Positions 1 through 64,000 of a stretch of 64,000 bases of DNA are shown here, one piece after another. Each line of letters opens with the position of its first letter. Position 1 is the first letter of the stretch. Location: contig NZ_OMPU01000013.1 in the NCBI RefSeq assembly GCF_900313065.1, positions 124,001-188,000 of the forward strand, given 5' to 3'. Origin of the DNA: Kiloniella sp. EL199 (GTDB lineage: Bacteria; Pseudomonadota; Alphaproteobacteria; Kiloniellales; Kiloniellaceae). Both the position numbers and the translations under genes were made by a program. The notes below the pieces were generated by a model. The model did not search any database. It was not told where the DNA came from and worked only from the letters and a program-made list of their open reading frames with translations.

Positions 1-303
1 GATCCGGCAAAGAAAACCCGTGCATCACTTCGCAGTCATTATAAAAAATCTTTTGGTCCTGCAGCAACAATCGACGACCCTAAAGACGAAGCACTCTTTC
101 AGGCCTTAAGAGCAAAACGCCTTGAACTTGCGAAGGATCAGGGGGTGCCCCCATATGTGATCTTTAACGACAAAACCCTTTTGGAAATGGTTATGGCGCG
201 CCCGGTTGATTTGGGCGACATGGCAAATGTCCCCGGTGTCGGCAAGCGCAAACTTGAACGCTATGCCGATATATTCCTCGAGATTATCAACGAAAACCGA
301 TAA
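1..303 (+). CDS. recQ: ATP-dependent DNA helicase RecQ, C-terminal end (partial)
   Basis: The open frame enters from the left edge and stops with TAA at 301-303, leaving 100 residues. It carries an HRDC domain: residues around 35-98 include FQALRAKRLELAKDQGVPPY and, later, the helix-hairpin-helix-like VPGVGKRKLERYADIF. HRDC is the C-terminal nucleic-acid-binding module of RecQ-family 3'-5' helicases, which act in recombination and fork repair. The helicase core lies outside the window, so RecQ rather than an RNase D-type HRDC protein is an inference; the end directly after HRDC and the linker before it fit RecQ. It is convergent with the following MFS gene. Confidence 0.8.
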   Translation, partial: DPAKKTRASLRSHYKKSFGPAATIDDPKDEALFQALRAKRLELAKDQGVPPYVIFNDKTLLEMVMARPVDLGDMANVPGVGKRKLERYADIFLEIINENR

Positions 304-396
304 TAATTTTCTGGAATCATTTTCTGGGTACCCTGGCCCGTTTTTATTCCGAGCCTTCGCAACCATACCCATTGCCAACCTTCATTGGCCATAAAA

Positions 397-1800
397 CTAA
401 CCGTTTTTCGCCGTATTCTCAGTTTCGGACATTTCCTCTTCTGACGGGGCTTCCTCTTCCCAAAACGCAGGACCGTCTTCCAGAGTATCTGACTCGGTTT
501 CTTCATCCCCGATGGTTGTATCAGCGGTCTCTTCCTCTGCTTCCGCTTCGGCAATGACCTCCTCGTACCATTCTTCTCCTTCTGGTGTCATCGCGACAAC
601 CATTGTGGATGATTCTGCAGGCACTGCGATATAATCGCCCTGTTCTGCAATTGGTACAGAGCTACGTTGTGTCATACGGAACACACCAAATGCTGTAATC
701 AGTAACAAAGTTACTGACATACTGTATACAAAAGCATTTGGTCCCAGTTGCCCCATCAAAAATGTACTGATGATCGGCCCCACAATTGCGCCTATTCCAC
801 CAATAACAATCAATGCACTCGTCGCACCAACAATTTCAGATGCATCCAGATAATCATTCGTATGTGCAATCGCCAATGAGTACAAAGGCAAACAAAGCGC
901 TCCGAACAGAAAGGCACTGCCCAGAAACCATACCGTCGCTTCTGGACCTGAGAAGAAACCCATTGAAATACCAATCAGTCCTGCTAGAAGCGCCACAACA
1001 ATCAGAACTTTACGTCGATCAAAATGATCAGACACCTTGCCAATCGGCCATTGAAGTGCGACGCCGCCAATAGACATTGCCACCACAAAAAAGGAAATAT
1101 CTCTGGTTGTCATGTTCAATTCTTTGGCATAAATCGCCCCCAAACCAAAAATTTGGGCTTGAACAGCACCAACAGCAAATGCACAGACAAAACCTAATGG
1201 AGAAATATTAAAAAGTCGTTTTAAGCTAACGGGAGTAGGCGATTCAAAAGTTGGAACCTGTGCAACCGTCAGGGTTGTAGGAATAAGAGCAAGGGAAACC
1301 AGTACCGACATCAAAATGAAAGGCAAGAAGCTACCCGGGTCGGAAATATTAATCAGGAGCTGCCCCAACCCCATAGCGCCGTACACAACCACCATATAGA
1401 CAGCCAATAGCTGTCCACGGGTTTCATTGGTTGAGCTATCGTTCAGCCAACTTTCAGCGACGATATATAATCCCGCAAAACAAAATCCGGTTATAAGACG
1501 CATCGCACCCCAAGTATAGGGATCGATAAAAACCGCATGCATCAATGCTGAAGCGGAAGACAACGAGGCCAGCGCCGCAAAAACACGCACATGCCCTACA
1601 TTGGCAAGAACCTTAGGCGTCACAAATGATCCAGCAAGATACCCGATAAAATAACAGGTCATCACAGCACCGATTGATTCGGTCGAAAACCCCTCTATAG
1701 AGCCACGTACACTCAGCACAGTACTTTGTAATCCATTGCCTAACATCAGAAAGGCAATGCCGAGTAAAAGTGACCAAGAATTAGTGATCGCTGATAACAT
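397..1800 (-). CDS. MFS transporter, YcaD-like
   Basis: This is a 467-residue polytopic inner-membrane protein with about 12 hydrophobic segments. The N-terminal half resembles the YcaD group of the major facilitator superfamily: an AESWLND segment and RGQLLAVYMVVVYGAMGLGQ in the first half, and GKVSDHFDRRK as the loop 2-3-like motif in the second half. Family members are secondary carriers; the substrate cannot be read from sequence. The last 60 or so residues (about 405-467) form a strongly acidic, Glu-rich cytoplasmic tail that is not part of the transporter fold. The ATG at 1800 opens directly into the first membrane helix. It stands alone between recQ (convergent) and a glutathione transferase gene. 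Confidence 0.8.
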   Translation of the reverse strand: MLSAITNSWSLLLGIAFLMLGNGLQSTVLSVRGSIEGFSTESIGAVMTCYFIGYLAGSFVTPKVLANVGHVRVFAALASLSSASALMHAVFIDPYTWGAMRLITGFCFAGLYIVAESWLNDSSTNETRGQLLAVYMVVVYGAMGLGQLLINISDPGSFLPFILMSVLVSLALIPTTLTVAQVPTFESPTPVSLKRLFNISPLGFVCAFAVGAVQAQIFGLGAIYAKELNMTTRDISFFVVAMSIGGVALQWPIGKVSDHFDRRKVLIVVALLAGLIGISMGFFSGPEATVWFLGSAFLFGALCLPLYSLAIAHTNDYLDASEIVGATSALIVIGGIGAIVGPIISTFLMGQLGPNAFVYSMSVTLLLITAFGVFRMTQRSSVPIAEQGDYIAVPAESSTMVVAMTPEGEEWYEEVIAEAEAEEETADTTIGDEETESDTLEDGPAFWEEEAPSEEEMSETENTAKNG

Positions 1801-2045
1801 TTATTATTCCCCTTGGCATAAGGTACAAAGCCCCTACCAGATTCCATTCTTACCACTAGAGAATATTTATTAAGATAATTCTACCTTAGTTGCGACTTTT
1901 CGCTTCTCTATTCACTACTCTGGCAGAACAAAAGAGAAATAAGCATTAGTCTTATATATCAAATATTTGAAATTCAGAGGTAAAAATAACGGTTGATAAT
2001 AAGCCACCAACCGTTATTAAAAATCAAAAAATTCAGAAAATTTTC

Positions 2046-2684
2046 TTAGGCAAAAGGTGCTTCCAGCTTCTCTTGCTCAAAAGTTCTGAGAACCGCCGGA
2101 TGCTTGCTCATAAGTTGAACATGTTTACCCAAATGCTTCATTTCGCTTGGCTTTGTCGACAGAAAACGCCCCCAACGACAGAGCATCAAAAGATAAAAAT
2201 CCAAAAACGAGACCACTTTTCCCATCATATAGGGGCCTTTTTTTGCAAGCTGAGCTTCGACAATCTCAAAATAACTAATGAGACGTTGTTCAGCTGCTTC
2301 CTTTATCGCCGGGGCATCCGATACATCACTGCTATAACGTTCAGAGTAATAATAAACCAGAAACTCTGTCTGAATCGTATTGGTTAAAAACATCAGCCAT
2401 TGGTAAAACTTGACCCGTTCCGGCGTCGCAATATCCGGCACCATCCGACCTTCAGGATGGCGATCAGCAATATGTAAACAAATTGCCGCGGTCTCTGAAA
2501 TAACCATCGTACCATCTTCTAACACAGGAATACGGCCAGAAGGATTCAAAGCAAGATATTCTGGACTTTTATGTGCCTGTTTATTACGGTCCACATAGAC
2601 AAGCTCATAGTCAACGCCAAGCTCCTCCATCAACATATGTGGGGCTATGCTCGCATTGCCGGGATAGTAGTGCAGTTTATACAT
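2046..2684 (-). CDS. glutathione S-transferase family protein
   Basis: A 212-residue cytosolic protein with the two-domain GST layout. The thioredoxin-like N-terminal half begins with YKLHYYPGNASIAPHMLMEE (putative catalytic Ser in NAS). It contains the cis-proline strand GRIPVLEDG and the glutathione gamma-Glu-binding SETAAICLHIADRHP. The C-terminal half is all-helical. Length is normal for the family. Such enzymes conjugate or reduce electrophiles with glutathione; the substrate is unknown. No obvious operon partner: it is transcribed leftwards in the same direction as the MFS gene but 245 bp separates them. Confidence 0.85.
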   Translation of the reverse strand: MYKLHYYPGNASIAPHMLMEELGVDYELVYVDRNKQAHKSPEYLALNPSGRIPVLEDGTMVISETAAICLHIADRHPEGRMVPDIATPERVKFYQWLMFLTNTIQTEFLVYYYSERYSSDVSDAPAIKEAAEQRLISYFEIVEAQLAKKGPYMMGKVVSFLDFYLLMLCRWGRFLSTKPSEMKHLGKHVQLMSKHPAVLRTFEQEKLEAPFA

Positions 2685-3043
2685 TTGATGCTATTTCCTG
2701 TGCTGAAACAAATCACCTACAAGCGTTTTAACTATCTTTATCTCAAGCATGCATAACAGCATGTAAATAGATCAATACAAGCAATTAAGCAGCAAAGTAG
2801 AAGAACGAAGTAAAACGGTTATATAACACATCAGTCATCAAAGCTTTTCGGTCAAGGAAAACTGCCTCGAAAAAGAGCATAGCTCCGCACAAAGATGTGG
2901 TCCTTAACCCTAAATGCACGCATAGGATTCATTGTTCACAGAAATCACACAAGTTTATAGGTATTTGAAAGGTTTTAGAAAGGAATTGGTAAGAATTAGT
3001 ACCTAGAATCGTTCTTATAAATGATTTGGTACAAGTGTATTTG
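2685..3043. other. intergenic region between GST and PilZ genes
   Basis: About 340-360 bp without a convincing gene, between divergently transcribed genes, so it must hold promoters for both. It is AT-rich. I see no clear repeat, terminator or known regulatory motif. Confidence 0.5.
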
Positions 3044-3343
3044 ATGATAGAAAACCGCCAATATAAAAGATATGCCGCAGGGGATAACGCCTCTTTGGGC
3101 ATTGATGGTTCTTGGCACCCTTGTTCCGTTCAAAATCTATCCGGAAACGGACTCTTTCTGGAAACTTTTTGTCGCCCTCCTATCGGTACTGTTGTCGAAC
3201 TTGATCTAAGCAGTTTGGGACGGTATTCCGGTACAGTCGTTCGACATGCCTGGGATGGTGTCGGCGTACAGTTTAGAGACAGACATCCACACAGTGCGCC
3301 ACTTCACGATCATCGCCAGGGGGCTCTTTTTAATAATATTTAA
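3044..3343 (+). CDS. PilZ domain protein
   Basis: A single-domain PilZ protein of about 99 residues, a cyclic-di-GMP effector family. Both ligand motifs are visible: RQYKR near the N-terminus (the RxxxR motif) and NLSGNG about 30 residues later (the D/NxSxxG motif). Binding of c-di-GMP is therefore plausible. The ATG at 3044 is preferred because it places RxxxR at the usual distance from the start. A TTG at 3026 in the same frame would add six residues; neither has a strong ribosome binding site. It could report c-di-GMP levels set by enzymes such as the EAL protein at 31.8 kb, but the output partner is unknown. Confidence 0.8.
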   Translation: MIENRQYKRYAAGDNASLGIDGSWHPCSVQNLSGNGLFLETFCRPPIGTVVELDLSSLGRYSGTVVRHAWDGVGVQFRDRHPHSAPLHDHRQGALFNNI

Positions 3344-3355
3344 AAGATTGTCATT

Positions 3356-3387
3356 CAGAGAACATTGGTTCTGTTTATAATTCTCTG
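3356..3387. terminator. weak stem-loop between convergent genes
   Basis: CAGAGAA at 3356-3362 pairs with TTCTCTG at 3381-3387 around an 18-nt loop. It lies between the stop of the PilZ gene and the stop of the convergent DUF2786-type gene. The stem is short and the T-run is poor, so function as a bidirectional terminator is only a possibility. Confidence 0.3.
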
Positions 3388-3391
3388 ATCT

Positions 3392-3802
3392 TTAAGCAGC
3401 TGGCTTTCTGTTCTTAAGTTTCATTGCTGTAACTTTATAAACATCCAGCCCTGTAATGCTCGAAATTTCACGAATGGATAGTTCTGTTTCCCTCAACAAA
3501 ACAGCGGCGTGAATTTTTGGCGGCATACCCCGTGGTTTTCTGTTTCTGACTTTCACAGGGCTGCCGAGTGATTTTTGAGGCTTATCATCCTTGGACAAGC
3601 CTCGTTCATAAGCGGCCTTTAGTGCTGCTTCATGACGGGCTTTTTCCTGTGCAAGATGAGAATCCATCAAATGGAGCGAGTTGGCAAAAACACGTTCCGT
3701 CGCCGACATACTATAGGAAGCCGGACGCGCCTTTTGTTTTGGCTCATCTCTCGGACCACCTTCTGCAGCCTCTTCCAACGACATATTATGTTTTACTGCC
3801 AT
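3392..3802 (-). CDS. DUF2786-type protein, 3' part of a frameshifted gene
   Basis: The ATG-started frame encodes 136 residues, but the coding frame is open further upstream, to a TGA at 3935-3937. The extra residues carry the hallmark of DUF2786: ETERIRFHNLLQVAALSP followed by ERENALAAAKRMAVKHNMS, with the ATG at 3802 falling in the middle of that conserved block. There is no ATG, GTG or TTG in the upstream extension. The neighbouring frame (3850-4038) runs into this one near an AAAA run at 3901-3904 (TTTT on the coding strand), where a one-base shift joins the two into one sensible protein. The C-terminal 50 residues look like a helix-turn-helix (SIREISSITGLDVYKV). DUF2786 function is not established. 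Either a real frameshift, programmed slippage, or a sequencing error would explain this. Confidence 0.65.
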   Translation of the reverse strand: MAVKHNMSLEEAAEGGPRDEPKQKARPASYSMSATERVFANSLHLMDSHLAQEKARHEAALKAAYERGLSKDDKPQKSLGSPVKVRNRKPRGMPPKIHAAVLLRETELSIREISSITGLDVYKVTAMKLKNRKPAA

Positions 3803-4038
3803 ACGCTTAGCTGCCGCAAGGGCATTCTCTCGCTCTCCGTCATACGGGCTTAACGCTGCAACCTGTAAAAGGTTGTGGAACCTGATCCGCTCCGTTTCTG
3901 AAAATCCCTCACTAATGATCTTAATTCCCTTAATTCACTTCCAAGTTGCCCATTATACGTTAACTCAGGTTTATGGGCAGTAACTTTATCGGTTTTCTTC
4001 TGTTTTTTTCTTCGGGGCGTTCGTATCACCGCCTCCAC
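3803..4038 (-). pseudogene. 5' part of the frameshifted DUF2786 gene
   Basis: A GTG-started frame (4036-4038) encodes a basic 62-residue peptide ending at 3850. Its early part (RRKKQKKTDKV) is low-complexity and lysine-rich. The later part, up to SLVRDF, continues naturally into the DUF2786 block if one base is shifted at the TTTT run at 3901-3904; after that point its own frame reads into a short unconvincing tail. The start codon is uncertain because the first 50 bp overlap another possible small gene. Listed together with 3392-3802 as one broken or slipped gene. Confidence 0.45.
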
Positions 4039-4126
4039 GGCGATCTGGCTGTTTTAATGGATAGTCATTTTTCCCTTCAATCATGTTTAGCAACAGGATA
4101 AAGGGGATAAAAAATATCCACATCAT
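3986..4126 (-). CDS. possible small membrane protein
   Basis: A 46-residue frame from ATG at 4126 (a TTG at 4147 would give 53 residues). It starts with a strongly hydrophobic helix, MMWIFFIPFILLLNMI, then a polar tail DYPLKQPDRRGGGDTNAPKK ending shortly after. This helix-plus-Pro/Gly/Lys-tail pattern looks like a genuine small inner-membrane protein. It overlaps the 5' part of the frameshifted DUF2786 gene by about 50 bp in another frame, so both cannot use this stretch as drawn. No function can be assigned. Confidence 0.4.
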   Translation of the reverse strand: MMWIFFIPFILLLNMIEGKNDYPLKQPDRRGGGDTNAPKKKTEENR

Positions 4127-4196
4127 ATAGTAAAACAGCTTAGCCAAAAGAAGTGTTCTCCGCCCTTGTTCTCCCAGAAAATCACACTAAATCATA

Positions 4197-4601
4197 TTAA
4201 CCCTGAACAACATCAGTTGAATCAGCGTCCTCTTCTATTGAATATTGCCCAGCTGTAGTTTCATCAGCCAATCCAGCGTGAAGAGTTAAAAGAACAATTT
4301 CAGCATCAATACCATCTTCAAAAACCTTGACCATCTCTAATCGACGCAGCATTTCTTTTGACTCTTCAGCGCCGTTAAAATCTTCAAAATCTTCTTGCCC
4401 CAGAATACAATAACTCAAGAACCCAGCCAAATCATGAAGGGCTCCCTCTGGATTATCTCTAAGTAACCCTCTGTCTTTTGCCAAGCGCCACAAAGTCAGC
4501 TTTACAGCATCTGGAACAACGGCGCTAAACGTACCTGTGCGCTTCAAGCCATCATCGATCATATGGATTTCTTTTTTCCGTCCAAAAAATCCAAAAATCA
4601 T
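4197..4601 (-). CDS. hypothetical acidic protein
   Basis: Encodes 134 residues that I cannot place in a family. After a short basic start (FFGRKKEIH) it is predicted mostly helical and acidic, with repeated Glu/Asp clusters and no membrane segment or signal peptide. The ATG at 4601 has only a weak ribosome-binding site, and a second ATG 13 codons later is an alternative. It is followed on the same strand by the small membrane ORF and the DUF2786 gene, with gaps of roughly 50-70 bp, so the three could be co-transcribed. Confidence 0.55.
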   Translation of the reverse strand: MIFGFFGRKKEIHMIDDGLKRTGTFSAVVPDAVKLTLWRLAKDRGLLRDNPEGALHDLAGFLSYCILGQEDFEDFNGAEESKEMLRRLEMVKVFEDGIDAEIVLLTLHAGLADETTAGQYSIEEDADSTDVVQG

Positions 4602-4819
4602 AGGTTCGATCTCGCATCAAAATTCGTTATTAGAGGCTATCTCGCTTCTCAAGCGCCCCGATATAAAACAAGGGTATAGATCAAGAAGCATAAAAATGAA
4701 ACTCCGGGATTACATCAAACGTTGATTACAAGACTAAATCGCACCAGAAGAGATAGTTTCCTCAAGACAAAAAACTGGTAAGTTAGGCATAAATTTTCAA
4801 GGATTAATGTTTCTGAATC

Positions 4820-5506
4820 ATGTGTGGACGTTTTGCTTTAACCACCCCTATCGCTGATCTAAGCGACCTTATGGACTTTCCAGAACGACCCAATCTGGAA
4901 GAACGATATAACATCTGTCCGACCCAACCAGTTGCAGTTGTTGTTCTAGGGTCTGATAAAAGGAAACATTTCACATTGCATCGTTGGGGATTGATTCCAA
5001 ACTGGGTTAAAGAACCAAACCTGAACAATCCAATACACAACGCCCGGAGCGAAACAGTCAACGAAAAGCCATCCTTCAAAGGCCCCTTTCGCGGCAGGCG
5101 TTGCCTGATCCCCGCCGACGGCTTCTATGAGTGGCAAAGCGGATATGCCGGGAAGACAGGCCCTGCTGCAAAACAAGGCTATTACATCACACAGACTGAC
5201 AATGCGCCCTTTGCTTTTGCAGGGATCTGGGATGATTGGCTTGGAGCTGATGGCAGTGAAGTACAATCCTGTGCCATCTTAACAACCGAAGCCAATCACG
5301 ACATTTGCCACATTCACCATAGAATGCCGGTAATTGTGCCAAGAAAAAATTACAATACGTGGTTATTCAAAGGAGGGCACGATCTCTTGAAACCGCTCCC
5401 AATCAATAATCTCAAAGCAACACCCGTCACCAGCTATGTCAATAATGCCCGCAACGAAGGTCCTGCCTGTCATGAACCCCAGATTCAACAAGCTCAACTC
5501 TTTTAA
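4820..5506 (+). CDS. yedK: SOS response-associated (SRAP/HMCES-like) protein
   Basis: A 228-residue SRAP-family protein. It starts MCGRFAL, so after removal of Met the catalytic Cys2 becomes the N-terminal residue, as in YedK and HMCES. Other family residues are visible: the Asn in HNARSETV, the Glu in GFYEWQ and the His in HHRMPVIV. These proteins form a stable thiazolidine crosslink with abasic sites in single-stranded DNA and shield them from cleavage. Length matches the family. The first Met must be at 4820 because Cys2 is essential. It is a lone gene; the 178-bp gap before the MOSC fusion shows no obvious LexA box to me. Confidence 0.9.
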   Translation: MCGRFALTTPIADLSDLMDFPERPNLEERYNICPTQPVAVVVLGSDKRKHFTLHRWGLIPNWVKEPNLNNPIHNARSETVNEKPSFKGPFRGRRCLIPADGFYEWQSGYAGKTGPAAKQGYYITQTDNAPFAFAGIWDDWLGADGSEVQSCAILTTEANHDICHIHHRMPVIVPRKNYNTWLFKGGHDLLKPLPINNLKATPVTSYVNNARNEGPACHEPQIQQAQLF

Positions 5507-5684
5507 GCGCAAAAGTGTGGCAATTTTGAATCACCAAAAACTGATCAATATTTTCTATATGAAATAGAATCTCTCCACTGAATCTATTTTTAAAATATAT
5601 CTGCTATCTGCCCTTGTTCTTCTTGGCATCAAATCATTATCATCAATCATTCTTGGCCAATCTCACCCAATAAAAGGCACTATT

Positions 5685-7598
5685 ATGTCCAAAGCAGTTG
5701 TCAGTGATCTCTTGATTTATCCCGTTAAATCTGTTGCCGGTATCTCAATGTCCAAAGCATCTGTTTTAACAGCCGGACTGGCCGGGGATCGTCGATATCT
5801 CATTACAAAGCCCGACGGCACCTTTGTTACCGGACGGACACACCCAAAGATCACGGCAATCAAGAGCGCTTATCATGGCGCACTTTTAACTCTGTCTCAT
5901 GAGGATAAAGAATCTATCACTCTCAATCCTGAAAGCTTTGCTGATAAATACAAAAATAGTAATGTGTGGGGCACGGATCTTATTGGACAGGAGTGCGGTG
6001 ACCAAGCGGATGGATGGATAAGTGATCTTCTTGGCGAACCCATGAAATTGCTTTACTTCGGCAATCGATCTGAACGCTTTATCAAACAACACCCCGAAAA
6101 TGATGTGGGATTTGCCGATGGCTTTCCACTTTTGATCACTGCAGAGAGTTCACTGGGTGAATTGAACAGGCGTTTGCTTGCCCCTGTTTCCATGGCCAAT
6201 TTTCGTCCTAATATAACAGTTAGCGGTACTCTACCTTTCGAAGAAGACGGATGGTCCTTGATCAGAATTGGCGATGTAAGGTTCGAATTACCCAAACCCT
6301 GCGCACGCTGTGTTTTCACAACCGTTGATCCCTTTGCCCATGCTGCTGATAAAGTTCTTGAGCCTTTGAAAACTCTCACCGAATTCCGGCAAGTTCCGGA
6401 TGGGAAAGATGTAATTTTCGGGGAAAATATGATTCCCTTGAACACGGGAACTATTCAGATTGGTGATCCTGTCGAAATACTTAAAACAAAATCCAAACCA
6501 TACTACGTCGATAACTGGAAACTCAAGTCATCTCGCATGACAGCACATCTGAAACCAAAGCCATCAGAAACCTTTGATCAGAATCCCATATTACTACGGT
6601 GTGTGCAGGTCATTGATGAAACCAAGGACGTAAAAACCTTTAAATTCACAGCTGACCCTGTGAAGCGTTTTTCCTATCAACCCGGACAATTCTTAACCCT
6701 TCACATTCCAATTAACGGCGAAATTGTCAGCCGTTGCTATACTATTTCATCCCCCCCTTCACGCCCGGACACTATTACAATTACGGTCAAGCGGGTTAAA
6801 AAAGGACGTGTTTCCAATTGGCTGCATGATCATGTAACCGTTGGCTCTAGTGTAGAAGCCATTGGTCCCGCCGGTATTTTCCATTTAAGAGAAGACCAAA
6901 AGAAAAAAATCCTGATGATTTCTGGCGGATCAGGTATAACGCCTATGCTATCAATGACCCGGTTCATTACGGATACAGGGTTGGATTATGACATCCATTT
7001 CCATCATTCCGGTCACACAATTGATGATCTTATTGCCTGGTCAGAGCTGTCATTGCTCTCAAAGCAATTCCCCGGGCTAAAGCTTTCCTATAACACGACT
7101 CAGGGCGTTCCGTCCTCCAGTTTGATTGAACACGGTATCAAAGGCCGAATCTCACCCAAAATGCTAAAAGAAGTTTGTCCCGATTATCTTGAGCGTGATG
7201 TATTTGTCTGTGGTCCTGATCAGTTTATGGCAACGGTACGAGCTTTACTGATGAACAATGGTTTTCCAGAAGATCAGTACAATCAGGAAAGCTTTACCAT
7301 CGAACCAATCCTGCCCTCTAAAGACAGATCAACCGCAAGCTATTCAATTCACTTTTCCAAATCAGGTGTGACTGCAGAAATCAAGGGAAATCAAGCTGTT
7401 CTAGACGCGGCTGAAGCTGCAGGAATCGATATTCCCTACAGCTGTCGCGGCGGTCTGTGCGGCACCTGTAAAAGTGAGCTAAAACACGGCGAAATCTCAG
7501 CACCAAACGCCATGGCGCTCAGCGAGGAAGATACAAAAAACAATCTCTTCCTCGCCTGCTGCAGCTTTCCCAAAAGTGATATCGAGGTTGATCTTTGA
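5685..7598 (+). CDS. MOSC domain / flavodoxin reductase / 2Fe-2S ferredoxin fusion protein
   Basis: A 637-residue fusion. Residues 1-95 form the MOSC N-terminal barrel (LLIYPVKSVAGI), and about 120-265 the MOSC domain with the conserved PCARCVFTTVDP. About 300-400 is an FAD-binding ferredoxin-reductase barrel (SRCYTISSPPS). About 400-530 is the NAD-binding half (GGSGITPML, VCGPDQFM). About 550-637 is a plant-type 2Fe-2S ferredoxin with CRGGLCGTCKSE and a final Cys in FLACCSFP. The layout gives a self-contained electron chain from NAD(P)H through FAD and FeS to a molybdenum-cofactor-type site. YcbX/YiiM-type MOSC proteins reduce N-hydroxylated compounds, and a similar role is inferred here. 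It is monocistronic. Confidence 0.88.
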   Translation: MSKAVVSDLLIYPVKSVAGISMSKASVLTAGLAGDRRYLITKPDGTFVTGRTHPKITAIKSAYHGALLTLSHEDKESITLNPESFADKYKNSNVWGTDLIGQECGDQADGWISDLLGEPMKLLYFGNRSERFIKQHPENDVGFADGFPLLITAESSLGELNRRLLAPVSMANFRPNITVSGTLPFEEDGWSLIRIGDVRFELPKPCARCVFTTVDPFAHAADKVLEPLKTLTEFRQVPDGKDVIFGENMIPLNTGTIQIGDPVEILKTKSKPYYVDNWKLKSSRMTAHLKPKPSETFDQNPILLRCVQVIDETKDVKTFKFTADPVKRFSYQPGQFLTLHIPINGEIVSRCYTISSPPSRPDTITITVKRVKKGRVSNWLHDHVTVGSSVEAIGPAGIFHLREDQKKKILMISGGSGITPMLSMTRFITDTGLDYDIHFHHSGHTIDDLIAWSELSLLSKQFPGLKLSYNTTQGVPSSSLIEHGIKGRISPKMLKEVCPDYLERDVFVCGPDQFMATVRALLMNNGFPEDQYNQESFTIEPILPSKDRSTASYSIHFSKSGVTAEIKGNQAVLDAAEAAGIDIPYSCRGGLCGTCKSELKHGEISAPNAMALSEEDTKNNLFLACCSFPKSDIEVDL

Positions 7599-7616
7599 GT
7601 GCTTAAACCAAGATGC

Positions 7617-7790
7617 CTATAAATTCTTCAGGAAATGCTCTACAGATTGCCAATATTCTCTATGATCAGGAAATTGCGACCAAAGGGTTCGGGAGCCATG
7701 TTGCCCTGCACCTTTTGACACAAAGCCAACCTTATCAGTAACCGGAATCGCCTTAAAGATAGCATCCCAAGCTCTGACTTCCGATCTTGC
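7617..7790 (-). pseudogene. C-terminal remnant of a probable alpha/beta hydrolase
   Basis: Reading leftwards, about 57 codons are open between a TAA at 7791-7793 and a TAG at 7617-7619. The peptide (for example AWDAIFKAIPVTDKVGFVS, then GAGQHGSRTLWSQFPDHREY and a final VEHFLKNL) has the look of a natural protein end. The GQHGSR stretch resembles the region of the catalytic His in dienelactone-hydrolase-like enzymes. There is no start codon or N-terminal part. The break falls beside the type III R-M genes, so the rest was probably lost when they were inserted. The hydrolase assignment is tentative; that it is a gene remnant is more certain. Confidence 0.5.
7767..7780. repeat. left copy of imperfect direct repeat flanking the R-M genes
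   Basis: CCAAGCTCTGACTT here matches CCAAGCCTCTGACTT at 12546-12560 with one inserted base. The two copies bracket res and mod almost exactly, and this copy sits at the broken end of the hydrolase remnant. Confidence 0.45.
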
Positions 7791-7827
7791 TTAGTCGTTT
7801 CAGAATAAACGCTAGCGACTAATTAGC

Positions 7828-10410
7828 TCAACTTTGGTATTCTTTCGATACCGCGCCCTCAAACAAGGCCTTAGCACTTGATCCAAATCGAATTTGCTCT
7901 CGAACGGCTTCATCAGTCAAATCCAATACCCGGAAGGCGTCTCCAACTTTGGCAACGGCTTCAATTCGACCATAGTGGGCCGCATGCTCTTGTGCATAAT
8001 CGCAAAGACCAAGCAATTTTGGCAGCGAGTCTGCTAGAAATTGCCCATGCGGATCAATGATATTCGCCTGTATCCCGTCGCCGTCTACTTGTGAAAAGAA
8101 CACGAAATCAGGTCGTACAATACTATGCTGATCGTCATCAAGGTAAGTAATACCCAAAGATTCGGGGCTTGCCGAGGAGGGATTGCGATACCACGCTAAG
8201 AAATTGGCTTGCTTTGCTTCCTGCGTCAGCACTTCCGTTTCCCAAGTATTGAAATCTGCGGGAAACAAGCCTTCATCGTCGCACAACAAGTGAGCGTCAA
8301 AGCTCGGCAACGGTATTTCGGTACCATTTTCTTTCAATTCTATTGTCGGTTGCAGGCTATTTCTTGGCATTGCCAAGTTGACGTCAAGAGGATTGGTGCT
8401 CAATTCTCGCAGCTCGCGATACACGTCCTGACGTTCATCTTTGAGCGCCTTTATTGCCTCTTTGTAATCAGTCAACCATGTGTTGGCGAGTTTTTCGGCC
8501 TCTTTTTCAAGGACGTCTTTAATCGCAGGAACCATTCCGATTGCGGCAATATCGGTGTGTGCTTCGACCAGAGCTTCTTCTTCGTCAGCATCGTCATCAT
8601 TTTGACTGGCTAAATGCTCGCTATAGGTCTTTGCCAAGTCGGGCGATAGCAATCTCGCAGCGCGCTTGTAGGCATCATCAATGACGGCTAAGTCAGCATC
8701 TTCAACAAAGTCATCGAATGTCATTTTTTGTGTGCTTACGTCTGTCTTGGCGGTCTTGCCTTCGACGACCAAGACTGATTGGCGAGCATTGGCTATGGCC
8801 TCTGAAAAGTCGCCTTGGGCCTGATCAAGCAACACGTGCAAGTGGGCATGGGCAGTCTTGCCAGCATTCGCCAGTATCCCGTCGGCTGCCAATTCATGGG
8901 CAAGGGCAGTCAATCGCTTTATCGGTCTGGCTTGTTTCTTTGGGAGTGACTTTGAAGGCAAAGAAAGCAACTTGTCCCAAACCCCTTGTGGAATTTCAGG
9001 GTTTGGAAACATTTCTTTGGGGTTAATGAGCACGCGGCGACCGGGTAGACTATCGCCCATATCGCCACCCGTCATCAACGACGTGACAACAGCTTTGACT
9101 GTCGTCTGGTTGAAGTTGGGTAAAAGGCAATCAACTGCATTCAATCGCTCATTGCCCGGAATACGCCTTGCGAGCGGTGTCCGTACCATGCGCCCCAACA
9201 ACTGCGTGATATGCGTCTGATCGTTCGCGGCACGGAATGACACCATGACCTCGGCGCGAGGACAATCCCAGCCGGTGCTGATGGCATCTTTTGCCAGAAG
9301 AACCCTTACCTGATTCGTCTCTTGAACACGCTCAGGGGCAATATAAGGCACAGAATGCCCCCCAAAGGTCTCTGTTTTGTGTTCCCCAAAGACATTGAAC
9401 ACGCTGTCAGCGGGTAACTCTGGCCAAGTATCGAATATTGTTTGCAGCCAAGTACCAACATCTTCTTTGTTAGGGGAATTGGGCACCTGCAAGACCATCA
9501 ATGGCGTGACCTTGCCACCATCCCCTTGCTCGACTGCGTAGGCGTCCCATGCTTTGGTTATGTCGCGTAGCTTCTGTGTGCCCCGTCTCAATAAGACTGT
9601 TGTAAAGTCGCCAGCTTCATCTGGGACGTCCAGATTGATCGTGTCTTTCAACAGTCCTGATTCTTGCACCAACTTTGAACTGACCACTACATTCGGGAGT
9701 GCTGTCCTGTCCTGCATCGACTTCACAGCATCGTCAAAACGTTGCACAGTGGCTGAGATACCCCATACAACCGGAATGCCGGGTACAGAGCCTTTGCCGT
9801 TGATCAAGCGTGTCACGATTGTCTTGGTGCCCTTTAAAGTGTCCCGCATCCCGCGGTGTGCTTCGTCCAGCACCAGATAAAGCGTCAAGTCTGGATCATC
9901 GACCGTGTTGCGGATCGTATCCCAGATTGTGTGGGATCGTGCGTCCGGCATCAGCGGCGTGCCATCTATGCTTTCCACGCCAGTGTCGTCTGGGTCATGC
10001 CCGCGCACCAGCATAGAGTTTTTGGACAGCTTCTGTGTGTTGAGGAAGTAAATCTTGCCCGGTTCAAACGTCTCGCGCCCGAACGTATTTTCGACAGTCA
10101 CAAGGTCAGAGACCGTCAGCTTGTCAGCGGCTTCCATCAGGCGATACTTGGATTGTTCGTTCAATGATGGATCATCGCTGAACCAGATCACCACTGCACC
10201 GGGGTCCGGTTCAAACTCGTGATCGTCAGAGCCAAAGAACAGTGCCTCAAACACGGCAGCGGCCATGACAGTTTTACCCGCTCCGGTAGTGGCTGTCAGA
10301 GAAAAGGCACTGATCTCTTTGTCTTCATGCCAACGTTTGCGGGCTTTCTTGAGCCGATCCAGAACACCGGAAACGGCATCGTTTTGATAATCTTTAAGTG
10401 TAAATTTCAT
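7828..10410 (-). CDS. res: type III restriction enzyme, Res subunit
   Basis: An 860-residue superfamily 2 helicase/translocase with a C-terminal nuclease-like region. Walker A is TATTGAGKT (about residues 39-47), the DEAH box is LVLDEAHRG, and later helicase motifs are STGWDCPRAEVMVSF and QLLGRMVRTP. Near the C-terminus, RPDFVFF followed by ANIIDPHG occupies the place of the PD-(D/E)xK nuclease, but the usual ExK is replaced by D-P-H. The ATG lies 3 bp after the mod stop, so translation is coupled to mod. In type III systems Res and Mod form one complex that cuts after ATP-driven communication between recognition sites. By eye GC content is higher than in flanking genes, which fits acquisition by transfer. 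Confidence 0.85.
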   Translation of the reverse strand: MKFTLKDYQNDAVSGVLDRLKKARKRWHEDKEISAFSLTATTGAGKTVMAAAVFEALFFGSDDHEFEPDPGAVVIWFSDDPSLNEQSKYRLMEAADKLTVSDLVTVENTFGRETFEPGKIYFLNTQKLSKNSMLVRGHDPDDTGVESIDGTPLMPDARSHTIWDTIRNTVDDPDLTLYLVLDEAHRGMRDTLKGTKTIVTRLINGKGSVPGIPVVWGISATVQRFDDAVKSMQDRTALPNVVVSSKLVQESGLLKDTINLDVPDEAGDFTTVLLRRGTQKLRDITKAWDAYAVEQGDGGKVTPLMVLQVPNSPNKEDVGTWLQTIFDTWPELPADSVFNVFGEHKTETFGGHSVPYIAPERVQETNQVRVLLAKDAISTGWDCPRAEVMVSFRAANDQTHITQLLGRMVRTPLARRIPGNERLNAVDCLLPNFNQTTVKAVVTSLMTGGDMGDSLPGRRVLINPKEMFPNPEIPQGVWDKLLSLPSKSLPKKQARPIKRLTALAHELAADGILANAGKTAHAHLHVLLDQAQGDFSEAIANARQSVLVVEGKTAKTDVSTQKMTFDDFVEDADLAVIDDAYKRAARLLSPDLAKTYSEHLASQNDDDADEEEALVEAHTDIAAIGMVPAIKDVLEKEAEKLANTWLTDYKEAIKALKDERQDVYRELRELSTNPLDVNLAMPRNSLQPTIELKENGTEIPLPSFDAHLLCDDEGLFPADFNTWETEVLTQEAKQANFLAWYRNPSSASPESLGITYLDDDQHSIVRPDFVFFSQVDGDGIQANIIDPHGQFLADSLPKLLGLCDYAQEHAAHYGRIEAVAKVGDAFRVLDLTDEAVREQIRFGSSAKALFEGAVSKEYQS

Positions 10411-10413
10411 GTC

Positions 10414-12543
10414 TCAGCGCCCCATCGCGAAGCGGAAATTGGTAAGATAAGATTCATATAGGCGCACTGGCTCGACCCCATCAGGAAGGCGCTGCGCAAC
10501 CGACTGGAAACGCCTGTCGTCGTCAGTCACGATATAGGCAATGCGAATGCAGCCTGCGGCCTCGACAGCATTCACAAAAGACGCTGCGGCGTCCAGATCG
10601 GTCAGCAAGCCATAAGTATCGGCAACATCCCAACCTGTGTCTGGCAACGCGTCTATGCGTCGCCCCTCGCTGCCCGCCCGCATCCATAGAAGCGGCGCAA
10701 TTCGGGAAAAAGCGCGATTGTGGCTGACCGAGACCGGAGTCTCATAGGTTAGCGTGAAAAACTCGGCGTTTTCCTCAAAACCCTCCGCCATCGGGAATTC
10801 ATCGGTGAACTTGTAATCGCCCTTGATTGGCTCGCCATCGGGTGTCTGTCCGTTGATCGCAGCCTTGATACGCGGTTTGGTGATATAATCGCAAATGCCC
10901 CATTTCTCCCAATCGGGATCGCCGGGGCGAAGATTGTCTTTGATCAGCACCTTTTGTTCGTCTGCGCCAACCTCATTGTTGGTGACGGAGATACATTGGC
11001 GGCGGCCTCCATCCTGCTTGTTGAGGCGCATGACAGCGTGCGCAGTGGTGCCAGAACCGGAGAAGAAGTCAAGGATAGTAGCGTTTGTTTTGTCTGAAAC
11101 GAAGAAACGCACCGCATCTTCAACCGCATAGAGGCTCTTGGGAAATGGGAACTTGCGACCGGGTATAAACGATTTTTGCAAGTTTGTGCCACCTTGCTCT
11201 GCATTATGAGACGAAATGCGCCACTGAGTACCTGGAACAAAAGTTGGCTTGTAAGCTGCGTCATCAACGATGATAGAATTGTCGGACCTTCGCCCGATAA
11301 TCGGGAACATTCCTGCTTCGACTTTTTTCTGCTCACCCCGGAAAAGATAGGTTATCGAAGTCGAAGTGCCTCGCCATTTTCCCAGCTTTGCATATCCCTT
11401 TTCGATCAACGTTCGAAGGCCAGCAGAGCTATTTTGCCATCTGCCTTCTTCACCATTGGAGCGAATAGGCCAAATTGCCACGCATCCTTCAGGCGCTTCG
11501 ACACCCTGCCAACCGTCACCAAAGAATGGTTCGCCTACCGAATGGAACTCTGGCCCATCACCGCCGCTACGAAAAAATACAGGATAAAACTGCTTAGGGC
11601 TGTCTGTCCGCAATGGATCAGAGCCGGAGCGAAGTGCCTCAGCCCACCTCAATTTTCCAGCACGTTTGTCTTGGACAATCTTCCACTCGTTTCCTAAAGG
11701 TCCAGGAATTGGCGCGGCGTCTCCCAACCAGACAAAGAAAAGGTATTCATCCGTCCTTCCGAATGATGCGCCACGCGAAGCGCCTTTCGGATTGATAATA
11801 CTAGACACCATTTGAACGCGCCCATCGGGGAAAACTTGTTCAAGAAGCAAGCCAAGCCTCAGATATTCCTTTTCGTCGATCGAAACGATTAATGTTGAGT
11901 TAATTGGATTAAGCAATTGTGCAGCTAGTTTTAGTCGCCGCTCCATAAACGCCAACCATTTCGAGTGGCGATAAAGGTCGTCGCCCTCCACATAGTCGTT
12001 GTTGTACTTCCAGTCTTTCGCCCCGGTGTTGTAGGGCGGATCAATATAGATCACGTCGATCTTGCCGCGATGGGTATAGGTCAGCGCCTCTAACGCGTGG
12101 AAATTCTCGCCATTGATCACTGTATGACAGGGCTTGTCGCCGCCGCGTTCGACTTTGCCTGTACTGACCAAACCGGGATAGATGTAATCGCGAAATTCCG
12201 CCACAACGACTAGGTCTTCGACGGGCACAGTCTGCACTTCTAGCTCTGCTGCGCCAAGCAAGTCCAACTGTGCGACGCGCTGGCCATCCTGACGGCTCGT
12301 CTTGACCACCTTCCAAAGTCGCTGATCACCTTTAGATGCATTCCCGCGCGGTGGCAGCACGCGCACTTTATCCCCCTTGCGGATGGGACGACCGGGTAGT
12401 TCCACACTCTCTGGCGCGTGGCGTTCAAAGTTCAACCCAAACTGGCGACGATTGGCCAGCGTCTTGAACTCTCGCTCCAGCTCATCTCCAAGCTTTGGAT
12501 CCTTGGCTTTGGCTTGTGCAATCAGGTCCGTCAGCCGTGACAT
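10414..12543 (-). CDS. mod: type III restriction-modification system, Mod DNA N6-adenine methyltransferase
   Basis: A 709-residue beta-class amino-methyltransferase: the catalytic DPPY motif (VIYIDPPYNTG, about residue 170) comes before the SAM-binding FFSGSGTTAH (about residue 490). The long middle segment between them is the likely target-recognition region, as in type III Mod proteins. Mod methylates adenine on one strand of an asymmetric site and also guides Res. The N-terminal 140 residues carry a small beta-rich domain. The ATG at 12543 has a GAGG eight bases upstream; a TTG two codons earlier is less likely. It is the first gene of the two-gene operon, and its ribosome-binding site lies inside the right copy of the flanking repeat. 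Confidence 0.88.
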   Translation of the reverse strand: MSRLTDLIAQAKAKDPKLGDELEREFKTLANRRQFGLNFERHAPESVELPGRPIRKGDKVRVLPPRGNASKGDQRLWKVVKTSRQDGQRVAQLDLLGAAELEVQTVPVEDLVVVAEFRDYIYPGLVSTGKVERGGDKPCHTVINGENFHALEALTYTHRGKIDVIYIDPPYNTGAKDWKYNNDYVEGDDLYRHSKWLAFMERRLKLAAQLLNPINSTLIVSIDEKEYLRLGLLLEQVFPDGRVQMVSSIINPKGASRGASFGRTDEYLFFVWLGDAAPIPGPLGNEWKIVQDKRAGKLRWAEALRSGSDPLRTDSPKQFYPVFFRSGGDGPEFHSVGEPFFGDGWQGVEAPEGCVAIWPIRSNGEEGRWQNSSAGLRTLIEKGYAKLGKWRGTSTSITYLFRGEQKKVEAGMFPIIGRRSDNSIIVDDAAYKPTFVPGTQWRISSHNAEQGGTNLQKSFIPGRKFPFPKSLYAVEDAVRFFVSDKTNATILDFFSGSGTTAHAVMRLNKQDGGRRQCISVTNNEVGADEQKVLIKDNLRPGDPDWEKWGICDYITKPRIKAAINGQTPDGEPIKGDYKFTDEFPMAEGFEENAEFFTLTYETPVSVSHNRAFSRIAPLLWMRAGSEGRRIDALPDTGWDVADTYGLLTDLDAAASFVNAVEAAGCIRIAYIVTDDDRRFQSVAQRLPDGVEPVRLYESYLTNFRFAMGR

Positions 12544-12545
12544 GT

Positions 12546-12560
12546 CCAAGCCTCTGACTT
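12546..12560. repeat. right copy of imperfect direct repeat flanking the R-M genes
   Basis: CCAAGCCTCTGACTT, one base longer than the left copy at 7767-7780 and in the same orientation. It ends three bases outside the mod start codon and contains mod's ribosome-binding site. It may be a recombination scar or target duplication. Confidence 0.45.
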
Positions 12561-13010
12561 AGTTGGAATGATTGCCTTGTTCGCCTGCTGGCCAGTGTGT
12601 TTTCTCATGTTCTTGCTCTTGCGGCCAATTGACCAATTAGTGAAATATGTTTGTTTTATGGGGCTTTAGGCTGTTTTCAGGAACAATCGCAGAAATACTC
12701 TGTTTTGGCTATCTAAAACTCCTTTGCGAAAGAAGCCCCTCAGAATCCACTCCCAATATTTGGAATAAGCTGGAAATCGCGTATTACTTGTTCGCTTCTG
12801 GAGTTTCTTCTTAGGTATGACGACTATTTCTAATATGTTTGACTTAAACTAGATCCCTACCAACTAAAGTCGGTAGATTTGAGATAGGGCTGACTAAAAG
12901 TCAGCTTCGTGTATAAAGAGCGCACTTCGCGCGCACTCTAGTTTTACATACCACATGAATGCGATGGTTTTAACCTAATTGATGACAATGAAACCAAAGA
13001 AAATGTCCCT
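12561..13010. other. intergenic region with clustered inverted repeats
   Basis: About 450 bp with no convincing gene between mod and aacS. The right half holds stacked inverted repeats: CTACCAACT/AGTCGGTAG at 12857-12876 (2-nt centre, one G-T pair), GCTGACT/AGTCAGC at 12889-12905 (loop AAA), and an imperfect GC-rich one at 12917-12939. The left part must contain the mod promoter. The downstream hairpins may end transcription of aacS. Confidence 0.5.
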
Positions 13011-15002
13011 TTAATCTTCCTGTAATGTCGGAATATTTCGATAGAGATCCAAGGCTTCGGGGTTGGCGAGAGCTTCCTTGTTGCCCACTTCTCGTCCGTT
13101 AATGATATCGCGTACGGCCAGCTCGGTGATTTTACCTGATCTTGTCCGAGGAATATCTGACACTGCAACAACCTTTGCCGGGACATGTCGCGGTGTACAA
13201 CCAGTTCTAATTCTGGTTTTGATCTTCTTAATCAGTTCGTCACTTAGATCTTCGATGCCATCTTGCAAAATAACGCAAAGAACCACGCGCACATCGCCGT
13301 CCCAATTTTGGCCAACAACAATCGCTTCACGGATTTCTTCTAGTGTTTCGACCTGACGATAGATCTCAGCGGTACCAATACGAACGCCACCAGGGTTGAG
13401 CGTTGCATCAGAACGGCCATGGATAATCAGGCCACCATTTTCTGTGACTTCCAGAAAATCACCATGCGTCCAGATATTATCAAAGCGCTCAAAATAAGCT
13501 TTGTTATAACGGGATCCGTCTTCATCGCCCCAAAAACAGAGTGGCATGGATGGGAAGGGTTCAGTACAGACCAACTCGCCACGTTCGTTGGACCCGTCAT
13601 CCGACTTGGCGTCAGACACAGGCTTACCCTCATCACTAAAGGCAGAAACTGCACATCCCAATGCAGGTGTTTGTATTTCGCCGCGATAGACAGGTCCGAT
13701 AGGATTTCCGAGCATGAAACAACCCAGAATATCTGTTCCACCGGCAATGGATGCCAACTGGACATCCTTTTTCACATGCTCATAAACGAAATCAAAACCT
13801 TCGGGTAACAAAGGAGACCCCGTTGAGAAAATTGCCCGAAGTGCTGGCATCTTATAGTTCTCAATCGGGCTTTCACCAGCTTTTTTCAAAGTGTCCAGAT
13901 ACTTTGGCGATGTACCAAAATGGGTGACTTTTTCCTGTTCTGCCAGATCGAAAAGAATTGTCGGACTTCCTGCAAACGGAGATCCATCATAACAAATCAA
14001 GGTTGCGCCACAGCCCAATCCAGCGGCAAACCAGTTCCACATCATCCATCCACAGGTCGTGAAGTAAAACAGGCGGTCATTTTCTTTCAAATCACCGTGG
14101 AACTTGTGCTCAACCAACTGCTTCATCAACGCGCCACCTGCACGATGAACGATACACTTTGGTGCCCCCGTGGTTCCGGAAGAGAACATAATATACAAGG
14201 GATGATCAAATCCCTGTCTAGAAAAAGTTATCTCTGTGGGTTGGAATGGATCGATAAAATCCCGCATGTCGACGGCATTATCCAATCCAGATAAATCCAC
14301 CCCCCCACCTGACCAAGAAATCACAACGACCTTTTCAATGGCCGGAATCTCTTTGACCACATCAGTTATTTTACCAAGAACGTCGTGGTTTTTCAGGTTA
14401 TAATCATAACTATCGGGGGCTATTAAAACTTTTGGGGCAATCTGGCCAAACCGATCCAGAATTCCCTGAGCACCAAAATCCGGTGAAGCCGAAGACCAAA
14501 CACCACCGATAGCAGTTGTTGCAAGCATCGCAATGATGGCTTCGGGCATATTCGGCATCAACCCCGCGACACGATCACCGGGTTCAACTCCCTGTGCTTT
14601 CAGTGCTTGAGCAAGACGAGAAACTTCATTGTACAACTCGTCCCGGCTTAAAGATCTCTGGCGTCCTTTTTCGCCCCAAAAAACAAGAGCCTCCTGATCA
14701 CCGCGATAGCGCAACAGATTCTCTGCAAAATTTATTTTTGATTGGGAAAACCACGCGCTTGCCTTGATATCCTGATCGTTACGCGTATAGACATGCGCTC
14801 CTTTATCCCCGGGGAGATCGAAATAATCCCAAGCAGCAGACCAAAAATCAGCGATATTTTTGATAGACCACTGATGCAGATCAGCGAAACTATTCACCTT
14901 CGCCCTGTCCTGTCGATCCAGCCAGGCCATAAAGTCAGTGACAATCGCGTTTTGCACACGATCTTCGCTTGGTACCCACTGAGGTTTGGTCACAGAAGTC
15001 AT
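13011..15002 (-). CDS. aacS: acetoacetyl-CoA synthetase
   Basis: A 663-residue ANL-superfamily acyl-CoA ligase that activates acetoacetate to acetoacetyl-CoA with ATP. The AMP-binding motif is FSSGTTGAPKCIVH (about residue 275), the CTTCGWMMWNW segment is typical of acetoacetate rather than acetate ligases, and the C-terminal part has HGRSDATLNPGGVRIG and the lysine motif RTRSGKITE. Length is normal for AacS. The enzyme lets cells use ketone bodies or polyhydroxybutyrate breakdown products. It is monocistronic, with its ATG at 15002, 155 bp from the stop codon of the next upstream gene, a LysR gene on the same strand. Confidence 0.9.
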   Translation of the reverse strand: MTSVTKPQWVPSEDRVQNAIVTDFMAWLDRQDRAKVNSFADLHQWSIKNIADFWSAAWDYFDLPGDKGAHVYTRNDQDIKASAWFSQSKINFAENLLRYRGDQEALVFWGEKGRQRSLSRDELYNEVSRLAQALKAQGVEPGDRVAGLMPNMPEAIIAMLATTAIGGVWSSASPDFGAQGILDRFGQIAPKVLIAPDSYDYNLKNHDVLGKITDVVKEIPAIEKVVVISWSGGGVDLSGLDNAVDMRDFIDPFQPTEITFSRQGFDHPLYIMFSSGTTGAPKCIVHRAGGALMKQLVEHKFHGDLKENDRLFYFTTCGWMMWNWFAAGLGCGATLICYDGSPFAGSPTILFDLAEQEKVTHFGTSPKYLDTLKKAGESPIENYKMPALRAIFSTGSPLLPEGFDFVYEHVKKDVQLASIAGGTDILGCFMLGNPIGPVYRGEIQTPALGCAVSAFSDEGKPVSDAKSDDGSNERGELVCTEPFPSMPLCFWGDEDGSRYNKAYFERFDNIWTHGDFLEVTENGGLIIHGRSDATLNPGGVRIGTAEIYRQVETLEEIREAIVVGQNWDGDVRVVLCVILQDGIEDLSDELIKKIKTRIRTGCTPRHVPAKVVAVSDIPRTRSGKITELAVRDIINGREVGNKEALANPEALDLYRNIPTLQED

Positions 15003-15157
15003 ATCGCCCGTCGCTCCCTGATATTTTTTATGTGTCGATTTTGACTAGCGATCATTTATGCTGCACCGCACACCAACCGTCAAGGGATGGGATATAAATG
15101 CGCACGTTGTGTGGACTGAAATCAAGATCTCAGCAAATTTAACGGATACTTTTACGC

Positions 15158-16024
15158 CTATTCCTGATGAAGTTCATCCATCGAAGCTGTGATATAATTA
15201 ACCAACCGCAACCCGGCCTCGCTTAAATCACCCTGACGATAAAAGAGACCAACTTCGACGTCCGCCAGTCCGGGATAACCATTCTCTACAGGCACAATCT
15301 CCAGACTGTCCGGGACTGTTTTTTCAGATAAAACAGTCAGGCCCAAGCCCGCTTTTACTGCTGCCTCGATACCTGATTGGCTAGGGCTGGAATAGGAAAT
15401 ACGCCATTTTTTTCCCGCCCTGTTCAGGGCATCTACTGATCGCTGTCGATAGATGCACCCCTGCGGATAAACAATTAATGGCAAGGTATCTTGCGACAAT
15501 AACGCTTCATCACCATTCCCGACCCACGCCAGACGATCCGACCATGTTTTTGCCAGAGAGGGTGAAGGTGTATCCGAACAAAGCGCGATGACCACATCAT
15601 AGTCATTTTTATCCACAGCCTGAATAAGATCACGACTGATCCCACAATCAACTTCCAGTGTGATCCCATCGTGAGCACTGGTAAATCCACCAAGGATTGT
15701 CGGCAACAGAGAAACGGCAAAATCATTTGGCAAGCCGACCCGGACAACACCCCCAACTTTCGGAGTTTTCAATCTGGAAATGACCTCATCATTCTGCGCA
15801 AGAATTTGCTTGGCATATCCACGCAGAATTTCACCCTCTTCAGTGAGTGTAATCTTCCGTCCGCTCCGGTTAAAAAGTGATATTTCCAACAGGTCTTCCA
15901 GCCGCTGCAACTGAAGACTGATCGCAGGTTGTGACCTCCCCAGTGTCTCAGCTGCACGGGTTATACTTCCTAAATCATTCACGGTAGAAAAGGTACGTAA
16001 CAGATCTGTGGGAATATTAATCAT
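15158..16024 (-). CDS. LysR family transcriptional regulator
   Basis: A 288-residue LysR regulator. The N-terminal winged helix is clear: DLLRTFSTVNDLGSITRAAE then RSQPAISLQLQRLED and LFNRSGRKITLTEEG. The C-terminal 190 residues form the periplasmic-binding-protein-like effector domain. It is on the same strand as aacS, 155 bp upstream of it, so aacS is a possible target, but no divergent gene is present to show the usual LysR arrangement. Effector unknown. Confidence 0.85.
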   Translation of the reverse strand: MINIPTDLLRTFSTVNDLGSITRAAETLGRSQPAISLQLQRLEDLLEISLFNRSGRKITLTEEGEILRGYAKQILAQNDEVISRLKTPKVGGVVRVGLPNDFAVSLLPTILGGFTSAHDGITLEVDCGISRDLIQAVDKNDYDVVIALCSDTPSPSLAKTWSDRLAWVGNGDEALLSQDTLPLIVYPQGCIYRQRSVDALNRAGKKWRISYSSPSQSGIEAAVKAGLGLTVLSEKTVPDSLEIVPVENGYPGLADVEVGLFYRQGDLSEAGLRLVNYITASMDELHQE

Positions 16025-16192
16025 GGTGTGGAAAACACATTATCGGACTTTCTTGATCAGACTCGCTGGATTTAGGACCCTGAGTGCTTTTTACAGACAA
16101 GATAAAGCTTATCAATATTTCATAACAAGGACAAAGCCTGTTCGCGAGAAGGACGTTTTCCTCACCCATGAACAATATCTAGAGCGGAGATA

Positions 16193-17110
16193 TCATTTCC
16201 AAAATATAGCACCTGATGTTGACAAAACTCCTCTGGTCGACGTCATCTGCTTCAGTTTTTCCGGATGTCGCATGATGTATATCTGACTTATCTGACCTTT
16301 TGCATCATATCCAAATGATAGAGTAGCGTGAACGTTACCTTCATCCACAATTAACAATCCCAAAGTGCCATTCAGTATTTGTGTCGTCATCGTCATCTCG
16401 CTCCATGCGTGGGATAAAATATCCTCAACAAATCGACAGATCGCATCATGACCGACGATTACATCCTGCACAGCCAGTACTTTGCCACCACTATCCGCAC
16501 GTAAATCACTCTCAGCCCGTAACATCGTTCCTAGAATCTTGACATTCCCGGTTTTGATTGCTTCCTGAAAAGCTTCTAACAGTTTTTCCTGATGTTGTTT
16601 CTCCGGTACGTGCCGCACATTGTTTTTTGCCACATACTCACGTGCGCGCGTTGCCAATTTACGACAATTCGCGGATTGCATATCCAGAATGCAGGCAACC
16701 TCGTCAAATGGCATAGAAAACACATCGTGTAGTAGATACGCCGCCCGCTCCTTTGGTGTCAATCGTTCCAACAAAAGAAGAAAGGCTGTTGTCAAAGATG
16801 AGGCTATTTCCAATTGTTCTTCAGCGCTGACTTCAAATTCCGTTTGAATTTGATCCGGTATCCAAGACCCAATGTAATCTAATTTTTGACGATTGGCAGA
16901 TTTCAGTTCGTCCAAACAACGGTTTGTGCAAACACGTGACAGCCAACCAGCAGGATTCTCTATCTCCGGGCCAGAATAGGAGATCCATTTCAGATAGGTA
17001 TCTTGCACAATATCTTGCGCATCACTGATAGAGCCCAACAAGCGATACGCAAGCCCCATAAGACGGGGTCGCGCTAGCTCAAACATATCTGTTTTAGTTT
17101 CAGCCATCAT
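16193..17110 (-). CDS. ECF41-group RNA polymerase sigma factor with SnoaL-like C-terminal domain
   Basis: A 305-residue extracytoplasmic-function sigma factor. Region 2 is YRLLGSISDAQDIVQDTYLK, and region 4 includes RLTPKERAAYLLHDVF. After them comes a C-terminal extension of about 110 residues with a SnoaL/NTF2-like fold. The extension has the position of ECF41 motifs: SWIPDQ between the sigma regions (consensus WLPEP), SGGKV (consensus DGGGR/K) and RHPEKL near the end (consensus NPDKL). In ECF41 factors this extension both restrains and supports activity, so no separate anti-sigma factor is needed. It follows a carboxymuconolactone decarboxylase gene by 15 bp and is transcribed with it from a promoter of its own class. 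Confidence 0.88.
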   Translation of the reverse strand: MMAETKTDMFELARPRLMGLAYRLLGSISDAQDIVQDTYLKWISYSGPEIENPAGWLSRVCTNRCLDELKSANRQKLDYIGSWIPDQIQTEFEVSAEEQLEIASSLTTAFLLLLERLTPKERAAYLLHDVFSMPFDEVACILDMQSANCRKLATRAREYVAKNNVRHVPEKQHQEKLLEAFQEAIKTGNVKILGTMLRAESDLRADSGGKVLAVQDVIVGHDAICRFVEDILSHAWSEMTMTTQILNGTLGLLIVDEGNVHATLSFGYDAKGQISQIYIMRHPEKLKQMTSTRGVLSTSGAIFWK

Positions 17111-17125
17111 ATGAATGTTGCCGTA

Positions 17126-17581
17126 TCAATGCTTGGATATCTGTACACGATTCCACAGATTGATCATTCCGATATCTGTTGTAATTACCGTAATTTCCTT
17201 GTCTGAAAAATGTTCTCGTAACTCAGAACGAAGTTTCGCATAATTTGTTTTTGAATCAAATATTGTCAGTACCTCGGTCCACGCTAATGCTGCACGTTCT
17301 GGCGCAGAAAATACATCCACATGACGCCAAACAATCACTTTATCCAATTTTTCCTGACTAACCCCGGCTTTGCGTGCGTCAGAAATATGCATATCAACAC
17401 AATAGGCGCATTGGTTCATTTGGGACGCCCGTAACTCAATAAGCGCAGAGAGGGAATGTGCCAAACCACGCTCTGCCATCATCACATGAACCTGTCCAAG
17501 GAACCCTATCAGTTTGGGATCATTTTTTTCATGCAGAACAGGTTTTTCAGATGTTAGGGGCACAGAAGAAGTCGTCATCAT
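17126..17581 (-). CDS. carboxymuconolactone decarboxylase/AhpD-like protein, ECF41 partner
   Basis: A 151-residue CMD-family protein with the redox-type motif QCAYCVDMH (CxxC followed by His), as in AhpD-like peroxidase partners. The family forms small helical oligomers, and members with CxxC carry out disulfide-linked redox or peroxide reduction. CMD-family genes are the classical neighbours and targets of ECF41 sigma factors. The ATG at 17581 is preceded by AAAGGA. A perfect ECF41-type promoter lies 42 bp upstream. It is the first gene of the two-gene operon with the sigma factor. Confidence 0.88.
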   Translation of the reverse strand: MMTTSSVPLTSEKPVLHEKNDPKLIGFLGQVHVMMAERGLAHSLSALIELRASQMNQCAYCVDMHISDARKAGVSQEKLDKVIVWRHVDVFSAPERAALAWTEVLTIFDSKTNYAKLRSELREHFSDKEITVITTDIGMINLWNRVQISKH

Positions 17582-17622
17582 CGTATTTCCTTTGTTGTCT
17601 TTGATGTTGCTTTCAGGAATAT

Positions 17623-17649
17623 GACGCTTGAAGAGCCCTTAATGTGACA
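17623..17649 (-). promoter_or_regulatory. ECF41-type promoter
   Basis: On the minus strand TGTCACA (17649-17643) is followed after 16 bases by CGTC (17626-17623). This matches the known ECF41 -35/-10 pattern TGTCACA-N16-CGTC. The start codon of the CMD gene is 42 bp downstream, and the sigma factor gene is next, so autoregulation is expected. Confidence 0.85.
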
Positions 17650-17670
17650 TCGGTTATTAAATATCTATGC

Positions 17671-17702
17671 AAAAAGAAAACCCGGCACAAGTATGCCGGG
17701 TT
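17671..17702 (-). terminator. rho-independent terminator of the creatinase gene
   Basis: Arms AACCCGGCA and TGCCGGGTT form a perfect 9-bp GC-rich stem with a 6-nt loop. On the minus strand this is followed by TTCTTTTT. It lies about 55 bp past the creatinase stop, just before the ECF41-type promoter, and separates the two transcription units. Confidence 0.85.
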
Positions 17703-17757
17703 CAAAGTTTGAGACACCAAAACCTCCAAAATAGAGGCTTTAATCAGGGGAAGATAT

Positions 17758-18966
17758 TTATTTGCTGATGATGTTATGCTCAGGGCCATAAGGGAACTTG
17801 GTGATGTTTTCGACACCATTTTCACCCACAACAAGAATGTCATGTTCACGGTAACCACCCGCACCCAGATTGCCTTCTTCAATCATGATCATAGGCTCCA
17901 TTGAGACAACCATACCCGGCTCGAGAACTGTTTCAACATCTTCACGTAGTTCCAGTCCGGCTTCGCGACCATAATAATGACTTAGTGTCCCGAATGAGTG
18001 ACCATAGCCAAAGGTTCGATACTGGAGCATATCGTGCTTCTTGAAGATTTCGTTGAGCTCAAGTGCAATATCACAGCAACGGACGCCAGGTTTAATCAGC
18101 TCCAAACCAACTTCGTGTACTTCGACGTTGGCTTTCCAGTACCTCATATGTGCATCAGACGCGTACTCGGCAAATAACGTTCTCTCAAGCGCGGTGTAGT
18201 ATCCGGCGATCATCGGAAAGCAGTTTAAGCTCAGGATATCACCTGATTCAATCTTCCGACTAGTCACCGGATTATGGGCGCCGTCTGTATTGATTCCTGA
18301 CTGAAACCAGGTCCAGGTATCCATAAGTTCTGCATCAGGAAAGGTCTTAGCAATATGACGGATCATTGCCTGTGTTGAATGTAGCGCAACTTCGTGTTCC
18401 GGAACACCAACAGCAATGGCCTCTGCACAGGCCGCCCCGCCAATATCAGCTGTTGCCGCGCCATGTTTGATGATCTCGATTTCTTCTGCAGACTTGATCA
18501 TCCGCATCCGCATGGTCGGTGCGCCAATGTCCACAAACTCGGGACTTCCGAGGGCCACGGCCATTTTGTTCTTATTATCGATGTTAATGTGATCGAATTC
18601 CAACCCAACGCGGCCCAGATTTTGACCCAACAATTCATCTTTAATCGCAAAGAAATAGTTATCTTTTTGCCAATCCGTATAGATGACATTGTCATCAAAA
18701 CTGCGTCTCCACGGCTGTGCACCATCGATATTCGCAGTGACCGAGATATGTTTGTCCTGGGTAACAATCAAACCGTAAGGACGTCCGAAAGCACAGTACA
18801 CAAAATCATTGAAATAATTGACATTGTGATAAGAGGTCAAAATCACGGCATCAATATCATTATCAGCCATATGCCGACGTAAATTACTGACACGACGTTC
18901 CATTTCCGCTCTGGAAAATGTGCCTTGTACTTTTTCTCCGTTACGGATGCGCAGTGTGCGTTCCAT
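17758..18966 (-). CDS. creatinase (creatine amidinohydrolase)
   Basis: A 402-residue enzyme of the M24 pita-bread fold, very close in my recollection to Pseudomonas creatinase: LRIRNGEKVQGTFSRAEMER at the start, TDWQKDNYF, and the catalytic-His segment WFQSGINTDGAHNPVTSRK. Near the end come GYGHSFGTLSHYYGREAGLE and PGMVVSMEPMIM. It hydrolyses creatine to sarcosine and urea without a metal. The ATG at 18966 is preferred over a TTG at 18978 because GGAG lies seven bases before it; the resulting length equals the known enzymes. No sarcosine oxidase, creatininase or urease gene is nearby, so sarcosine would have to be handled elsewhere. A strong terminator follows. Confidence 0.92.
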   Translation of the reverse strand: MERTLRIRNGEKVQGTFSRAEMERRVSNLRRHMADNDIDAVILTSYHNVNYFNDFVYCAFGRPYGLIVTQDKHISVTANIDGAQPWRRSFDDNVIYTDWQKDNYFFAIKDELLGQNLGRVGLEFDHINIDNKNKMAVALGSPEFVDIGAPTMRMRMIKSAEEIEIIKHGAATADIGGAACAEAIAVGVPEHEVALHSTQAMIRHIAKTFPDAELMDTWTWFQSGINTDGAHNPVTSRKIESGDILSLNCFPMIAGYYTALERTLFAEYASDAHMRYWKANVEVHEVGLELIKPGVRCCDIALELNEIFKKHDMLQYRTFGYGHSFGTLSHYYGREAGLELREDVETVLEPGMVVSMEPMIMIEEGNLGAGGYREHDILVVGENGVENITKFPYGPEHNIISK

Positions 18967-19423
18967 TGCTGACTCCAATAGTAAGGGAATTAATTTTCAG
19001 CCTATTGGTATCAAAAAATCATCCATAAAAATAATTTATAGTATTAATTACAACATTTGTTTTTTAAATGGATGAGGATCATCTTCGGGGGAAGATGACC
19101 CTCGACACGCTAAGCCAACAAGCTTTTAAGGGAAAAGTCGTGACTCAAACGTATAAGAATTGTACGCCAAGCTATTATTGTTCAGCCGCACACAATCACC
19201 ATAACGCCTCTTGCTTAGGACAAACTATATCCCATGTGCAACAAGAATTTATTAGGCTAATTTTGTGTAAATTTTTATATATTTTAATGACTTAGAATTA
19301 TTTACCTTAATAACAAAGGAAAACAGTCACTTATTAATCATCTCCTTCAATCAAGTTGCAAACATCAACTTTTTAAACATCTAAACAAGAAAGATAATTA
19401 TTGAGAATCTCTTTGACTCGACA
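18967..19423. other. intergenic region with a hairpin, no convincing gene
   Basis: About 455 AT-rich bases between two leftward genes. GATCATCTTC at 19077-19086 pairs with GAAGATGACC at 19091-19100 (one mismatch, GGGG loop). No T-run follows on either strand. The region should hold the creatinase promoter. A 75-codon plus-strand frame overlapping the hairpin has no ribosome-binding site or family resemblance. Confidence 0.45.
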
Positions 19424-19999
19424 TTAGTCAAGCATGTGAATCTCTTTTAGATTCCAAATCCAGTTCGTGGTTGAAATCTCTGCGTAACTTTTGTCATTCC
19501 CGCCGATCATACAAGGGAGGAGAAGACGGATCGGCCCTTTCATATCGACCTTGATCTCATGCATCAGATATCTTGTTGCAACAAAAAAACAATTTGCGGG
19601 CCGCTTCGAAAGCGTCAAATCAATGGCATACCCATCTAACGCGACCAATTTAACCCGATTCGCATCCACCATGCCCGAGGCCCTTAAAATATCAGATAAA
19701 ATCACTCCCTGATACTTCCCGTCTTCATTTTCCCAAATTGGCGGTACAAAAACTTCGTAAAGAGGCAGCTCTTCAAGGTCTTTGATTCTAAATTTAGAAA
19801 CTTTTTCCCCATTCTTAACCAAAAGTGCGCGTTTGTTACTGACGGAAACTTCCAGCGTTTCCTTAAAAACAGTAACATGATCTGTATCGGCATAGGCCTT
19901 TGTAACCACAACGAAAAACACACTCACAAAGATCAAGACAACTAAATAAGGATATTTGACCACAGCAATAACTTTCAAAGAACCCCACCAGGTAACCAT
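19424..19999 (-). CDS. exported protein with molybdopterin-oxidoreductase-like fold
   Basis: A 191-residue protein with an N-terminal hydrophobic segment (about residues 14-35, ending TKAYADTD) that looks like a signal peptide or anchor. The mature part contains VILSDILRASGMVDANRVKL and ALDGYAIDLTL, the sulfite-oxidase/YedY-type molybdopterin-binding fold seen in small periplasmic proteins. Such short versions often lack the cofactor-ligating Cys, and none stands in the usual place here, so it may be a binding rather than catalytic protein. Such proteins are often encoded next to sensor kinases, but not here. The ATG at 19999 lacks a good ribosome-binding site. It stands alone. Confidence 0.6.
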   Translation of the reverse strand: MVTWWGSLKVIAVVKYPYLVVLIFVSVFFVVVTKAYADTDHVTVFKETLEVSVSNKRALLVKNGEKVSKFRIKDLEELPLYEVFVPPIWENEDGKYQGVILSDILRASGMVDANRVKLVALDGYAIDLTLSKRPANCFFVATRYLMHEIKVDMKGPIRLLLPCMIGGNDKSYAEISTTNWIWNLKEIHMLD

Positions 20000-20246
20000 A
20001 TGATAAATATCAATAATTAATAAAGTATCTAAAAGCTGATCTTGTCTCTGAATTCATTCCACAAAGAGATGCTATTTTAATAAAAACAGAACGCATCCAT
20101 TATCGGTATAGCTGCTAGAAAAGGTGCATAAACAAATATAACTCTCAGAGTTAATGCAGAAGATATAATCGAAGAAGCTTACTATGAAATCGTCACAGCA
20201 ACCTTATCAAGAAGTGAACGTTATTCACGGCTCATAAGGAGGGCCA

Positions 20247-21683
20247 TCAAGCCCCAGTCTCTCTTGCGGCCCCTTCAATAGCTGTCGGCTTGGTGATGAC
20301 AATCTCGTTCTTTTCACCATTTTCCAATACCAGCGCAGTGCCAGTTACGGTTTCAAGCTCTTTTGATTCAATAGTATTTTCTTCCGCCATAATTGCCGGT
20401 CGTTTCCAAGTCAGGGAATCAAAGGAACCACAATCACCACAGTGAGCTTGCCAACTTTCAGCAATTGCACCACAAGACTGGCAAACCCAATTATGGGCAA
20501 TAAGGGCAGTTTCAGACTTCTCAAACCATTCTGCCGCCGCACGATTATCACCGTGCTCTTCCTGCTCTAACCGCCCCATCAAACGACAAACCAATCGGCT
20601 TGGACCTCCTTGCTCAGAAGCTTGCTTCAGATGACGACGCGCCTCGCCCCATAATTTCGCGGCTAAATTGGCTTCTGCCAGCGCAATATGACTTTCGTAA
20701 TGATCTTTATTCTGCGCAACCATCTGTCCCAAACGTTTAGCACGTTCAACATTACTTTCAGAAGGCCAAAGCGTCAGAAATACACGGGCAAGATCACGGT
20801 GAGGCTGTTTACCCCAAGCTTTTTTCAATGTTTTTTCTGCATCCTTCACTCGCCCGGCACGATTATAAGCCTCGGCAAGAAACGCCACAGCAGGCACCAG
20901 ATCTGGCGCCAATTTATAGGCTTCTTTGGCAAAAGAGAGCGAGGCTTGAACCTCACCCTGATCATTCGCTTTCAGAGCTTGTTGCAATTTAACTACAGCG
21001 CGTTTTCGGGCAGCTTCTGCAGGAGTAAGATTCTTTGTCTTCGCCCCTTCTTTCAAAGCCTGATCTGCAATTGCAAATTGTCCCGTTGCTTCCGAGAGTT
21101 CAAACAGACTTTCCTGAACCCACGGCGTTTTCGGGCTCAAAGCGTGCGCTTGTTTTGCCAACTCCAGCGCCTCGGTAAAATCACCTCGGCGTTGTGCCTG
21201 CATCAAAAGCCCTCGCAACCCGAGAAAACGAGTCTCCTTGTCCTCCAGCATGGCCTTGAAATAGTTTGTCGCAGCCTCTTCATTTCCCTGCAACTGAGCT
21301 GCCTGTGCAGATAAAAGCATGGTTAAGGGAGGTTCATCAGACAAAAGGTTTTCTGCTTTACGCGCCATAGCCAGAGCTGTCTGCGCTTCGCCAGCAGCCA
21401 CAGCAACCATGCCATGCGTTAACGCCTTGTATCCGCGTTTCTTGCGATTATCCTGCCGGGCTTGCCCAAAAAGAGCTGGCGCGTTGATAAGACTACGCCA
21501 GAGCCGATACAGAAACGCCGCAGATATTGCCAAAGCAACAGCCGCAAGGAAAAGAACCCCGACCGTTGTTTCCAGACGATAACCAATCCAGTCAACGGAA
21601 ACCAGACCAGGACGGTTCGCAATCCATATAACAATTGTCAGAACAATCGCCAGCTTGAGAAAATAAATCAGTGTCCGTTTCAT
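20247..21683 (-). CDS. hemY: HemY-like TPR membrane protein with C-terminal zinc ribbon
   Basis: A 478-residue inner-membrane protein. Two helices at the N-terminus (about 7-24 and 39-61) are followed by HemY_N and a long TPR array (repeated ALxxAxxAxxLxP units). It ends with a rubredoxin-like zinc ribbon WVCQSCGAIAESWQAHCGDC and an acidic tail. HemY homologues of this type scaffold late heme-biosynthesis steps and are not protoporphyrinogen oxidases. The metal ribbon resembles that of LapB (YciM). Its start codon overlaps the stop of the upstream mic60 gene by one base (TAATG), so the two are translationally coupled. It is the last gene of the hemC-hemD-mic60-hemY group. Confidence 0.85.
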   Translation of the reverse strand: MKRTLIYFLKLAIVLTIVIWIANRPGLVSVDWIGYRLETTVGVLFLAAVALAISAAFLYRLWRSLINAPALFGQARQDNRKKRGYKALTHGMVAVAAGEAQTALAMARKAENLLSDEPPLTMLLSAQAAQLQGNEEAATNYFKAMLEDKETRFLGLRGLLMQAQRRGDFTEALELAKQAHALSPKTPWVQESLFELSEATGQFAIADQALKEGAKTKNLTPAEAARKRAVVKLQQALKANDQGEVQASLSFAKEAYKLAPDLVPAVAFLAEAYNRAGRVKDAEKTLKKAWGKQPHRDLARVFLTLWPSESNVERAKRLGQMVAQNKDHYESHIALAEANLAAKLWGEARRHLKQASEQGGPSRLVCRLMGRLEQEEHGDNRAAAEWFEKSETALIAHNWVCQSCGAIAESWQAHCGDCGSFDSLTWKRPAIMAEENTIESKELETVTGTALVLENGEKNEIVITKPTAIEGAARETGA

Positions 21684-23317
21684 TATTCGATACCTCCGGC
21701 ACCACTACCCTGTGCCGTAACACCGATCAGAAGCAAAGCTAGTTTTTGACTGATTTTCTCCCCTTCCTGACGCTGTTGGGCCAATGCAAGCCAATCTTGC
21801 ATTCCCGAAGTCGCCGCAGAAGTAAGGTTTTCAAGCTCCTGCAAAGCGCCCGATAAATCACCATCTTTCAGATAGTTCTCTGCCCGGGCCAAAACACTTG
21901 ATGTTCCCTGCCCATCAAGAATATCAATCGGGCGAATTGAAACCACATCCGTAACACGACCAATTGCCTTATCGACCCAAGTCTGCCCTCCGGCAATTTT
22001 ATCAGCTGAAAGTGCTTCACGTGCTGCGGCTGGAAAACTTGCTCTTAGGTCAGTTAAACTGGGCAATCCCACAGCCGCAAAAGAAGATAGTGGAGATACC
22101 AATTCACCAATAGTGCTGTTTTCCGGGGCAACCGCACGGACGAGATCCAGTTCTTTCACAAAGGGGCCAGATCCACGCAAGGCATCACGCAGCTGTAAAA
22201 CACCAAGGGCCAGATAAACATCACCTGTTGCCGGGCTTGTAATCAATGTCTGCGACGGTGCAGATCCACCCGCTTTAATACCTTCAACTTCAGATACAAG
22301 CGCATTCATTTGTGTTCGAATAGCCGCCAACTGTTGGACAGAAGCTCCGTTGGAAGTATTGCCTGTTGATGAAGAAGCAAGTCCTCTACTTTCGATTCCA
22401 TCCAGACGCTCACGCGTTTGTTCCAACTCTGATTTCAGGGCATCAATCAGGCTTTTATCCGCGTCACTTGATGTCACAACAACGCCACCACTTGTCAGAC
22501 CGTTCAACTGTCTTTCGAGTTCAGATTGTTCTAACTTCAATGTACGCACTGTCTCTGACAGTGCCAGGAAACGATTTTCATCCACGCTCTTGTTTTGGCT
22601 ATTAAAAGCGTCCCGTTCCAATCCCGCAATTCGATCTTCCAAAGAGCTGATATTCATTGTTTCGGCACCAGCCCCAAATGTAGGTATCTTTTCGACAAGG
22701 GGTAGCCATTCACTTCGGAAGAAAACTGCCGCTGCCATCGCCAGAGCACAGAATCCGATGCCGTAAAAGAAACTGTTCAGACCTCCGCCCTTTTTTACAA
22801 CAGCAGCTGTTGGTGCATCAGGCAGCTGGTCATCAGCTTGGATCTGGCCATCAGCAACATCGTTCGCTTTTTCAGCACCCACGTTTTTTTGAGTATCATT
22901 ATCTTTTTCGCCGATGGTCGATTTTGAACCTGAAACGGGAATTGAGCTCGATGCTTTAGATTTTGTAGTGGAATTGCCAGAGGAGGAATCGCTTGCAGCA
23001 CCTTGTTCCGCTTCATCCGACAGTAAAAGATCACTTTCTCGAACTCTCGCCACATCCAGCGTAACCTTGGCTTTCGCCGCAGCTTTCAGTATATCTTCGT
23101 GACGGGCCGATGGAATTGAATCCCGTTCTTTCCAGCCTTGAACAGTGCTGACAGCAATTCCCAGTTTGCTGGCTAACGGCCTCAAGCCACCAAAAGCATT
23201 GATAATTTCCTGTGTTGGACTTTCTGTAACCGCTTCTTTATCAAGCGATTTGCTCTCATCTTTGACAGAAGAATCTGTTGTCGGTTTGCTTGGTTTGTCG
23301 CCCTGTTTGCTGGCCAT
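21683..23317 (-). CDS. Mic60/mitofilin-like membrane protein with N-terminal helix-turn-helix
   Basis: A 544-residue protein. Residues about 36-80 form a helix-turn-helix (GLRPLASKLGIAVSTVQGW), residues 100-175 a low-complexity Ser/Asp linker, and 183-200 a single membrane helix (FFYGIGFCALAMAAAVFF). About 223-345 is a coiled coil with heptads, and 370-544 is the alpha-helical COG4223 mitofilin-like C-terminal domain. In alphaproteobacteria Mic60 homologues commonly sit between heme genes and shape intracytoplasmic membranes; that role is inferred here. The N-terminal DNA-binding-like domain on the cytoplasmic side is an unusual addition. AGAGGA precedes the ATG at 23317. It is coupled to hemY. 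Confidence 0.82.
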   Translation of the reverse strand: MASKQGDKPSKPTTDSSVKDESKSLDKEAVTESPTQEIINAFGGLRPLASKLGIAVSTVQGWKERDSIPSARHEDILKAAAKAKVTLDVARVRESDLLLSDEAEQGAASDSSSGNSTTKSKASSSIPVSGSKSTIGEKDNDTQKNVGAEKANDVADGQIQADDQLPDAPTAAVVKKGGGLNSFFYGIGFCALAMAAAVFFRSEWLPLVEKIPTFGAGAETMNISSLEDRIAGLERDAFNSQNKSVDENRFLALSETVRTLKLEQSELERQLNGLTSGGVVVTSSDADKSLIDALKSELEQTRERLDGIESRGLASSSTGNTSNGASVQQLAAIRTQMNALVSEVEGIKAGGSAPSQTLITSPATGDVYLALGVLQLRDALRGSGPFVKELDLVRAVAPENSTIGELVSPLSSFAAVGLPSLTDLRASFPAAAREALSADKIAGGQTWVDKAIGRVTDVVSIRPIDILDGQGTSSVLARAENYLKDGDLSGALQELENLTSAATSGMQDWLALAQQRQEGEKISQKLALLLIGVTAQGSGAGGIE

Positions 23318-23455
23318 ATTATCCTCTGTTATCCAGATTGTGTTTGATCCTTGCGGAGCAAAACACCCATGTGACTCTGATCATCACACGATCAAAACAC
23401 GTCATTAAGGAAACTATGCGCCAGAGTTAAGGCAAAATCCAGTACGTACGTACAC

Positions 23456-24169
23456 TTATTTGCTTGATGCAATTAACTTTATCATATCAGCCCTGTTCGG
23501 TTGCTCAGAAACCAGTAGCTTGATCCCGGATATTTCATCAAAACATTCGGCAACAGCCTGACTTAAACAATAGATCGTCAAACCCTCTAGGCTAGATCGT
23601 AATTTCTCTTGAGATAATAATGATAAAAATACTTTTGAAGATCGTGGCGAGAAAAAACTTACCTCTTTGATTTTTCTTTCTTTGAATAGATTTTTTGTTT
23701 GCTGAAGCAATCTTTGGGATGACGTTGCTTCATATAGAGTTTCACGACGATAAGAATAACCGGATTGTCCCAGATCGCTCTGTAAATTTCCTGCTACTTT
23801 TGAGGCTGCAGGGTGTAATAAAACGCCTGTTTCAGTCTTCAATTTCACACGAACCAGCTTTGCCAAATCACTCACATCACCATTAGCGGAATAGACACAC
23901 TCGAATCCACATTTACGCGCTGCTTCAGCAGAACTTTCCCCTACACAAAGTGCTGGCAGAGAACGGTCTTTACTATTTAGCTGATAAGCACGTACACCAT
24001 TTGCAGAGGTAAAGAGAACAGCCTGTACGTCAGAAAGATCAAGTTCAACAGAGTTTTGAAAGGCAATATCAAAGACCGCATCAAAATACACCTCGCGCCC
24101 CAATTGTCGAAGCTCAGAGGCAAAAGGCTCCTGATCCGCTTGTGGACGCGTGACAAGATGAGTGATCAT
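23456..24169 (-). CDS. hemD: uroporphyrinogen-III synthase
   Basis: A 237-residue HemD: it closes and inverts the D ring of hydroxymethylbilane to give uroporphyrinogen III. Sequence conservation in the family is low, but THLVTRPQADQEPFASELRQ at the start, LFTSANGVRAY, and later FFSPRSSKVF are typical. It follows hemC by 19 bp and precedes mic60, the standard alphaproteobacterial order. The 138-bp gap to mic60 may contain a separate promoter. Confidence 0.88.
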   Translation of the reverse strand: MITHLVTRPQADQEPFASELRQLGREVYFDAVFDIAFQNSVELDLSDVQAVLFTSANGVRAYQLNSKDRSLPALCVGESSAEAARKCGFECVYSANGDVSDLAKLVRVKLKTETGVLLHPAASKVAGNLQSDLGQSGYSYRRETLYEATSSQRLLQQTKNLFKERKIKEVSFFSPRSSKVFLSLLSQEKLRSSLEGLTIYCLSQAVAECFDEISGIKLLVSEQPNRADMIKLIASSK

Positions 24170-24188
24170 TAAAGACCTCTATGACAAA

Positions 24189-25139
24189 TCAGGTTTGTTG
24201 CTCTTCCAGAATTTTAAAAAACTCTTCTCCGGCCTGTTCCTTTAGGTCCTGACCCGCTGATCGTCCCATTTCCTCGGCCGACGCTATAGGACCACGCCGC
24301 TCTGCTGTATAAATTTCGCTACCATCTGTTGCCGCCAGCATTGTGCGAAGATAAAGCTCATCACCTTCTATTTCTGCAAGTGCTGCAATAGGTGTCCGAC
24401 AAGATCCATCCAGCTCTGCCAGGCAAGCCCGCTCCGCCGTAATACGCTGCATCGTTGGCTCATGATGAATGGCATCAACATATGCGCGGACACGATCATC
24501 CCCTGTTCTCACCTCTAGCCCCACTGCACCTTGTGCCGGTGCAGGTAACATTTCCTCGGTTGAAAGAGCTGCCGTGATCAAATCGGATTGTTTCAATCTA
24601 TTCAGGCCAGCAACAGCAAGCAGAGTGGCATCGACTTGCCCTTCTTCCAGTTTACGTAACCGTGTTTGAACCGACCCGCGAAAGGTAATGACCTCAAGAT
24701 CAGGACGTTTTGCCTTGATTTGGGCTTGCCTGCGTAAAGAGGCAGAGCCAACAACAGCACCTTGTGGAAGTTCTGCCAGTGAGTTTGCTTTGGATGAGAA
24801 AAGTGCATCACGGGGATCTTCCCGCTCAAGAACCGTCGAAATTTCCAATCCGTCAGGCAACCACGTCGGAACATCTTTCATTGAATGTACAGCGATATCA
24901 ATACTGCCATCCTGCAGGCCGTCTTCAATCTCTTTGGTAAAAAGTCCCTTACCGCCAATTGCAGACAGTGCCCGATCTTGAATCATATCGCCAGTGGTTT
25001 TAATCACAACAATTTCGACAGACTCTTCGCCCTTCAGATCAGGATATGCTTCTTGTAACAGGCATTTAACTTCATAAGCTTGTGCGAGAGCAAGGGGACT
25101 TCCCCGGGTACCAAGACGAAGAATTGGATTATCAGTCAT
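24189..25139 (-). CDS. hemC: hydroxymethylbilane synthase (porphobilinogen deaminase)
   Basis: A 316-residue HemC that joins four porphobilinogen units. Conserved pieces are RLGTRGSPLALAQA, KTTGDMIQDRALS, GKGLFTKEIEDGL, AVHSMKDVPTW and the dipyrromethane-cofactor Cys in ELDGSCRTPIAA. Length matches the family. The ATG at 25139 is the natural start. It heads the heme operon and is divergent from tsaD in the usual alphaproteobacterial arrangement, except that an esterase gene lies between. Confidence 0.95.
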   Translation of the reverse strand: MTDNPILRLGTRGSPLALAQAYEVKCLLQEAYPDLKGEESVEIVVIKTTGDMIQDRALSAIGGKGLFTKEIEDGLQDGSIDIAVHSMKDVPTWLPDGLEISTVLEREDPRDALFSSKANSLAELPQGAVVGSASLRRQAQIKAKRPDLEVITFRGSVQTRLRKLEEGQVDATLLAVAGLNRLKQSDLITAALSTEEMLPAPAQGAVGLEVRTGDDRVRAYVDAIHHEPTMQRITAERACLAELDGSCRTPIAALAEIEGDELYLRTMLAATDGSEIYTAERRGPIASAEEMGRSAGQDLKEQAGEEFFKILEEQQT

Positions 25140-25346
25140 AAATTATTGCCATGCGTTCCTGTAAGTCTGAATAAATGAATTTACCCAGAGAAAGTTCAAT
25201 CAAGCGCACCTTACTCTTTCAGTCAGCTTTCGACAATTCTTATGGTGTGTACAAGTCGCGCGGCGAACCGACGCAGATTAAACCTGCCCCAGACGATAAG
25301 ATGCATGACGATTAAGTGCGGTAAATACAGTTGATAGAAAAATCGT

Positions 25347-26207
25347 TTACAGCTTTTCCTCGCCCACCATTGCGTTTTTTAAAGTCTCGGCCCAATCCAT
25401 ACTCTGAGCCAACCACTTCATTTTAATGTTATGCCCGCCCTTATGAAGACACAACTCCATCTCTTTACCTGTCGTACACCCGCGCCAGACCTCACAGGAC
25501 ATATCATCAAGAGAAACAATTTCAGGATCGGCTTCACAGCGATTGGTTTCTTGCCAGATACCTACGCCGGTTTTCACATCGCCCTGATGCCACCGCGATC
25601 CGATAGGTCGACCTGTCATCGGAACAACACGATCTGCCAGCCCGTGAATATGACGAATGTTTACAGGGTTTTCACAGGCAACAGGATGGGGACGCCAAAA
25701 CGAACCGGCGATTGGGAAAAAGGCGGAAAATTCCTTGCCCATGTAACACGCGACATCCCAAGCCATCGATCCACCTTGGGAAAAACCGGAAACCCATAAA
25801 CGGGTCTTGTCCACGTCATGTCGAGACTTCACATCCCTTAGAATATCTCTGGTGAAGGCAATTTCATCGCGCCGTTCGCTTGGTGCACCTACATTGGACC
25901 AGCTGCGATTCAGGCCATCAGGAATAACCAGCATCACGCCCCGTGAAGAAGCAAGCTTCAGTAAAGCATTATTCTTCAGGACCAGATCAGCACTCTGCCC
26001 ATAACCATGATAATAAAACAGGGTTGCATAAGGGTTTGCACTTTTTTCAGTCCCGGGCATCACAACGATATAGCGTCCAGATTCCAAAACAGTTTCTTCA
26101 ATCATAGAGGACGCTTTTGACTGTGGACTCGCTGCTTGCGACATCGAAGCAATAAATAGCCCCGCCAACAACAAACCAATCACAACAAGAGCTTCAATTC
26201 GCTTCAT
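25347..26207 (-). CDS. secreted PHB depolymerase/feruloyl-esterase-like hydrolase (LpqC family)
   Basis: A 286-residue alpha/beta hydrolase with an N-terminal signal sequence (VIGLLLAGLFIASMSQAAS). The nucleophile elbow is SGFSQGGSMAW, an oxyanion segment is FYYHGYGQSADL, and HIHGLADRVVPM precedes the likely acid residue; the catalytic His is probably in HKGGHNIK. It belongs to the LpqC/esterase-PHB-depolymerase group that acts on esters outside the cytoplasm. It interrupts the common tsaD-hemC divergence and may be a later insertion. Confidence 0.8.
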   Translation of the reverse strand: MKRIEALVVIGLLLAGLFIASMSQAASPQSKASSMIEETVLESGRYIVVMPGTEKSANPYATLFYYHGYGQSADLVLKNNALLKLASSRGVMLVIPDGLNRSWSNVGAPSERRDEIAFTRDILRDVKSRHDVDKTRLWVSGFSQGGSMAWDVACYMGKEFSAFFPIAGSFWRPHPVACENPVNIRHIHGLADRVVPMTGRPIGSRWHQGDVKTGVGIWQETNRCEADPEIVSLDDMSCEVWRGCTTGKEMELCLHKGGHNIKMKWLAQSMDWAETLKNAMVGEEKL

Positions 26208-26561
26208 AAAAAAATCCGCTTAATAGAATTAGATCCGAAGAAATCAGATTTATCAAATAGCCAGACAAATGATGACTTACTCTTAAGTAAACGACCTTGG
26301 CGGCTTTTCCATCTCACAGAAAAACAATTTTTAGTTATATCTGTTTAAAAATAAAAAAACCTGTCAAAGAAATTAAAAAACTAATTAGCCCTGTTTGAAC
26401 AGCGAAACCTTGCCCAAGCGTCCCGAATGGTATTTTCTACGCATAGATTTTGAACAATGAGATTTGGTAAAGGCTAGATGCAAAAACATCATAATCTCAC
26501 TTGTTAATCAGCCGAACCGGGTAAATCAGCCAACCCAGGTAAATTAACCGAATTGGAAAGC
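26208..26561. other. intergenic region before tsaD
   Basis: About 350 AT-rich bases between divergent genes, holding the promoters of the esterase and of tsaD-gpsA. Apart from the 18-bp tandem repeats at its right end I see no gene or known motif. Confidence 0.5.
26506..26559 (+). repeat. three imperfect 18-bp tandem repeats at the tsaD start
   Basis: The units begin at 26506, 26524 and 26542. The first two (AATCAGCCGAACCGGGTA and AATCAGCCAACCCAGGTA) match at 15 of 18 positions; the third matches the first at 12 of 18. They end next to the tsaD start codon and cover its ribosome-binding region. Confidence 0.5.
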
Positions 26562-27662
26562 ATGGCCGACACAAAAAGCATGAAAGTACTTGGCATAGAA
26601 ACCAGCTGCGATGAAACAGCCGCGGCAATCGTTGACAGTGATCATAACATTCTCGCCAACAAAGTGCTTACCCAGTTGGAAGAGCACAAACCCTATGGTG
26701 GTGTCGTTCCCGAAATTGCAGCACGCAGTCACATGAACCACCTTGATCGCCTCATCAGATCTGCACTGGAAGAGGCTGACCTAGAATTTGATCAACTGGA
26801 CGGCATCGCAGCAACAGCAGGCCCTGGTCTAATTGGCGGTGTTTTTGTCGGTGTCATGACTGCCAAAGCAATCGCCGCTGCACGCAAGTTGCCTTTCCTT
26901 GCTGTTAATCACCTCGAAGGGCATGCTTTAACAGCGCGTCTCACAGAAAAAGAAGCAGCAAATTTTCCTTACCTTCTTCTTCTCGTGTCCGGTGGGCACT
27001 GCCAGCTTCTTGCCGTCGAAGATGTTGGACGCTATACCCGTTTGGGCGGCACGATTGATGATGCCGTTGGCGAAGCCTTTGATAAAACAGCCAAGATGAT
27101 GGGGCTCCCCTATCCCGGCGGTCCAATGATCGAACAGATTGCCAAGAATGGTGATCCCAAACGCTTTGACCTGCCACGCCCGATGAAAGGGCGTCCGGGA
27201 TGTGATTTTTCTTTTTCCGGGTTGAAAACAGCCATACGCAAACAAATCCTTGAATGTGCCAGCAAGGGAAGAAGTGCAGAAGCTGACATTACAAATCTGA
27301 GTACCCAAGATAAAGCCGATCTTGCCGCTTCATTTCAACTGGCGGTCGGGGATGTTCTTGTTGATCGCTGTAAAAAAGCCATGGATGTCTTTCAAGATAC
27401 CTATGGCCAACCGGGACCATTGGTCGTAGCGGGCGGTGTTGCTGCGAACCTGACACTACGGGCACGTCTGACAGAACTCACAGATGCGCATAATACCAGC
27501 TTGCTAGCCCCGCCGGTCAAACTCTGTACAGATAACGGTGTTATGATTGCCTGGGCAGGGTTAGAACGCCTTCGCCTAGGGCTTACAGACTCGCTGGATT
27601 TCGCCCCGCGCCCTCGTTGGCCACTTGATCAGCTCACTGGCGTAGAGGCATCAAAGGTATGA
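26562..27662 (+). CDS. tsaD: tRNA N6-adenosine threonylcarbamoyltransferase TsaD
   Basis: A 366-residue TsaD (Gcp/Kae1) that transfers the threonylcarbamoyl group to A37 of ANN-decoding tRNAs. Typical pieces: [29 protein letters not shown], the metal-binding [19 protein letters not shown] and [12 protein letters not shown]. The ATG at 26562 is chosen over TTG at 26553; an ATG at 26580 gives the usual MKVLGIETS start and is also possible. It overlaps gpsA by 4 bp (ATGA), so the two are coupled. Confidence 0.94.
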
Positions 27663-28663
27663 CAGACAAACCCGAAAAAACAATCGGGGTTCTCGGGGCT
27701 GGCGCTTGGGGGACCGCCCTTGCTGCCGTCGCCGCAGAGGCTGGAAATGATGTCATTTTATGGTCACGGAATGAAGACGTTGTTACAAACATCAATACTG
27801 ATCATGAAAACAAACTCTACCTGAAAGGCGCGAGCCTGAGTTCTAGAATTATCGCAACAACAAAAACCTCAAACCTTCAAGACTGCGATGTTCTTTTACT
27901 GGTTGTTCCCTCTCAACATTTGGGAACCGCCTTAAAGGCCAGTAAAGACCAGATCAATCCCCAAACCCCCCTTGTCCTCTGCACCAAAGGGGTCGAAATC
28001 AAAAGCGGGCTTTTGATGACGGAAATGGTTGCAGAAATACTCCCGCAAAATCCCATTGCTGTCCTCTCCGGGCCAACCTTTGCCATCGAAGTTGCCAACA
28101 AGCTGCCCACCGCGGTAACTCTTGCCTGTGCAGATGAGAATTTAGGTAAAAGTCTATCAAAAACACTCAACAATCGCTCCTTTAGAATTTACCAGTCTCT
28201 GGACCCTATCGGGGCCGAGATCGGCGGTGCTGTGAAAAATGTGATTGCGATTGCCTGTGGTATCGTCGAAGGGCGAAAGCTTGGCGATAATGCCCGTGCC
28301 GCTCTGATAACCCGCGGCCTGTCTGAAATCGTTAAGCTTGGCCTTGTCAAAGGCGGACGCCGTGAAACCCTTATGGGTCTGTCAGGAATGGGGGATCTCA
28401 CCCTCACCTGTACAGCTACACAATCCAGAAACTACGCTCTTGGCAAAGCTTTGGGCGAAGGAGTTGCGATAAAAGATTACCTCAAGGGTCGGATTACAAT
28501 CGCCGAGGGGTTAAGTTCCAGTAAATCAGTAACTGAACTCGCCCGGAATCTTTCAATCGATATGCCGATTTGTAATGCGGTTTGTAACATATTACACAAC
28601 GATGCAGATATTGATGAAGCCATCGCTCAACTTCTCGCCCGCCCGCAAAAAGCAGAGATGTAA
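27659..28663 (+). CDS. gpsA: glycerol-3-phosphate dehydrogenase [NAD(P)+]
   Basis: A 334-residue GpsA that reduces dihydroxyacetone phosphate to sn-glycerol 3-phosphate for phospholipid synthesis. The Rossmann motif is [12 protein letters not shown], followed by [26 protein letters not shown], the catalytic Lys in [14 protein letters not shown], and [12 protein letters not shown]. The ATG overlaps the tsaD stop (ATGA). The pairing with tsaD is common in alphaproteobacteria. Confidence 0.95.
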
Positions 28664-28704
28664 TCGAACCAAGATCTTGACTCTCAAACATTAGGAAACA
28701 TCAA

Positions 28705-28986
28705 ATGAAGTTCATTTTTTCATGTGTTGATAAAAAAAATCACGCTCATGTCCGCGCTGAAAACCGCCCGGCCCACCTGGAATATCTTGGTCAGTTCATT
28801 GATTACATTGTTGTCGCAGGTCCAACTTTGGGTACTGACCATGAAAGCATGACCGGCAGCCTTCTTATTCTCGAATTTGATGATGTAAAAGCAGCACAGG
28901 ACTTCGCTGACAACGATCCCTACAATAAAGCTGGCCTTTTCGAGCAGGTAACAATCACCCCTTGGAAACAGGCTCTGCCCAAATAA
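28705..28986 (+). CDS. YciI-like protein
   Basis: A 93-residue ferredoxin-fold protein of the YCII family, with the conserved His/Asp arrangement: RPAHLEYLGQF (His) and FDDVKAAQDFADNDPYNKAG (Asp in DPY). Family members are small dimers with proposed catalytic or ligand-binding roles. It follows gpsA by 41 bp and is probably in the same transcript; a hairpin follows it. Confidence 0.85.
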   Translation: MKFIFSCVDKKNHAHVRAENRPAHLEYLGQFIDYIVVAGPTLGTDHESMTGSLLILEFDDVKAAQDFADNDPYNKAGLFEQVTITPWKQALPK

Positions 28987-29009
28987 GGTTTAATACCCAT
29001 CTGAATATT

Positions 29010-29046
29010 AATAGCACTGCTTGTGTACCCAGCGAGCAGTGCTATT
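29010..29046. terminator. stem-loop terminator after the YciI-like gene
   Basis: AATAGCACTGCT (29010-29021) and AGCAGTGCTATT (29035-29046) form a perfect 12-bp stem with a 13-nt loop. The following T-run is weak (CTGTTT). It separates the tsaD-gpsA-yciI unit from the EVE gene. Confidence 0.6.
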
Positions 29047-29082
29047 CTGTTTAAGAGATACAGCCTTTAAAAGGAGGTCACT

Positions 29083-29499
29083 TTGGCATATTGGTTGATG
29101 AAGACGGAACCCGGTAACTGGTCTTGGGAAGATCAGGTAGCCAAAGATGTTGAGCACTGGGACGGTGTACGCAACTATCAGGCCTCGAACAATATGAAGG
29201 CAATGAAAATCAGGGATCGGGTATTTTTCTATCATTCTGTCAAAGAAAAGAAGATTGTCGGCATTGTCGAAGTTTGCCAAGAATACTACCCCGATCATAC
29301 AGATAAATCCGGACGTTTCGGGATGGTCGATGTCAAAACACTCTACCCCATGACCAAGCCTGTGAGTCTGGAAGAAATCAAAGCACACCCTGCACTGCAA
29401 GACATGGCACTGATCAAACAATCACGACTTTCTGTAATGCCGATAAGTGATGATGAATGGGAAATTATTTGTGCAATGGGTGATACGAAACCCGCTTAA
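29083..29499 (+). CDS. EVE domain protein
   Basis: A 138-residue single EVE domain, a PUA-like fold that reads modified bases in nucleic acids. It begins AYWLMKTEPGNWSWEDQV and contains WDGVRNYQASNNMKAMK and FFYHSVKEKKIVGIVEV, the conserved pocket-forming stretches. The start is TTG at 29083, decided by a strong AAGGAGG seven bases upstream and by the typical N-terminus; the next ATG would cut off the conserved YWLM. It is monocistronic. Confidence 0.9.
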   Translation: MAYWLMKTEPGNWSWEDQVAKDVEHWDGVRNYQASNNMKAMKIRDRVFFYHSVKEKKIVGIVEVCQEYYPDHTDKSGRFGMVDVKTLYPMTKPVSLEEIKAHPALQDMALIKQSRLSVMPISDDEWEIICAMGDTKPA

Positions 29500-29524
29500 A
29501 CAACCCGACCAGTACAGGTAAATT

Positions 29525-29986
29525 TTACTCTTTCGCCAGAATTTTACCGACAGCCCCTTCAAGGGCTGTTATGAGCCCCTGACCTTCTTTACCGCCATCG
29601 CCTTTAATTTTCTGCGCAATGATCATTCGCATCGTATTGACGTGCGCTTCAATCAAATCCAGACGTTCGCTGGCAATTTCTGAATTTTCCTGAATGAAAT
29701 GGCACATTGATTTGGCAGCCAATGACAATAGCGGATAGCTGAACGTCGCCGCTTGCCCCTTAATGTTATGACCGATCCTGTGAATTTCTTTAATGCATTT
29801 GGCACGGTCACCTTGACCACTTTTGGCCGTTTTCAGAAACTCATAAATCTTTCCAGTCTCTTCATTGACCAGAATTTCATAATCGTCTTCCATCTCGAAA
29901 AGCGCTTGCTCTGCCTTTGCAACGATGTCCTCAAGTTCAGGCCCACCTTCCGATGGCACCTTGGGCTTCAGATTGTTGGTTGGCAT
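29525..29986 (-). CDS. HPt domain protein
   Basis: A 153-residue histidine phosphotransfer protein. The phosphorylated His lies in RIGHNIKGQAATF, in a four-helix bundle typical of HPt domains that carry phosphate between hybrid kinases and response regulators. The N-terminus is a short polar stretch. The ATG at 29986 is preferred; a GTG at 30004 would add six residues. It is a free-standing module with no kinase gene nearby, so the partners lie elsewhere. Confidence 0.75.
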   Translation of the reverse strand: MPTNNLKPKVPSEGGPELEDIVAKAEQALFEMEDDYEILVNEETGKIYEFLKTAKSGQGDRAKCIKEIHRIGHNIKGQAATFSYPLLSLAAKSMCHFIQENSEIASERLDLIEAHVNTMRMIIAQKIKGDGGKEGQGLITALEGAVGKILAKE

Positions 29987-30156
29987 ATGCAATTTTACTT
30001 CCACTTTTACTACCTAAAGTACTTCCGAAACGATAAAAGCTTCGACTATATTATCATCTAGTTTACAGGATGAAACCCTAATCAAGCACAAAGAAAAATG
30101 TGCCGCCGATCAGTTCAACCGTCAGTAGTTTTCCTTCTGGAACTTTGGTTAAGGAT

Positions 30157-31392
30157 TCAAGTTGCCTGAGAAAACCGCCGCAAGGGTTGATCTGTAATTG
30201 GCCAGTGAACGATAGCAGCGAAAACACCGAGGAAGATAGAGATCCACCACACCAAATCATAGGATTGGGTAGAATCGTATAACACCCCCCCTAACCATAC
30301 ACCAATAAAGCTGCCGACCTGATGGCTAAAGAAAACAAAGCCAAACAGAGTCCCCATATATTTTGGGCCAAAGATCTGTGCAACAAGACCGGATGTTAGC
30401 GGTACTGTGCTTAACCACAGCAATCCCATCGTAAAGCCAAAGACCAGAAAGGAAACAGTTGAGGCCGGCATAAGAATGAACGCAAGAATTGCCACAGAGC
30501 GTGCAATATAGATTCCCGACAATAGATATTTCTTTCGGTAAGCGCCGCCCAAGGCCCCTGCAGTGTAAGAGCCAAAAATATTTGCTAGCCCAACCAATGC
30601 CAATGTCCAGGCCCCCACTTCAGGGGCCAGGCCTTTATCAATGGCATAGGATGGAAAGTGAACAGTTATAAAAGCCAGATGAAAGCCACATACAAAAAAG
30701 CCCGCAATTAATAACCAATATCCTCTATGCCCAGCAGCTTCCTTTAAAACCTCTGACATTGTCATCGTCACATCAGATTCAGGTGAAGAACCATCTGTTG
30801 TCGATGAAACACCCCGTAAAAAATAAGCTGCTGGTACAATCAACATCAAAAGACTGGCAAGGATTAACAAAGCATTCTGCCAGCCAAAGCTTTGCAACAA
30901 GCTACTGCCAAGAGGAATGATCAGGAACTGCCCCAAAGAAGCAGATGCCGTTGCAATACCCAGCGCCAAAGAACGTTTGTCTTCCGTCACAGATCGTCCG
31001 ATAACCGCCAAAACAACACCGAATGTTGTCCCGCTCAAGCCAATACCAACAAAAAAGCCCGGCCCTATATGAGATGCAATTGGCGAATAATCCATGACAC
31101 CAAGGACAATACCGCCAGCATAAATCAATGCGCTCAAAACCAAAACACGCCCGGCCCCATAACGGTCAGCAACCATCCCGGCAAAGGGTTGCGCAGCGCC
31201 CCAAAGCAAGTTTTGAACAGCCAGCGAGAAAGCAAGAACTTCGCGCCCCCAGTTTAGTTCATCCGAGATCGGCTTCACAAAAAGGCCGTAACTGGACCTG
31301 ATTCCAAAGGCAAGACACAAAACAAGGCAACCTGACAACAAGACAACCCAAATAGGTCTGGTGGACGGAATTGTATTATCAGCGTTCGTCAT
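30157..31392 (-). CDS. MFS transporter, OFA/monocarboxylate-like
   Basis: A 411-residue 12-helix carrier of the major facilitator superfamily. The first helix region has FGIRSSYGLFVKPISDELNWGR, a pattern shared by oxalate/formate and monocarboxylate-type antiporters. Loop 2-3 is GMVADRYGAGR and the second half includes YTAGALGGAYRKKYLL. The substrate is unknown. The gene is single and leftward; the 150 bp after it contain no terminator that I recognise. Confidence 0.82.
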   Translation of the reverse strand: MTNADNTIPSTRPIWVVLLSGCLVLCLAFGIRSSYGLFVKPISDELNWGREVLAFSLAVQNLLWGAAQPFAGMVADRYGAGRVLVLSALIYAGGIVLGVMDYSPIASHIGPGFFVGIGLSGTTFGVVLAVIGRSVTEDKRSLALGIATASASLGQFLIIPLGSSLLQSFGWQNALLILASLLMLIVPAAYFLRGVSSTTDGSSPESDVTMTMSEVLKEAAGHRGYWLLIAGFFVCGFHLAFITVHFPSYAIDKGLAPEVGAWTLALVGLANIFGSYTAGALGGAYRKKYLLSGIYIARSVAILAFILMPASTVSFLVFGFTMGLLWLSTVPLTSGLVAQIFGPKYMGTLFGFVFFSHQVGSFIGVWLGGVLYDSTQSYDLVWWISIFLGVFAAIVHWPITDQPLRRFSQAT

Positions 31393-31453
31393 AAAATTTA
31401 CTCACACTCGGATTTTGGACAATAGGGATACAACAGAGTTTTTGAATTAGTCT

Positions 31454-31654
31454 TCAAGAAAAACAGCTACCGATCCACAGAGCTGCATCCCAGAATTTAG
31501 CGCCAAAGGCTTCTAAAGATCCGGGGAAGATCAAGATAATCGCGAAGCAAACAATTATAATGATCAAAATAGCCAGTAGATGTCGCATAACAGGTTTCAT
31601 AATAACCAGCATACCCTCTACTGCAGAAATCACCAATTGAATCAAACTAATCAC
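31454..31654 (-). CDS. small membrane protein
   Basis: A 66-residue frame from GTG at 31654 with AAGG just upstream. It is dominated by a strong membrane helix (LLAILIIIIVCFAIILIFPG, about residues 26-45) flanked by amphipathic ends, and finishes with a Trp-containing region. No family is recognised. It lies upstream of and on the same strand as the MFS gene, and a palindromic box lies 32 bp upstream of it. Confidence 0.4.
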   Translation of the reverse strand: MISLIQLVISAVEGMLVIMKPVMRHLLAILIIIIVCFAIILIFPGSLEAFGAKFWDAALWIGSCFS

Positions 31655-31685
31655 TAACCTTAGATATTATAATCCAGATTAAAAA

Positions 31686-31705
31686 CTATTGATTTCACTC
31701 AATAG
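31686..31705. promoter_or_regulatory. palindrome resembling a Crp/Fnr-family box
   Basis: CTATTGA and TCAATAG are perfect 7-bp arms around six bases, containing the core TTGA-N6-TCAA typical of FNR/FixK-type sites (one base off TTGAT-N4-ATCAA). It lies between the leftward small gene and the rightward EAL gene. A second perfect palindrome, ACACCTATAGGTGT, is at 31726-31739. Confidence 0.4.
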
Positions 31706-31827
31706 ATTTAGATCAATACAAAATTACACCTATAGGTGTTTTCACTTTGCTTTAACTTCTTGGCTTTACCCTGAACAATTACTTTCGCGCTTTTAGAGAT
31801 AAGAAAGCAGAAAAACCCGGGGACCCA

Positions 31828-33513
31828 ATGGGCAATGAAAGTTTAATAAGTTCCTTGCGCCAGGAACGTGATCGTTTTCTCGCTTTTGCCTTTTGCAGAG
31901 CGGATCTTTTGCTAGAACTCTCTGAAAACCATAAAATTGTCTTTGTCAGCGGTGCAACACAGGCCATCTTTGGCCGATCAGTCAAAGAACTTATTGGCAC
32001 AGAAATAGGCGATCTTGTCTTATCCCACGAGGAACCCGTTCTCAAACATCTTTTGTCTGGCATGGTTGGTGGTGTACGGCCCAATCCCATGAACATTGAT
32101 TTTAAAAACAAATCTGGAAAAGCTCAGCCTCTTTCCCTCACTGGCTACTATGTCGAAGATTTGGAAAAGCATTATTTTCTTTCTTGCAAAATCCCCGCAA
32201 CTATTTCAGCAACATCCCCGCAAACAACGCGTCAAGCTGGCGGCGATATCGTTCATGATCGTGTTAGTTTTGGGCAAACAGTTACAGAGCATCTGAAAAA
32301 TAATCCAGAGGATAAATTAACCTTTATCGAGTTGGAAGATTACGAGAATTTCGCCAATAAACTGGATAAAGACGCCCAGTCAGAGCTTTCGGAAACAATC
32401 AATAGTTACCTTCGCGCCAGTTCATCAGAAGCAAACTCTGCAGCCTCATTCGGGAATGGTAAATATGGCCTGATCAGCCGCCCGGATCTGGATATCGATA
32501 AACTAACCGACGAGATCTCGCGTCAGGTTAAGGACGCAGACCCCGATGGAGTCGGCCTCAAAGTTGAACAGGCAAGCATTGCTTTGGCCGACAGTGGTAT
32601 TTCCGGGGGCAATGCTGCGCAGGCACTGAGCTTTATGATTCAACAATTTGCGCATGACCAAAGCGATAATTTCAGCCTCGCTGATCTGGCACACTCTCTT
32701 CCGGAAATTCTGGCGCGGATCAAAAAAACTGCCGAACGTATTATCAGAGTAACGGAAGGGGAGGATTTTATCATTGTCTTCCAGCCTATTATCGACTTGA
32801 AGACACGCGAAATACACCACTATGAAGTTCTGGCGCGAATCAATGATGAAACTGGATCGCCACAGGATTTTATTCGCTCGGCAGAAGATTTGAATCTTAT
32901 CAAGGGCTTTGACCTGGCAATCTGCCGGAAGGCAATCAGATGGATTCAGGATAACCCAAGCAGCGAATACAACAGATCTATCGCTATAAACCTTTCGGCT
33001 GCGTCTATTGGTGATGCAGATTTTATCAAACAACTAACGCCTCTGTTAACACCGCTCAAAGATAATCCGGATTCCCTCCTTTTCGAGGTAACAGAATCGA
33101 CAAGAATCCCTGACCCGGTCATCGCAAATGAAGCAATGCAAACCTTGCGTAACCTAGGGCACAAGGTTTGCCTTGATGATTTTGGCGTTGGTGAAGCTTC
33201 ACTCCAGTATCTTCGCCAGTTCCAGGTTGATGTTCTGAAGATTGACGGCAGTTACATACGCGATGCTTTGGAAGATGAAACATCTGCACATATTCTCAAG
33301 GCCATTGCCGATCTTTGCCGCAAACTCAACATCAAAACTGTTGCAGAAATGGTCGAAGACGAAGAAACCACTCAACTACTGATCAACTGTAATGTCGATT
33401 ATGGTCAGGGGTATTATTTTGGTCGCCCCTGTAACGACATCAGTATTTTTGAAGAACCGGATAAACCCCGGGCAACAGGGCGACGTACTGGTTCCCAAGA
33501 AAGTTGGGCATAG
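31828..33513 (+). CDS. PAS-EAL cyclic-di-GMP phosphodiesterase
   Basis: A 561-residue protein. Residues about 20-110 look like a PAS fold (DLLLELSENHKIVFVSGATQ). The middle (about 150-290) resembles a degenerate GGDEF domain, with FGNGKYG in place of the signature. From about residue 310 it is an EAL domain with the catalytic set intact: EVLAR, NLSAAS, FEVTES, DDFG, VLKIDG and AEMVE. It should hydrolyse c-di-GMP to pGpG, with the PAS part as sensor. No membrane segment is seen, so it is cytosolic. It could act with the PilZ protein at 3.0 kb. A possible FNR-like site upstream would link it to oxygen. Confidence 0.85.
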   Translation: MGNESLISSLRQERDRFLAFAFCRADLLLELSENHKIVFVSGATQAIFGRSVKELIGTEIGDLVLSHEEPVLKHLLSGMVGGVRPNPMNIDFKNKSGKAQPLSLTGYYVEDLEKHYFLSCKIPATISATSPQTTRQAGGDIVHDRVSFGQTVTEHLKNNPEDKLTFIELEDYENFANKLDKDAQSELSETINSYLRASSSEANSAASFGNGKYGLISRPDLDIDKLTDEISRQVKDADPDGVGLKVEQASIALADSGISGGNAAQALSFMIQQFAHDQSDNFSLADLAHSLPEILARIKKTAERIIRVTEGEDFIIVFQPIIDLKTREIHHYEVLARINDETGSPQDFIRSAEDLNLIKGFDLAICRKAIRWIQDNPSSEYNRSIAINLSAASIGDADFIKQLTPLLTPLKDNPDSLLFEVTESTRIPDPVIANEAMQTLRNLGHKVCLDDFGVGEASLQYLRQFQVDVLKIDGSYIRDALEDETSAHILKAIADLCRKLNIKTVAEMVEDEETTQLLINCNVDYGQGYYFGRPCNDISIFEEPDKPRATGRRTGSQESWA

Positions 33514-33782
33514 TTTTAACAAGCACAAGACACTCTCTTATATTTATCTCTCCACAACTTTGCAGCCCGTAGCCGAGCTCAAAGAACGATTGCCTGTTTA
33601 AATTCACCAAAGAGCAATGCTGCATCGCAATATAATTTTCACTAACAAGACAGTGGCTTATCGATTATTTCCAAATTACCCTTGAGAAATCAGGAAATTC
33701 CGTAAATAATCCCTGCGAATAAAAAACCGCTGATAAAAATAAAGCAGCGCAACAATAAATAATAATATAGGGAGACCGAAAC

Positions 33783-35723
33783 ATGTCGGACGCCACTGTT
33801 TTTCCCGTACCGGAAGATCTCGCCCAAAAAGCATGGGTAGATGAACCCCGTTACCTTGAAATGTACCAGCAATCCATCGAAGACCCCGAAGCATTTTGGG
33901 CTGAACATGGAAAACGCATTCACTGGTTTAAACCCTTTACCAAAATAAAAGACGTAAGTTATGGCCCCGGCGATGTTCATATTCGCTGGTACGAAGATGG
34001 CACAACAAACGTCTGCTACAACGCAATTGATCGTCATCTGCCAACAAAAAAAGATGACACGGCTATCATCTGGGAAGGGGATGATCCCAGCGAACATGAA
34101 TACATCACTTATGGTCAGCTTCACGATCACGTAAGCCGTTTCGCCAACGCCATGAAAGCCCGCGGCGTAAAGAAAGGTGATCGCGTCACCATCTACATGC
34201 CGATGATCCCCGAAGCCACCTATGCAATGCTGGCCTGTGCCCGAATTGGTGCTGTTCACTCTGTTGTTTTTGGTGGCTTTTCGCCAGATGCACTGGCTGG
34301 TCGAATTCAGGGCTGTGAATCAAACTGTGTGATCACCGCTGACGAAGGTTTGCGTGGCGGACGCAAAGTCCCCCTCAAGGCCAATACAGACAAAGCACTG
34401 GAATCCTGTCCTGATGTGGACACCGTTTTTGTTGTAAAACGCACGGGTGGTGATATCAACTGGGACGACAAGCGCGACGTATGGTGGGATGAAGCCTGCG
34501 CCGCAGCTGACAAAGAGTGCCCCGCTGAAGAAATGAAGGCCGAAGATCCGCTTTTCATTCTCTTTACATCCGGTTCAACAGGAAAACCCAAAGGCGTTCT
34601 TCATACAACCGGTGGCTATCTCGTTTATGCATCAATGACACACAAGTACGTCTTTGATTATCATGACGGTGATATCTACTGGTGTACGGCCGATGTTGGC
34701 TGGATTACTGGCCACAGTTACATCGTTTACGGCCCGCTGACCAATGGCGCGACAACGCTTGTTTTTGAAGGCGTGCCAAATTACCCGACAGCTTCACGTT
34801 TTTGGGAAGTGTGCGACAAACACAAGGTCAACATCTTCTACACAGCCCCGACGGCTATCCGGGCGTTGATGCGTGAAGGTTTGGAAGCTGTCAAGAAAAC
34901 CTCCAGATCAACAATTCGTCTTCTTGGCACAGTGGGTGAACCTATCAACCCAGAAGCATGGATGTGGTATCATCAGGTTGTTGGTGAAGGTCGCTGCCAG
35001 ATTGTTGATACATGGTGGCAGACTGAAACAGGCGGCATTCTGATTACGCCACTGCCGGGGGCAACTCCTCTGAAACCAGGTTCTGCAACGCGTCCTTTCT
35101 TTGGCGTGAAACCGCTACTGGTTGATAACGACGGAAAAACGTTAGAAGGAGCAACAGAGGGTAATCTCTGTATCTCAGACTCTTGGCCCGGACAAATGCG
35201 AACACTCTACGGCGATCACGACCGCTTTGTTCAGACCTACTTCTCGACCTATGACGGCCTTTATTTTACGGGTGATGGCTGTCGCCGGGATGAAGACGGT
35301 TATTACTGGATCACGGGGCGTGTAGATGATGTAATCAACGTTTCCGGTCACCGTATGGGAACGGCGGAAGTTGAATCTGCACTCGTCGCGCATGCCAAGG
35401 TCGCTGAATCTGCCGTAGTTGGTTATCCGCACGACATCAAAGGCCAAGGCATTTACGCCTATGTGACGCTAAACGCAGGCGAAGAACCCAGTGACGAACT
35501 GCGCAAAGAACTCGTCGCCTGGGTCCGAAAAGAGATCGGCCCGATTGCAACACCGGATATGCTGCAATGGGCACCAGGCTTACCCAAAACACGTTCAGGT
35601 AAGATCATGCGTCGTATTTTGCGTAAAATTGCCGAAAACGACTATGGCAGCCTGGGGGATACGTCCACTCTGGCAGATCCATCCGTCGTTGATGATCTTA
35701 TTGAAAACAGAATGAACAAGTAA
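33783..35723 (+). CDS. acsA: acetyl-CoA synthetase
   Basis: A 646-residue AMP-forming acetate-CoA ligase. Motifs: [20 protein letters not shown] (P-loop), [52 protein letters not shown], and the regulatory lysine in [14 protein letters not shown] that is acetylated in known enzymes. Length is normal. The ATG at 33783 follows GGGAGACC. It lets cells use acetate. A strong terminator follows, so it is monocistronic. Confidence 0.95.
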
Positions 35724-35743
35724 GCTGTTTGCAAATTAACCAG

Positions 35744-35777
35744 AAAGGGCCGAGACCAAGTTTCGGCCCTTTTTCTT
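35744..35777 (+). terminator. rho-independent terminator of acsA
   Basis: AAAGGGCCGA and TCGGCCCTTT form a perfect 10-bp stem with a 9-nt loop, followed by TTTTTCTTT. It begins 20 bp after the acsA stop. Confidence 0.9.
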
Positions 35778-35812
35778 TGCCTCAGAACACAAAAATACAA
35801 AGGGTATGAACA

Positions 35813-36688
35813 CTATCTCCATTGTTGAGCCAAATACTCCAATAAAGCTCGAAGCTTCAAAGGCACAAAGTCAAGTTGCTGATAGTAAGCCCACATTTCA
35901 AAAGGACGGCTGGTTAATTCCTTTAAAACAGGGACAAGATCTCCCCTCTGTACTTCATCACGAATGATAATTTCCGGAATATAGGCAATCCCCTGTCCAC
36001 GTAAAGCAGCCGCAATTAAGGCCTCTGTATTATTGCTCACCAAACGCCCGTGAACAGAAACCTCCTGTCCATGCTCAAAGCGCCATTTCGCTTCGTGGCT
36101 TTGGCTTTCAAAGACCAAACAAGCGTGATCCACCAAATCCGAGAGCTGTTCCGGCACACCCATATGCGCAATATAATCAGGGCTGGTAAAAAGCTGGTTA
36201 TGATAGCGACAGAGCGACCGTCCAATAAAAGCACCGGAATCAAAATTGTCTAATTTCCGGGCAAGAGAGAGATCCGCAGCGGCTCGAGGAAGTTCTTCAT
36301 AGGATACGGACTGTAATTCAATCTCTATTTTTTGATACTGATCGAGGAAACCATCCAATACGGGCACCAGAACCCTGTTTAATACAGGCGGTGGTGCCGC
36401 AATGCTCAAAATTCCCTTAGGCTCTTGCCCCAGGCTTTCCGTTTCATCTAACAAAGATTGCCACTGACCATGAAGAAATGTCATGCGGTTATAAAAATTA
36501 TCCCCAGCCTCGGTCACAGATATTCGCCGAGTAGTCCTGCGCAATAGCTGAACGCCCAGTGATTGCTCGAGCTCTGCTATCCGCTTTGTCACCACTGAAG
36601 GACTAACATTCATGAATCGTGCGGCGGCGGCCATCGACCCCTGTTCGACCACAGACTTAAAGATCAAGGCTCTGTTAAAGTCATCCAT
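35813..36688 (-). CDS. LysR family transcriptional regulator
   Basis: A 291-residue LysR regulator of the type starting MDDFNRALIFKSVVEQGSM. The winged helix includes ARFMNVSPSVVTKRIAELE and LLRRTTRRISVTEAG, and the remainder is the effector-binding domain. The start at 36688 is chosen because GGAAA lies just before it; a TTG at 36721 would add 11 residues and run through the operator-like palindrome. It is divergent from the small monooxygenase-like gene at 36794, its most likely target. Confidence 0.88.
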   Translation of the reverse strand: MDDFNRALIFKSVVEQGSMAAAARFMNVSPSVVTKRIAELEQSLGVQLLRRTTRRISVTEAGDNFYNRMTFLHGQWQSLLDETESLGQEPKGILSIAAPPPVLNRVLVPVLDGFLDQYQKIEIELQSVSYEELPRAAADLSLARKLDNFDSGAFIGRSLCRYHNQLFTSPDYIAHMGVPEQLSDLVDHACLVFESQSHEAKWRFEHGQEVSVHGRLVSNNTEALIAAALRGQGIAYIPEIIIRDEVQRGDLVPVLKELTSRPFEMWAYYQQLDFVPLKLRALLEYLAQQWR

Positions 36689-36718
36689 ATTATTTCCAAA
36701 ATAAGAATAACCAGTTAT

Positions 36719-36733
36719 CAATTATGATAATTG
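36719..36733. promoter_or_regulatory. LysR-type operator candidate
   Basis: CAATTAT-G-ATAATTG is a perfect 7-bp-arm palindrome and contains the T-N11-A core of LysR boxes. It lies between the LysR start and the divergent gene at 36794, 61 bp from the latter. Confidence 0.5.
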
Positions 36734-36793
36734 TTCTCGTTTATTTAAGCAATATGATGCCTCGTCATTTATACGAAGTAAAAGGATAAGACG

Positions 36794-37108
36794 ATGTATG
36801 TTGTTGAGATTGTGAGTTGGCAAGCGGCACCAAACGTAACCGACCAACAGATGATTGATGCCGTTCAGGCAATGGTTCCCGACCTCGAAAAGCTACCCGG
36901 ATTTAGGTATCAGTCCCTCTCAAAAGATGATGATGGTCTATGGATGGATATTTACTATTGGGATACGAAAGAAGATGCCCATAAATCAAACGATTTGATG
37001 ACAAGCAAACAGTCTTTGCAAGACCTCATCCCCCTTATTGATATGAGCAGTTTGAAGATAGATGTTTTGACACCACATCAAGAGTCAGGTTTAGTAAATT
37101 TCTCCTGA
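36794..37108 (+). CDS. antibiotic-biosynthesis-monooxygenase-like dimeric barrel protein
   Basis: A 104-residue protein of the dimeric alpha+beta barrel type: YVVEIVSWQAAP as the first strand, then LPGFRYQSLSKDDDGLWMDI and YYWDTKEDAHKS. Related small proteins are cofactor-free monooxygenases or binding proteins. The AAAGGA before its ATG and the operator-like palindrome suggest control by the divergent LysR protein. Substrate not known. Confidence 0.65.
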   Translation: MYVVEIVSWQAAPNVTDQQMIDAVQAMVPDLEKLPGFRYQSLSKDDDGLWMDIYYWDTKEDAHKSNDLMTSKQSLQDLIPLIDMSSLKIDVLTPHQESGLVNFS

Positions 37109-37139
37109 AAAATACTTGCCACCCCGATAAGCGACCCAA

Positions 37140-37703
37140 ATGCTCATTGAAAAATCCTTCTATTTTCTAAGACACGGCCTAACGGACTGGAACAAAGAAA
37201 AGCGTTATCAGGGACAGCGTGACATCCCACTTAACGACGAAGGCATCAAGCAGGCATATTAGGCACAGGTCCTTCTAAAGAACGAAAATATTACAGCGAT
37301 CTATACCAGCACACTGTGCAGAGCAAAAAAGACCGCCGAAATCATTAATGAAGTCCACAAAGTGTCTTTGATTGAATCATTGGCACTACAGGAATGCCAT
37401 TATGGTTCTTTAGAAGGCCAACTTAAAACAAACCCAGAAGTCGATGCCGATTAGCAAAAGGGAATAACGCCACAGGGTGCGGAAGATTACCTCAGTTTCT
37501 CGGAACGGGTTCTCAAAGCTGTAAATGATATTCTGAACACCAACGGCGTGCCCCTGATCGTGGCGCACCGTGCTGTTTTTTGGCCCATCGCAGAGGCAGC
37601 AAATATCGGGCATGATATCGACTTGGGAAATGCCTACCCGGTTCTCATGCATCCTCCAATGTCTGGTAAAAACAGTTGGAGGGCAAAATTTATTAGCACT
37701 TAA
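37140..37703 (+). pseudogene. histidine phosphatase family gene with two in-frame amber codons
   Basis: One uninterrupted frame of 188 codons reads through as a phosphoglycerate-mutase-like histidine phosphatase, except for TAG at 37260-37262 and TAG at 37452-37454. The first part has [20 protein letters not shown] (RHG motif), the middle ITAIYTSTLCRAKKTAEII, and the last VAHRAVFWPIAEAAN with the second catalytic His. No frameshift or missing segment is present. The TAGs sit where Gln or Trp would be expected, each one base change away. Either a young pseudogene or amber readthrough would explain it. Confidence 0.8.
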
Positions 37704-37829
37704 TTTCGATAAGTTGTTCGAAAAACTCATCACAGAATCACGCTTCCCTTCAATAAAACTGACATGTCTATGTAACTATCTTAAGTAGCAAAAGACACGA
37801 AAAAGGCATCAGTAAAACATCATAGAAGT

Positions 37830-38960
37830 ATGTCTAACTTGTACCTCCACGAAGTAAATGCTACTCCAAATTGCGTCAGCGTACTTTGGGGGGGACTGTT
37901 TCGCGTGTTTTTCATAAAAAAGCTAAGACCGTTATTAGCTTACGTCTATCGACTCAGTTGGCCATCTCTAATAGCAACAACTATATTTTTGTTTACGCTT
38001 ACTTGGGTTGGGTTACTTATTTTAGAACCCAGTGATAGCCCAATCATCCGTGCTGATACCTTTTGGTGGTTTTTCTTTGTAACAGGAACAACCGTTGGCT
38101 ACGGCGATTTTGCCCCCATGTCACAAGGCGGTCGCGTTATCACTGTGATCTTTAATATGGCTGGCGGCATTGGCTTGCTGGGGGCATTCATTGGCAAATT
38201 GGCGGGCGATTTTTCAACCCTGATACGACGTCGACATCTTGGGAAAGGGAGTTATCTCTACATGACAGGACACATTGTTATCTTCGGGTGGCGAAAAGAA
38301 AGAACCCGAAAAATCATTGAGTCTATTCTTGCCGATGAAGCTGAAAATCGACAGATCGTTCTCTGTTCCAGTACCGTGACGGAAAACCCGATGCCAGAGA
38401 AAGTAAGTTTTGTCTCTGGCAGTCAGCTTGCGACTGATGATGTTCTACAGCGTTCCAATGTAACAGAAGCTTCATGCGTTATTATTGATGGTGGTAATGA
38501 CGATCAAACACTAGCCATTGGAATTGGCGTCAATGCACTATTGAACGGTCACACCCACGTAGTTGCCTATTTTCAGGTAGAAGAGTACGCGAAGCTCCTG
38601 CGGAATGTGAATTCCAAGATTGAAACCATTGTCGACATGTCTGGTGATCTACTGGTCCGGGCAATGCAAGACCCCGGATCTTCACAACTTCACGAAGAAT
38701 TATTATCAGCGCTTGTCGGTAGTGCAACCCAGTTTTCAGTACAAGTACCCGATAACATTCCTACGATGAGTTATCTTGATATCCTGATTGGCTTGAAACG
38801 TCATCACAACGCAACATTGCTCGCGGTCGCCCCTTCACAGGACCCAACAAGACTTTGCCTCAATGCCAGCAACGATATCAATTCCGGGGACTCTCTCTTC
38901 ATTGTAGCCAAAAGACGTCTTTCTCAAATCGATATCGACTGGTCAAAATTTGGCACATAA
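37830..38960 (+). CDS. two-helix potassium channel with RCK (TrkA-N) domain
   Basis: A 376-residue channel. Helices are at about 46-66 and 103-125, with the K+ selectivity filter TTVGYGD at 87-93. A cytosolic RCK domain starts near residue 147 (GHIVIFGWRKERTRK) and a second RCK-C-like half follows. It resembles MthK/Kch-type channels opened by ligands or nucleotides. It is 102 bp upstream of and on the same strand as the DUF2170-PspA genes; ion channels recur beside PspA-DUF350 clusters in genome surveys as I recall, so a role in the same membrane-stress response is inferred. There may be a separate promoter between. Confidence 0.85.
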   Translation: MSNLYLHEVNATPNCVSVLWGGLFRVFFIKKLRPLLAYVYRLSWPSLIATTIFLFTLTWVGLLILEPSDSPIIRADTFWWFFFVTGTTVGYGDFAPMSQGGRVITVIFNMAGGIGLLGAFIGKLAGDFSTLIRRRHLGKGSYLYMTGHIVIFGWRKERTRKIIESILADEAENRQIVLCSSTVTENPMPEKVSFVSGSQLATDDVLQRSNVTEASCVIIDGGNDDQTLAIGIGVNALLNGHTHVVAYFQVEEYAKLLRNVNSKIETIVDMSGDLLVRAMQDPGSSQLHEELLSALVGSATQFSVQVPDNIPTMSYLDILIGLKRHHNATLLAVAPSQDPTRLCLNASNDINSGDSLFIVAKRRLSQIDIDWSKFGT

Positions 38961-39000
38961 CATTTTTTCAAAAAAACTCTTGAACCCATCATCACCTATA

Positions 39001-39024
39001 TTACATGTAACATATAACATGTAA
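39001..39024. promoter_or_regulatory. 24-bp palindrome upstream of the PspA operon
   Basis: TTACATGT and ACATGTAA are perfect 8-bp arms around AACATATA. The element ends 38 bp before the GTG of the DUF2170 gene and looks like a repressor or activator site. No known regulator is matched. Confidence 0.5.
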
Positions 39025-39062
39025 GAAAATCGAATGACTAATAACGAAGCAGAGATATTATT

Positions 39063-39686
39063 GTGAACGCAAAAAAGTCCTCTCATTACCAAGCTCTGTA
39101 TCGGGAACGATTAAAAGCCAGAGGGTTTGTGAAACGGGAGGTATGGATCCCTCCTGAAATGAGCACAGTTCTGAAAGATTGCGAAAATGCTCTTCGCGAA
39201 GGATTAATGCCGGAAATACCGACAGCAAAGGGAAAGAAGATAATGAACCAGGAAGATGTTTGGACCACTGAAAGTTTATTTGATGCGATTTCCGCATCTG
39301 ACAATGCGACCAACAAAGAGCTGCTTATTGAACTCGTCGAAGGTGCAGACCCCGGGATTCTCATTACAATGAATGAATTTGGCGACCTGCCAATTTTCAT
39401 GAGTGTAAGCGGAAGCCAAATCGTTGCAGAAAGCCTGTTATGGCCTGTGAAAGATGTCGATGATGCCGAAGCTTTTAACGCGATGCTTTTACGTTCTCAC
39501 AAGCTCATGCCGCTTTCAACTTTTGGCATTGCTCCCGGTCCTGACGGGCAAGATTATTACGAAATCTTTGGCGCACTGAGTGCTGGCTCAAAATTGGAAA
39601 GCATCCTGGAAGAGATCGAAACACTTGCCGATAACGCCATTCAGGCTGTCGAAGCTTTTGACACTGCTTTTCGCAAAAGCGCCTGA
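39063..39686 (+). CDS. DUF2170 protein (YjfI-like)
   Basis: A 207-residue cytosolic protein. The N-terminal 55 residues are basic (HYQALYRERLKARGFVKREV) and could bind nucleic acid or membrane; residues about 60-200 are the DUF2170 domain (ESLFDAISASDNATNKELLI, ISVSGSQ-type strands, LPLSTFGI-like segment). In E. coli the homologue YjfI precedes a PspA-family protein (YjfJ) and YjfL. Start is GTG at 39063. It is followed by pspA with a 39-bp gap. It probably modulates PspA assembly; this is inference. Confidence 0.8.
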   Translation: MNAKKSSHYQALYRERLKARGFVKREVWIPPEMSTVLKDCENALREGLMPEIPTAKGKKIMNQEDVWTTESLFDAISASDNATNKELLIELVEGADPGILITMNEFGDLPIFMSVSGSQIVAESLLWPVKDVDDAEAFNAMLLRSHKLMPLSTFGIAPGPDGQDYYEIFGALSAGSKLESILEEIETLADNAIQAVEAFDTAFRKSA

Positions 39687-39725
39687 TCACCACCTACCGC
39701 AAAAGCACACTTAAGGAGTTAAATT

Positions 39726-40415
39726 ATGAGTATCTGGAGTAAAGTTTTTACAGCAATTCGCGGTGGCGTTAGTGAAACCGGCGAAGCAATCATTGACCAT
39801 CAGGCCCTGCGTATTCTTGACCAGGAAATTCGCGATGCAGATAACGAACTTGCCAAATCCAAGGATGCGCTAGCCGGAATTATAGCAAAGCGCAAAATGG
39901 CGGACAGAAAAGTTGCCGGCCTGAATGAAAACATCGCCGAGTACGAAAACTACGCGGTCAAAGCACTTGAAAATGGTGACGAAACACTTGCATCCGAAAT
40001 TGCAGAAAAAATAGCAAACCTTGAAACGGAACGGGATAGCGAGCAGGCATTGGCAACATCATTTGCCGATAGCGATGCACAGTTACGCAAGTCCATTTCA
40101 CAAGCAGAAGGCAACCTCAAACGCCTGAAACAACAGGTAGATACTGTTAAGGCAACTGAAAGCGTTCAAAAAGCACAAGCTGCCGTCGCAGCCCGACACA
40201 GTGGTGCAAATTCATCAATGCGCAATGCTGTTGATTCACTCGAAAGATTGAAAGCAAAACAGGATGAACGCAGTGCACGATTTGAAGCGGCCCAGGAACT
40301 TGCTGATACAGCAGAAGATAGCAGCCTCGAAGACAAACTAAAGGCCGCTGGTATCAAACCAACCAATGCAAAAGGCTCTGATGTTCTGGAACGCCTGAAA
40401 GCAAAAAAGAAATAA
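39726..40415 (+). CDS. pspA: PspA/IM30 family protein
   Basis: A 229-residue, almost wholly helical protein of the PspA/Vipp1/ESCRT-III superfamily. It starts SIWSKVFTAIRGGVSETGEA and continues with long charged coiled coil (KRKMADRKVAGLNENIAEYE) and an amphipathic start helix suitable for membrane binding. Such proteins polymerise on damaged membranes and limit proton leakage. No PspF, PspB or PspC gene is nearby, so it is not the classic Psp regulon. AAGGAG precedes the ATG. It is followed by a perfect hairpin and then the DUF4178 gene. Confidence 0.9.
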   Translation: MSIWSKVFTAIRGGVSETGEAIIDHQALRILDQEIRDADNELAKSKDALAGIIAKRKMADRKVAGLNENIAEYENYAVKALENGDETLASEIAEKIANLETERDSEQALATSFADSDAQLRKSISQAEGNLKRLKQQVDTVKATESVQKAQAAVAARHSGANSSMRNAVDSLERLKAKQDERSARFEAAQELADTAEDSSLEDKLKAAGIKPTNAKGSDVLERLKAKKK

Positions 40416-40437
40416 TCAAACTTTCCACGTAAAATTT

Positions 40438-40465
40438 GCCGGACGAATATGATATTTCGTCCGGC
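40438..40465 (+). promoter_or_regulatory. intra-operon hairpin after pspA
   Basis: GCCGGACGAA and TTCGTCCGGC make a perfect 10-bp stem with the loop TATGATAT. It lies between pspA and the DUF4178 gene and has no T-run, so it is more likely an mRNA-stability or processing element than a full terminator. Confidence 0.6.
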
Positions 40466-40501
40466 AATTACTTTGACATAACAGGCAAGGGGGTGCTGAT
40501 C

Positions 40502-41137
40502 ATGTCCACATTATTTTTAATATTTCTGATTCTGGCCATCGGCGCACTGATCGGTATCTATATCGTGAACAAAAAGAAACAAGGCCCGGCATCAAATGAT
40601 GCCGCAGCAACTCATACAGCTCAGCCGTCTGTTGAAAACCTTCAAAAGGGTGGTGTCTTCCGCGTCAATGGCTTTGGCGAGCGACTGGATGATATGGATT
40701 TCCTTGTTCTCGACCGTCATGAATATCGCGAAGGCAACTACAAATGGTTCGAGCTTGAATGCGAAACCGGAAACGAAAAAATCTGGATAAACGTTGAACG
40801 TGATGATGATTTGGAAATAACAGTATCAACATCCAAGATGCGCCTCGCTGAACTTGGAATTTCCAAGGAAGACCTGCAACGCTTTGACAACGATGAAGAC
40901 GGTAGCTTTTCCTACGAAGGAAAAAAATTCTACTACGAAGATTCCGGTAGTGCACAGTTCTTTCGCGCAGGCGATATGAGTAACGCTCAGGATTTTTATT
41001 ACTGGGAATTCGAATCAGAAGAAGATCCTCGCTTTATTGGTGTTGAACGCTGGTCTGACGGATCTTTTGAAGTTCACGTTTCCGAAGCGATTAGAGAATC
41101 ACGAATTACAGTCTATTCCAACAGTGGGGGGGAATAA
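40502..41137 (+). CDS. DUF4178 membrane-anchored protein
   Basis: A 211-residue protein with one N-terminal membrane helix (TLFLIFLILAIGALIGIYIV) followed by KKK and a soluble acidic beta-rich DUF4178 region (GFGERLDDMDFLVLDRHEYR, YKWFELECETGNEKIWINVE, YYWEFESEED). The ATG at 40502 is chosen because AAGGGGGTG lies upstream and it leads straight into the helix; an earlier TTG would run through the hairpin. The stop overlaps the next start (TAATG). DUF4178 proteins recur near PspA/DUF350 and polyamine-synthase-like genes; their role is unknown. Confidence 0.78.
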   Translation: MSTLFLIFLILAIGALIGIYIVNKKKQGPASNDAAATHTAQPSVENLQKGGVFRVNGFGERLDDMDFLVLDRHEYREGNYKWFELECETGNEKIWINVERDDDLEITVSTSKMRLAELGISKEDLQRFDNDEDGSFSYEGKKFYYEDSGSAQFFRAGDMSNAQDFYYWEFESEEDPRFIGVERWSDGSFEVHVSEAIRESRITVYSNSGGE

Positions 41138-41991
41138 TGAATATCGACTGGATAACGCTCTTTACAGGCCTGGGGGAAGCACTCGCTTACCTTGGGCTTT
41201 TTGCCATCATGCTTTTAATTGCAAAATGGCTTAAAGACTTATGGACACCATACAGCATACCTCATGAACTAACCAAGGCAGACAATCCGGCAATCGGGTT
41301 GGAAATGAGTGGCTATTTTCTGGCGACGACCCTTACATTTGTCGGGGCCGTTACGGGTGATTCAACAAACTTCCTCCAAGACCTGAGCCTTGTTGCCGGA
41401 TACAGTTTTCTCGGCATCCTGATGTTGAACGCATCACGTGTTGTCATGGACAAACTTTTATTCAACAAATTTTGTTCTGTAAAAAAAGTTATCGAAGGTC
41501 GCAATATCGGGGTCGCCTCCGTTCGCTTTGGGTTATATCTGGCAACTGGTGCCGTTGCTGGCGGTTCTATTCACGGTCAAGGCGGCGGCTTTGATACAGC
41601 AATCGCGTTCTTCGTTTTGGGACAAATTGTTCTGATTTTATTCTCAAAAATCTACGAACTCTTAACTCCCTATAACACCCATGAAGAAATTGATTCAGAA
41701 AACACGGCTGCCGGAATTGCCTTGGCTGGGACTTTTATTGCCTTGGGAATCATCATAGCTGGCGCTGCACACGCAAGCTTTATTAGCTGGACCTATAATC
41801 TTGTACTGTTCGCAGAACTCGCTATTAGCGGCATGGTCCTCTTGGTCATCGTACGATTTTTCATGGATAAGTTAATTCTTGTCGGTGATGACTTGAACAG
41901 GGAAATATCCGAAGACAGAAACCTGGCGGCAGGATTTCTTGAAGCAACAGTAGCCATCGCCTTCGCTATTGTTCTGGCCATTTTGCTGTAG
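41137..41991 (+). CDS. DUF350 (YjfL-like) integral membrane protein, duplicated domain
   Basis: A 284-residue inner-membrane protein with about eight helices arranged as two DUF350 copies. Each copy has an NPAIGLEMSGYFLATTLTF-type stretch (second copy: NTAAGIALAGTFIALGIIIA) and an ISEDRNLAAGFLEA-type end. The function of DUF350 is unknown, but it consistently accompanies PspA-family and DUF2170 proteins. The start codon overlaps the DUF4178 stop by one base, so synthesis is coupled. Confidence 0.85.
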   Translation: MNIDWITLFTGLGEALAYLGLFAIMLLIAKWLKDLWTPYSIPHELTKADNPAIGLEMSGYFLATTLTFVGAVTGDSTNFLQDLSLVAGYSFLGILMLNASRVVMDKLLFNKFCSVKKVIEGRNIGVASVRFGLYLATGAVAGGSIHGQGGGFDTAIAFFVLGQIVLILFSKIYELLTPYNTHEEIDSENTAAGIALAGTFIALGIIIAGAAHASFISWTYNLVLFAELAISGMVLLVIVRFFMDKLILVGDDLNREISEDRNLAAGFLEATVAIAFAIVLAILL

Positions 41992-42001
41992 GGGGGCCGA
42001 T

Positions 42002-42577
42002 ATGCTGAATAACGAAATAGAAAAACATAAAACAGACTTAGGCAAAGTTGCCCTGGTCTTGCTCGGCTTTGCCATTCTCTTCCTTGGAACTGGTTTTGTG
42101 CTCAGCACAACAAGTGACGTTACCAAAGGCAATTACCAACTCAACGATTCCATCGGTCCGCTGGAAGTTACCTCCGACTACACCGTTTATAACATTGATG
42201 TGCAAGGGTATCTGGAAGATAAATCCTGGCTCTATCTCGAGCTTGTTCTCCAGAACTCCCAAAAGGAATATCTCTTTTCGTTTGGCAAGGAGCTATGGCG
42301 AGAAAGTGGTTACGATTCTGATGGCGCATGGTCTGAATCTGAGTCTCATTTTTCACAGAAAATTACGATCCCCAAAAAAGGAACTTACTTTCTTGCAATA
42401 ACAGGTGGCTCAAGCACCAACCGAGGTAGCATGAAAGTCAACATAACTGAACAAGCGGCTAGTGCCCTCCCTCACATGTGGATTGGCGTTCTATTGTTGA
42501 TTATCGGCATAATCTTGAATGAAATAAAAAACCGCACTTTATTAAGCATGGCAGGTTACGAAAGAAAGGAGCATTAA
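42002..42577 (+). CDS. unknown protein with two membrane helices and an external domain
   Basis: A 191-residue protein starting MLNNEIEKHKTDLGK. One helix lies at about 16-35 and a second at about 158-176, enclosing a beta-rich periplasmic domain of about 115 residues (KSWLYLELVLQNSQKEYLFS, GTYFLAITGGSSTNRGSMKV). The domain has the look of a jelly-roll or carbohydrate/ligand-binding fold, but I cannot name a family. GGGGGG lies before its ATG. It sits in the middle of the PspA/DUF350/SpeE-like operon, so it likely senses or shields the outer face of the membrane. Confidence 0.7.
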   Translation: MLNNEIEKHKTDLGKVALVLLGFAILFLGTGFVLSTTSDVTKGNYQLNDSIGPLEVTSDYTVYNIDVQGYLEDKSWLYLELVLQNSQKEYLFSFGKELWRESGYDSDGAWSESESHFSQKITIPKKGTYFLAITGGSSTNRGSMKVNITEQAASALPHMWIGVLLLIIGIILNEIKNRTLLSMAGYERKEH

Positions 42578-42578
42578 G

Positions 42579-42815
42579 ATGAACAAAACGACAAAAACAA
42601 TAACCATCATCAGCGTTCTCCTTCTATTAGTGTACGCTCTGCTATTCATTCCGGCTAAATCAGGCTGGGGCTATATGGGATATCAAGGCTATAACTCCGG
42701 ACCTTCGTTTTTCTATTGGGGCGGTGTAAATACCTATTACGACAGGCCAAGCGCCCGATCCGGAAGCCAAGGGGGAACATCCCATGATGGCGGTGGAACT
42801 GCCCGTGGCAAATAG
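42579..42815 (+). CDS. small Gly/Tyr-rich membrane protein of the PspA operon
   Basis: A 78-residue protein with one membrane helix (TITIISVLLLLVYALLFIPA) and an exported-side tail rich in Gly, Tyr and Ser (GWGYMGYQGYNSGPSFFYWG, ending GGGTARGK). AAGGAG precedes the ATG, and the gene begins two bases after the previous stop and ends 14 bp before the next start, which argues for a real gene. No family assigned; the tail suggests an interaction surface. Confidence 0.7.
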   Translation: MNKTTKTITIISVLLLLVYALLFIPAKSGWGYMGYQGYNSGPSFFYWGGVNTYYDRPSARSGSQGGTSHDGGGTARGK

Positions 42816-42829
42816 CTTGAGTTTACATA

Positions 42830-44398
42830 ATGACTGAAGTTATTTCCTCAGAAACGACATCTTCCAGGGATCAGAAACGATCCCTGGAAGTATTTACCCT
42901 GATCACAACAGTGTTTATCGCTGGCCTGTGCTCCATTGTCTACGAGTTACTGATTGCGACCACTGTCTCTTACTTCGAAGGGGATAGCGTCAAGTATTTC
43001 TCATTAACAATAGGTCTCTATATGGCCTCTATGGGGGTGGGGTCTTTCACCTCCAAATATATCGAAAAAAATCTTCTTTTCAGATTCACTGTTATTGAAA
43101 TCGCACTGGGCTTTCTCGGCGGAATATCAATACCCGCTCTCTACTTTGGCTTCTCGCACACAAATTATTTTCAGGAACTTTATTATATTATCACGATCAT
43201 GATCGGATATCTCATTGGTCTTGAAATACCGCTTCTGACAAGGATTCTAAAAGACTATAATTCACTGCGTGTAAACATCGCCCATGTTCTGTCACTGGAT
43301 TATTTTGGCGCCTTGCTGGCAACCATTGCATTCCCGTTTATTCTGCTCCCCTTTCTCGGCACCTTCCGATCAGGCCTATCCTTTGGCCTCGTCAATATGC
43401 TGATTGCCTTTATGATAATCCGCGTTTTCCCGCAAACATTTGGCCGAGCCAAAAAACCACTCTGGATACTATCCATACTCGCAACATTAATGATTGCAGG
43501 AACAATATTCAGTGCCGAAAAGCTTTTGAAATTATGGGATGACAGTGTTTTTGACGGACGAGTACTCCTGTCACAGGAAACCAAGTTTCAAAAGATTGTC
43601 CTGACAAAGAATAAATCAGAGATTCGATTATTCCTGGATGGAAATCTTCAATTTTCATCATCAGACGAATATCGTTATCACGAAGCGCTGGTACATGCTC
43701 CAATCCAGCACACAGCAAAAGTTAATCGGGTCCTGCTACTTGGCGCAGGCGACGGCATGGCCGTCAGAGAGTTATTAAAATATCCGGAAATAGAAGAGAT
43801 CACTCTCGTAGATCTGGATCCGGCAGTTGTCAAGATCGCACGAACAAACCCATGGGTACGTGAAATTAATAACGACGTCATGAATACTTCCAAAAAAGTA
43901 TCCGTCCTTCACCAGGATGCCCAACGTTTTCTTATGGAAAATACACAAGCATATGATTTCATTATTGCTGATCTCCCAGACCCTAATAACAACGCATTGG
44001 TACGCCTTTACTCAAAGGCATTTTATCGATTAATCAGACGGAACCTCACACCTGAGGGTATTTTTGTCACGCAGGCCGCAAGCCCCTTTTTCACAGGAAA
44101 AGCATTCTGGAGCATTCAGAAAACCGTCGCAGCCAGCGGCTTTTCACACACGAAACCTTTTCATGTTCTGGTCCCCTCTTTCGGTGACTGGGGGTTTGTA
44201 CTTGCAGCTAATGCACCTTTGGAAATGAAACGCCAGGACGACCTGCCCGCAACTCGCTTCCTCAATAACAAAATCATTCAGAACATGTTTGTTTTTGGCA
44301 AAGACTTAACCCCACCGGATGTCAATGTGAACACATTGGATCGCCCGATATTATTGACCTATTATCTGGATGGCTGGCAAAAATGGAGCAGGCAATGA
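42830..44398 (+). CDS. membrane-bound spermidine synthase-like protein
   Basis: A 522-residue protein. About seven membrane helices in the first 225 residues (FIAGLCSIVYELLIATTVSY) precede a spermidine-synthase fold: the SAM-binding motif LLLGAGDGMAVRELLKYP (about 302-319), EEITLVDLDP and the active-site-like DFIIADLPDPNN, plus YSKAFYRLIRR. It would transfer an aminopropyl or related group from decarboxylated SAM or a SAM derivative at the membrane; the substrate is not proven. No SAM decarboxylase gene is in the window. It ends the operon after DUF350 and the two small unknown genes. Confidence 0.85.
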   Translation: MTEVISSETTSSRDQKRSLEVFTLITTVFIAGLCSIVYELLIATTVSYFEGDSVKYFSLTIGLYMASMGVGSFTSKYIEKNLLFRFTVIEIALGFLGGISIPALYFGFSHTNYFQELYYIITIMIGYLIGLEIPLLTRILKDYNSLRVNIAHVLSLDYFGALLATIAFPFILLPFLGTFRSGLSFGLVNMLIAFMIIRVFPQTFGRAKKPLWILSILATLMIAGTIFSAEKLLKLWDDSVFDGRVLLSQETKFQKIVLTKNKSEIRLFLDGNLQFSSSDEYRYHEALVHAPIQHTAKVNRVLLLGAGDGMAVRELLKYPEIEEITLVDLDPAVVKIARTNPWVREINNDVMNTSKKVSVLHQDAQRFLMENTQAYDFIIADLPDPNNNALVRLYSKAFYRLIRRNLTPEGIFVTQAASPFFTGKAFWSIQKTVAASGFSHTKPFHVLVPSFGDWGFVLAANAPLEMKRQDDLPATRFLNNKIIQNMFVFGKDLTPPDVNVNTLDRPILLTYYLDGWQKWSRQ

Positions 44399-44487
44399 TG
44401 ACTATTGGGGATGAGATCAAAACCTCGTAGATAAGGTTGTCAAAATTTTCTATACCCCCTGATCAAACATCGGTACCTGCCCCATAA

Positions 44488-45432
44488 CTAAACCAAACCT
44501 TCATATATCTTCTTATCCGGGTCGATTGCCGCACGCTCTCTTTGCCGTATCAGCTTCCACACTTGAAATAGAGCATCCGATAACTTGCTCTCCCCGGCAA
44601 TCGGGGTTGCCTTTGGATCACTTGTGATATTTCCGAGATTCATCTGCGTATAGTAATCCCGCCACAGCACAGCAGCACTTTCGTCCAGTCCCTGATCAAT
44701 CATGATCTGGAGCCAGTCATCTTCGGGCAGTGACAGAGATGCAATATGTTTATTCAGAACATTACGTCCGGCTTCAACAATATCGTCCAGACTATAGGCT
44801 TCTGGCCCATGCAGCTCTAGCAGACTATAGCCTGCCAGCGGGTCAAGGGCCGCCGATACCAGAATGTTGACAAGATCGTTTCGTGCCACCATCGCATAGC
44901 TTTGTTTCTCAATAAAAAAGCTGGGAAGAACAGAATGGTGTTTGGCCATCGCCATCCCGGATGCCAGATTTTCCATAAGATAAGCAGTCCGGATGATCGT
45001 CAGGTCTTCACAAATGTCTTTGAGATCGCTTTCCAACTGCCCAAGCCTATCCGCCCAACCAAGTTTTTTTTCTGCGCCCATCGCTGATAACAGCACAATT
45101 TTTATCTCTCGCGCATGATCAGCCCGTAAATCAGAACCACCGGAAGAAAGTGCATCTATCAAGGCAGATCGATAGTCATCCACAGCCCCCAACAAACCCT
45201 CTTCACTTAAAAAGGGCGGCAAGATAACAATGAGTGTCTGTACCCCGGAAAGGGCCTTTGTCCAACTGGCTGCATGTTTGGGGTCACCTTCATTTACCTC
45301 AACCCCACGACCACGCCATAAATCACAACAAGCTGCATCCGCAGTTAAAACCCGAACCAATTGTCCTTGTCCAACCAACTGCTCTGTTACCGCGCGTCCA
45401 ATGGGGCCACCTGCATCTGCCACAAGGTACAT
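44488..45432 (-). CDS. NmrA-like NAD(P)-binding protein
   Basis: A 314-residue atypical short-chain dehydrogenase. It starts YLVADAGGPIGRAVTEQLV, a variant of the GxxGxxG dinucleotide motif, with LIVILPPFLSEEG and YLMENLASGMAMAKHHSVLP further on, as in NmrA/quinone-oxidoreductase-like proteins. The family binds NAD(P) and either reduces quinone-like compounds or acts as a redox sensor. It is divergent from an HxlR regulator at 45644, the usual pairing for electrophile-responsive genes. Confidence 0.78.
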   Translation of the reverse strand: MYLVADAGGPIGRAVTEQLVGQGQLVRVLTADAACCDLWRGRGVEVNEGDPKHAASWTKALSGVQTLIVILPPFLSEEGLLGAVDDYRSALIDALSSGGSDLRADHAREIKIVLLSAMGAEKKLGWADRLGQLESDLKDICEDLTIIRTAYLMENLASGMAMAKHHSVLPSFFIEKQSYAMVARNDLVNILVSAALDPLAGYSLLELHGPEAYSLDDIVEAGRNVLNKHIASLSLPEDDWLQIMIDQGLDESAAVLWRDYYTQMNLGNITSDPKATPIAGESKLSDALFQVWKLIRQRERAAIDPDKKIYEGLV

Positions 45433-45643
45433 CTCAAACTCCCTTTAGATTAGACTTATCCTTATCTCTCTCCTGATCCGGGCAATCAAGACACAAAAAG
45501 ACGCAGCAAGTTTTCTTTTGGAACTGTTGGCGAGGATATTGTTTTTATTTTGAACCAAATAAAATGATAGACTATCTATGAGGTGATTTTTCTCTCTTAA
45601 CAGCAATTAAGATTGCCATCTTACTCTAGTCAGAAAGCGGCCA

Positions 45644-46009
45644 ATGCGATCAACTTGTCCTATTTCCCAAACACTGGAAATTCTGGGTGATCGCTGGACT
45701 CTTCTCATCATTCGCGACCTGATGTTTTTTGGTAAAAGCCAATATAAAGAGCTTTTGAGTTCTCCAGAGAAAATATCGACAAATATACTTGCTGATCGTC
45801 TCAAGCGCCTAGAGCAATCAGGTATTATTGAAAAAACATCCTATCAGGATAATCCACCACGCTATGAATATCACCTCACTCAAAAGGGACAGGGTCTCCG
45901 CCCGCTCATGCGCGAAGTGACAACCTGGGGGCTGGAACATATTGAGAATACCGAGATACCATTGGATGCGCTGAACAAAGAGACCTCCAAGACCGAATCT
46001 CCCGATTGA
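45644..46009 (+). CDS. HxlR family transcriptional regulator
   Basis: A 121-residue winged-helix regulator: RSTCPISQTLEILGDRWTLL, then FFGKSQYKELLSSPEKISTN, LADRLKRLEQSGIIEKTSYQ and PPRYEYHLTQKGQGL. The early Cys in TCPI is the thiol that senses quinones or reactive electrophiles in related proteins. It is divergent from the NmrA-like gene, separated by 211 bp, and most likely represses it. Confidence 0.92.
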   Translation: MRSTCPISQTLEILGDRWTLLIIRDLMFFGKSQYKELLSSPEKISTNILADRLKRLEQSGIIEKTSYQDNPPRYEYHLTQKGQGLRPLMREVTTWGLEHIENTEIPLDALNKETSKTESPD

Positions 46010-46215
46010 TCAACCTAGCTTTAACGAACTGCAATCACTGAAATTTCAAACCGCACTTATCGGGCTTTTGAAACTACTACAGCATCAAGAAAACGACCGA
46101 TTAATTTACAAACGCAATAACACCAAAGGTTGTGCATTTAATTGTTTTATATAATGTTAGAATTGTTACCGAACTTTTGCACTCAACCCAAAGCGGACAG
46201 CACAATTCATATTAA

Positions 46216-47538
46216 TTAGCGCACTATTGGGTGTAGTACTGAGCCACTAGTGCTACCAAACAAACGACTATGCAAACCGATGACTTCGTTCTCTGTAAGA
46301 CTAGCGATGCAGTCCGCAGCAAATCGTGCTTTTGGGTCTTTGCAAATATTATTTTCTTTAGACAATTCCCATAAGTAGTTTAGGCGTTGTGGCAGAAATC
46401 TAGGAAAACTATTAATTTCACACTTGTCGTAGATTATGTTGAATAAATCTTTAATCAGCTTAGCTTGCCCTTCCTGCTGGGCAACCAAAGCCGGGTTGGT
46501 GAAAATGTAATCTCGGGTAATTTGTTTAAGTAGAAGCACTTCCGCTTCTTGTAAAGGAGCTATCTTAAGTTTTGGTTCATCCCCTTCGAGGGAGATGGCA
46601 TTTAGGTATCGACTTATCAGTGTGGAAGTGAGATCACGAAGCCATTGACGTTGCTTACGACTGCCAACATAGGGTTCACGTAAGATTTTGCCATACACGT
46701 CAAAAAGATTTTTGATAGTTTTTATTGCATTCTCTAACGTTTTCTCTGCGCCTGGTGGTGAATTATGCCAGGTGGACAATGTATTTTTTACAAGTTCACT
46801 CATACCTTCATCGTGAAATATGATATGCCAAGGGATAGCATTACAGCGGTGAAAATCCTCGAGATCGTGGACAGAATAAGCAATGTCATCGGCCCAATCC
46901 ATGAGACCAGCTTCCACAGTTTTATCTTCGTGAGAATAGGATTTTCGAGCGAAATCAAAATCTGCTTCCTCTGTTTTATACGCAGACCATTTTTTCTTTT
47001 TATTTTTGTCGTCGAGGTTCCGCATCCACGGATATTTTAGTACCGCTGCCAGTGTTGCACGTGTAAGATTCAATCCATTTACATCTTCGTGCCGAACACT
47101 TAGTTTGGTTAAAATACGAAATGTCTGGGCATTACCTTCAAAACCGTCTGGCTCACCAACTCCGGTATCTGAGTTTTTTCCTTTATTTTGAACAAGATCA
47201 TCTAAGACTGCTTCCCCTGCATGTCCAAATGGGGGATGACCTAAATCGTGAGCTAGGCAGGCTGCTTCGACAACTTCAGGATCAATCTTATCTTTATGCG
47301 CATCACCCTCGTCGCTAGATAATAAATGTTCAGCTAATCTACGCCCTATTTGAGCGACTTTGATGCTATGTTGTTGTCTCGTGTGGAAGATGTCTTCTTC
47401 ACCGGCACGGACGATCTGCGTTACCCCAGAAAGTCGGTGAAATGCGGAAGAATAAAGGATGCGATCTCTGTCTCGGGCAAAACGGTTACGTTGATCATCA
47501 TCGCCTACACTGTGACGACGGTCTTCTCTTGAGTCCAT
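46216..47538 (-). CDS. dgt: deoxyguanosinetriphosphate triphosphohydrolase (dGTPase)
   Basis: A 440-residue HD-domain enzyme. It has the N-terminal FARDRDRILYSSAFHRLSGV, the metal-binding HSIKVAQIGRRLAEH and AHDLGHPPFGHAGE, and the late WADDIAYSVHDLED. dGTPases remove triphosphate from dNTPs; some deplete dNTPs to block phage. GGGGTAATA precedes the ATG. It follows a 72-codon gene by 23 bp. It is in a region visibly poorer in GC than its surroundings, next to a HTH-ImmA gene. Confidence 0.92.
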   Translation of the reverse strand: MDSREDRRHSVGDDDQRNRFARDRDRILYSSAFHRLSGVTQIVRAGEEDIFHTRQQHSIKVAQIGRRLAEHLLSSDEGDAHKDKIDPEVVEAACLAHDLGHPPFGHAGEAVLDDLVQNKGKNSDTGVGEPDGFEGNAQTFRILTKLSVRHEDVNGLNLTRATLAAVLKYPWMRNLDDKNKKKKWSAYKTEEADFDFARKSYSHEDKTVEAGLMDWADDIAYSVHDLEDFHRCNAIPWHIIFHDEGMSELVKNTLSTWHNSPPGAEKTLENAIKTIKNLFDVYGKILREPYVGSRKQRQWLRDLTSTLISRYLNAISLEGDEPKLKIAPLQEAEVLLLKQITRDYIFTNPALVAQQEGQAKLIKDLFNIIYDKCEINSFPRFLPQRLNYLWELSKENNICKDPKARFAADCIASLTENEVIGLHSRLFGSTSGSVLHPIVR

Positions 47539-47561
47539 TATTACCCCAAATGTTTACTGAA

Positions 47562-47780
47562 TTATGCCGCTTCGCATTGCTTCGTACTTGTGCCAACCTT
47601 AAATTCATCATCGAATTTGAGATTTCCATTACGAAGACCTATTTTAATCGCTTCTTGGATGTCACCACGTGGGATATTCTGTAATTCGGAGAACAAGTCT
47701 TTTGGCGCAACGGCGCTTTGTTTCTCTTCTACAGTTCTTACGATCTCACAAATAATTTGAGTAATAGTTTGTTTATCCAT
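47562..47780 (-). CDS. small unknown protein upstream of the dGTPase
   Basis: A 72-residue protein starting MDKQTITQIICEIVRTVEEK, with a GAGGG seven bases before the ATG at 47780. The first half is amphipathic helix; the second (FSELQNIPRGDIQEAIKIGL then NLKFDDEFKVG) looks like a small winged-helix or wing-like strand pair. I recognise no family. It is 23 bp from the dGTPase start and probably co-transcribed, so it may regulate or modulate that enzyme. Confidence 0.6.
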   Translation of the reverse strand: MDKQTITQIICEIVRTVEEKQSAVAPKDLFSELQNIPRGDIQEAIKIGLRNGNLKFDDEFKVGTSTKQCEAA

Positions 47781-48316
47781 AGCGTTTCCCTCTAGGTACG
47801 TCAGATAGACACTAACCACTAAGACTAAAAAAGTAAACTAGGGTATTTTCGCTCAACAGTCAGTAAATTATATAATGTCATAGTTGAGTTTCGAAAGGCT
47901 TAATAATTTTGTGGCATCTCCTTTATCGGCGTGAAAGCCAGTACCGATAACTCTGACATCCTATGGAGCATATTCTGTAAAAAACGTCCGATTGGCATTA
48001 TCATGACCAGTAGAGAACATTTCTTCGATATAAAGTGACGATTTTACTCCCCATTTCAAGGAGCGCTGAGCTTACCTTCATGAATTTTTACGTGGTTGGT
48101 AACCATTTCATCATCGAGGGTAAGACCATAATCTGTTAGGGCAAGTCTTGAGGTCTTTACGGTGAATCTTGATCGTTTAGGCTTTTTATTGAGAAACGTT
48201 ATATTTTCATCGCTTGATAGGGTGACAAATTCAAACAAAACCCATTTACAATAAAGTTAAATAGCTTTAAGTTGGGTAACAGAATCTAAAAATACCAACA
48301 TAGGGCGCTTTGAAAA
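47781..48316. other. AT-rich spacer between the dGTPase and HTH-ImmA units
   Basis: About 500 bp between divergent transcription units. Apart from a possible leftward gene fragment at 48056-48238 it holds no clear gene. It must contain promoters for both units. Confidence 0.5.
48056..48238 (-). pseudogene. possible gene fragment in the island
   Basis: A frame ending with TGA encodes about 60 residues such as LSSDENITFLNKKPKRSRFT and TSRLALTDYGLTLDDEMVTN. The composition looks protein-like, but no ATG start or ribosome-binding site is present (only TTG at 48238), and the reading frame is closed just upstream. It may be the tail of a lost gene. No family recognised. Confidence 0.3.
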
Positions 48317-48895
48317 ATGTCTATAGAAGAAAAATTAATTGATATCTACTTTTGCATTGAAAATAGTTGTAATTCCTCTGTTCGTATTTTTGACCAACAA
48401 AAAGGTCATTCTAGCCGCTCTGTCGGATTTGCGGCATACGAAGAACGGCAACAGCGGTTGCTACAAATGTCGTTAGAAAGGCCTAATCTTATTGAATTTT
48501 TATGCAAAAAGGGTGGGCATAATTATTTTAAATTTGAAGGCCAAGCGATCAAAATAATTTCGTCACCAAGAGATTCTTTAGCTAAGAATGTATTTGAAAA
48601 AAATATGTTTGAAAAAAAAGATGACGAATTCGAGCGTTTTGATCCTCTTTTACGCATTATTTATAGTGCAGATTATGACATTGAATCTCATGAAGCTTCT
48701 ATTTCAGGCTGCCACTATTTAAAGATTGATAGAAATACTGGCGAGGTACTGGAGGAATTAAATTTACTCGAATTAGCAAAAGGTAGAGTGAGCTTACTTA
48801 CTGAAGTTGCTAACACCTCTCCATCAGGAGTTGAACTCCCAGCTGGTGGGTTGGTAAGAAAATCTAAATCTAAGAACGCTAGAAAATTAATATAA
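48317..48895 (+). CDS. unknown protein upstream of HTH-ImmA gene
   Basis: A 192-residue cytosolic protein with no family that I recognise. It contains alternating beta and helix-like stretches (KLIDIYFCIENSCNSSVRIF, LLRIIYSADYDIESHEASIS, HYLKIDRNTGEVLEELNLLE) and a Lys-rich end. It lies 5 bp before the HTH-ImmA gene and is surely co-transcribed. In comparable two-gene units the first protein is the effector or toxin-like partner and the second its regulator or protease; that is inference. Confidence 0.65.
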   Translation: MSIEEKLIDIYFCIENSCNSSVRIFDQQKGHSSRSVGFAAYEERQQRLLQMSLERPNLIEFLCKKGGHNYFKFEGQAIKIISSPRDSLAKNVFEKNMFEKKDDEFERFDPLLRIIYSADYDIESHEASISGCHYLKIDRNTGEVLEELNLLELAKGRVSLLTEVANTSPSGVELPAGGLVRKSKSKNARKLI

Positions 48896-48900
48896 TTGTT

Positions 48901-50073
48901 ATGTTACATGAATTTAAAGGTAAAAAGTTAACTTATGCACGTAACCGTGTCGGAATGTCGATGCAAGATATTGCTGATTTGATTTCTGTAAAACGGCAGT
49001 ACGTACATAAAATTGAAACAGGAAAAGAAAGTAAATCATTTTCAGGAGATCAGTTGTTGCTGATCGCCAACCACCTTGGCGTTGATGTCGAATATTTTTT
49101 TAAAGAAAATGAAATATCAATTAGTAATGATAGGTTGCACTTCAGAAGTGTTTCTATTCCAAATTACATAAGAGATCGAGCAAAAATTTACGCTGAAGAT
49201 TTTATTGCTGTTTGCTTGTACATAAGAAATTATATTGAACCATTAGGTTTAGAGCTCCCCCATTTTGATTTGGATGAACAATGCGGAACAGAAAATATTA
49301 CGTCCAACGCTCATCATAAATTAGAAATTGAAGCCATAGCCAATGAGGTAAGAGTTATTCTCGGGTTAGGATTTGGGCCAATTTCTAACATGGTACGTGT
49401 TCTTGAAACGAGTGGTGTGATTATTTGTACTGCCCCAGAGATTTCCCAAAAAGTTGATGCGTTTTGTAATGATGACATATTTCCTGTCGTGGTACGAAAT
49501 GACTATAAATCGCCAGTAAGGTGTCGGTTCGACCTTGCGCATGAATTAGGTCACCTAATTCTGCATAAAGGTATGAATAATGATGTTGTTGAAAACCCAA
49601 TGATAGAGAAGCAGGCCAATCATTTTGCTTCTTGTCTGTTACTACCAAAAACAACTTTTATGACCGAATTCCCCCAATTTCACAGTAAACGGATACCTTG
49701 GGATAGCTTACTGGAAATGAAGCTAAGATGGAAAGTTTCGATTGCTGCTCTAATTATGAGAGCTCATGAGTTAGGTCTGATTACAGACGCAGCTAGACAA
49801 AAAGCATTTATACATATTTCTCATAAGGGCTGGCGAACTTGTGAGCCAGGAGATAAACCCGAGCATCAAAAATATATTGAATTAGAACAACCTGAATTAA
49901 TTAAAAATGCTGTGCAGTTGATTATGAACACCCATAAAAATTTCTTACCTGAAATGAAAGCCCATTTGAATTTTAGTAACTCTTTGATACGAGAAACTAT
50001 TGGAATGCCAAATATTCCTGACGTCGAATTTAATGAAAATGCATCCAAGTTGAGTGTGGTTGTTAACAGGTAA
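48901..50073 (+). CDS. XRE-type HTH and ImmA/IrrE metallopeptidase fusion
   Basis: A 390-residue protein. Residues 9-65 are an XRE helix-turn-helix (MSMQDIADLISVKRQYVHKI), and from about 125 an ImmA/IrrE (M78-like) peptidase domain with the zinc motif FDLAHELGHLILHKG near residue 212 and QANHFASCLLLPKTTF further on. Such fusions bind DNA and cleave repressors, or act as the antitoxin in TA-like units. It is AT-rich and in an accessory island. ATG at 48901 sits 5 bp after the previous stop. Confidence 0.88.
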   Translation: MLHEFKGKKLTYARNRVGMSMQDIADLISVKRQYVHKIETGKESKSFSGDQLLLIANHLGVDVEYFFKENEISISNDRLHFRSVSIPNYIRDRAKIYAEDFIAVCLYIRNYIEPLGLELPHFDLDEQCGTENITSNAHHKLEIEAIANEVRVILGLGFGPISNMVRVLETSGVIICTAPEISQKVDAFCNDDIFPVVVRNDYKSPVRCRFDLAHELGHLILHKGMNNDVVENPMIEKQANHFASCLLLPKTTFMTEFPQFHSKRIPWDSLLEMKLRWKVSIAALIMRAHELGLITDAARQKAFIHISHKGWRTCEPGDKPEHQKYIELEQPELIKNAVQLIMNTHKNFLPEMKAHLNFSNSLIRETIGMPNIPDVEFNENASKLSVVVNR

Positions 50074-50276
50074 GTTTATAAGTAACTATATATATTGGGC
50101 GGCACTCTCCCCCCACCGTCGACATTGACCGTCTGTAAGTCGCCAGTACTTTTAGCGTGGTCATGACCTCTTGTGGCATAAGAAGCTATAACTCATGGTC
50201 TGATTTATTAGTCGCAATTATTGCGGTTTGAGATGGATGATTGCCGTTCGTTACACATAAGCATTCTGATAGATAC

Positions 50277-50972
50277 CTAAAAAGGAACATCAACGGCCTT
50301 ACACAGAAATCTCATCAGTGGCGCTGCCGTTTTAAATCCTTCAACAACTTCGTTTAAAAACTCGGGACGTTGAGCTGCTTTTGGTGTTGTCCGATGCATG
50401 AGGAAAAAGGTTTTTCGCTTAAGGTCTTTGATATGTGGCTCATCTGCTGAAAAATCTTTTGGTGGACGCTTGAGCCCATCGCCACCGATTTCACCGAAAA
50501 CATCGCGTATTTTGGGGTCCGATAAAACCTTTTCCCACTCTTTTGGGCGATCAGCGATTGCGCGTCTGATCATATAAAGCGCGTCACTTGGCGGCATCCA
50601 GATCCCCCCACCATACAACACTTCGTCCGTTGCCAGATGGACATAAAAACCCGGTGCGTGAGCATCCCGTCCTAATGAATGACGGAAATGACACGCCGCA
50701 TGTTCTTTGTAGGGCCGCTTGTCTTTCGAAAATCTGACATCACGGTGAATCCTGAACATCGACCCGCCATTGCGACGGGCATCGGCCACAAAATGAGGGG
50801 TAATTTCAGCAAGGGGCTCGACCATTGCCTGTATAAAATCCAGCAAATGATCCTGCAACGTTTCCCGGTACCGCGCTTTGTTTTCCGCGAACCAATCCCG
50901 GGTGTTGTTGTCTTTTAGATCGTCGAGAAACTCAAACCCTGCTTTGGGAAAACCGGGAAAGTCAGTGCTCAT
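50277..50972 (-). CDS. DUF2461 protein (TIGR02453)
   Basis: A 231-residue protein starting STDFPGFPKAGFEFLDDLKD and with WFAENKARYRETLQD, DARRNGGSMFRIHRDVRFSK and RPYKEHAACHFRH, the conserved DUF2461 signature. Function is not established. It sits 2 bp after a GFA-family gene's stop codon and is probably co-transcribed. It marks the return to ordinary chromosome after the AT-rich island. Confidence 0.9.
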   Translation of the reverse strand: MSTDFPGFPKAGFEFLDDLKDNNTRDWFAENKARYRETLQDHLLDFIQAMVEPLAEITPHFVADARRNGGSMFRIHRDVRFSKDKRPYKEHAACHFRHSLGRDAHAPGFYVHLATDEVLYGGGIWMPPSDALYMIRRAIADRPKEWEKVLSDPKIRDVFGEIGGDGLKRPPKDFSADEPHIKDLKRKTFFLMHRTTPKAAQRPEFLNEVVEGFKTAAPLMRFLCKAVDVPF

Positions 50973-50974
50973 TT

Positions 50975-51400
50975 TTATCCCCCTCGCTGGAACATGCTGC
51001 CATCAAACTTTGGAATATCACTGTTCATCATATCCCAGGATACAGCCTGTTTAACAAACATATCTGCATCAGCTGAATAAAGTTCAGGATTATCCAGACT
51101 CATTGCTACAATCAAAACCATCCCTTTGGCAATTTCCGGCGTCCCGTAGATTCGGCTGTTACATTTCGAACAGCAATAGCTTTTCATCGCACCACCGCTT
51201 CCGCCCTGATGCTCAAAGCAATTCAAATCTCCGGTGACCGAAAAGCTGGTTTTCGGCACGCCCATCACGGCAACATAAGGGCTCCCACTCAACTTTTGGC
51301 AATCGCGGCAATGACAATTCACCTTAAAAAGCGGCTTTTGACAATTGGTCTGATATCGAACTTGTCCACATAGGCATCCACCTTCGATTATTTCGGTCAT
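50975..51400 (-). CDS. GFA/CENP-V family zinc protein
   Basis: A 141-residue protein with the zinc-binding cysteines of the glutathione-dependent formaldehyde-activating family: GGCLCGQVRYQ, CHCRDCQKLSGS, and YCCSKCNSRIYG. Members bind glutathione or related thiols; only a few are true enzymes. It is the first gene of a two-gene unit with DUF2461. Confidence 0.9.
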   Translation of the reverse strand: MTEIIEGGCLCGQVRYQTNCQKPLFKVNCHCRDCQKLSGSPYVAVMGVPKTSFSVTGDLNCFEHQGGSGGAMKSYCCSKCNSRIYGTPEIAKGMVLIVAMSLDNPELYSADADMFVKQAVSWDMMNSDIPKFDGSMFQRGG

Positions 51401-51691
51401 TTCTATCTCCCTTGGTTGTGTTTTTGATCAAATCAAAAGTAACTTGCAAAATAAAAGTGACTTAATTAAGGCAACCTATAAACGAAATGTCACCCCCTTG
51501 CCTTCTTTAAGAGAGGATCATGACCGAAGCATCTGATAATTGCCATATTTCAGACACTTACCCCTTTTCTGACACAGGAATGCTCGAAAGATGCACCCAA
51601 CTTTGTCTTCTTCTTGTTCCTTCTCAAATGCCCGGCGAGAACTTAACTTTTGCTTATCGACACACTCAATTTGTCAACAAAGGAACAGACA

Positions 51692-51946
51692 ATGAAAAAA
51701 TTACTTACAAGTGTTATCGCTCTTGGTCTTATCGCATCTGCATCAATCGCAAGTGCAGCTGAAATGACAGGTCGCGTTATGACTGCGGACCCAGCAACAA
51801 ACACAATTATTCTTGAAAACGGTACTGTGATGGAGCTTGTTAACGGTCTGACAGTAGAAGGCCTCGAGCCCGGTACAGAAGTTGTTCTGACTTATGATGA
51901 AAAAGAAGGCAAAAATCTGGTTACCAACATTGCGCCAGCTTCTTAA
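51692..51946 (+). CDS. small secreted DUF1344 protein
   Basis: An 84-residue protein with a signal peptide (LLTSVIALGLIASASIASAA) and a DUF1344-type beta domain (MTGRVMTADPATNTIILENG, then GLEPGTEVVLTYDEKEGKNL). Such proteins are small periplasmic OB-like folds of unknown role in alphaproteobacteria. The ATG at 51692 is decided by AAAGGAACAGACA before it. A terminator follows. Confidence 0.8.
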   Translation: MKKLLTSVIALGLIASASIASAAEMTGRVMTADPATNTIILENGTVMELVNGLTVEGLEPGTEVVLTYDEKEGKNLVTNIAPAS

Positions 51947-51988
51947 TCAGTCAGCGCGTTAAACACGCACACATAGTTACCTGAATAA

Positions 51989-52035
51989 GCCGATAAGCCA
52001 GCGAAACCAAACCCCATTCGCCCTTATCGGTTTGT
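51989..52035. terminator. bipartite stem terminator
   Basis: CCGATAAG (51989-51996) pairs with CTTATCGG (52022-52029), with an inner GCGAA/TTCGC stem, followed by TTTGTT. It lies between the DUF1344 gene and the convergent DUF2062 gene and can serve the plus strand. Confidence 0.7.
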
Positions 52036-52063
52036 TCATTTCTGGGTACATGTTTTAAGAAGT

Positions 52064-52684
52064 TTAGCTTTCTAAATCAGGATTCTTAAGTTTATCTCGC
52101 GATCCTGCAAGCCGTTTCTTGCGGGCAACGGCATAGCGTGTTGCCAGTTTAAAAGACAACCAGTACCCCAAGGCACCAAGACCGACACTGTAGGGAAGAA
52201 ACCCAACCAGAATTGAGGTCCCGACCTGCTCCAGCATAAAGTGGGAAACCTCTACAATCGTCTCCCAAATGCCACCGTCTAGTGTCAGATGCTCACTCAT
52301 CATCCGTGAAAAATCTTCAAAATTCTGCTCGCCATCGAAATCCAGCAGCATTAATCGACCAGTGATATAATAGAGATAGTAAAGCGGGATCATGGTGATG
52401 GGGTTAGAAAGCCAGGACCAGGCCATGGCAATGATCAGGCTAAATTGCCATTTGATAACGTATCGACAAAGCCACCAGACAACAAAAACACTATAGAGCT
52501 GAATACCGACTGTCGGTGTCATTCCGAGGGCCAAGCCCATCATGACACCACGGGCAACAATTTCAGGCTGGTCAACCGACCGCAGGACAGGAATAGCGAG
52601 ACGGAAATACAGAAGACGAAGCAAACCAGCAATGGTTTCCTTCTTATTACGGGCGTGAATTTTCTTCTTGAACCAGAATCTCAT
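52064..52684 (-). CDS. DUF2062 membrane protein
   Basis: A 206-residue inner-membrane protein of the DUF2062 family. It has ARGVMMGLALGMTPTVGIQL and WSWLSNPITMIPLYYLYYIT as the conserved hydrophobic stretches, with a third helix near the end (ILVGFLPYSVGLGALGYWLS). The N-terminus is basic. Function is unknown, though some relatives are fused to or next to glycosyltransferases. It is divergent from the CDP-alcohol phosphotransferase gene. Confidence 0.85.
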   Translation of the reverse strand: MRFWFKKKIHARNKKETIAGLLRLLYFRLAIPVLRSVDQPEIVARGVMMGLALGMTPTVGIQLYSVFVVWWLCRYVIKWQFSLIIAMAWSWLSNPITMIPLYYLYYITGRLMLLDFDGEQNFEDFSRMMSEHLTLDGGIWETIVEVSHFMLEQVGTSILVGFLPYSVGLGALGYWLSFKLATRYAVARKKRLAGSRDKLKNPDLES

Positions 52685-52880
52685 TTAGTCTTTTACAAAC
52701 GCCCTCTATGACCACTTTTGGCACCATTTTTGGTGATCTTTTTTTTATCGTCCTTGTGACTGCTCTTAGCGACTGTTATAAACCAAAATTATCCATAGTC
52801 CACGGACAAAAATCCGCCTTTCACGAGATAGCGGAAACCAGAGGACCTTGAAACTATCTCATGCAAAGGGCAGCGACGGC

Positions 52881-53438
52881 ATGAATCTTCCCAATTGGCT
52901 TAGTGTGTTTAGAAGTGGCGCAGGTTTTATCGTCATTTATCTTCTCCTGCAGGGAACACAATCATATTTACTTGCTGCTATTGTCGTCATGATGATTGCA
53001 GAGATTTCGGACATGGCTGACGGTCATATCGCCCGTCGCTATGGACAGGTCACCAAACTGGGCATGATCATTGATCCCATGAGTGACAGTCTCTATCGCG
53101 CTATGGTCTTTATCGGCTTTTTGGGGATCGGCTGGATTCCTGTCTGGTTCGTTGCCATCATCATCACCCGTGACATCGTGGTTTCTTATCTGCGCATCTT
53201 TGCCCAGCAACAGGGCTTTACCATGGCCGCAAGATCCAGTGGCAAGATCAAAGCCATCGTTCAGGCCTGTGCTCAGGTTTGGACAGTCGGTCTGTACGCC
53301 CTTAGCGGATTTTTCAGCCAGTATATGGATACGGTACAGGTATCATTCTGGCTATTGGCAATCGCAACGGCTGTCACAGCATGGTCCGGTATTGACTACG
53401 CGCTGGGATATATCAAATCCATGCGGGAAGCCAGCTAG
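52881..53438 (+). CDS. CDP-alcohol phosphatidyltransferase family protein
   Basis: A 185-residue membrane enzyme with the full signature D-x2-DG-x2-AR-x8-G-x3-D-x3-D in MADGHIARRYGQVTKLGMII and the following DPMSDS. It transfers a phospho-alcohol from a CDP-lipid or CDP-alcohol; PgsA-like phosphatidylglycerophosphate synthase is a possibility, but substrate choice is not readable. A TTG at 52848 would add 11 residues; the ATG at 52881 has AAAGGG ten bases before it. Confidence 0.8.
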   Translation: MNLPNWLSVFRSGAGFIVIYLLLQGTQSYLLAAIVVMMIAEISDMADGHIARRYGQVTKLGMIIDPMSDSLYRAMVFIGFLGIGWIPVWFVAIIITRDIVVSYLRIFAQQQGFTMAARSSGKIKAIVQACAQVWTVGLYALSGFFSQYMDTVQVSFWLLAIATAVTAWSGIDYALGYIKSMREAS

Positions 53439-53629
53439 GCATTTCCCATCCCTTAACGCCACCTCTTAACGATAGCCATTTAGCATCATTTTTGCTCAAG
53501 GCGTGAAGAAAGAAGTGTCGGAAACCGGCATGAACGATGAGACACCCCATAAACCATGGGCGGCAAGAGCTAAATTAAACGGCGATATCGGCTTGAACGA
53601 CCAGATATCAATTGACGATTTTGGTGTTG

Positions 53630-54589
53630 CTAGTCTTCGCCAATTTCAATCTTGTCCGTCACCCACGGGGCAAATTGCGCAATTTCCGGCATACATTTTT
53701 GCGTTAGCGTATCGCGAGATATGTCGCTTATCATCTTTTGCAACGATTCAAGTTCATGGCGGCGCGTGGCCAGCATTAAACTTCTGGAAAAAGCAGGACC
53801 GGGCAATGGCTCACAACGGATATTACCCAGATGTGTTTTTGCCTGTAACAAGCACAGTGGCGTTGTGATCGCCCAGCCAATCCCCACTGCAACCATCGCC
53901 AAAGTCGTATCTGCCGTATCAAATTCAAATCGACGCCGCGCAATAATATCAAGTGATCTCATATGATTCTCGATATTCATCCCCGTCAAAGATCGGGAAC
54001 TATACCGCACCAATGGTAAGTCCTGATTCAATTGATCCAGACTTTGAACCGGCTTTCGATAATTGACTGGCAACGCCAGAACAAAAGGCTCTTTCAGCAA
54101 GCGGTGCGAAATAATCCGTTCATCCGCCGGAATGCTGCCCTCGGTTATCACCACGTCAACTTCGCGGGTAAAGAGGCGCTTGAAGTGAAGCTTTGTCAGG
54201 CCGGACCACACAGACCATTCCACAGCTTCATCCATCAGCCCGCTGACCAGATGAGGGCCTACTGTCGTCCCATAGGAATCAACCATTCCCACGTTCAGTC
54301 TCGGCAGTGATCTCTGCTGATAGGCCCTGACCAGAAAGGATGTTTCCCGCGCCGTATCCAGCAGCGACTTCGCGCGTTCGAACAAGGTTCGCCCTGCCGA
54401 TGTCAAAGCCGGGGGACGTACAGAGCGATCCATCAACTGTACAGCCATCTTTTTCTCTAACGCACCCACAGCCTGAGAAACCGCGGATTGAGAGATTTCC
54501 TTGTGCTGGGAAGCCGCTGTCATGCCCCCTGTTTCAACAACAGTGACAAAGATATCCAGTGCGCGCAGATCAAGGTCAAAGTCAGACAT
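53630..54589 (-). CDS. LysR family regulator coupled to HAD gene
   Basis: A 319-residue LysR regulator. The winged helix is ALDIFVTVVETGGMTAASQH with QSAVSQAVGALEKKMAVQLM, and the rest is an effector domain. The ATG overlaps the stop of the upstream HAD gene (TGATG), so the start at 54589 is firm and translation is coupled. A LysR gene placed as the second gene after a sugar-phosphatase-like enzyme is uncommon; it may be controlled by its metabolite. Confidence 0.85.
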   Translation of the reverse strand: MSDFDLDLRALDIFVTVVETGGMTAASQHKEISQSAVSQAVGALEKKMAVQLMDRSVRPPALTSAGRTLFERAKSLLDTARETSFLVRAYQQRSLPRLNVGMVDSYGTTVGPHLVSGLMDEAVEWSVWSGLTKLHFKRLFTREVDVVITEGSIPADERIISHRLLKEPFVLALPVNYRKPVQSLDQLNQDLPLVRYSSRSLTGMNIENHMRSLDIIARRRFEFDTADTTLAMVAVGIGWAITTPLCLLQAKTHLGNIRCEPLPGPAFSRSLMLATRRHELESLQKMISDISRDTLTQKCMPEIAQFAPWVTDKIEIGED

Positions 54590-55377
54590 CAGCTCAACAG
54601 CATCTTCGCCAGTTCGACGAATCCCCTGCCGCTCCGCTCGCTGGTGACCCATGTCGGTTCATGAGGCATCCTGCCGGCAAAATCTTTCACATTCGCCACA
54701 CCGACAGAGTGCGGGAACCGCGCAAACATTGGCGCATCATTTGGTGAATCACCGGAAAAAACAACCTGATCCAGAACCTGATCCAGCTCCAGGCTATATG
54801 CTTCACGAAACAGAACTTCAGTCATGGACAGCTTGTCATAATCACCAAACCAGCCATTTACGTGAATTGAACTCACCTTTGCCTTGGCTCCTGCCTCTTC
54901 AAAAAGCGAGACAATCCTGTCGATTGATTCCTGACCAAGCGGCACAACATCTTCACAAAAGTCCACAGCAAGGTCAGCAACCCGATAGTCTTGATCAGAG
55001 GCGATTCCAGATCCCGGAACGTCCCGAGGAATCGACTGTCGCAACTGATTGATACGCTTGCGGTCTTCCGCGCGCTCTTCTTCTTCCTTCCAGAAGCGAC
55101 AGGTCATTTTTTTGGCATGATGATCATGGCGAAAGTAAAATGCGCCATTTTCCCCAACGACAGCATCAACCGGCCACATACGGGCAATATGGTCACACCA
55201 TCCTGCCGGACGTCCGGTAATGGGGATAACTTTAAACCCGGCTTTTGTCAGGTTTTCCAGCGCCACATAGCTCTCGGCACTAAGCTGCCCGTCTGTCGTA
55301 ACCGTGTCATCAATATCGGTCAGCACGTAGCGAATCTGGCTTTTAACAGCTCGTGGAAAATCGCTTAAGGGTTTCAT
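54589..55377 (-). CDS. HAD-IIB family sugar-phosphatase-like hydrolase
   Basis: A 262-residue HAD hydrolase. Motif I is YVLTDIDDTVTTDG (nucleophile Asp and acid Asp), motif II PITGRPAGWCDHIARMW, and motif IV GDSPNDAPMFARFP. The cap region resembles sucrose-phosphate or mannosyl-3-phosphoglycerate phosphatases. It should remove phosphate from a small sugar phosphate. GGAG lies before the ATG at 55377, which is preferred over an upstream extension to 55518 that lacks domain character. It is translationally coupled to the LysR gene. Confidence 0.85.
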   Translation of the reverse strand: MKPLSDFPRAVKSQIRYVLTDIDDTVTTDGQLSAESYVALENLTKAGFKVIPITGRPAGWCDHIARMWPVDAVVGENGAFYFRHDHHAKKMTCRFWKEEEERAEDRKRINQLRQSIPRDVPGSGIASDQDYRVADLAVDFCEDVVPLGQESIDRIVSLFEEAGAKAKVSSIHVNGWFGDYDKLSMTEVLFREAYSLELDQVLDQVVFSGDSPNDAPMFARFPHSVGVANVKDFAGRMPHEPTWVTSERSGRGFVELAKMLLS

Positions 55378-55572
55378 TTCTGCTCCACTATTATTAGGGC
55401 TAAAATTGATAAACCAAGACCCATAAGTATCTCCTGTGAATATCACCTGCGTATAATTACCCTCCTGTGTACAAGGGGAGCCGGGAAAAGAAAAGAAGCG
55501 TCCTTGGTTATTCCTCATCTAACTGCTAATCCAGAATCACGTCCAGCACCACGCCCCGAATCACACCTCGTA

Positions 55573-57117
55573 TCACACCTTGGCCACCAACTTTTCAAAT
55601 ACGGATGCCAACCTTTTACAGCCGGATTCAATCTGATCCTGATGACACGCCCCGTACCCCATCAAAAGCCCTTGTCTGGCTAAGGCTTTATCCCCGTAAA
55701 AAAGGGAGAGAGGTGATGCTGAGATATTGACCTTATCAGCCGCGGCAACAACTTCACGGTCAGTTGTTTTACGGCAAGCCGTATCCGTAAAATAGGCCGT
55801 AATATGCAATCCGGCGATATTTGGATTTATGACGAGATAATCAGACAAGTAACGCTCTATTCCCTTCGCAAGCATTTCCTGACGCTGTGCATATACCTTT
55901 CGCATCCGCCTGATATGTGATGAAAAATGCCCCTCCGCCATGAAGTCAGCAAGAGCAGGCTGCGCTAGCAGAGAGGAGCGTTCATCCATCAGCATTCGCG
56001 CTGAACTGACTGCATCAACCAAATGTTCAGGCACAACGAGATACCCCAAGCGCAAAACGTGGAACAAAACTTTGGAAAACGAACCAAGATAAATGACTCT
56101 GGAAGCCGCCTGCAAATGTCCCCGTCTTTCAGCTTCCAGACCTTGCAAAGAAGATATTGGCTTGCCGGAAAATCTGAACTCGCTTTCATAATCATCCTCT
56201 AAGATCCACGCATTATTCTCTTCGGCCCAGTCAAGAAGCTCGAGCCGTCGCCTCAACGACATGACGACACCCAAAGGATATTGATGCGATGGCGAAACAA
56301 CCGCCATTCGTGCATTTTTTGCCATTGCATGGCCAGCTTCAACCGAAAGCCCTTCTTCATCAACGGGCACATATGCCATCTCTATACCCGCAGAGTGTAA
56401 AGGCCCTTTCAATCCAGGATAGCCCGGTTCTTCAAACCAGGCAGTATCCCCTGTATCCAAAAGGATTCGAGCCATGAAATCAGTTGCCTGCCGCGCCCCA
56501 GAAGTAATCATCACCTGTTGCCAATCACACTTTATTCCTCGAGCAACACGTAAATAGTCTGCAATTTCCTTACGTAGTGGAATATATCCACAAGGATCGG
56601 GATTCCTCAGCAAATCATCTTTTGGATATCGCCAGGTACGAGAAAGGGAACGTGCCCAGAGAGGAAAGGGGAAAGATTCAACATCTGTCATACCCGGTGA
56701 AAATGTCGGGTAATTTTTATGAGCACGTTTTTCCTTCTGCATGATTGCCAATTGATCGCCTCGCCGGGAAAGTCCGCGCGGCATGACATCCGGATTGGTT
56801 TGAGAATAAGTAGAGGGCCGAACCGGAACGAGGCCGATATCATCTGGCAGTTCTTTCGAAATGTAGGTCCCCGAACCACTCACACCTTCCAAATAACCTT
56901 CGGCAAGTAACTGATCAAAAGCTCCTAGAACCGTATTACGTGAACAGGCCAACTCTTTTCCAAGCGCACGGGTAGAGGGCAACCTTTCCCCTGGCTGTAA
57001 TCGCCCGCTCAGGACCATCTCTCGCAGTTGCGTAAAAAGCTGCTGCTGCAGGGAATGTTCACTGGTTTTATCCAAGACAACATCTAACAAAGGCGTATTT
57101 GTTGACTTTCCGACCAT
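55573..57117 (-). CDS. MocR/PdxR-type regulator (GntR HTH plus aminotransferase fold)
   Basis: A 514-residue fusion. Residues about 15-85 are a GntR winged helix (LFTQLREMVLSGRLQPGERL, ALGKELACSRNTVLGAFDQL), followed by a type I aminotransferase fold with ITSGARQATDFMARILLDTG, EDDYESEFRFSGKPISSLQG and the PLP lysine in YLGSFSKVLFHVLRLGYLV. It is a PLP-binding regulator. GAGG lies before the ATG at 57117; the TTG at 57129 is less likely. It is divergent from an EamA exporter, a common pair in which the regulator controls the exporter. Confidence 0.9.
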   Translation of the reverse strand: MVGKSTNTPLLDVVLDKTSEHSLQQQLFTQLREMVLSGRLQPGERLPSTRALGKELACSRNTVLGAFDQLLAEGYLEGVSGSGTYISKELPDDIGLVPVRPSTYSQTNPDVMPRGLSRRGDQLAIMQKEKRAHKNYPTFSPGMTDVESFPFPLWARSLSRTWRYPKDDLLRNPDPCGYIPLRKEIADYLRVARGIKCDWQQVMITSGARQATDFMARILLDTGDTAWFEEPGYPGLKGPLHSAGIEMAYVPVDEEGLSVEAGHAMAKNARMAVVSPSHQYPLGVVMSLRRRLELLDWAEENNAWILEDDYESEFRFSGKPISSLQGLEAERRGHLQAASRVIYLGSFSKVLFHVLRLGYLVVPEHLVDAVSSARMLMDERSSLLAQPALADFMAEGHFSSHIRRMRKVYAQRQEMLAKGIERYLSDYLVINPNIAGLHITAYFTDTACRKTTDREVVAAADKVNISASPLSLFYGDKALARQGLLMGYGACHQDQIESGCKRLASVFEKLVAKV

Positions 57118-57316
57118 ACCTGACCTCAAAATTGGCTCTTATAATTATCAAGAATATTTTAAGTAATTAGAACCAGTTTTCAATCTACCTTCAAATAGAT
57201 TTTAGGCAGATTTCTGGCCTGCCTCCTGACAAATTGCACCCTGACAATATGGTTACTGCACACATCAACGAACTTTGTTATGAAAATATAATCTATCCGC
57301 ATAAAAGCAGAGTCTC

Positions 57317-58237
57317 ATGACAAATACACAGCAAGAAAATTCGAACCTCTTGGCTATACTTGCGCCCTGTACCTTTGTTTTGATTTGGTCCACGGGCTTT
57401 GTCTTTGCCAAAATGGCGCTGCCTTACGCCGAAACCATGACTCTCCTCGCTACCAGATTTTTATTGGCAGTAGGCTTGCTTCTACTAGTTTCTCTTATCT
57501 GGAAAGCGAAATGGCCCAGAGATCCAAAACAAATACTCCACATCGCTGTCGCAGGCATTCTTTTGCATGCGACTTATCTTGGGGGGGTCTTTGCATCAAT
57601 TGAATTGGGTCTTCAAGCTGGTGTTGCTGCACTGATTGTCGGCATTCAACCGCTCTTGGTAGCCTTTGTAGCCGGTATATTCCTGAAAGAACAGATAACG
57701 GTCAGACAGTGGGTCGGTCTTATTTTAGGCGTTAGCGGCGTTATTCTTGTTGTCTGGGCCAAACTTGAAAATGGTCTGGGAACACCATTGGGTGTCAGCA
57801 TTGCCGTTTTAGCTCTTTTCGGTATTTCCATTGGTACGGTTTACCAAAAACGTTTTTGTGGCGGGATGGATCTGCGTACTGGTGCCGTGATTCAATATGC
57901 AGCTGCCTCAATACCCACAGGCATACTTGCATATTATACCGAAAGTATGGTCATAAACTGGACCGGGGAAATGATCTTTGCAATGTTCTGGCTAGTGGTG
58001 GTTCTCTCCGTAGGGGCCATAAGCCTGCTCTACATCCTGATCCGCAAAGGTGCGGCTTCGAAGGTATCAAGCATGTTCTTTCTCGTTCCCCCGACTGCCG
58101 CCTTAATGGCATGGGTTCTCTACGATGAAACCTTCAGGTCCACAGCATTGGTTGGCATGACCATGACTGTAATCGGTGTTGCCCTGGTGAACTTGCGTCC
58201 AATCAAGAGGCTTGGTTTGAGAACCAGACCAAGTTGA
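57317..58237 (+). CDS. EamA/DMT family transporter
   Basis: A 306-residue ten-helix carrier with two EamA repeats: CTFVLIWSTGFVFAKMALPY in the first and ALFGISIGTVYQKRF in the second, ending in a basic stretch. Such proteins often export amino acids or metabolites. It is divergent from the MocR regulator, 199 bp apart, and is probably its target. Confidence 0.85.
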   Translation: MTNTQQENSNLLAILAPCTFVLIWSTGFVFAKMALPYAETMTLLATRFLLAVGLLLLVSLIWKAKWPRDPKQILHIAVAGILLHATYLGGVFASIELGLQAGVAALIVGIQPLLVAFVAGIFLKEQITVRQWVGLILGVSGVILVVWAKLENGLGTPLGVSIAVLALFGISIGTVYQKRFCGGMDLRTGAVIQYAAASIPTGILAYYTESMVINWTGEMIFAMFWLVVVLSVGAISLLYILIRKGAASKVSSMFFLVPPTAALMAWVLYDETFRSTALVGMTMTVIGVALVNLRPIKRLGLRTRPS

Positions 58238-58364
58238 CGGAATTAATCATTAATATTGGCTTTGATTCGAGGCTCGAAAAGGAAAACTTAAACAAGCTCA
58301 AGCGAACAACCAAGACAAGCTATGCAGATAAGAGGGAAAGTAGAGTTAAACTTAACAGTTACAA

Positions 58365-58646
58365 TTACTCTTTATTACCCATCAAACGGTCTTCGAGATC
58401 GCAGGCTTCATCAATAATCAGCGTATAGAGCTTGCGAACAAAATCAGCATCAAGGCCCTTTTGAGCACCAGTCTCGGCATTTCTCTCGCGGACTTCATCA
58501 ACCCGGTCTTGCAAAACAGCCGGAATATTATGTTTGTTTTTCAACTCGGCCACTTCGCGAATGACCTCAAAACGCTGAGAAAAAAGCTCCATGATCTGAT
58601 CATCAAGATCATCAATGCGCCGACGATAAGGGCTGAGAAGCTCCAT
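58365..58646 (-). CDS. chorismate mutase (AroQ type)
   Basis: A 93-residue all-helical chorismate mutase: LSPYRRRIDDLDDQIMELFS, then RFEVIREVAELKNKHNIPAV and RVDEVRERNAETGAQKGLD. It rearranges chorismate to prephenate for Phe/Tyr synthesis. The active-site Arg and Lys pattern is present. It is leftward, and the gene before it on the same strand is the DUF1674 gene. Confidence 0.88.
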   Translation of the reverse strand: MELLSPYRRRIDDLDDQIMELFSQRFEVIREVAELKNKHNIPAVLQDRVDEVRERNAETGAQKGLDADFVRKLYTLIIDEACDLEDRLMGNKE

Positions 58647-58699
58647 AACTTTTGGTTACTCCAACTAAGGGGATTAGAAACTATGCAAATAAAGCAAAT

Positions 58700-58960
58700 T
58701 TAAAAATCAACACAAATACCTTTACGTTCCCAGTCACCATAACGCGTCGGCTCTGGCCCGCTTGGTCCACCAATTTCAGGCTTTTTATCCAGGCCCTCCA
58801 TCAATTGCTTTTCCCGTTCAAGCCGTGCTTCCATCGCCTTATCAAGGTCATCAGGTGTAACTTTCTTACGCTTGGCACCAGAAGCAACATCTCCCGGTGC
58901 CGGAAAATGATTCTTCCTAACTTTTTGATTAGGTATATGTGTCGTAAAAGATCTTGTCAT
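58700..58960 (-). CDS. DUF1674 protein, SdhAF4-like
   Basis: An 86-residue protein with the conserved end EIGGPSGPEPTRYGDWERKG and CVDF. This is the DUF1674/SDHAF4 family, which in mitochondria helps assemble succinate dehydrogenase by binding the flavinated SdhA subunit. An equivalent role in the bacterium is inferred. Its N-terminal part is basic and variable. It is upstream of the chorismate mutase gene. Confidence 0.88.
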   Translation of the reverse strand: MTRSFTTHIPNQKVRKNHFPAPGDVASGAKRKKVTPDDLDKAMEARLEREKQLMEGLDKKPEIGGPSGPEPTRYGDWERKGICVDF

Positions 58961-59143
58961 AACTATTCATATGGCATGCCACGAGTACAATGCCAAGCCT
59001 TCAAACCAAAAGATATACCGCATCTTGTCGCGCCTATTTCAAGGAAGAGCCTACCTGCATCTTTATCAATATTTCACCAGGAACATAGCACCTGCGCAAA
59101 AATAGCTCTTTCTTCCCGTTGCTTTCATGGTAAACCCTAGCCC

Positions 59144-60523
59144 ATGACTGAAAAAAACAACAAACACACCAAAGTTTCCGGATCCAAAAACAGAGCAGTT
59201 AACAAATCTCAAAGTGGCCGCCCTGTTAATCCGAGAAAGCTCGTCCTAACCCTTTTGAAAAACATCATGCGGGAACAACAAACCCTTGATGAAGCCCTGA
59301 ATAATAACAAGGCTGATTTTGAAAGCATGGAACGGCGCGACAGAGCTTTTGCCCGTTTGTTGATTTCAACTCTTATGCGTCGCCTTGGTCAGATTGATAA
59401 GGCGATCAATGCCTGTATGAAGCGGCGCTTACCAGCCAAAATGGTTGATGTCCGCGACATTATTCGTCTGGGTGCCGTCCAGTTACTTTATCTCGATACA
59501 CCGCCTCATGCTGCCGTCAGCACTAGCCTTGACCTCGCCAGAAGTCCAAAGCTCAGTGGCAACAAACCCGTCATGAACGCTGTCCTGCGCCGTCTCGCAC
59601 GCGAAGGCAAAGACATGCTGGCAAAGATGGACGAAAGTCAGGATAACCTGCCAAACTGGCTTTGGAAGAAATGGGCCGAAACCTATGGTGAAGAAACCGC
59701 CAAGGCAATTTCGCTTAGCCACCTTGCCGAAGCTCCATTGGATCTGACAGTAAAGGAAGCTCCCGAAGAATGGGCTGAAAAACTCGGGGGCGTTGTCACC
59801 TCTGGCAATTCTATACGGTTACCTGCTGGCACAGGCGATCCGGTATTCCTCGAAGGTTATCAAGAAGGTCATTGGTGGGTTCAGGATTTTGCAGCAAGCC
59901 TTCCAGTTCTTCTGCTCGGATCGGTCGAAGGCAAAAACGTCGGTGATATCTGTGCTGCACCTGGCGGAAAAACAGCCGAACTCGTCACAGCAGGAGCAGA
60001 AGTTACCGCAGTGGATTCTTCGGCAAAACGCCTGACACGTGTACATGAAAACCTCGAACGCCTTCAACTTGACGCAGAAGTCATTCAAGCCGATGCCACA
60101 ACCTGGCAACCCAAAGAAGAATTTGACGCCCTTCTTCTAGATGCCCCTTGTTCTGCAACGGGTACGTTGCGCAAGCACCCCGAATTAGGCAGAATTAAAC
60201 GCCCCGAAGACATCCAAACCTTGTCTGATTTGCAGCGTGAGTTACTTGAAAACTGCGCCAAAATGGTCAAAAGGGGCGGCACAATGGTATATGCGACCTG
60301 CTCGCTTGAACCAGAAGAAGGTCAGTATCAGATTGAACGCTTTCTCAAGAAAAACGGAACTAGCTTTGAACGTGTTCCCGTCAAACCCGAAGAACTTGGA
60401 ACTGCTGACTGGCTGGGAATGCTACTGACAAAAGAAGGTGATCTCAGGTGCTTGCCATGCCACAGACATGACGAAGGCGGCATGGACGGATTTTACGCCT
60501 GCCGCCTTCGAAGAGTTGCCTAG
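59144..60523 (+). CDS. rsmB: RsmB/NOP family 16S rRNA m5C methyltransferase
   Basis: A 459-residue enzyme. Residues about 30-165 are a NusB-like RNA-binding domain, and 235-459 a SAM-dependent m5C methyltransferase with CAAPGGKTAELVTAG, DAPCSATGTLRKHPE (catalytic Cys) and VYATCSLEPEEGQYQ (second Cys). It methylates cytosine in 16S rRNA. Length is normal. Confidence 0.9.
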   Translation: MTEKNNKHTKVSGSKNRAVNKSQSGRPVNPRKLVLTLLKNIMREQQTLDEALNNNKADFESMERRDRAFARLLISTLMRRLGQIDKAINACMKRRLPAKMVDVRDIIRLGAVQLLYLDTPPHAAVSTSLDLARSPKLSGNKPVMNAVLRRLAREGKDMLAKMDESQDNLPNWLWKKWAETYGEETAKAISLSHLAEAPLDLTVKEAPEEWAEKLGGVVTSGNSIRLPAGTGDPVFLEGYQEGHWWVQDFAASLPVLLLGSVEGKNVGDICAAPGGKTAELVTAGAEVTAVDSSAKRLTRVHENLERLQLDAEVIQADATTWQPKEEFDALLLDAPCSATGTLRKHPELGRIKRPEDIQTLSDLQRELLENCAKMVKRGGTMVYATCSLEPEEGQYQIERFLKKNGTSFERVPVKPEELGTADWLGMLLTKEGDLRCLPCHRHDEGGMDGFYACRLRRVA

Positions 60524-60568
60524 AGATTATTTCTTTAAAGGGGGATTATCTCCTTAAAGGACTTATCT

Positions 60569-62764
60569 CTACGCTGCGCGAATTCCTTGGATAAATTCCT
60601 CCACACTCTTACGCATATCATTCGCTTGTTGTGCCAAGCCTTCCGAAGCTTCCAAAACTTGCTGCGAAGACGTTCCCGTTTGTGTAGAGGCTTCACTAAC
60701 CCCTTGCATGTTCGACGTTACCTCAGCTGTTCCTGAGGATGCTTCTTGAACATTCCGAGAAATTTCCTGCGTTGCAGAGCCCTGCTCTTCAATTGCTGTA
60801 GAAATAGAAACCGAAATTTCATTCATGGATTCAATTGTTTTACCAATGGCCTCAATCGCAGTAACCGCTGTTTTGGTCACATCCTGCATCTCATCAACTT
60901 GACCACTAATTTCTTCTGTTGCTTTGGCTGTTTGGTTAGCAAGATTTTTCACCTCACTGGCAACCACAGCAAAGCCTTTACCGGCTTCACCTGCTCTTGC
61001 TGCTTCAATTGTCGCGTTCAAAGCCAAAAGATTTGTTTGCTCAGCAATATCAGAAATCAATCCAACTACTTCTCCAATACGATTTGATGCTTCTTCCAGT
61101 CCTTTGATCGTTGCAATATTTGCATCCGCTTTGGAAACGGCATCGCTGGCAATCTGGCTTGACTGATCAACCTGCCGATTGATTTCTTCAATGGAACAAC
61201 TCAATTCCTCAGCAGCAGCAGCCACGGTCTGCACATTAACCGACGCCTCTTCAGCAGCAGCAGCAACTGTATTGGATCGAAGTGCCGTGTCCTGTGCCAC
61301 GGAAGACATTTCACCAGACGTTGTATTCATCTGGGACGCCGCTGCACTTACACCTGTCAAAATTTGGTTACTATCCGCTTCAAACTGGCCAACCAACTCT
61401 TCAATACGTTTAGTTCTTTGTTCACGAAGAGCAACCAGTTCTTGCTCTTTCTCTATCATTTCATCCTGCTTAAGTGCATTCTCTTTGAAGATCTGCAATG
61501 CAGAAGCAATATCACCGACTTCATCCGTCCGGTCCAGACTTGATATTTCAAAGGCTTTATCCCCTTCTGCCAATTGCAACATCTCGGACGTGGATTTCTC
61601 AAGAGGCCTTACAATTGATCGGGCAAAATACCAGCCAAGAAGTGCGACAATAAATAATACAACCACGCTAATTACGAGAATATATATAACGGAAGCATCT
61701 GAAAGGTGTAAAACCTCCTCCTCATCAATTTCTGCCATCAAGGCCCAGCGAACACCGTGAAGGTCAAGCGGTTGATAGGCAGATAAAACACTTATGCCAC
61801 GATAATCCGGCACAATGGCAATACCTGCCTCACCTGCAAGAGCTTTTTTAACCGTGTCCGTTTCAACTTTGGTTTTAAGGATGGTTGAATCTTCTGAGAA
61901 ACGTGAATCACTGCGCATTAAATAATCTGCACCAACAATGTAGGTTTCACCGCTTTCGCCCATACCTGCATTTTGTTGCATGACGCTATTAATTCGATCA
62001 ATAGGCATCTGAAAGATTAAAACACCCTGAAAACCATTTTGAGAAACAATCGGTGTTGACATAAAGCTGGCCGGGGCACCGTAACTTGGCTCATATGGGG
62101 CAAAATCTATAAAGCTTACAGTTCCAGCCTTTTGATCGTTGAAAGCCGCTTTAAAAGCTTGGGCGAGGCCTGATTCTTTATATTTTCCGCTGTTCAGGTT
62201 TGTAGCGTAATCAAGTTCCTTAAAAACACTGTAAACCACGTTGCCATCAACATCGACAAGGAAGACATCATAATATCCTCTTGCTTCCAGCATTTGACGG
62301 AACCAGGGATGAAGCTGACGATGATCCGAATGATAAGAACCTTCTATGTCAGGACCATCATAGAGATGTTTTTCACCAATTTTTTCCGGATTGCCCTTTG
62401 CATTTGTCGCTTCAGCAGTCGGATCATTAATGTAAATACCATGCAAGGATTTTAAAGGATCGGAATGTCTGTGTTTCTCGTCTTGAAAGCCAGCCGTAAA
62501 GCTGGACATAGCATCTTGAACATAGCCATTAGCGGCTGAAACAGTAATATCTTCTTCAATGGAACTTAAATAATTCTGTAACGCGGATTTTCTGGCTTCG
62601 CCGAGCGCTACAAGCGTTTTTTCTTCCATATAAACCAAGCTTGAAGAAGCGTTATTAACGCTGAATATCCCAATAGAAACAACGGATATCGCAGAAACAA
62701 TCACAAAAAGAATTGGAAGTTTTCTCGATATTTTCATATCAAACAATTTTGAGATCGTCATCAC
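60569..62764 (-). CDS. methyl-accepting chemotaxis protein
   Basis: A 731-residue chemoreceptor. Helix 1 is at about 14-36 and helix 2 at about 355-380 ([20 protein letters not shown]), with a periplasmic double-Cache-like sensor between ([31 protein letters not shown]). A HAMP segment follows, and then the signalling hairpin [20 protein letters not shown] with [14 protein letters not shown] at the tip. The ligand is not known. ATG at 62764. Confidence 0.92.
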
Positions 62765-63237
62765 CCTTCAGGCCCTCCTAATATGCCTTGATTTGAACTA
62801 ACCGCCTCCCCCTCAGCGTATGACTCTTTTCTGAGTGCGTGTAATTCAATAACCATCATGCATACCATGATATGCAAATATTCTTAATAAGAGCTTAACC
62901 TGTGATCTTAATAGTAATGAACTTGATTAACTTCGAAATACCATCTATCTAACTGGAAATATAAACAAAAACAATTGATAGAGACCTCAGCAAAACGATC
63001 CACACAGAGAAAAAACCGAAATAGTATTTGGCACGAGTTAATTCACGCAAACATATCAAGATCAAAAAGAGAACAAATGGGAGCCAACTGGCAAAAATTA
63101 TACAAATCAACTCATAGTTTTATAATGAACGTAACCGCTGTAGAGTTTTGCTGAGGTCTCTGATAACAAATTAACAAATTTAAAAACAATAAACGTATTC
63201 ACCATCAGCTTGATTTACATTTACGACTAATTGATCA
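62765..63237. other. AT-rich intergenic region holding a MITE-like element
   Basis: About 470 bp between the chemoreceptor and Lrp genes, both leftward. Most of the middle is the 180-bp element at 62981-63160; the rest holds no gene that I can see. Confidence 0.5.
62981..63160. mobile_element. MITE-like element with terminal inverted repeats
   Basis: GAGACCTCAGCAAAAC at 62981-62996 and its exact complement GTTTTGCTGAGGTCTC at 63145-63160 form perfect 16-bp ends. A 5-bp direct repeat TGATA flanks the element (62976-62980 and 63161-63165), the mark of target duplication. The 148-bp interior has no gene, so movement would need a transposase in trans. The end sequence resembles insertion-sequence termini, but the family is not assigned. 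Confidence 0.8.
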
Positions 63238-63699
63238 TTAACCGTTTAATATAGGAATAGACATTCCAACTTTTACTGAATCCATCACTATATTAGTTTT
63301 AAATTTATTTACCTCAGCATTCCCAAAGAAGTATTCCCTAGTAAATTTTTCATAATGCTGAATATCCCGTACCAATAAAACAATAATAAAATCCGCTTCA
63401 CCAGTTGTGTAATAACATTGCTGAACCTCTTCAGCCTGTCGCATACGCTTCTTGAAACCATCAAGTACGTTCAAATTTTCGCGCTCCAGACTGATTTCTG
63501 TGATGACAGTCATCGGATGGCCCAGTTTTTTCGGATCCAACAACGCCACCTCTGCCCTGATAACCCCGCTATCTTTTAGACGTTTCAGGCGTTTCTGAAC
63601 CGCTGCAGGAGATAAACCGATTTCAGCACTGATCCTTTCCGCTGTCATACGGCTATCTTTTTGCACATGGAAAAGAATTTTATGATCAAAGGTATCCAT
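63238..63699 (-). CDS. Lrp/AsnC family transcriptional regulator
   Basis: A 153-residue Lrp-type regulator. The helix-turn-helix is MTAERISAEIGLSPAAVQKR, with the RAM effector-binding domain after it (MTVITEISLERENLNVLDGF, CYYTTGEADFIIVLLVRDIQ). Such proteins sense amino acids. The ATG at 63699 is preferred over a TTG at 63711. It is divergent from an M20 amidohydrolase gene 117 bp away, its likely target. Confidence 0.92.
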   Translation of the reverse strand: MDTFDHKILFHVQKDSRMTAERISAEIGLSPAAVQKRLKRLKDSGVIRAEVALLDPKKLGHPMTVITEISLERENLNVLDGFKKRMRQAEEVQQCYYTTGEADFIIVLLVRDIQHYEKFTREYFFGNAEVNKFKTNIVMDSVKVGMSIPILNG

Positions 63700-63816
63700 T
63701 ATTATTTTCAACTCAAAAAAACTATAATATTATGAAATTAATATTCAATCATTTATAATTCAATGAATTTAGTAAACAATTCCCTATATTCTGATGCACC
63801 AAAATGAGAGGATTAA

Positions 63817-64000
63817 ATGATGACTGATGTCACTCCAGATGCATTTTTGCATCAAAAACAAGCCATGATCGACATACGTCATGATTTACATCGTAATCCT
63901 GAACTGGGGTTTGAAGAACATAGAACGGCACAAAAAATCGCTTCGGAACTCAAATCCTATGGCATGCAAGTCCATGAGAATATTGGCGGTACCGGCGTCG
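63817..64000 (+). CDS. M20 family amidohydrolase (partial)
   Basis: The gene begins at ATG 63817 after GAGAGGA and leaves through the right edge. The visible 61 residues include AMIDIRHDLHRNPELGFEEH, the start of M20 hippurate-hydrolase/N-acyl-amino-acid amidohydrolases, and YGMQVHENIGGTGV. The family removes acyl groups from amino acids using a zinc or manganese pair. It is divergent from the Lrp regulator, which is consistent with control by amino-acid levels. Confidence 0.88.
   Translation, partial: MMTDVTPDAFLHQKQAMIDIRHDLHRNPELGFEEHRTAQKIASELKSYGMQVHENIGGTGV

Follow-up and report, generated by a model that had tools for sequence, protein, structure and literature searches.

Gene content and organization of the cluster

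The window analysed here, a 64,000-nucleotide stretch of the Kiloniella sp. EL199 genome, contains an eight-gene cluster at 37,830-44,398, with all eight genes on the + strand as originally predicted. The genes and associated features are as follows:

37088..44487, no strand: 7.4 kb block, present here and missing from the same-genus genome G257 (flank comparison)
37830..38960, + strand: K+ channel (TVGYGD filter) with an RCK-like domain (Ion_trans_2, 39.5 bits)
39001..39024, no strand: operator-like pair TTACATGTAA (39001-39010) and TAACATGTAA (39015-39024), 14 bp apart (box scan)
39063..39686, + strand: long DUF2170, GTG start (DUF2170, 164.7 bits)
39063..39242, + strand: N-terminal domain of DUF2170 (predicted structure and sequence)
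39227..39245, + strand: purine-rich AAAGGGAAAGAAG and an internal ATG (39243-39245) at which a short DUF2170 is predicted to begin (anti-SD energy)
39726..40415, + strand: PspA of the YjfJ/BacB type (PspA_IM30, 166.6 bits; PspA tree)
40436..40467, + strand: 12-bp inverted repeat between pspA and DUF4178 (sequence)
40502..41137, + strand: DUF4178 with an N-terminal hydrophobic helix (DUF4178, 74.2 bits)
41137..41991, + strand: doubled DUF350 membrane protein (DUF350 twice, 181.6 bits)
42002..42577, + strand: two-TM protein whose helices flank a domain (relatives in other loci)
42579..42815, + strand: small one-TM Gly/Tyr protein ending in Gly-Lys (sequence, comparison of loci)
42830..44398, + strand: membrane-embedded aminopropyltransferase-like protein of the PRK03612 type, with a TM domain and a SpeE domain (NCBIfam/Pfam)

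Pfam/NCBIfam matches agree with the families originally assigned to the channel, DUF2170, PspA, DUF4178, the doubled DUF350 and SpeE, the TrkA_N match of the channel (19.9 bits) lying below its cut-off. The two-TM and Gly/Tyr proteins reached no family cut-off in these databases; relatives of the former are fused to DUF4178 in other loci. PspC, predicted to be absent, has no match anywhere in the genome. Short or coupled junctions, claimed for the whole cluster, are found at five of the seven (39 nt, a 1-nt overlap, 10, 1 and 14 nt) and not at the other two. The channel and DUF2170 genes are separated by 102 nt containing the operator-like pair, and 86 nt separate pspA from DUF4178 if the latter starts at ATG 40502, the preferred start in a frame open from TTG 40436. 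The second gap contains the 12-bp hairpin, possibly an attenuator or an RNA-stabilising element.

The predicted linkage of DUF4178 with DUF350 is conserved. Among 27 DUF4178 loci of other genomes, 26 contain DUF350 and 25 a membrane SpeE, a linkage beyond chance, with presence called, as in all our loci surveys, by profiles built from the window's own proteins. The gene order PspA, DUF4178, DUF350, two-TM protein, Gly/Tyr protein, SpeE is kept in six loci; extra genes occur in L075, L084 and L124, the last with a weak, sub-threshold DUF4178. The available text of Ravi et al. 2024 (PMC11237479) describes an operon of DUF2170, PspA, DUF4178, DUF350 and a membrane SpeE, with a K+ channel in a sister operon, and already proposes that PspA, polyamines and membrane dynamics are connected; most of the cluster is of a type already described. 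Together with the conserved linkage and the catalytic signature of SpeE, this supports the predicted membrane-stress role as far as a PspA operon with an aminopropyltransferase-like enzyme is concerned. A defence role was considered and rejected: PADLOC matches were only weak, to PspA (probably via its coiled coil), plus a Mad2 match on the SpeE domain.

Relationship to two operon types

The DUF2170-PspA pair is closest to loci without the SpeE module, which is present in none of the 80 long-type loci surveyed (best 80 of 147). The SpeE module is closest to another operon type in a quick tree, which flags the composition of the window's sequence. In the PspA tree, the window's PspA groups with long-type loci in a starred clade of 10, and the six SPEEop PspAs lie elsewhere; the tree warns of long branches, and five of these six sit on a very long branch, their own placement being unsure. 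By sequence affinity, the cluster is a hybrid built from two known operon types.

Whereas none of the 27 DUF4178 loci has the channel family, 18 of 33 DUF2170 loci do, so that the window unites two known themes. Its absence near DUF4178, as well as the operator-like pair carried by the 102-nt gap, could also mean that the channel forms a unit of its own and neighbours the PspA-SpeE genes by coincidence. We give this reading some weight but lean against it, since the family recurs near DUF2170, including in 17 of the 80 long-type loci (again the best 80 of 147), and since the channel lies inside the same presence/absence block. In the congener G257, the flanks of this block (81% and 84% identical) are 98 bp apart; terminal repeats at the block ends do not exceed a 9-mer. 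We found no published account of the hybrid make-up or of a congener with 98 bp in place of the 7.4 kb block.

Operator-like boxes and the N-terminal domain of long DUF2170

Long DUF2170 comprises a putative DNA-binding domain (residues 1-60) and a CesT/Tir-type domain (residues ~67-200). It was compared with the best 80 of 147 relatives, long forms close to the query that were fished by N-terminal patterns; neither boxes nor the internal ATG were used in their selection. At least two TYACATGTRA boxes (one mismatch allowed, at most 120 bp upstream) precede 77 of the 81 long genes, including that of the window, and the other four have one box. By contrast, two boxes were found in 0 of 869 other open frames (at least 200 aa, not curated genes), and the pair in 0 of 24 short-DUF2170 genes. 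Many of the 80 relatives are closely related, and thinned counts are therefore given: at 80% identity, the pair is present in 30 of 33 long genes. It is the sole such pair in the window, and nearly all Pseudomonas relatives in the set, which leaves out P. aeruginosa itself, carry one. The first, more diverse set took 33 of 50 non-own DUF2170 places (one of the 17 left out, G294, lies in L083) and holds 16 long genes, only nine of which have two boxes, while five have none. A single box consensus for all long genes was thus rejected; the operator sites of the box-lacking genes, if any, differ. ACATGT at 37762, considered as the same operator at a channel promoter, has three flanking mismatches to the box and was not counted.

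Sigma70-like hexamers are present in 66 of the 80 relatives versus 16% of shuffles, and in 55 relatives the -10 hexamer ends 6-7 nt before the full-length ATG (0.9% of shuffles). No sigma70-like pair was found at the window boxes; the promoter scan, overall no better than chance, gave a sole match there, at 39034-39061 (9/12). For bac, the available parts of the P. aeruginosa papers propose an RpoN promoter.

Because the boxes accompany long DUF2170, we infer that this protein is an autorepressor. It is improbable, in our view, that another regulator binds the pair and that the N-terminal extension serves, for example, membrane or PspA binding. Such a scheme would agree with the five box-less genes of the diverse set and with the properties of the extension, which belongs to no DNA-binding family at threshold and has no recognised DNA-binding fold in the predicted structure. 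Compared with ribbon-helix-helix proteins, the monomer model has two helices (6-19 and 31-48) and lacks the strand, which we tentatively place between them from sequence. PF11455 (MazE-like antitoxin) scores 20.5 bits in the relative from L136 (gathering threshold 22) and 18.1 in two stand-alone homologues; the window's own domain gave no match. The fold lists of the DUF2170 model were also considered but are filled by the CesT domain and thus uninformative on the N-terminal part. However, the boxes of near relatives track the extension, being paired in long and not in short genes, and at least two homologues of the extension occur as stand-alone proteins. In addition, box-less L107 and L123 have, judged by eye, repeated palindromes of other kinds, which would fit a joint change of domain and site. 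Autorepression by long DUF2170 is the reading that we follow below. No published account of an extra N-terminal domain on DUF2170 with upstream boxes was found.

A predicted second product of the DUF2170 gene

An in-frame internal ATG is present in all 81 long genes (the window and the best 80 of 147 relatives), mostly behind a strong Shine-Dalgarno-like sequence, so a second, short DUF2170 product is likely. The median anti-SD energy in these genes is -10.7 kcal/mol at the internal ATG, the best one being counted where several are present, versus -2.9 at the full-length start. After thinning, in an analysis where PspA starts were located for only 17 of 33 genes, the values are -8.8 at the internal ATG and -2.5 at 291 other ATGs (p=2e-18). 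In the window itself, the internal start is of no more than moderate strength (-5.3 kcal/mol, rank 0.09).

Alternatively, a single protein is made, and the internal ATG and purine stretch either remain from the fusion of an upstream DNA-binding ORF to an ancestral short DUF2170 gene or simply reflect a linker rich in Gly and Glu. Short DUF2170 proteins do start near the same position, and amino-acid make-up accounts for part of the signal, with p=0.012 in a synonymous-codon null over the first 16 genes and 0.547 for the window alone. Nevertheless, we consider this unlikely: a useless relic would be expected to decay, whereas the ATG is retained in all 81 genes versus 27% of other 14-codon windows, and energies of -7 or below are reached at the internal site in 67% of the 33 thinned genes versus 3.4% of 205 control windows. 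A short product of the internal start is thus still favoured.

The solved BacA chain 8q8o (146 aa) aligns with window residues 65-200 and covers only the short-form part of long DUF2170. We found no published account of an internal start in long DUF2170, and earlier family studies seem to have overlooked a putative repressor and its shorter partner in the same gene.

The membrane SpeE enzyme and lysine-ended small proteins

The SpeE protein scores 122.7 bits with Spermine_synth and 593.7 bits with PRK03612 (cut-off 472), and its catalytic signature residues are conserved across 32 aligned rows. Fold and signature are the same as in aminopropyltransferases, and PRK03612 is named polyamine aminopropyltransferase, as would suit a plain spermidine synthase duplicating cellular polyamine synthesis; the protein might also be inactive. 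Both options seem rather unlikely to us, given the four further Spermine_synth matches in the genome, one of them beside SpeD, and the TM domain and fixed operon partners that favour a dedicated role. No SAM decarboxylase was originally seen near the cluster; the genome does have one, this SpeD, beside another SpeE on another contig. AdoMet decarboxylase linkages were reportedly covered by Li et al. in 2019, a work cited by Ravi et al.

Loop charges, in work that used 1,295 open frames (again of at least 200 aa and not curated genes), favour seven TM helices and suggest a catalytic domain on the outer side. This placement is opposed by the expected presence of decarboxylated SAM inside the cell, and the loop-charge topology by the predicted structure, which has one unbroken helix at 150-199.

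Of 32 membrane-SpeE loci, 22 have a small one-helix protein within ~6 kb of SpeE, with Lys as its last residue in every case (HK in 10, GK in seven, VK in three, IK in two); none was found in the other 10. Nine of the 22 came from a filter that itself favours Lys (20 loci; a Lys-like end or an RxG motif required), seven from a profile and six from an unfiltered list sorted by eye, where DUF350 half-proteins and small ORFs overlapping other genes were dropped with the lysine idea already in mind. Seventeen start less than 650 nt upstream of SpeE. A lysine side chain resembles a diamine. It is conceivable, but a long shot, that the membrane SpeE acts on the small protein itself, with the C-terminal Lys of the latter as a tethered aminopropyl acceptor. 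The product would be a polyamine bound to a peptide at the membrane, perhaps on the outer face, where the loop charges would put the catalytic domain. The lysine-ended proteins, for which we found no published account near membrane SpeE, would thus offer a candidate substrate for these orphan enzymes.

Proposed mechanism

Starting from what can be read in the DNA itself (gene content, box pair, internal ATG, hybrid ancestry and presence/absence block), we favour, on balance, a PspA membrane-stress operon assembled from two operon types and run by its own DUF2170 repressor, which is titrated by PspA and accompanied by a short second product. Full-length DUF2170 would use its N-terminal domain to bind the paired boxes, repressing the operon, and its CesT-type domain to bind PspA. 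Membrane damage would recruit PspA, the repressor would be titrated off and the operon induced. The short DUF2170, made without the DNA-binding part, could act as a PspA chaperone or fine-tune the switch. Once induced, the membrane module of DUF4178, DUF350, two-TM protein, small tail protein and SpeE would probably synthesise or transport an aminopropylated amine at the membrane; the hairpin after pspA might separate this module from the control of the DUF2170 operator. We further propose that the channel restores K+ balance.

The switching-on of PspA operons that lack the classical Psp regulators could then be explained, concretely and testably for bac-type operons in Pseudomonas and relatives, by a repressor joined to a CesT-type partner of PspA and acting at a recognisable operator. 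If so, the published BacA structure is without the regulatory half of the protein, and work with mutants needs to take both isoforms into account.

Comparison with known systems

As in the classical Psp system (PspF-PspABC), PspA would be the membrane effector and may bind a regulator protein. The systems differ in that PspF is an activator, whereas a repressor is postulated here, and in the lack of PspC.

The bac operon (bacABCDEF) of Pseudomonas aeruginosa is a second point of comparison. Its BacB is PspA, and the BacA model NF050185 aligns end to end with the window protein, albeit at 238.1 bits, below its cut-off of 300. Two observations in the accessible text of the respective papers favour the proposed mechanism: a bacA mutant accumulates Bac partners (PMC10948618) and a BacA-BacB contact is predicted at 0.981 (PMC13092808). 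The repression data for bacA are proteomic and come from one transposon mutant. Neither the SpeE module nor the channel was found in the Pseudomonas loci surveyed, which do not include P. aeruginosa itself. In the published text available, bac further differs by its RpoN promoter and by a solved structure of the short part only.

Two further groups are defined in the available text of Ravi et al. 2024. The third group (K+ channel, DUF350, DUF1190, DUF2491, ATP-grasp) shares with the window the channel beside DUF2170-PspA, and the window's DUF2170 and PspA are nearest to third-group-like loci. One of these, L175, contains a channel, DUF2170, PspA, a GSP_synth ATP-grasp gene and an ornithine/arginine-decarboxylase-like gene. 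ATP-grasp, DUF1190 and DUF2491 are not among the window's eight proteins; the SpeE module is found in their place.

The second major group (CesT/Tir-PspA; AAN56744-AAN56747) shares the CesT/Tir-type gene, PspA, DUF4178, the 8TM DUF350 and the 7TM-SpeE. Its core, a CesT/Tir-PspA dyad with DUF4178, DUF350 and TM-SpeE adjoining, is present in the window, but the window's dyad is not of the same lineage as those of other members in the PspA tree, with its long branches. The group also includes the lipoprotein Ctha_1186, whose slot may be filled here by the two-TM or the Gly/Tyr protein. What sets the window apart from this group as described in that text is a long DUF2170 with its box pair, a K+ channel and the position of its PspA in a different clade.

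Organization of the cluster and its two modules

The original prediction placed eight same-strand genes with coupled or very short junctions in this region. All eight do lie on the plus strand, and five junctions are tight, but gaps of 102 nt and 86 nt separate the DUF2170 gene from its upstream neighbor and pspA from its downstream neighbor, respectively. Within the latter gap lies a 12-bp hairpin, with a folding energy of −25.5 kcal/mol for the 87-nt stretch. Family scans of the eight proteins identified a K+ channel, DUF2170, PspA, DUF4178, a doubled DUF350 and a membrane-embedded SpeE (NCBIfam PRK03612 type), whereas the two-TM and Gly/Tyr proteins matched no family above the cut-off.

37,830–44,398, plus strand: eight-gene cluster
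39001–39024: pair of operator-like boxes
39063–39686, plus strand: DUF2170 gene
42830–44398, plus strand: SpeE gene

The SpeE gene contains a 13-bp inverted repeat (42861–42890) within its 5' end. A second PspA is encoded in the window's own genome (G000:C19:17750-18394).

Conserved linkage of these genes had also been anticipated. We surveyed all 27 DUF4178 loci other than the window's own and 33 of the 50 such DUF2170 places. DUF4178 is rare: counting the window's own genome, it occurs in 4 of the 289 genomes from the class and 26 of the 398 from the phylum. SpeE, DUF350 and DUF4178 do recur together across the 27 DUF4178 loci (DUF350 in 26, membrane SpeE in 25, PspA in six), but the channel family is found in none of them. 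Among the 33 DUF2170 loci, 18 contain a member of the channel family and six contain SpeE; three loci (L117, L120, L122) have both. Thus, SpeE-DUF350-DUF4178 form one module and channel-DUF2170-PspA another. In loci L073, L074 and L076–L081 of other genomes (weakly in L080), DUF4178-type proteins of 425–510 aa also match the two-TM family, which links DUF4178 and the two-TM protein as operon members.

Mixed ancestry of the cluster

The window PspA shares a starred ten-member clade (100/96) with nine PspAs from loci encoding long DUF2170, the form with an extra N-terminal domain. Eight of these are from alphaproteobacterial genomes and one is labelled Acidiferrobacteraceae; identity to the best clade mate is 73%. 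In the SpeE tree, the window protein and those of six loci carrying the full PspA-DUF4178-DUF350-two-TM-Gly/Tyr-SpeE operon make up a group of seven (SH-aLRT 99; 54% identity to the best). Profiles of SpeE, DUF4178, two-TM and Gly/Tyr proteins matched none of 80 long-type loci (best 80 of 147 relatives), 62 of which span at least 15 kb. In the nearest long-DUF2170 locus, L175, a GSP_synth ATP-grasp (glutathionylspermidine-synthase-like) gene and an ornithine/arginine-decarboxylase-like gene stand downstream of PspA in place of the SpeE module (3383–5813, plus strand).

The same flanks are 98 bp apart in a genome of the same genus (G257) and 7,400 bp apart in the window; hence, the channel and the operon constitute a single presence/absence block. 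Since searches of the G257 genome found neither DUF4178 nor long DUF2170, gain in the window is simpler than loss in G257, and we infer the direction on this basis. The 7.4-kb block also contains, just upstream of the channel, a broken histidine phosphatase gene (PF00300) with in-frame stops (37131–37700, plus strand).

SpeE and the small tail proteins

The aminopropyltransferase signature (GxGDG, [DE]LD, D-x-P-D-P, Q and P-x-F-G-x-W-G) is kept in all 32 SpeE rows, and the domain aligns with thermospermine and Thermus aminopropyltransferases. Lines of evidence on SpeE topology conflict. Since SpeD adjoins another SpeE elsewhere in the window's genome, the donor can, judging from gene content, be made in this organism. 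With PADLOC, the SpeE domain gave a hit to Mad2 of MADS defence (5.2e-16), probably due to a shared fold.

In 22 of 32 loci, a small one-helix protein is encoded within about 6 kb of SpeE, 17 of these genes beginning <650 nt upstream of it. All 22 proteins end in lysine, versus 5.1% of 1,295 open frames; seven were recognized by profile, six by eye and nine via a filter favouring lysine. The DUF1190 protein of ATP-grasp operons ends in Gly-Gly (L163, L164) or Ser-Gly-Ser (L178). Speculatively, the tails of these small proteins may be substrates.

A putative repressor domain and its proposed operator

The window DUF2170 has 207 aa, of which residues 1–60 are missing from the short, E. coli-type DUF2170 and common to 15 further long proteins. 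Scanning genomes with this N-terminal part as anchor yielded 147 relatives, of which the best 80 were retained. At least two homologues of the domain stand alone. In Pfam, the family nearest to it is the MazE-like antitoxin PF11455, matched below the cut-off by relatives and not by the window protein itself. The predicted structure has two helices ahead of a CesT-type domain, which matches the solved structure of BacA, the DUF2170-type product of the Pseudomonas aeruginosa bac operon (8q8o; Z 21.7, rmsd 1.3, 138 residues), as well as type III chaperones. In L124, a SpeE operon with short DUF2170, a separate gene (6775–7074, minus strand) encodes a 99-aa protein that matches no Pfam family and is RHH-like by eye; it might represent the repressor domain in unfused form.

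Allowing one mismatch, at least two TYACATGTRA boxes are found within 120 bp upstream of 77 of 81 long-DUF2170 genes (80 relatives, best of 147, plus the window), two being exact in 54; the other four genes have one box. Two boxes occurred in 1 of 1,620 shuffles and in 0 of 869 other open frames of the same loci (one box in 1 of 869); short DUF2170 genes have two boxes in 0 of 24 cases and one in 2 of 24. Of the 77 long genes with at least two boxes, 57 have a spacing of 22–24 bp and 13 one of 14 bp; the window belongs to the latter, and its 64 kb contain a single such pair. After thinning at 80% identity, the pair is kept in 30 of 33 long genes. However, in the more diverse first set of long genes, two boxes are present in 9 of 16 and none in 5 of 16, which weighs against generality of the box. 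Upstream of two box-less genes (L107, L123), other repeated palindromes were noted by eye, CTCACGCGTGAG twice and TTCGCGAA-like twice, as if the operator had changed along with the domain.

Sigma70-like hexamers accompany the boxes in 66 of 80 relatives (best of 147) versus 16% of shuffles; the window has no such match at its boxes. The −10 element ends 6–7 nt ahead of the ATG in 55 relatives (0.9% of shuffles) and 24–32 nt ahead in other loci; the former distance points to nearly leaderless mRNAs encoding the full-length form.

A predicted internal start and comparison with known systems

In all 81 genes (best 80 of 147 plus the window), an in-frame ATG lies at most 14 codons ahead of the CesT-type domain, versus 27% of other 14-codon stretches. 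Thinned median anti-SD energies are −8.8 for this internal ATG, −2.9 for the full-length start, −2.5 for 291 other ATGs and −6.4 for 17 PspA starts. The window's internal ATG is moderate (−5.3), and the signal stands out weakly from a synonymous-codon null (p=0.012, 16 genes).

P. aeruginosa PA3732 is reported to be a 16 kDa protein with an RpoN site upstream of its gene (PMC2587700), and the crystallised BacA chain has 146 aa, its fourth residue aligning to window DUF2170 residue 65. Both sizes fit the short form; thus, the N-terminal domain seems to have been overlooked in the literature. We propose that the DUF2170 product would act as a repressor, released via titration by PspA. Accumulation of operon partners in a bacA mutant (PMC10948618) is the outcome predicted for loss of a repressor, and the predicted contact between BacA and the PspA protein BacB (0.981; PMC13092808) fits the titration step.

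The core of the original prediction describes a member of a published class, since operons joining DUF2170, PspA, DUF4178, DUF350 and membrane SpeE are reported by Ravi et al. 2024 (PMC11237479), where K+ channel, DUF350, DUF1190, DUF2491 and ATP-grasp enzyme make up the sister group, an RHH factor is the last operon gene in some cases and a polyamine-membrane link is already proposed. Among the matches listed in open-licence literature, we found no description of the extra DUF2170 domain, the paired boxes, the internal ATG or the C-terminal lysines. While the parts list is ordinary, the mixed ancestry is new, and so is, more importantly, the regulatory design of long-DUF2170 PspA operons, which is open to immediate testing.
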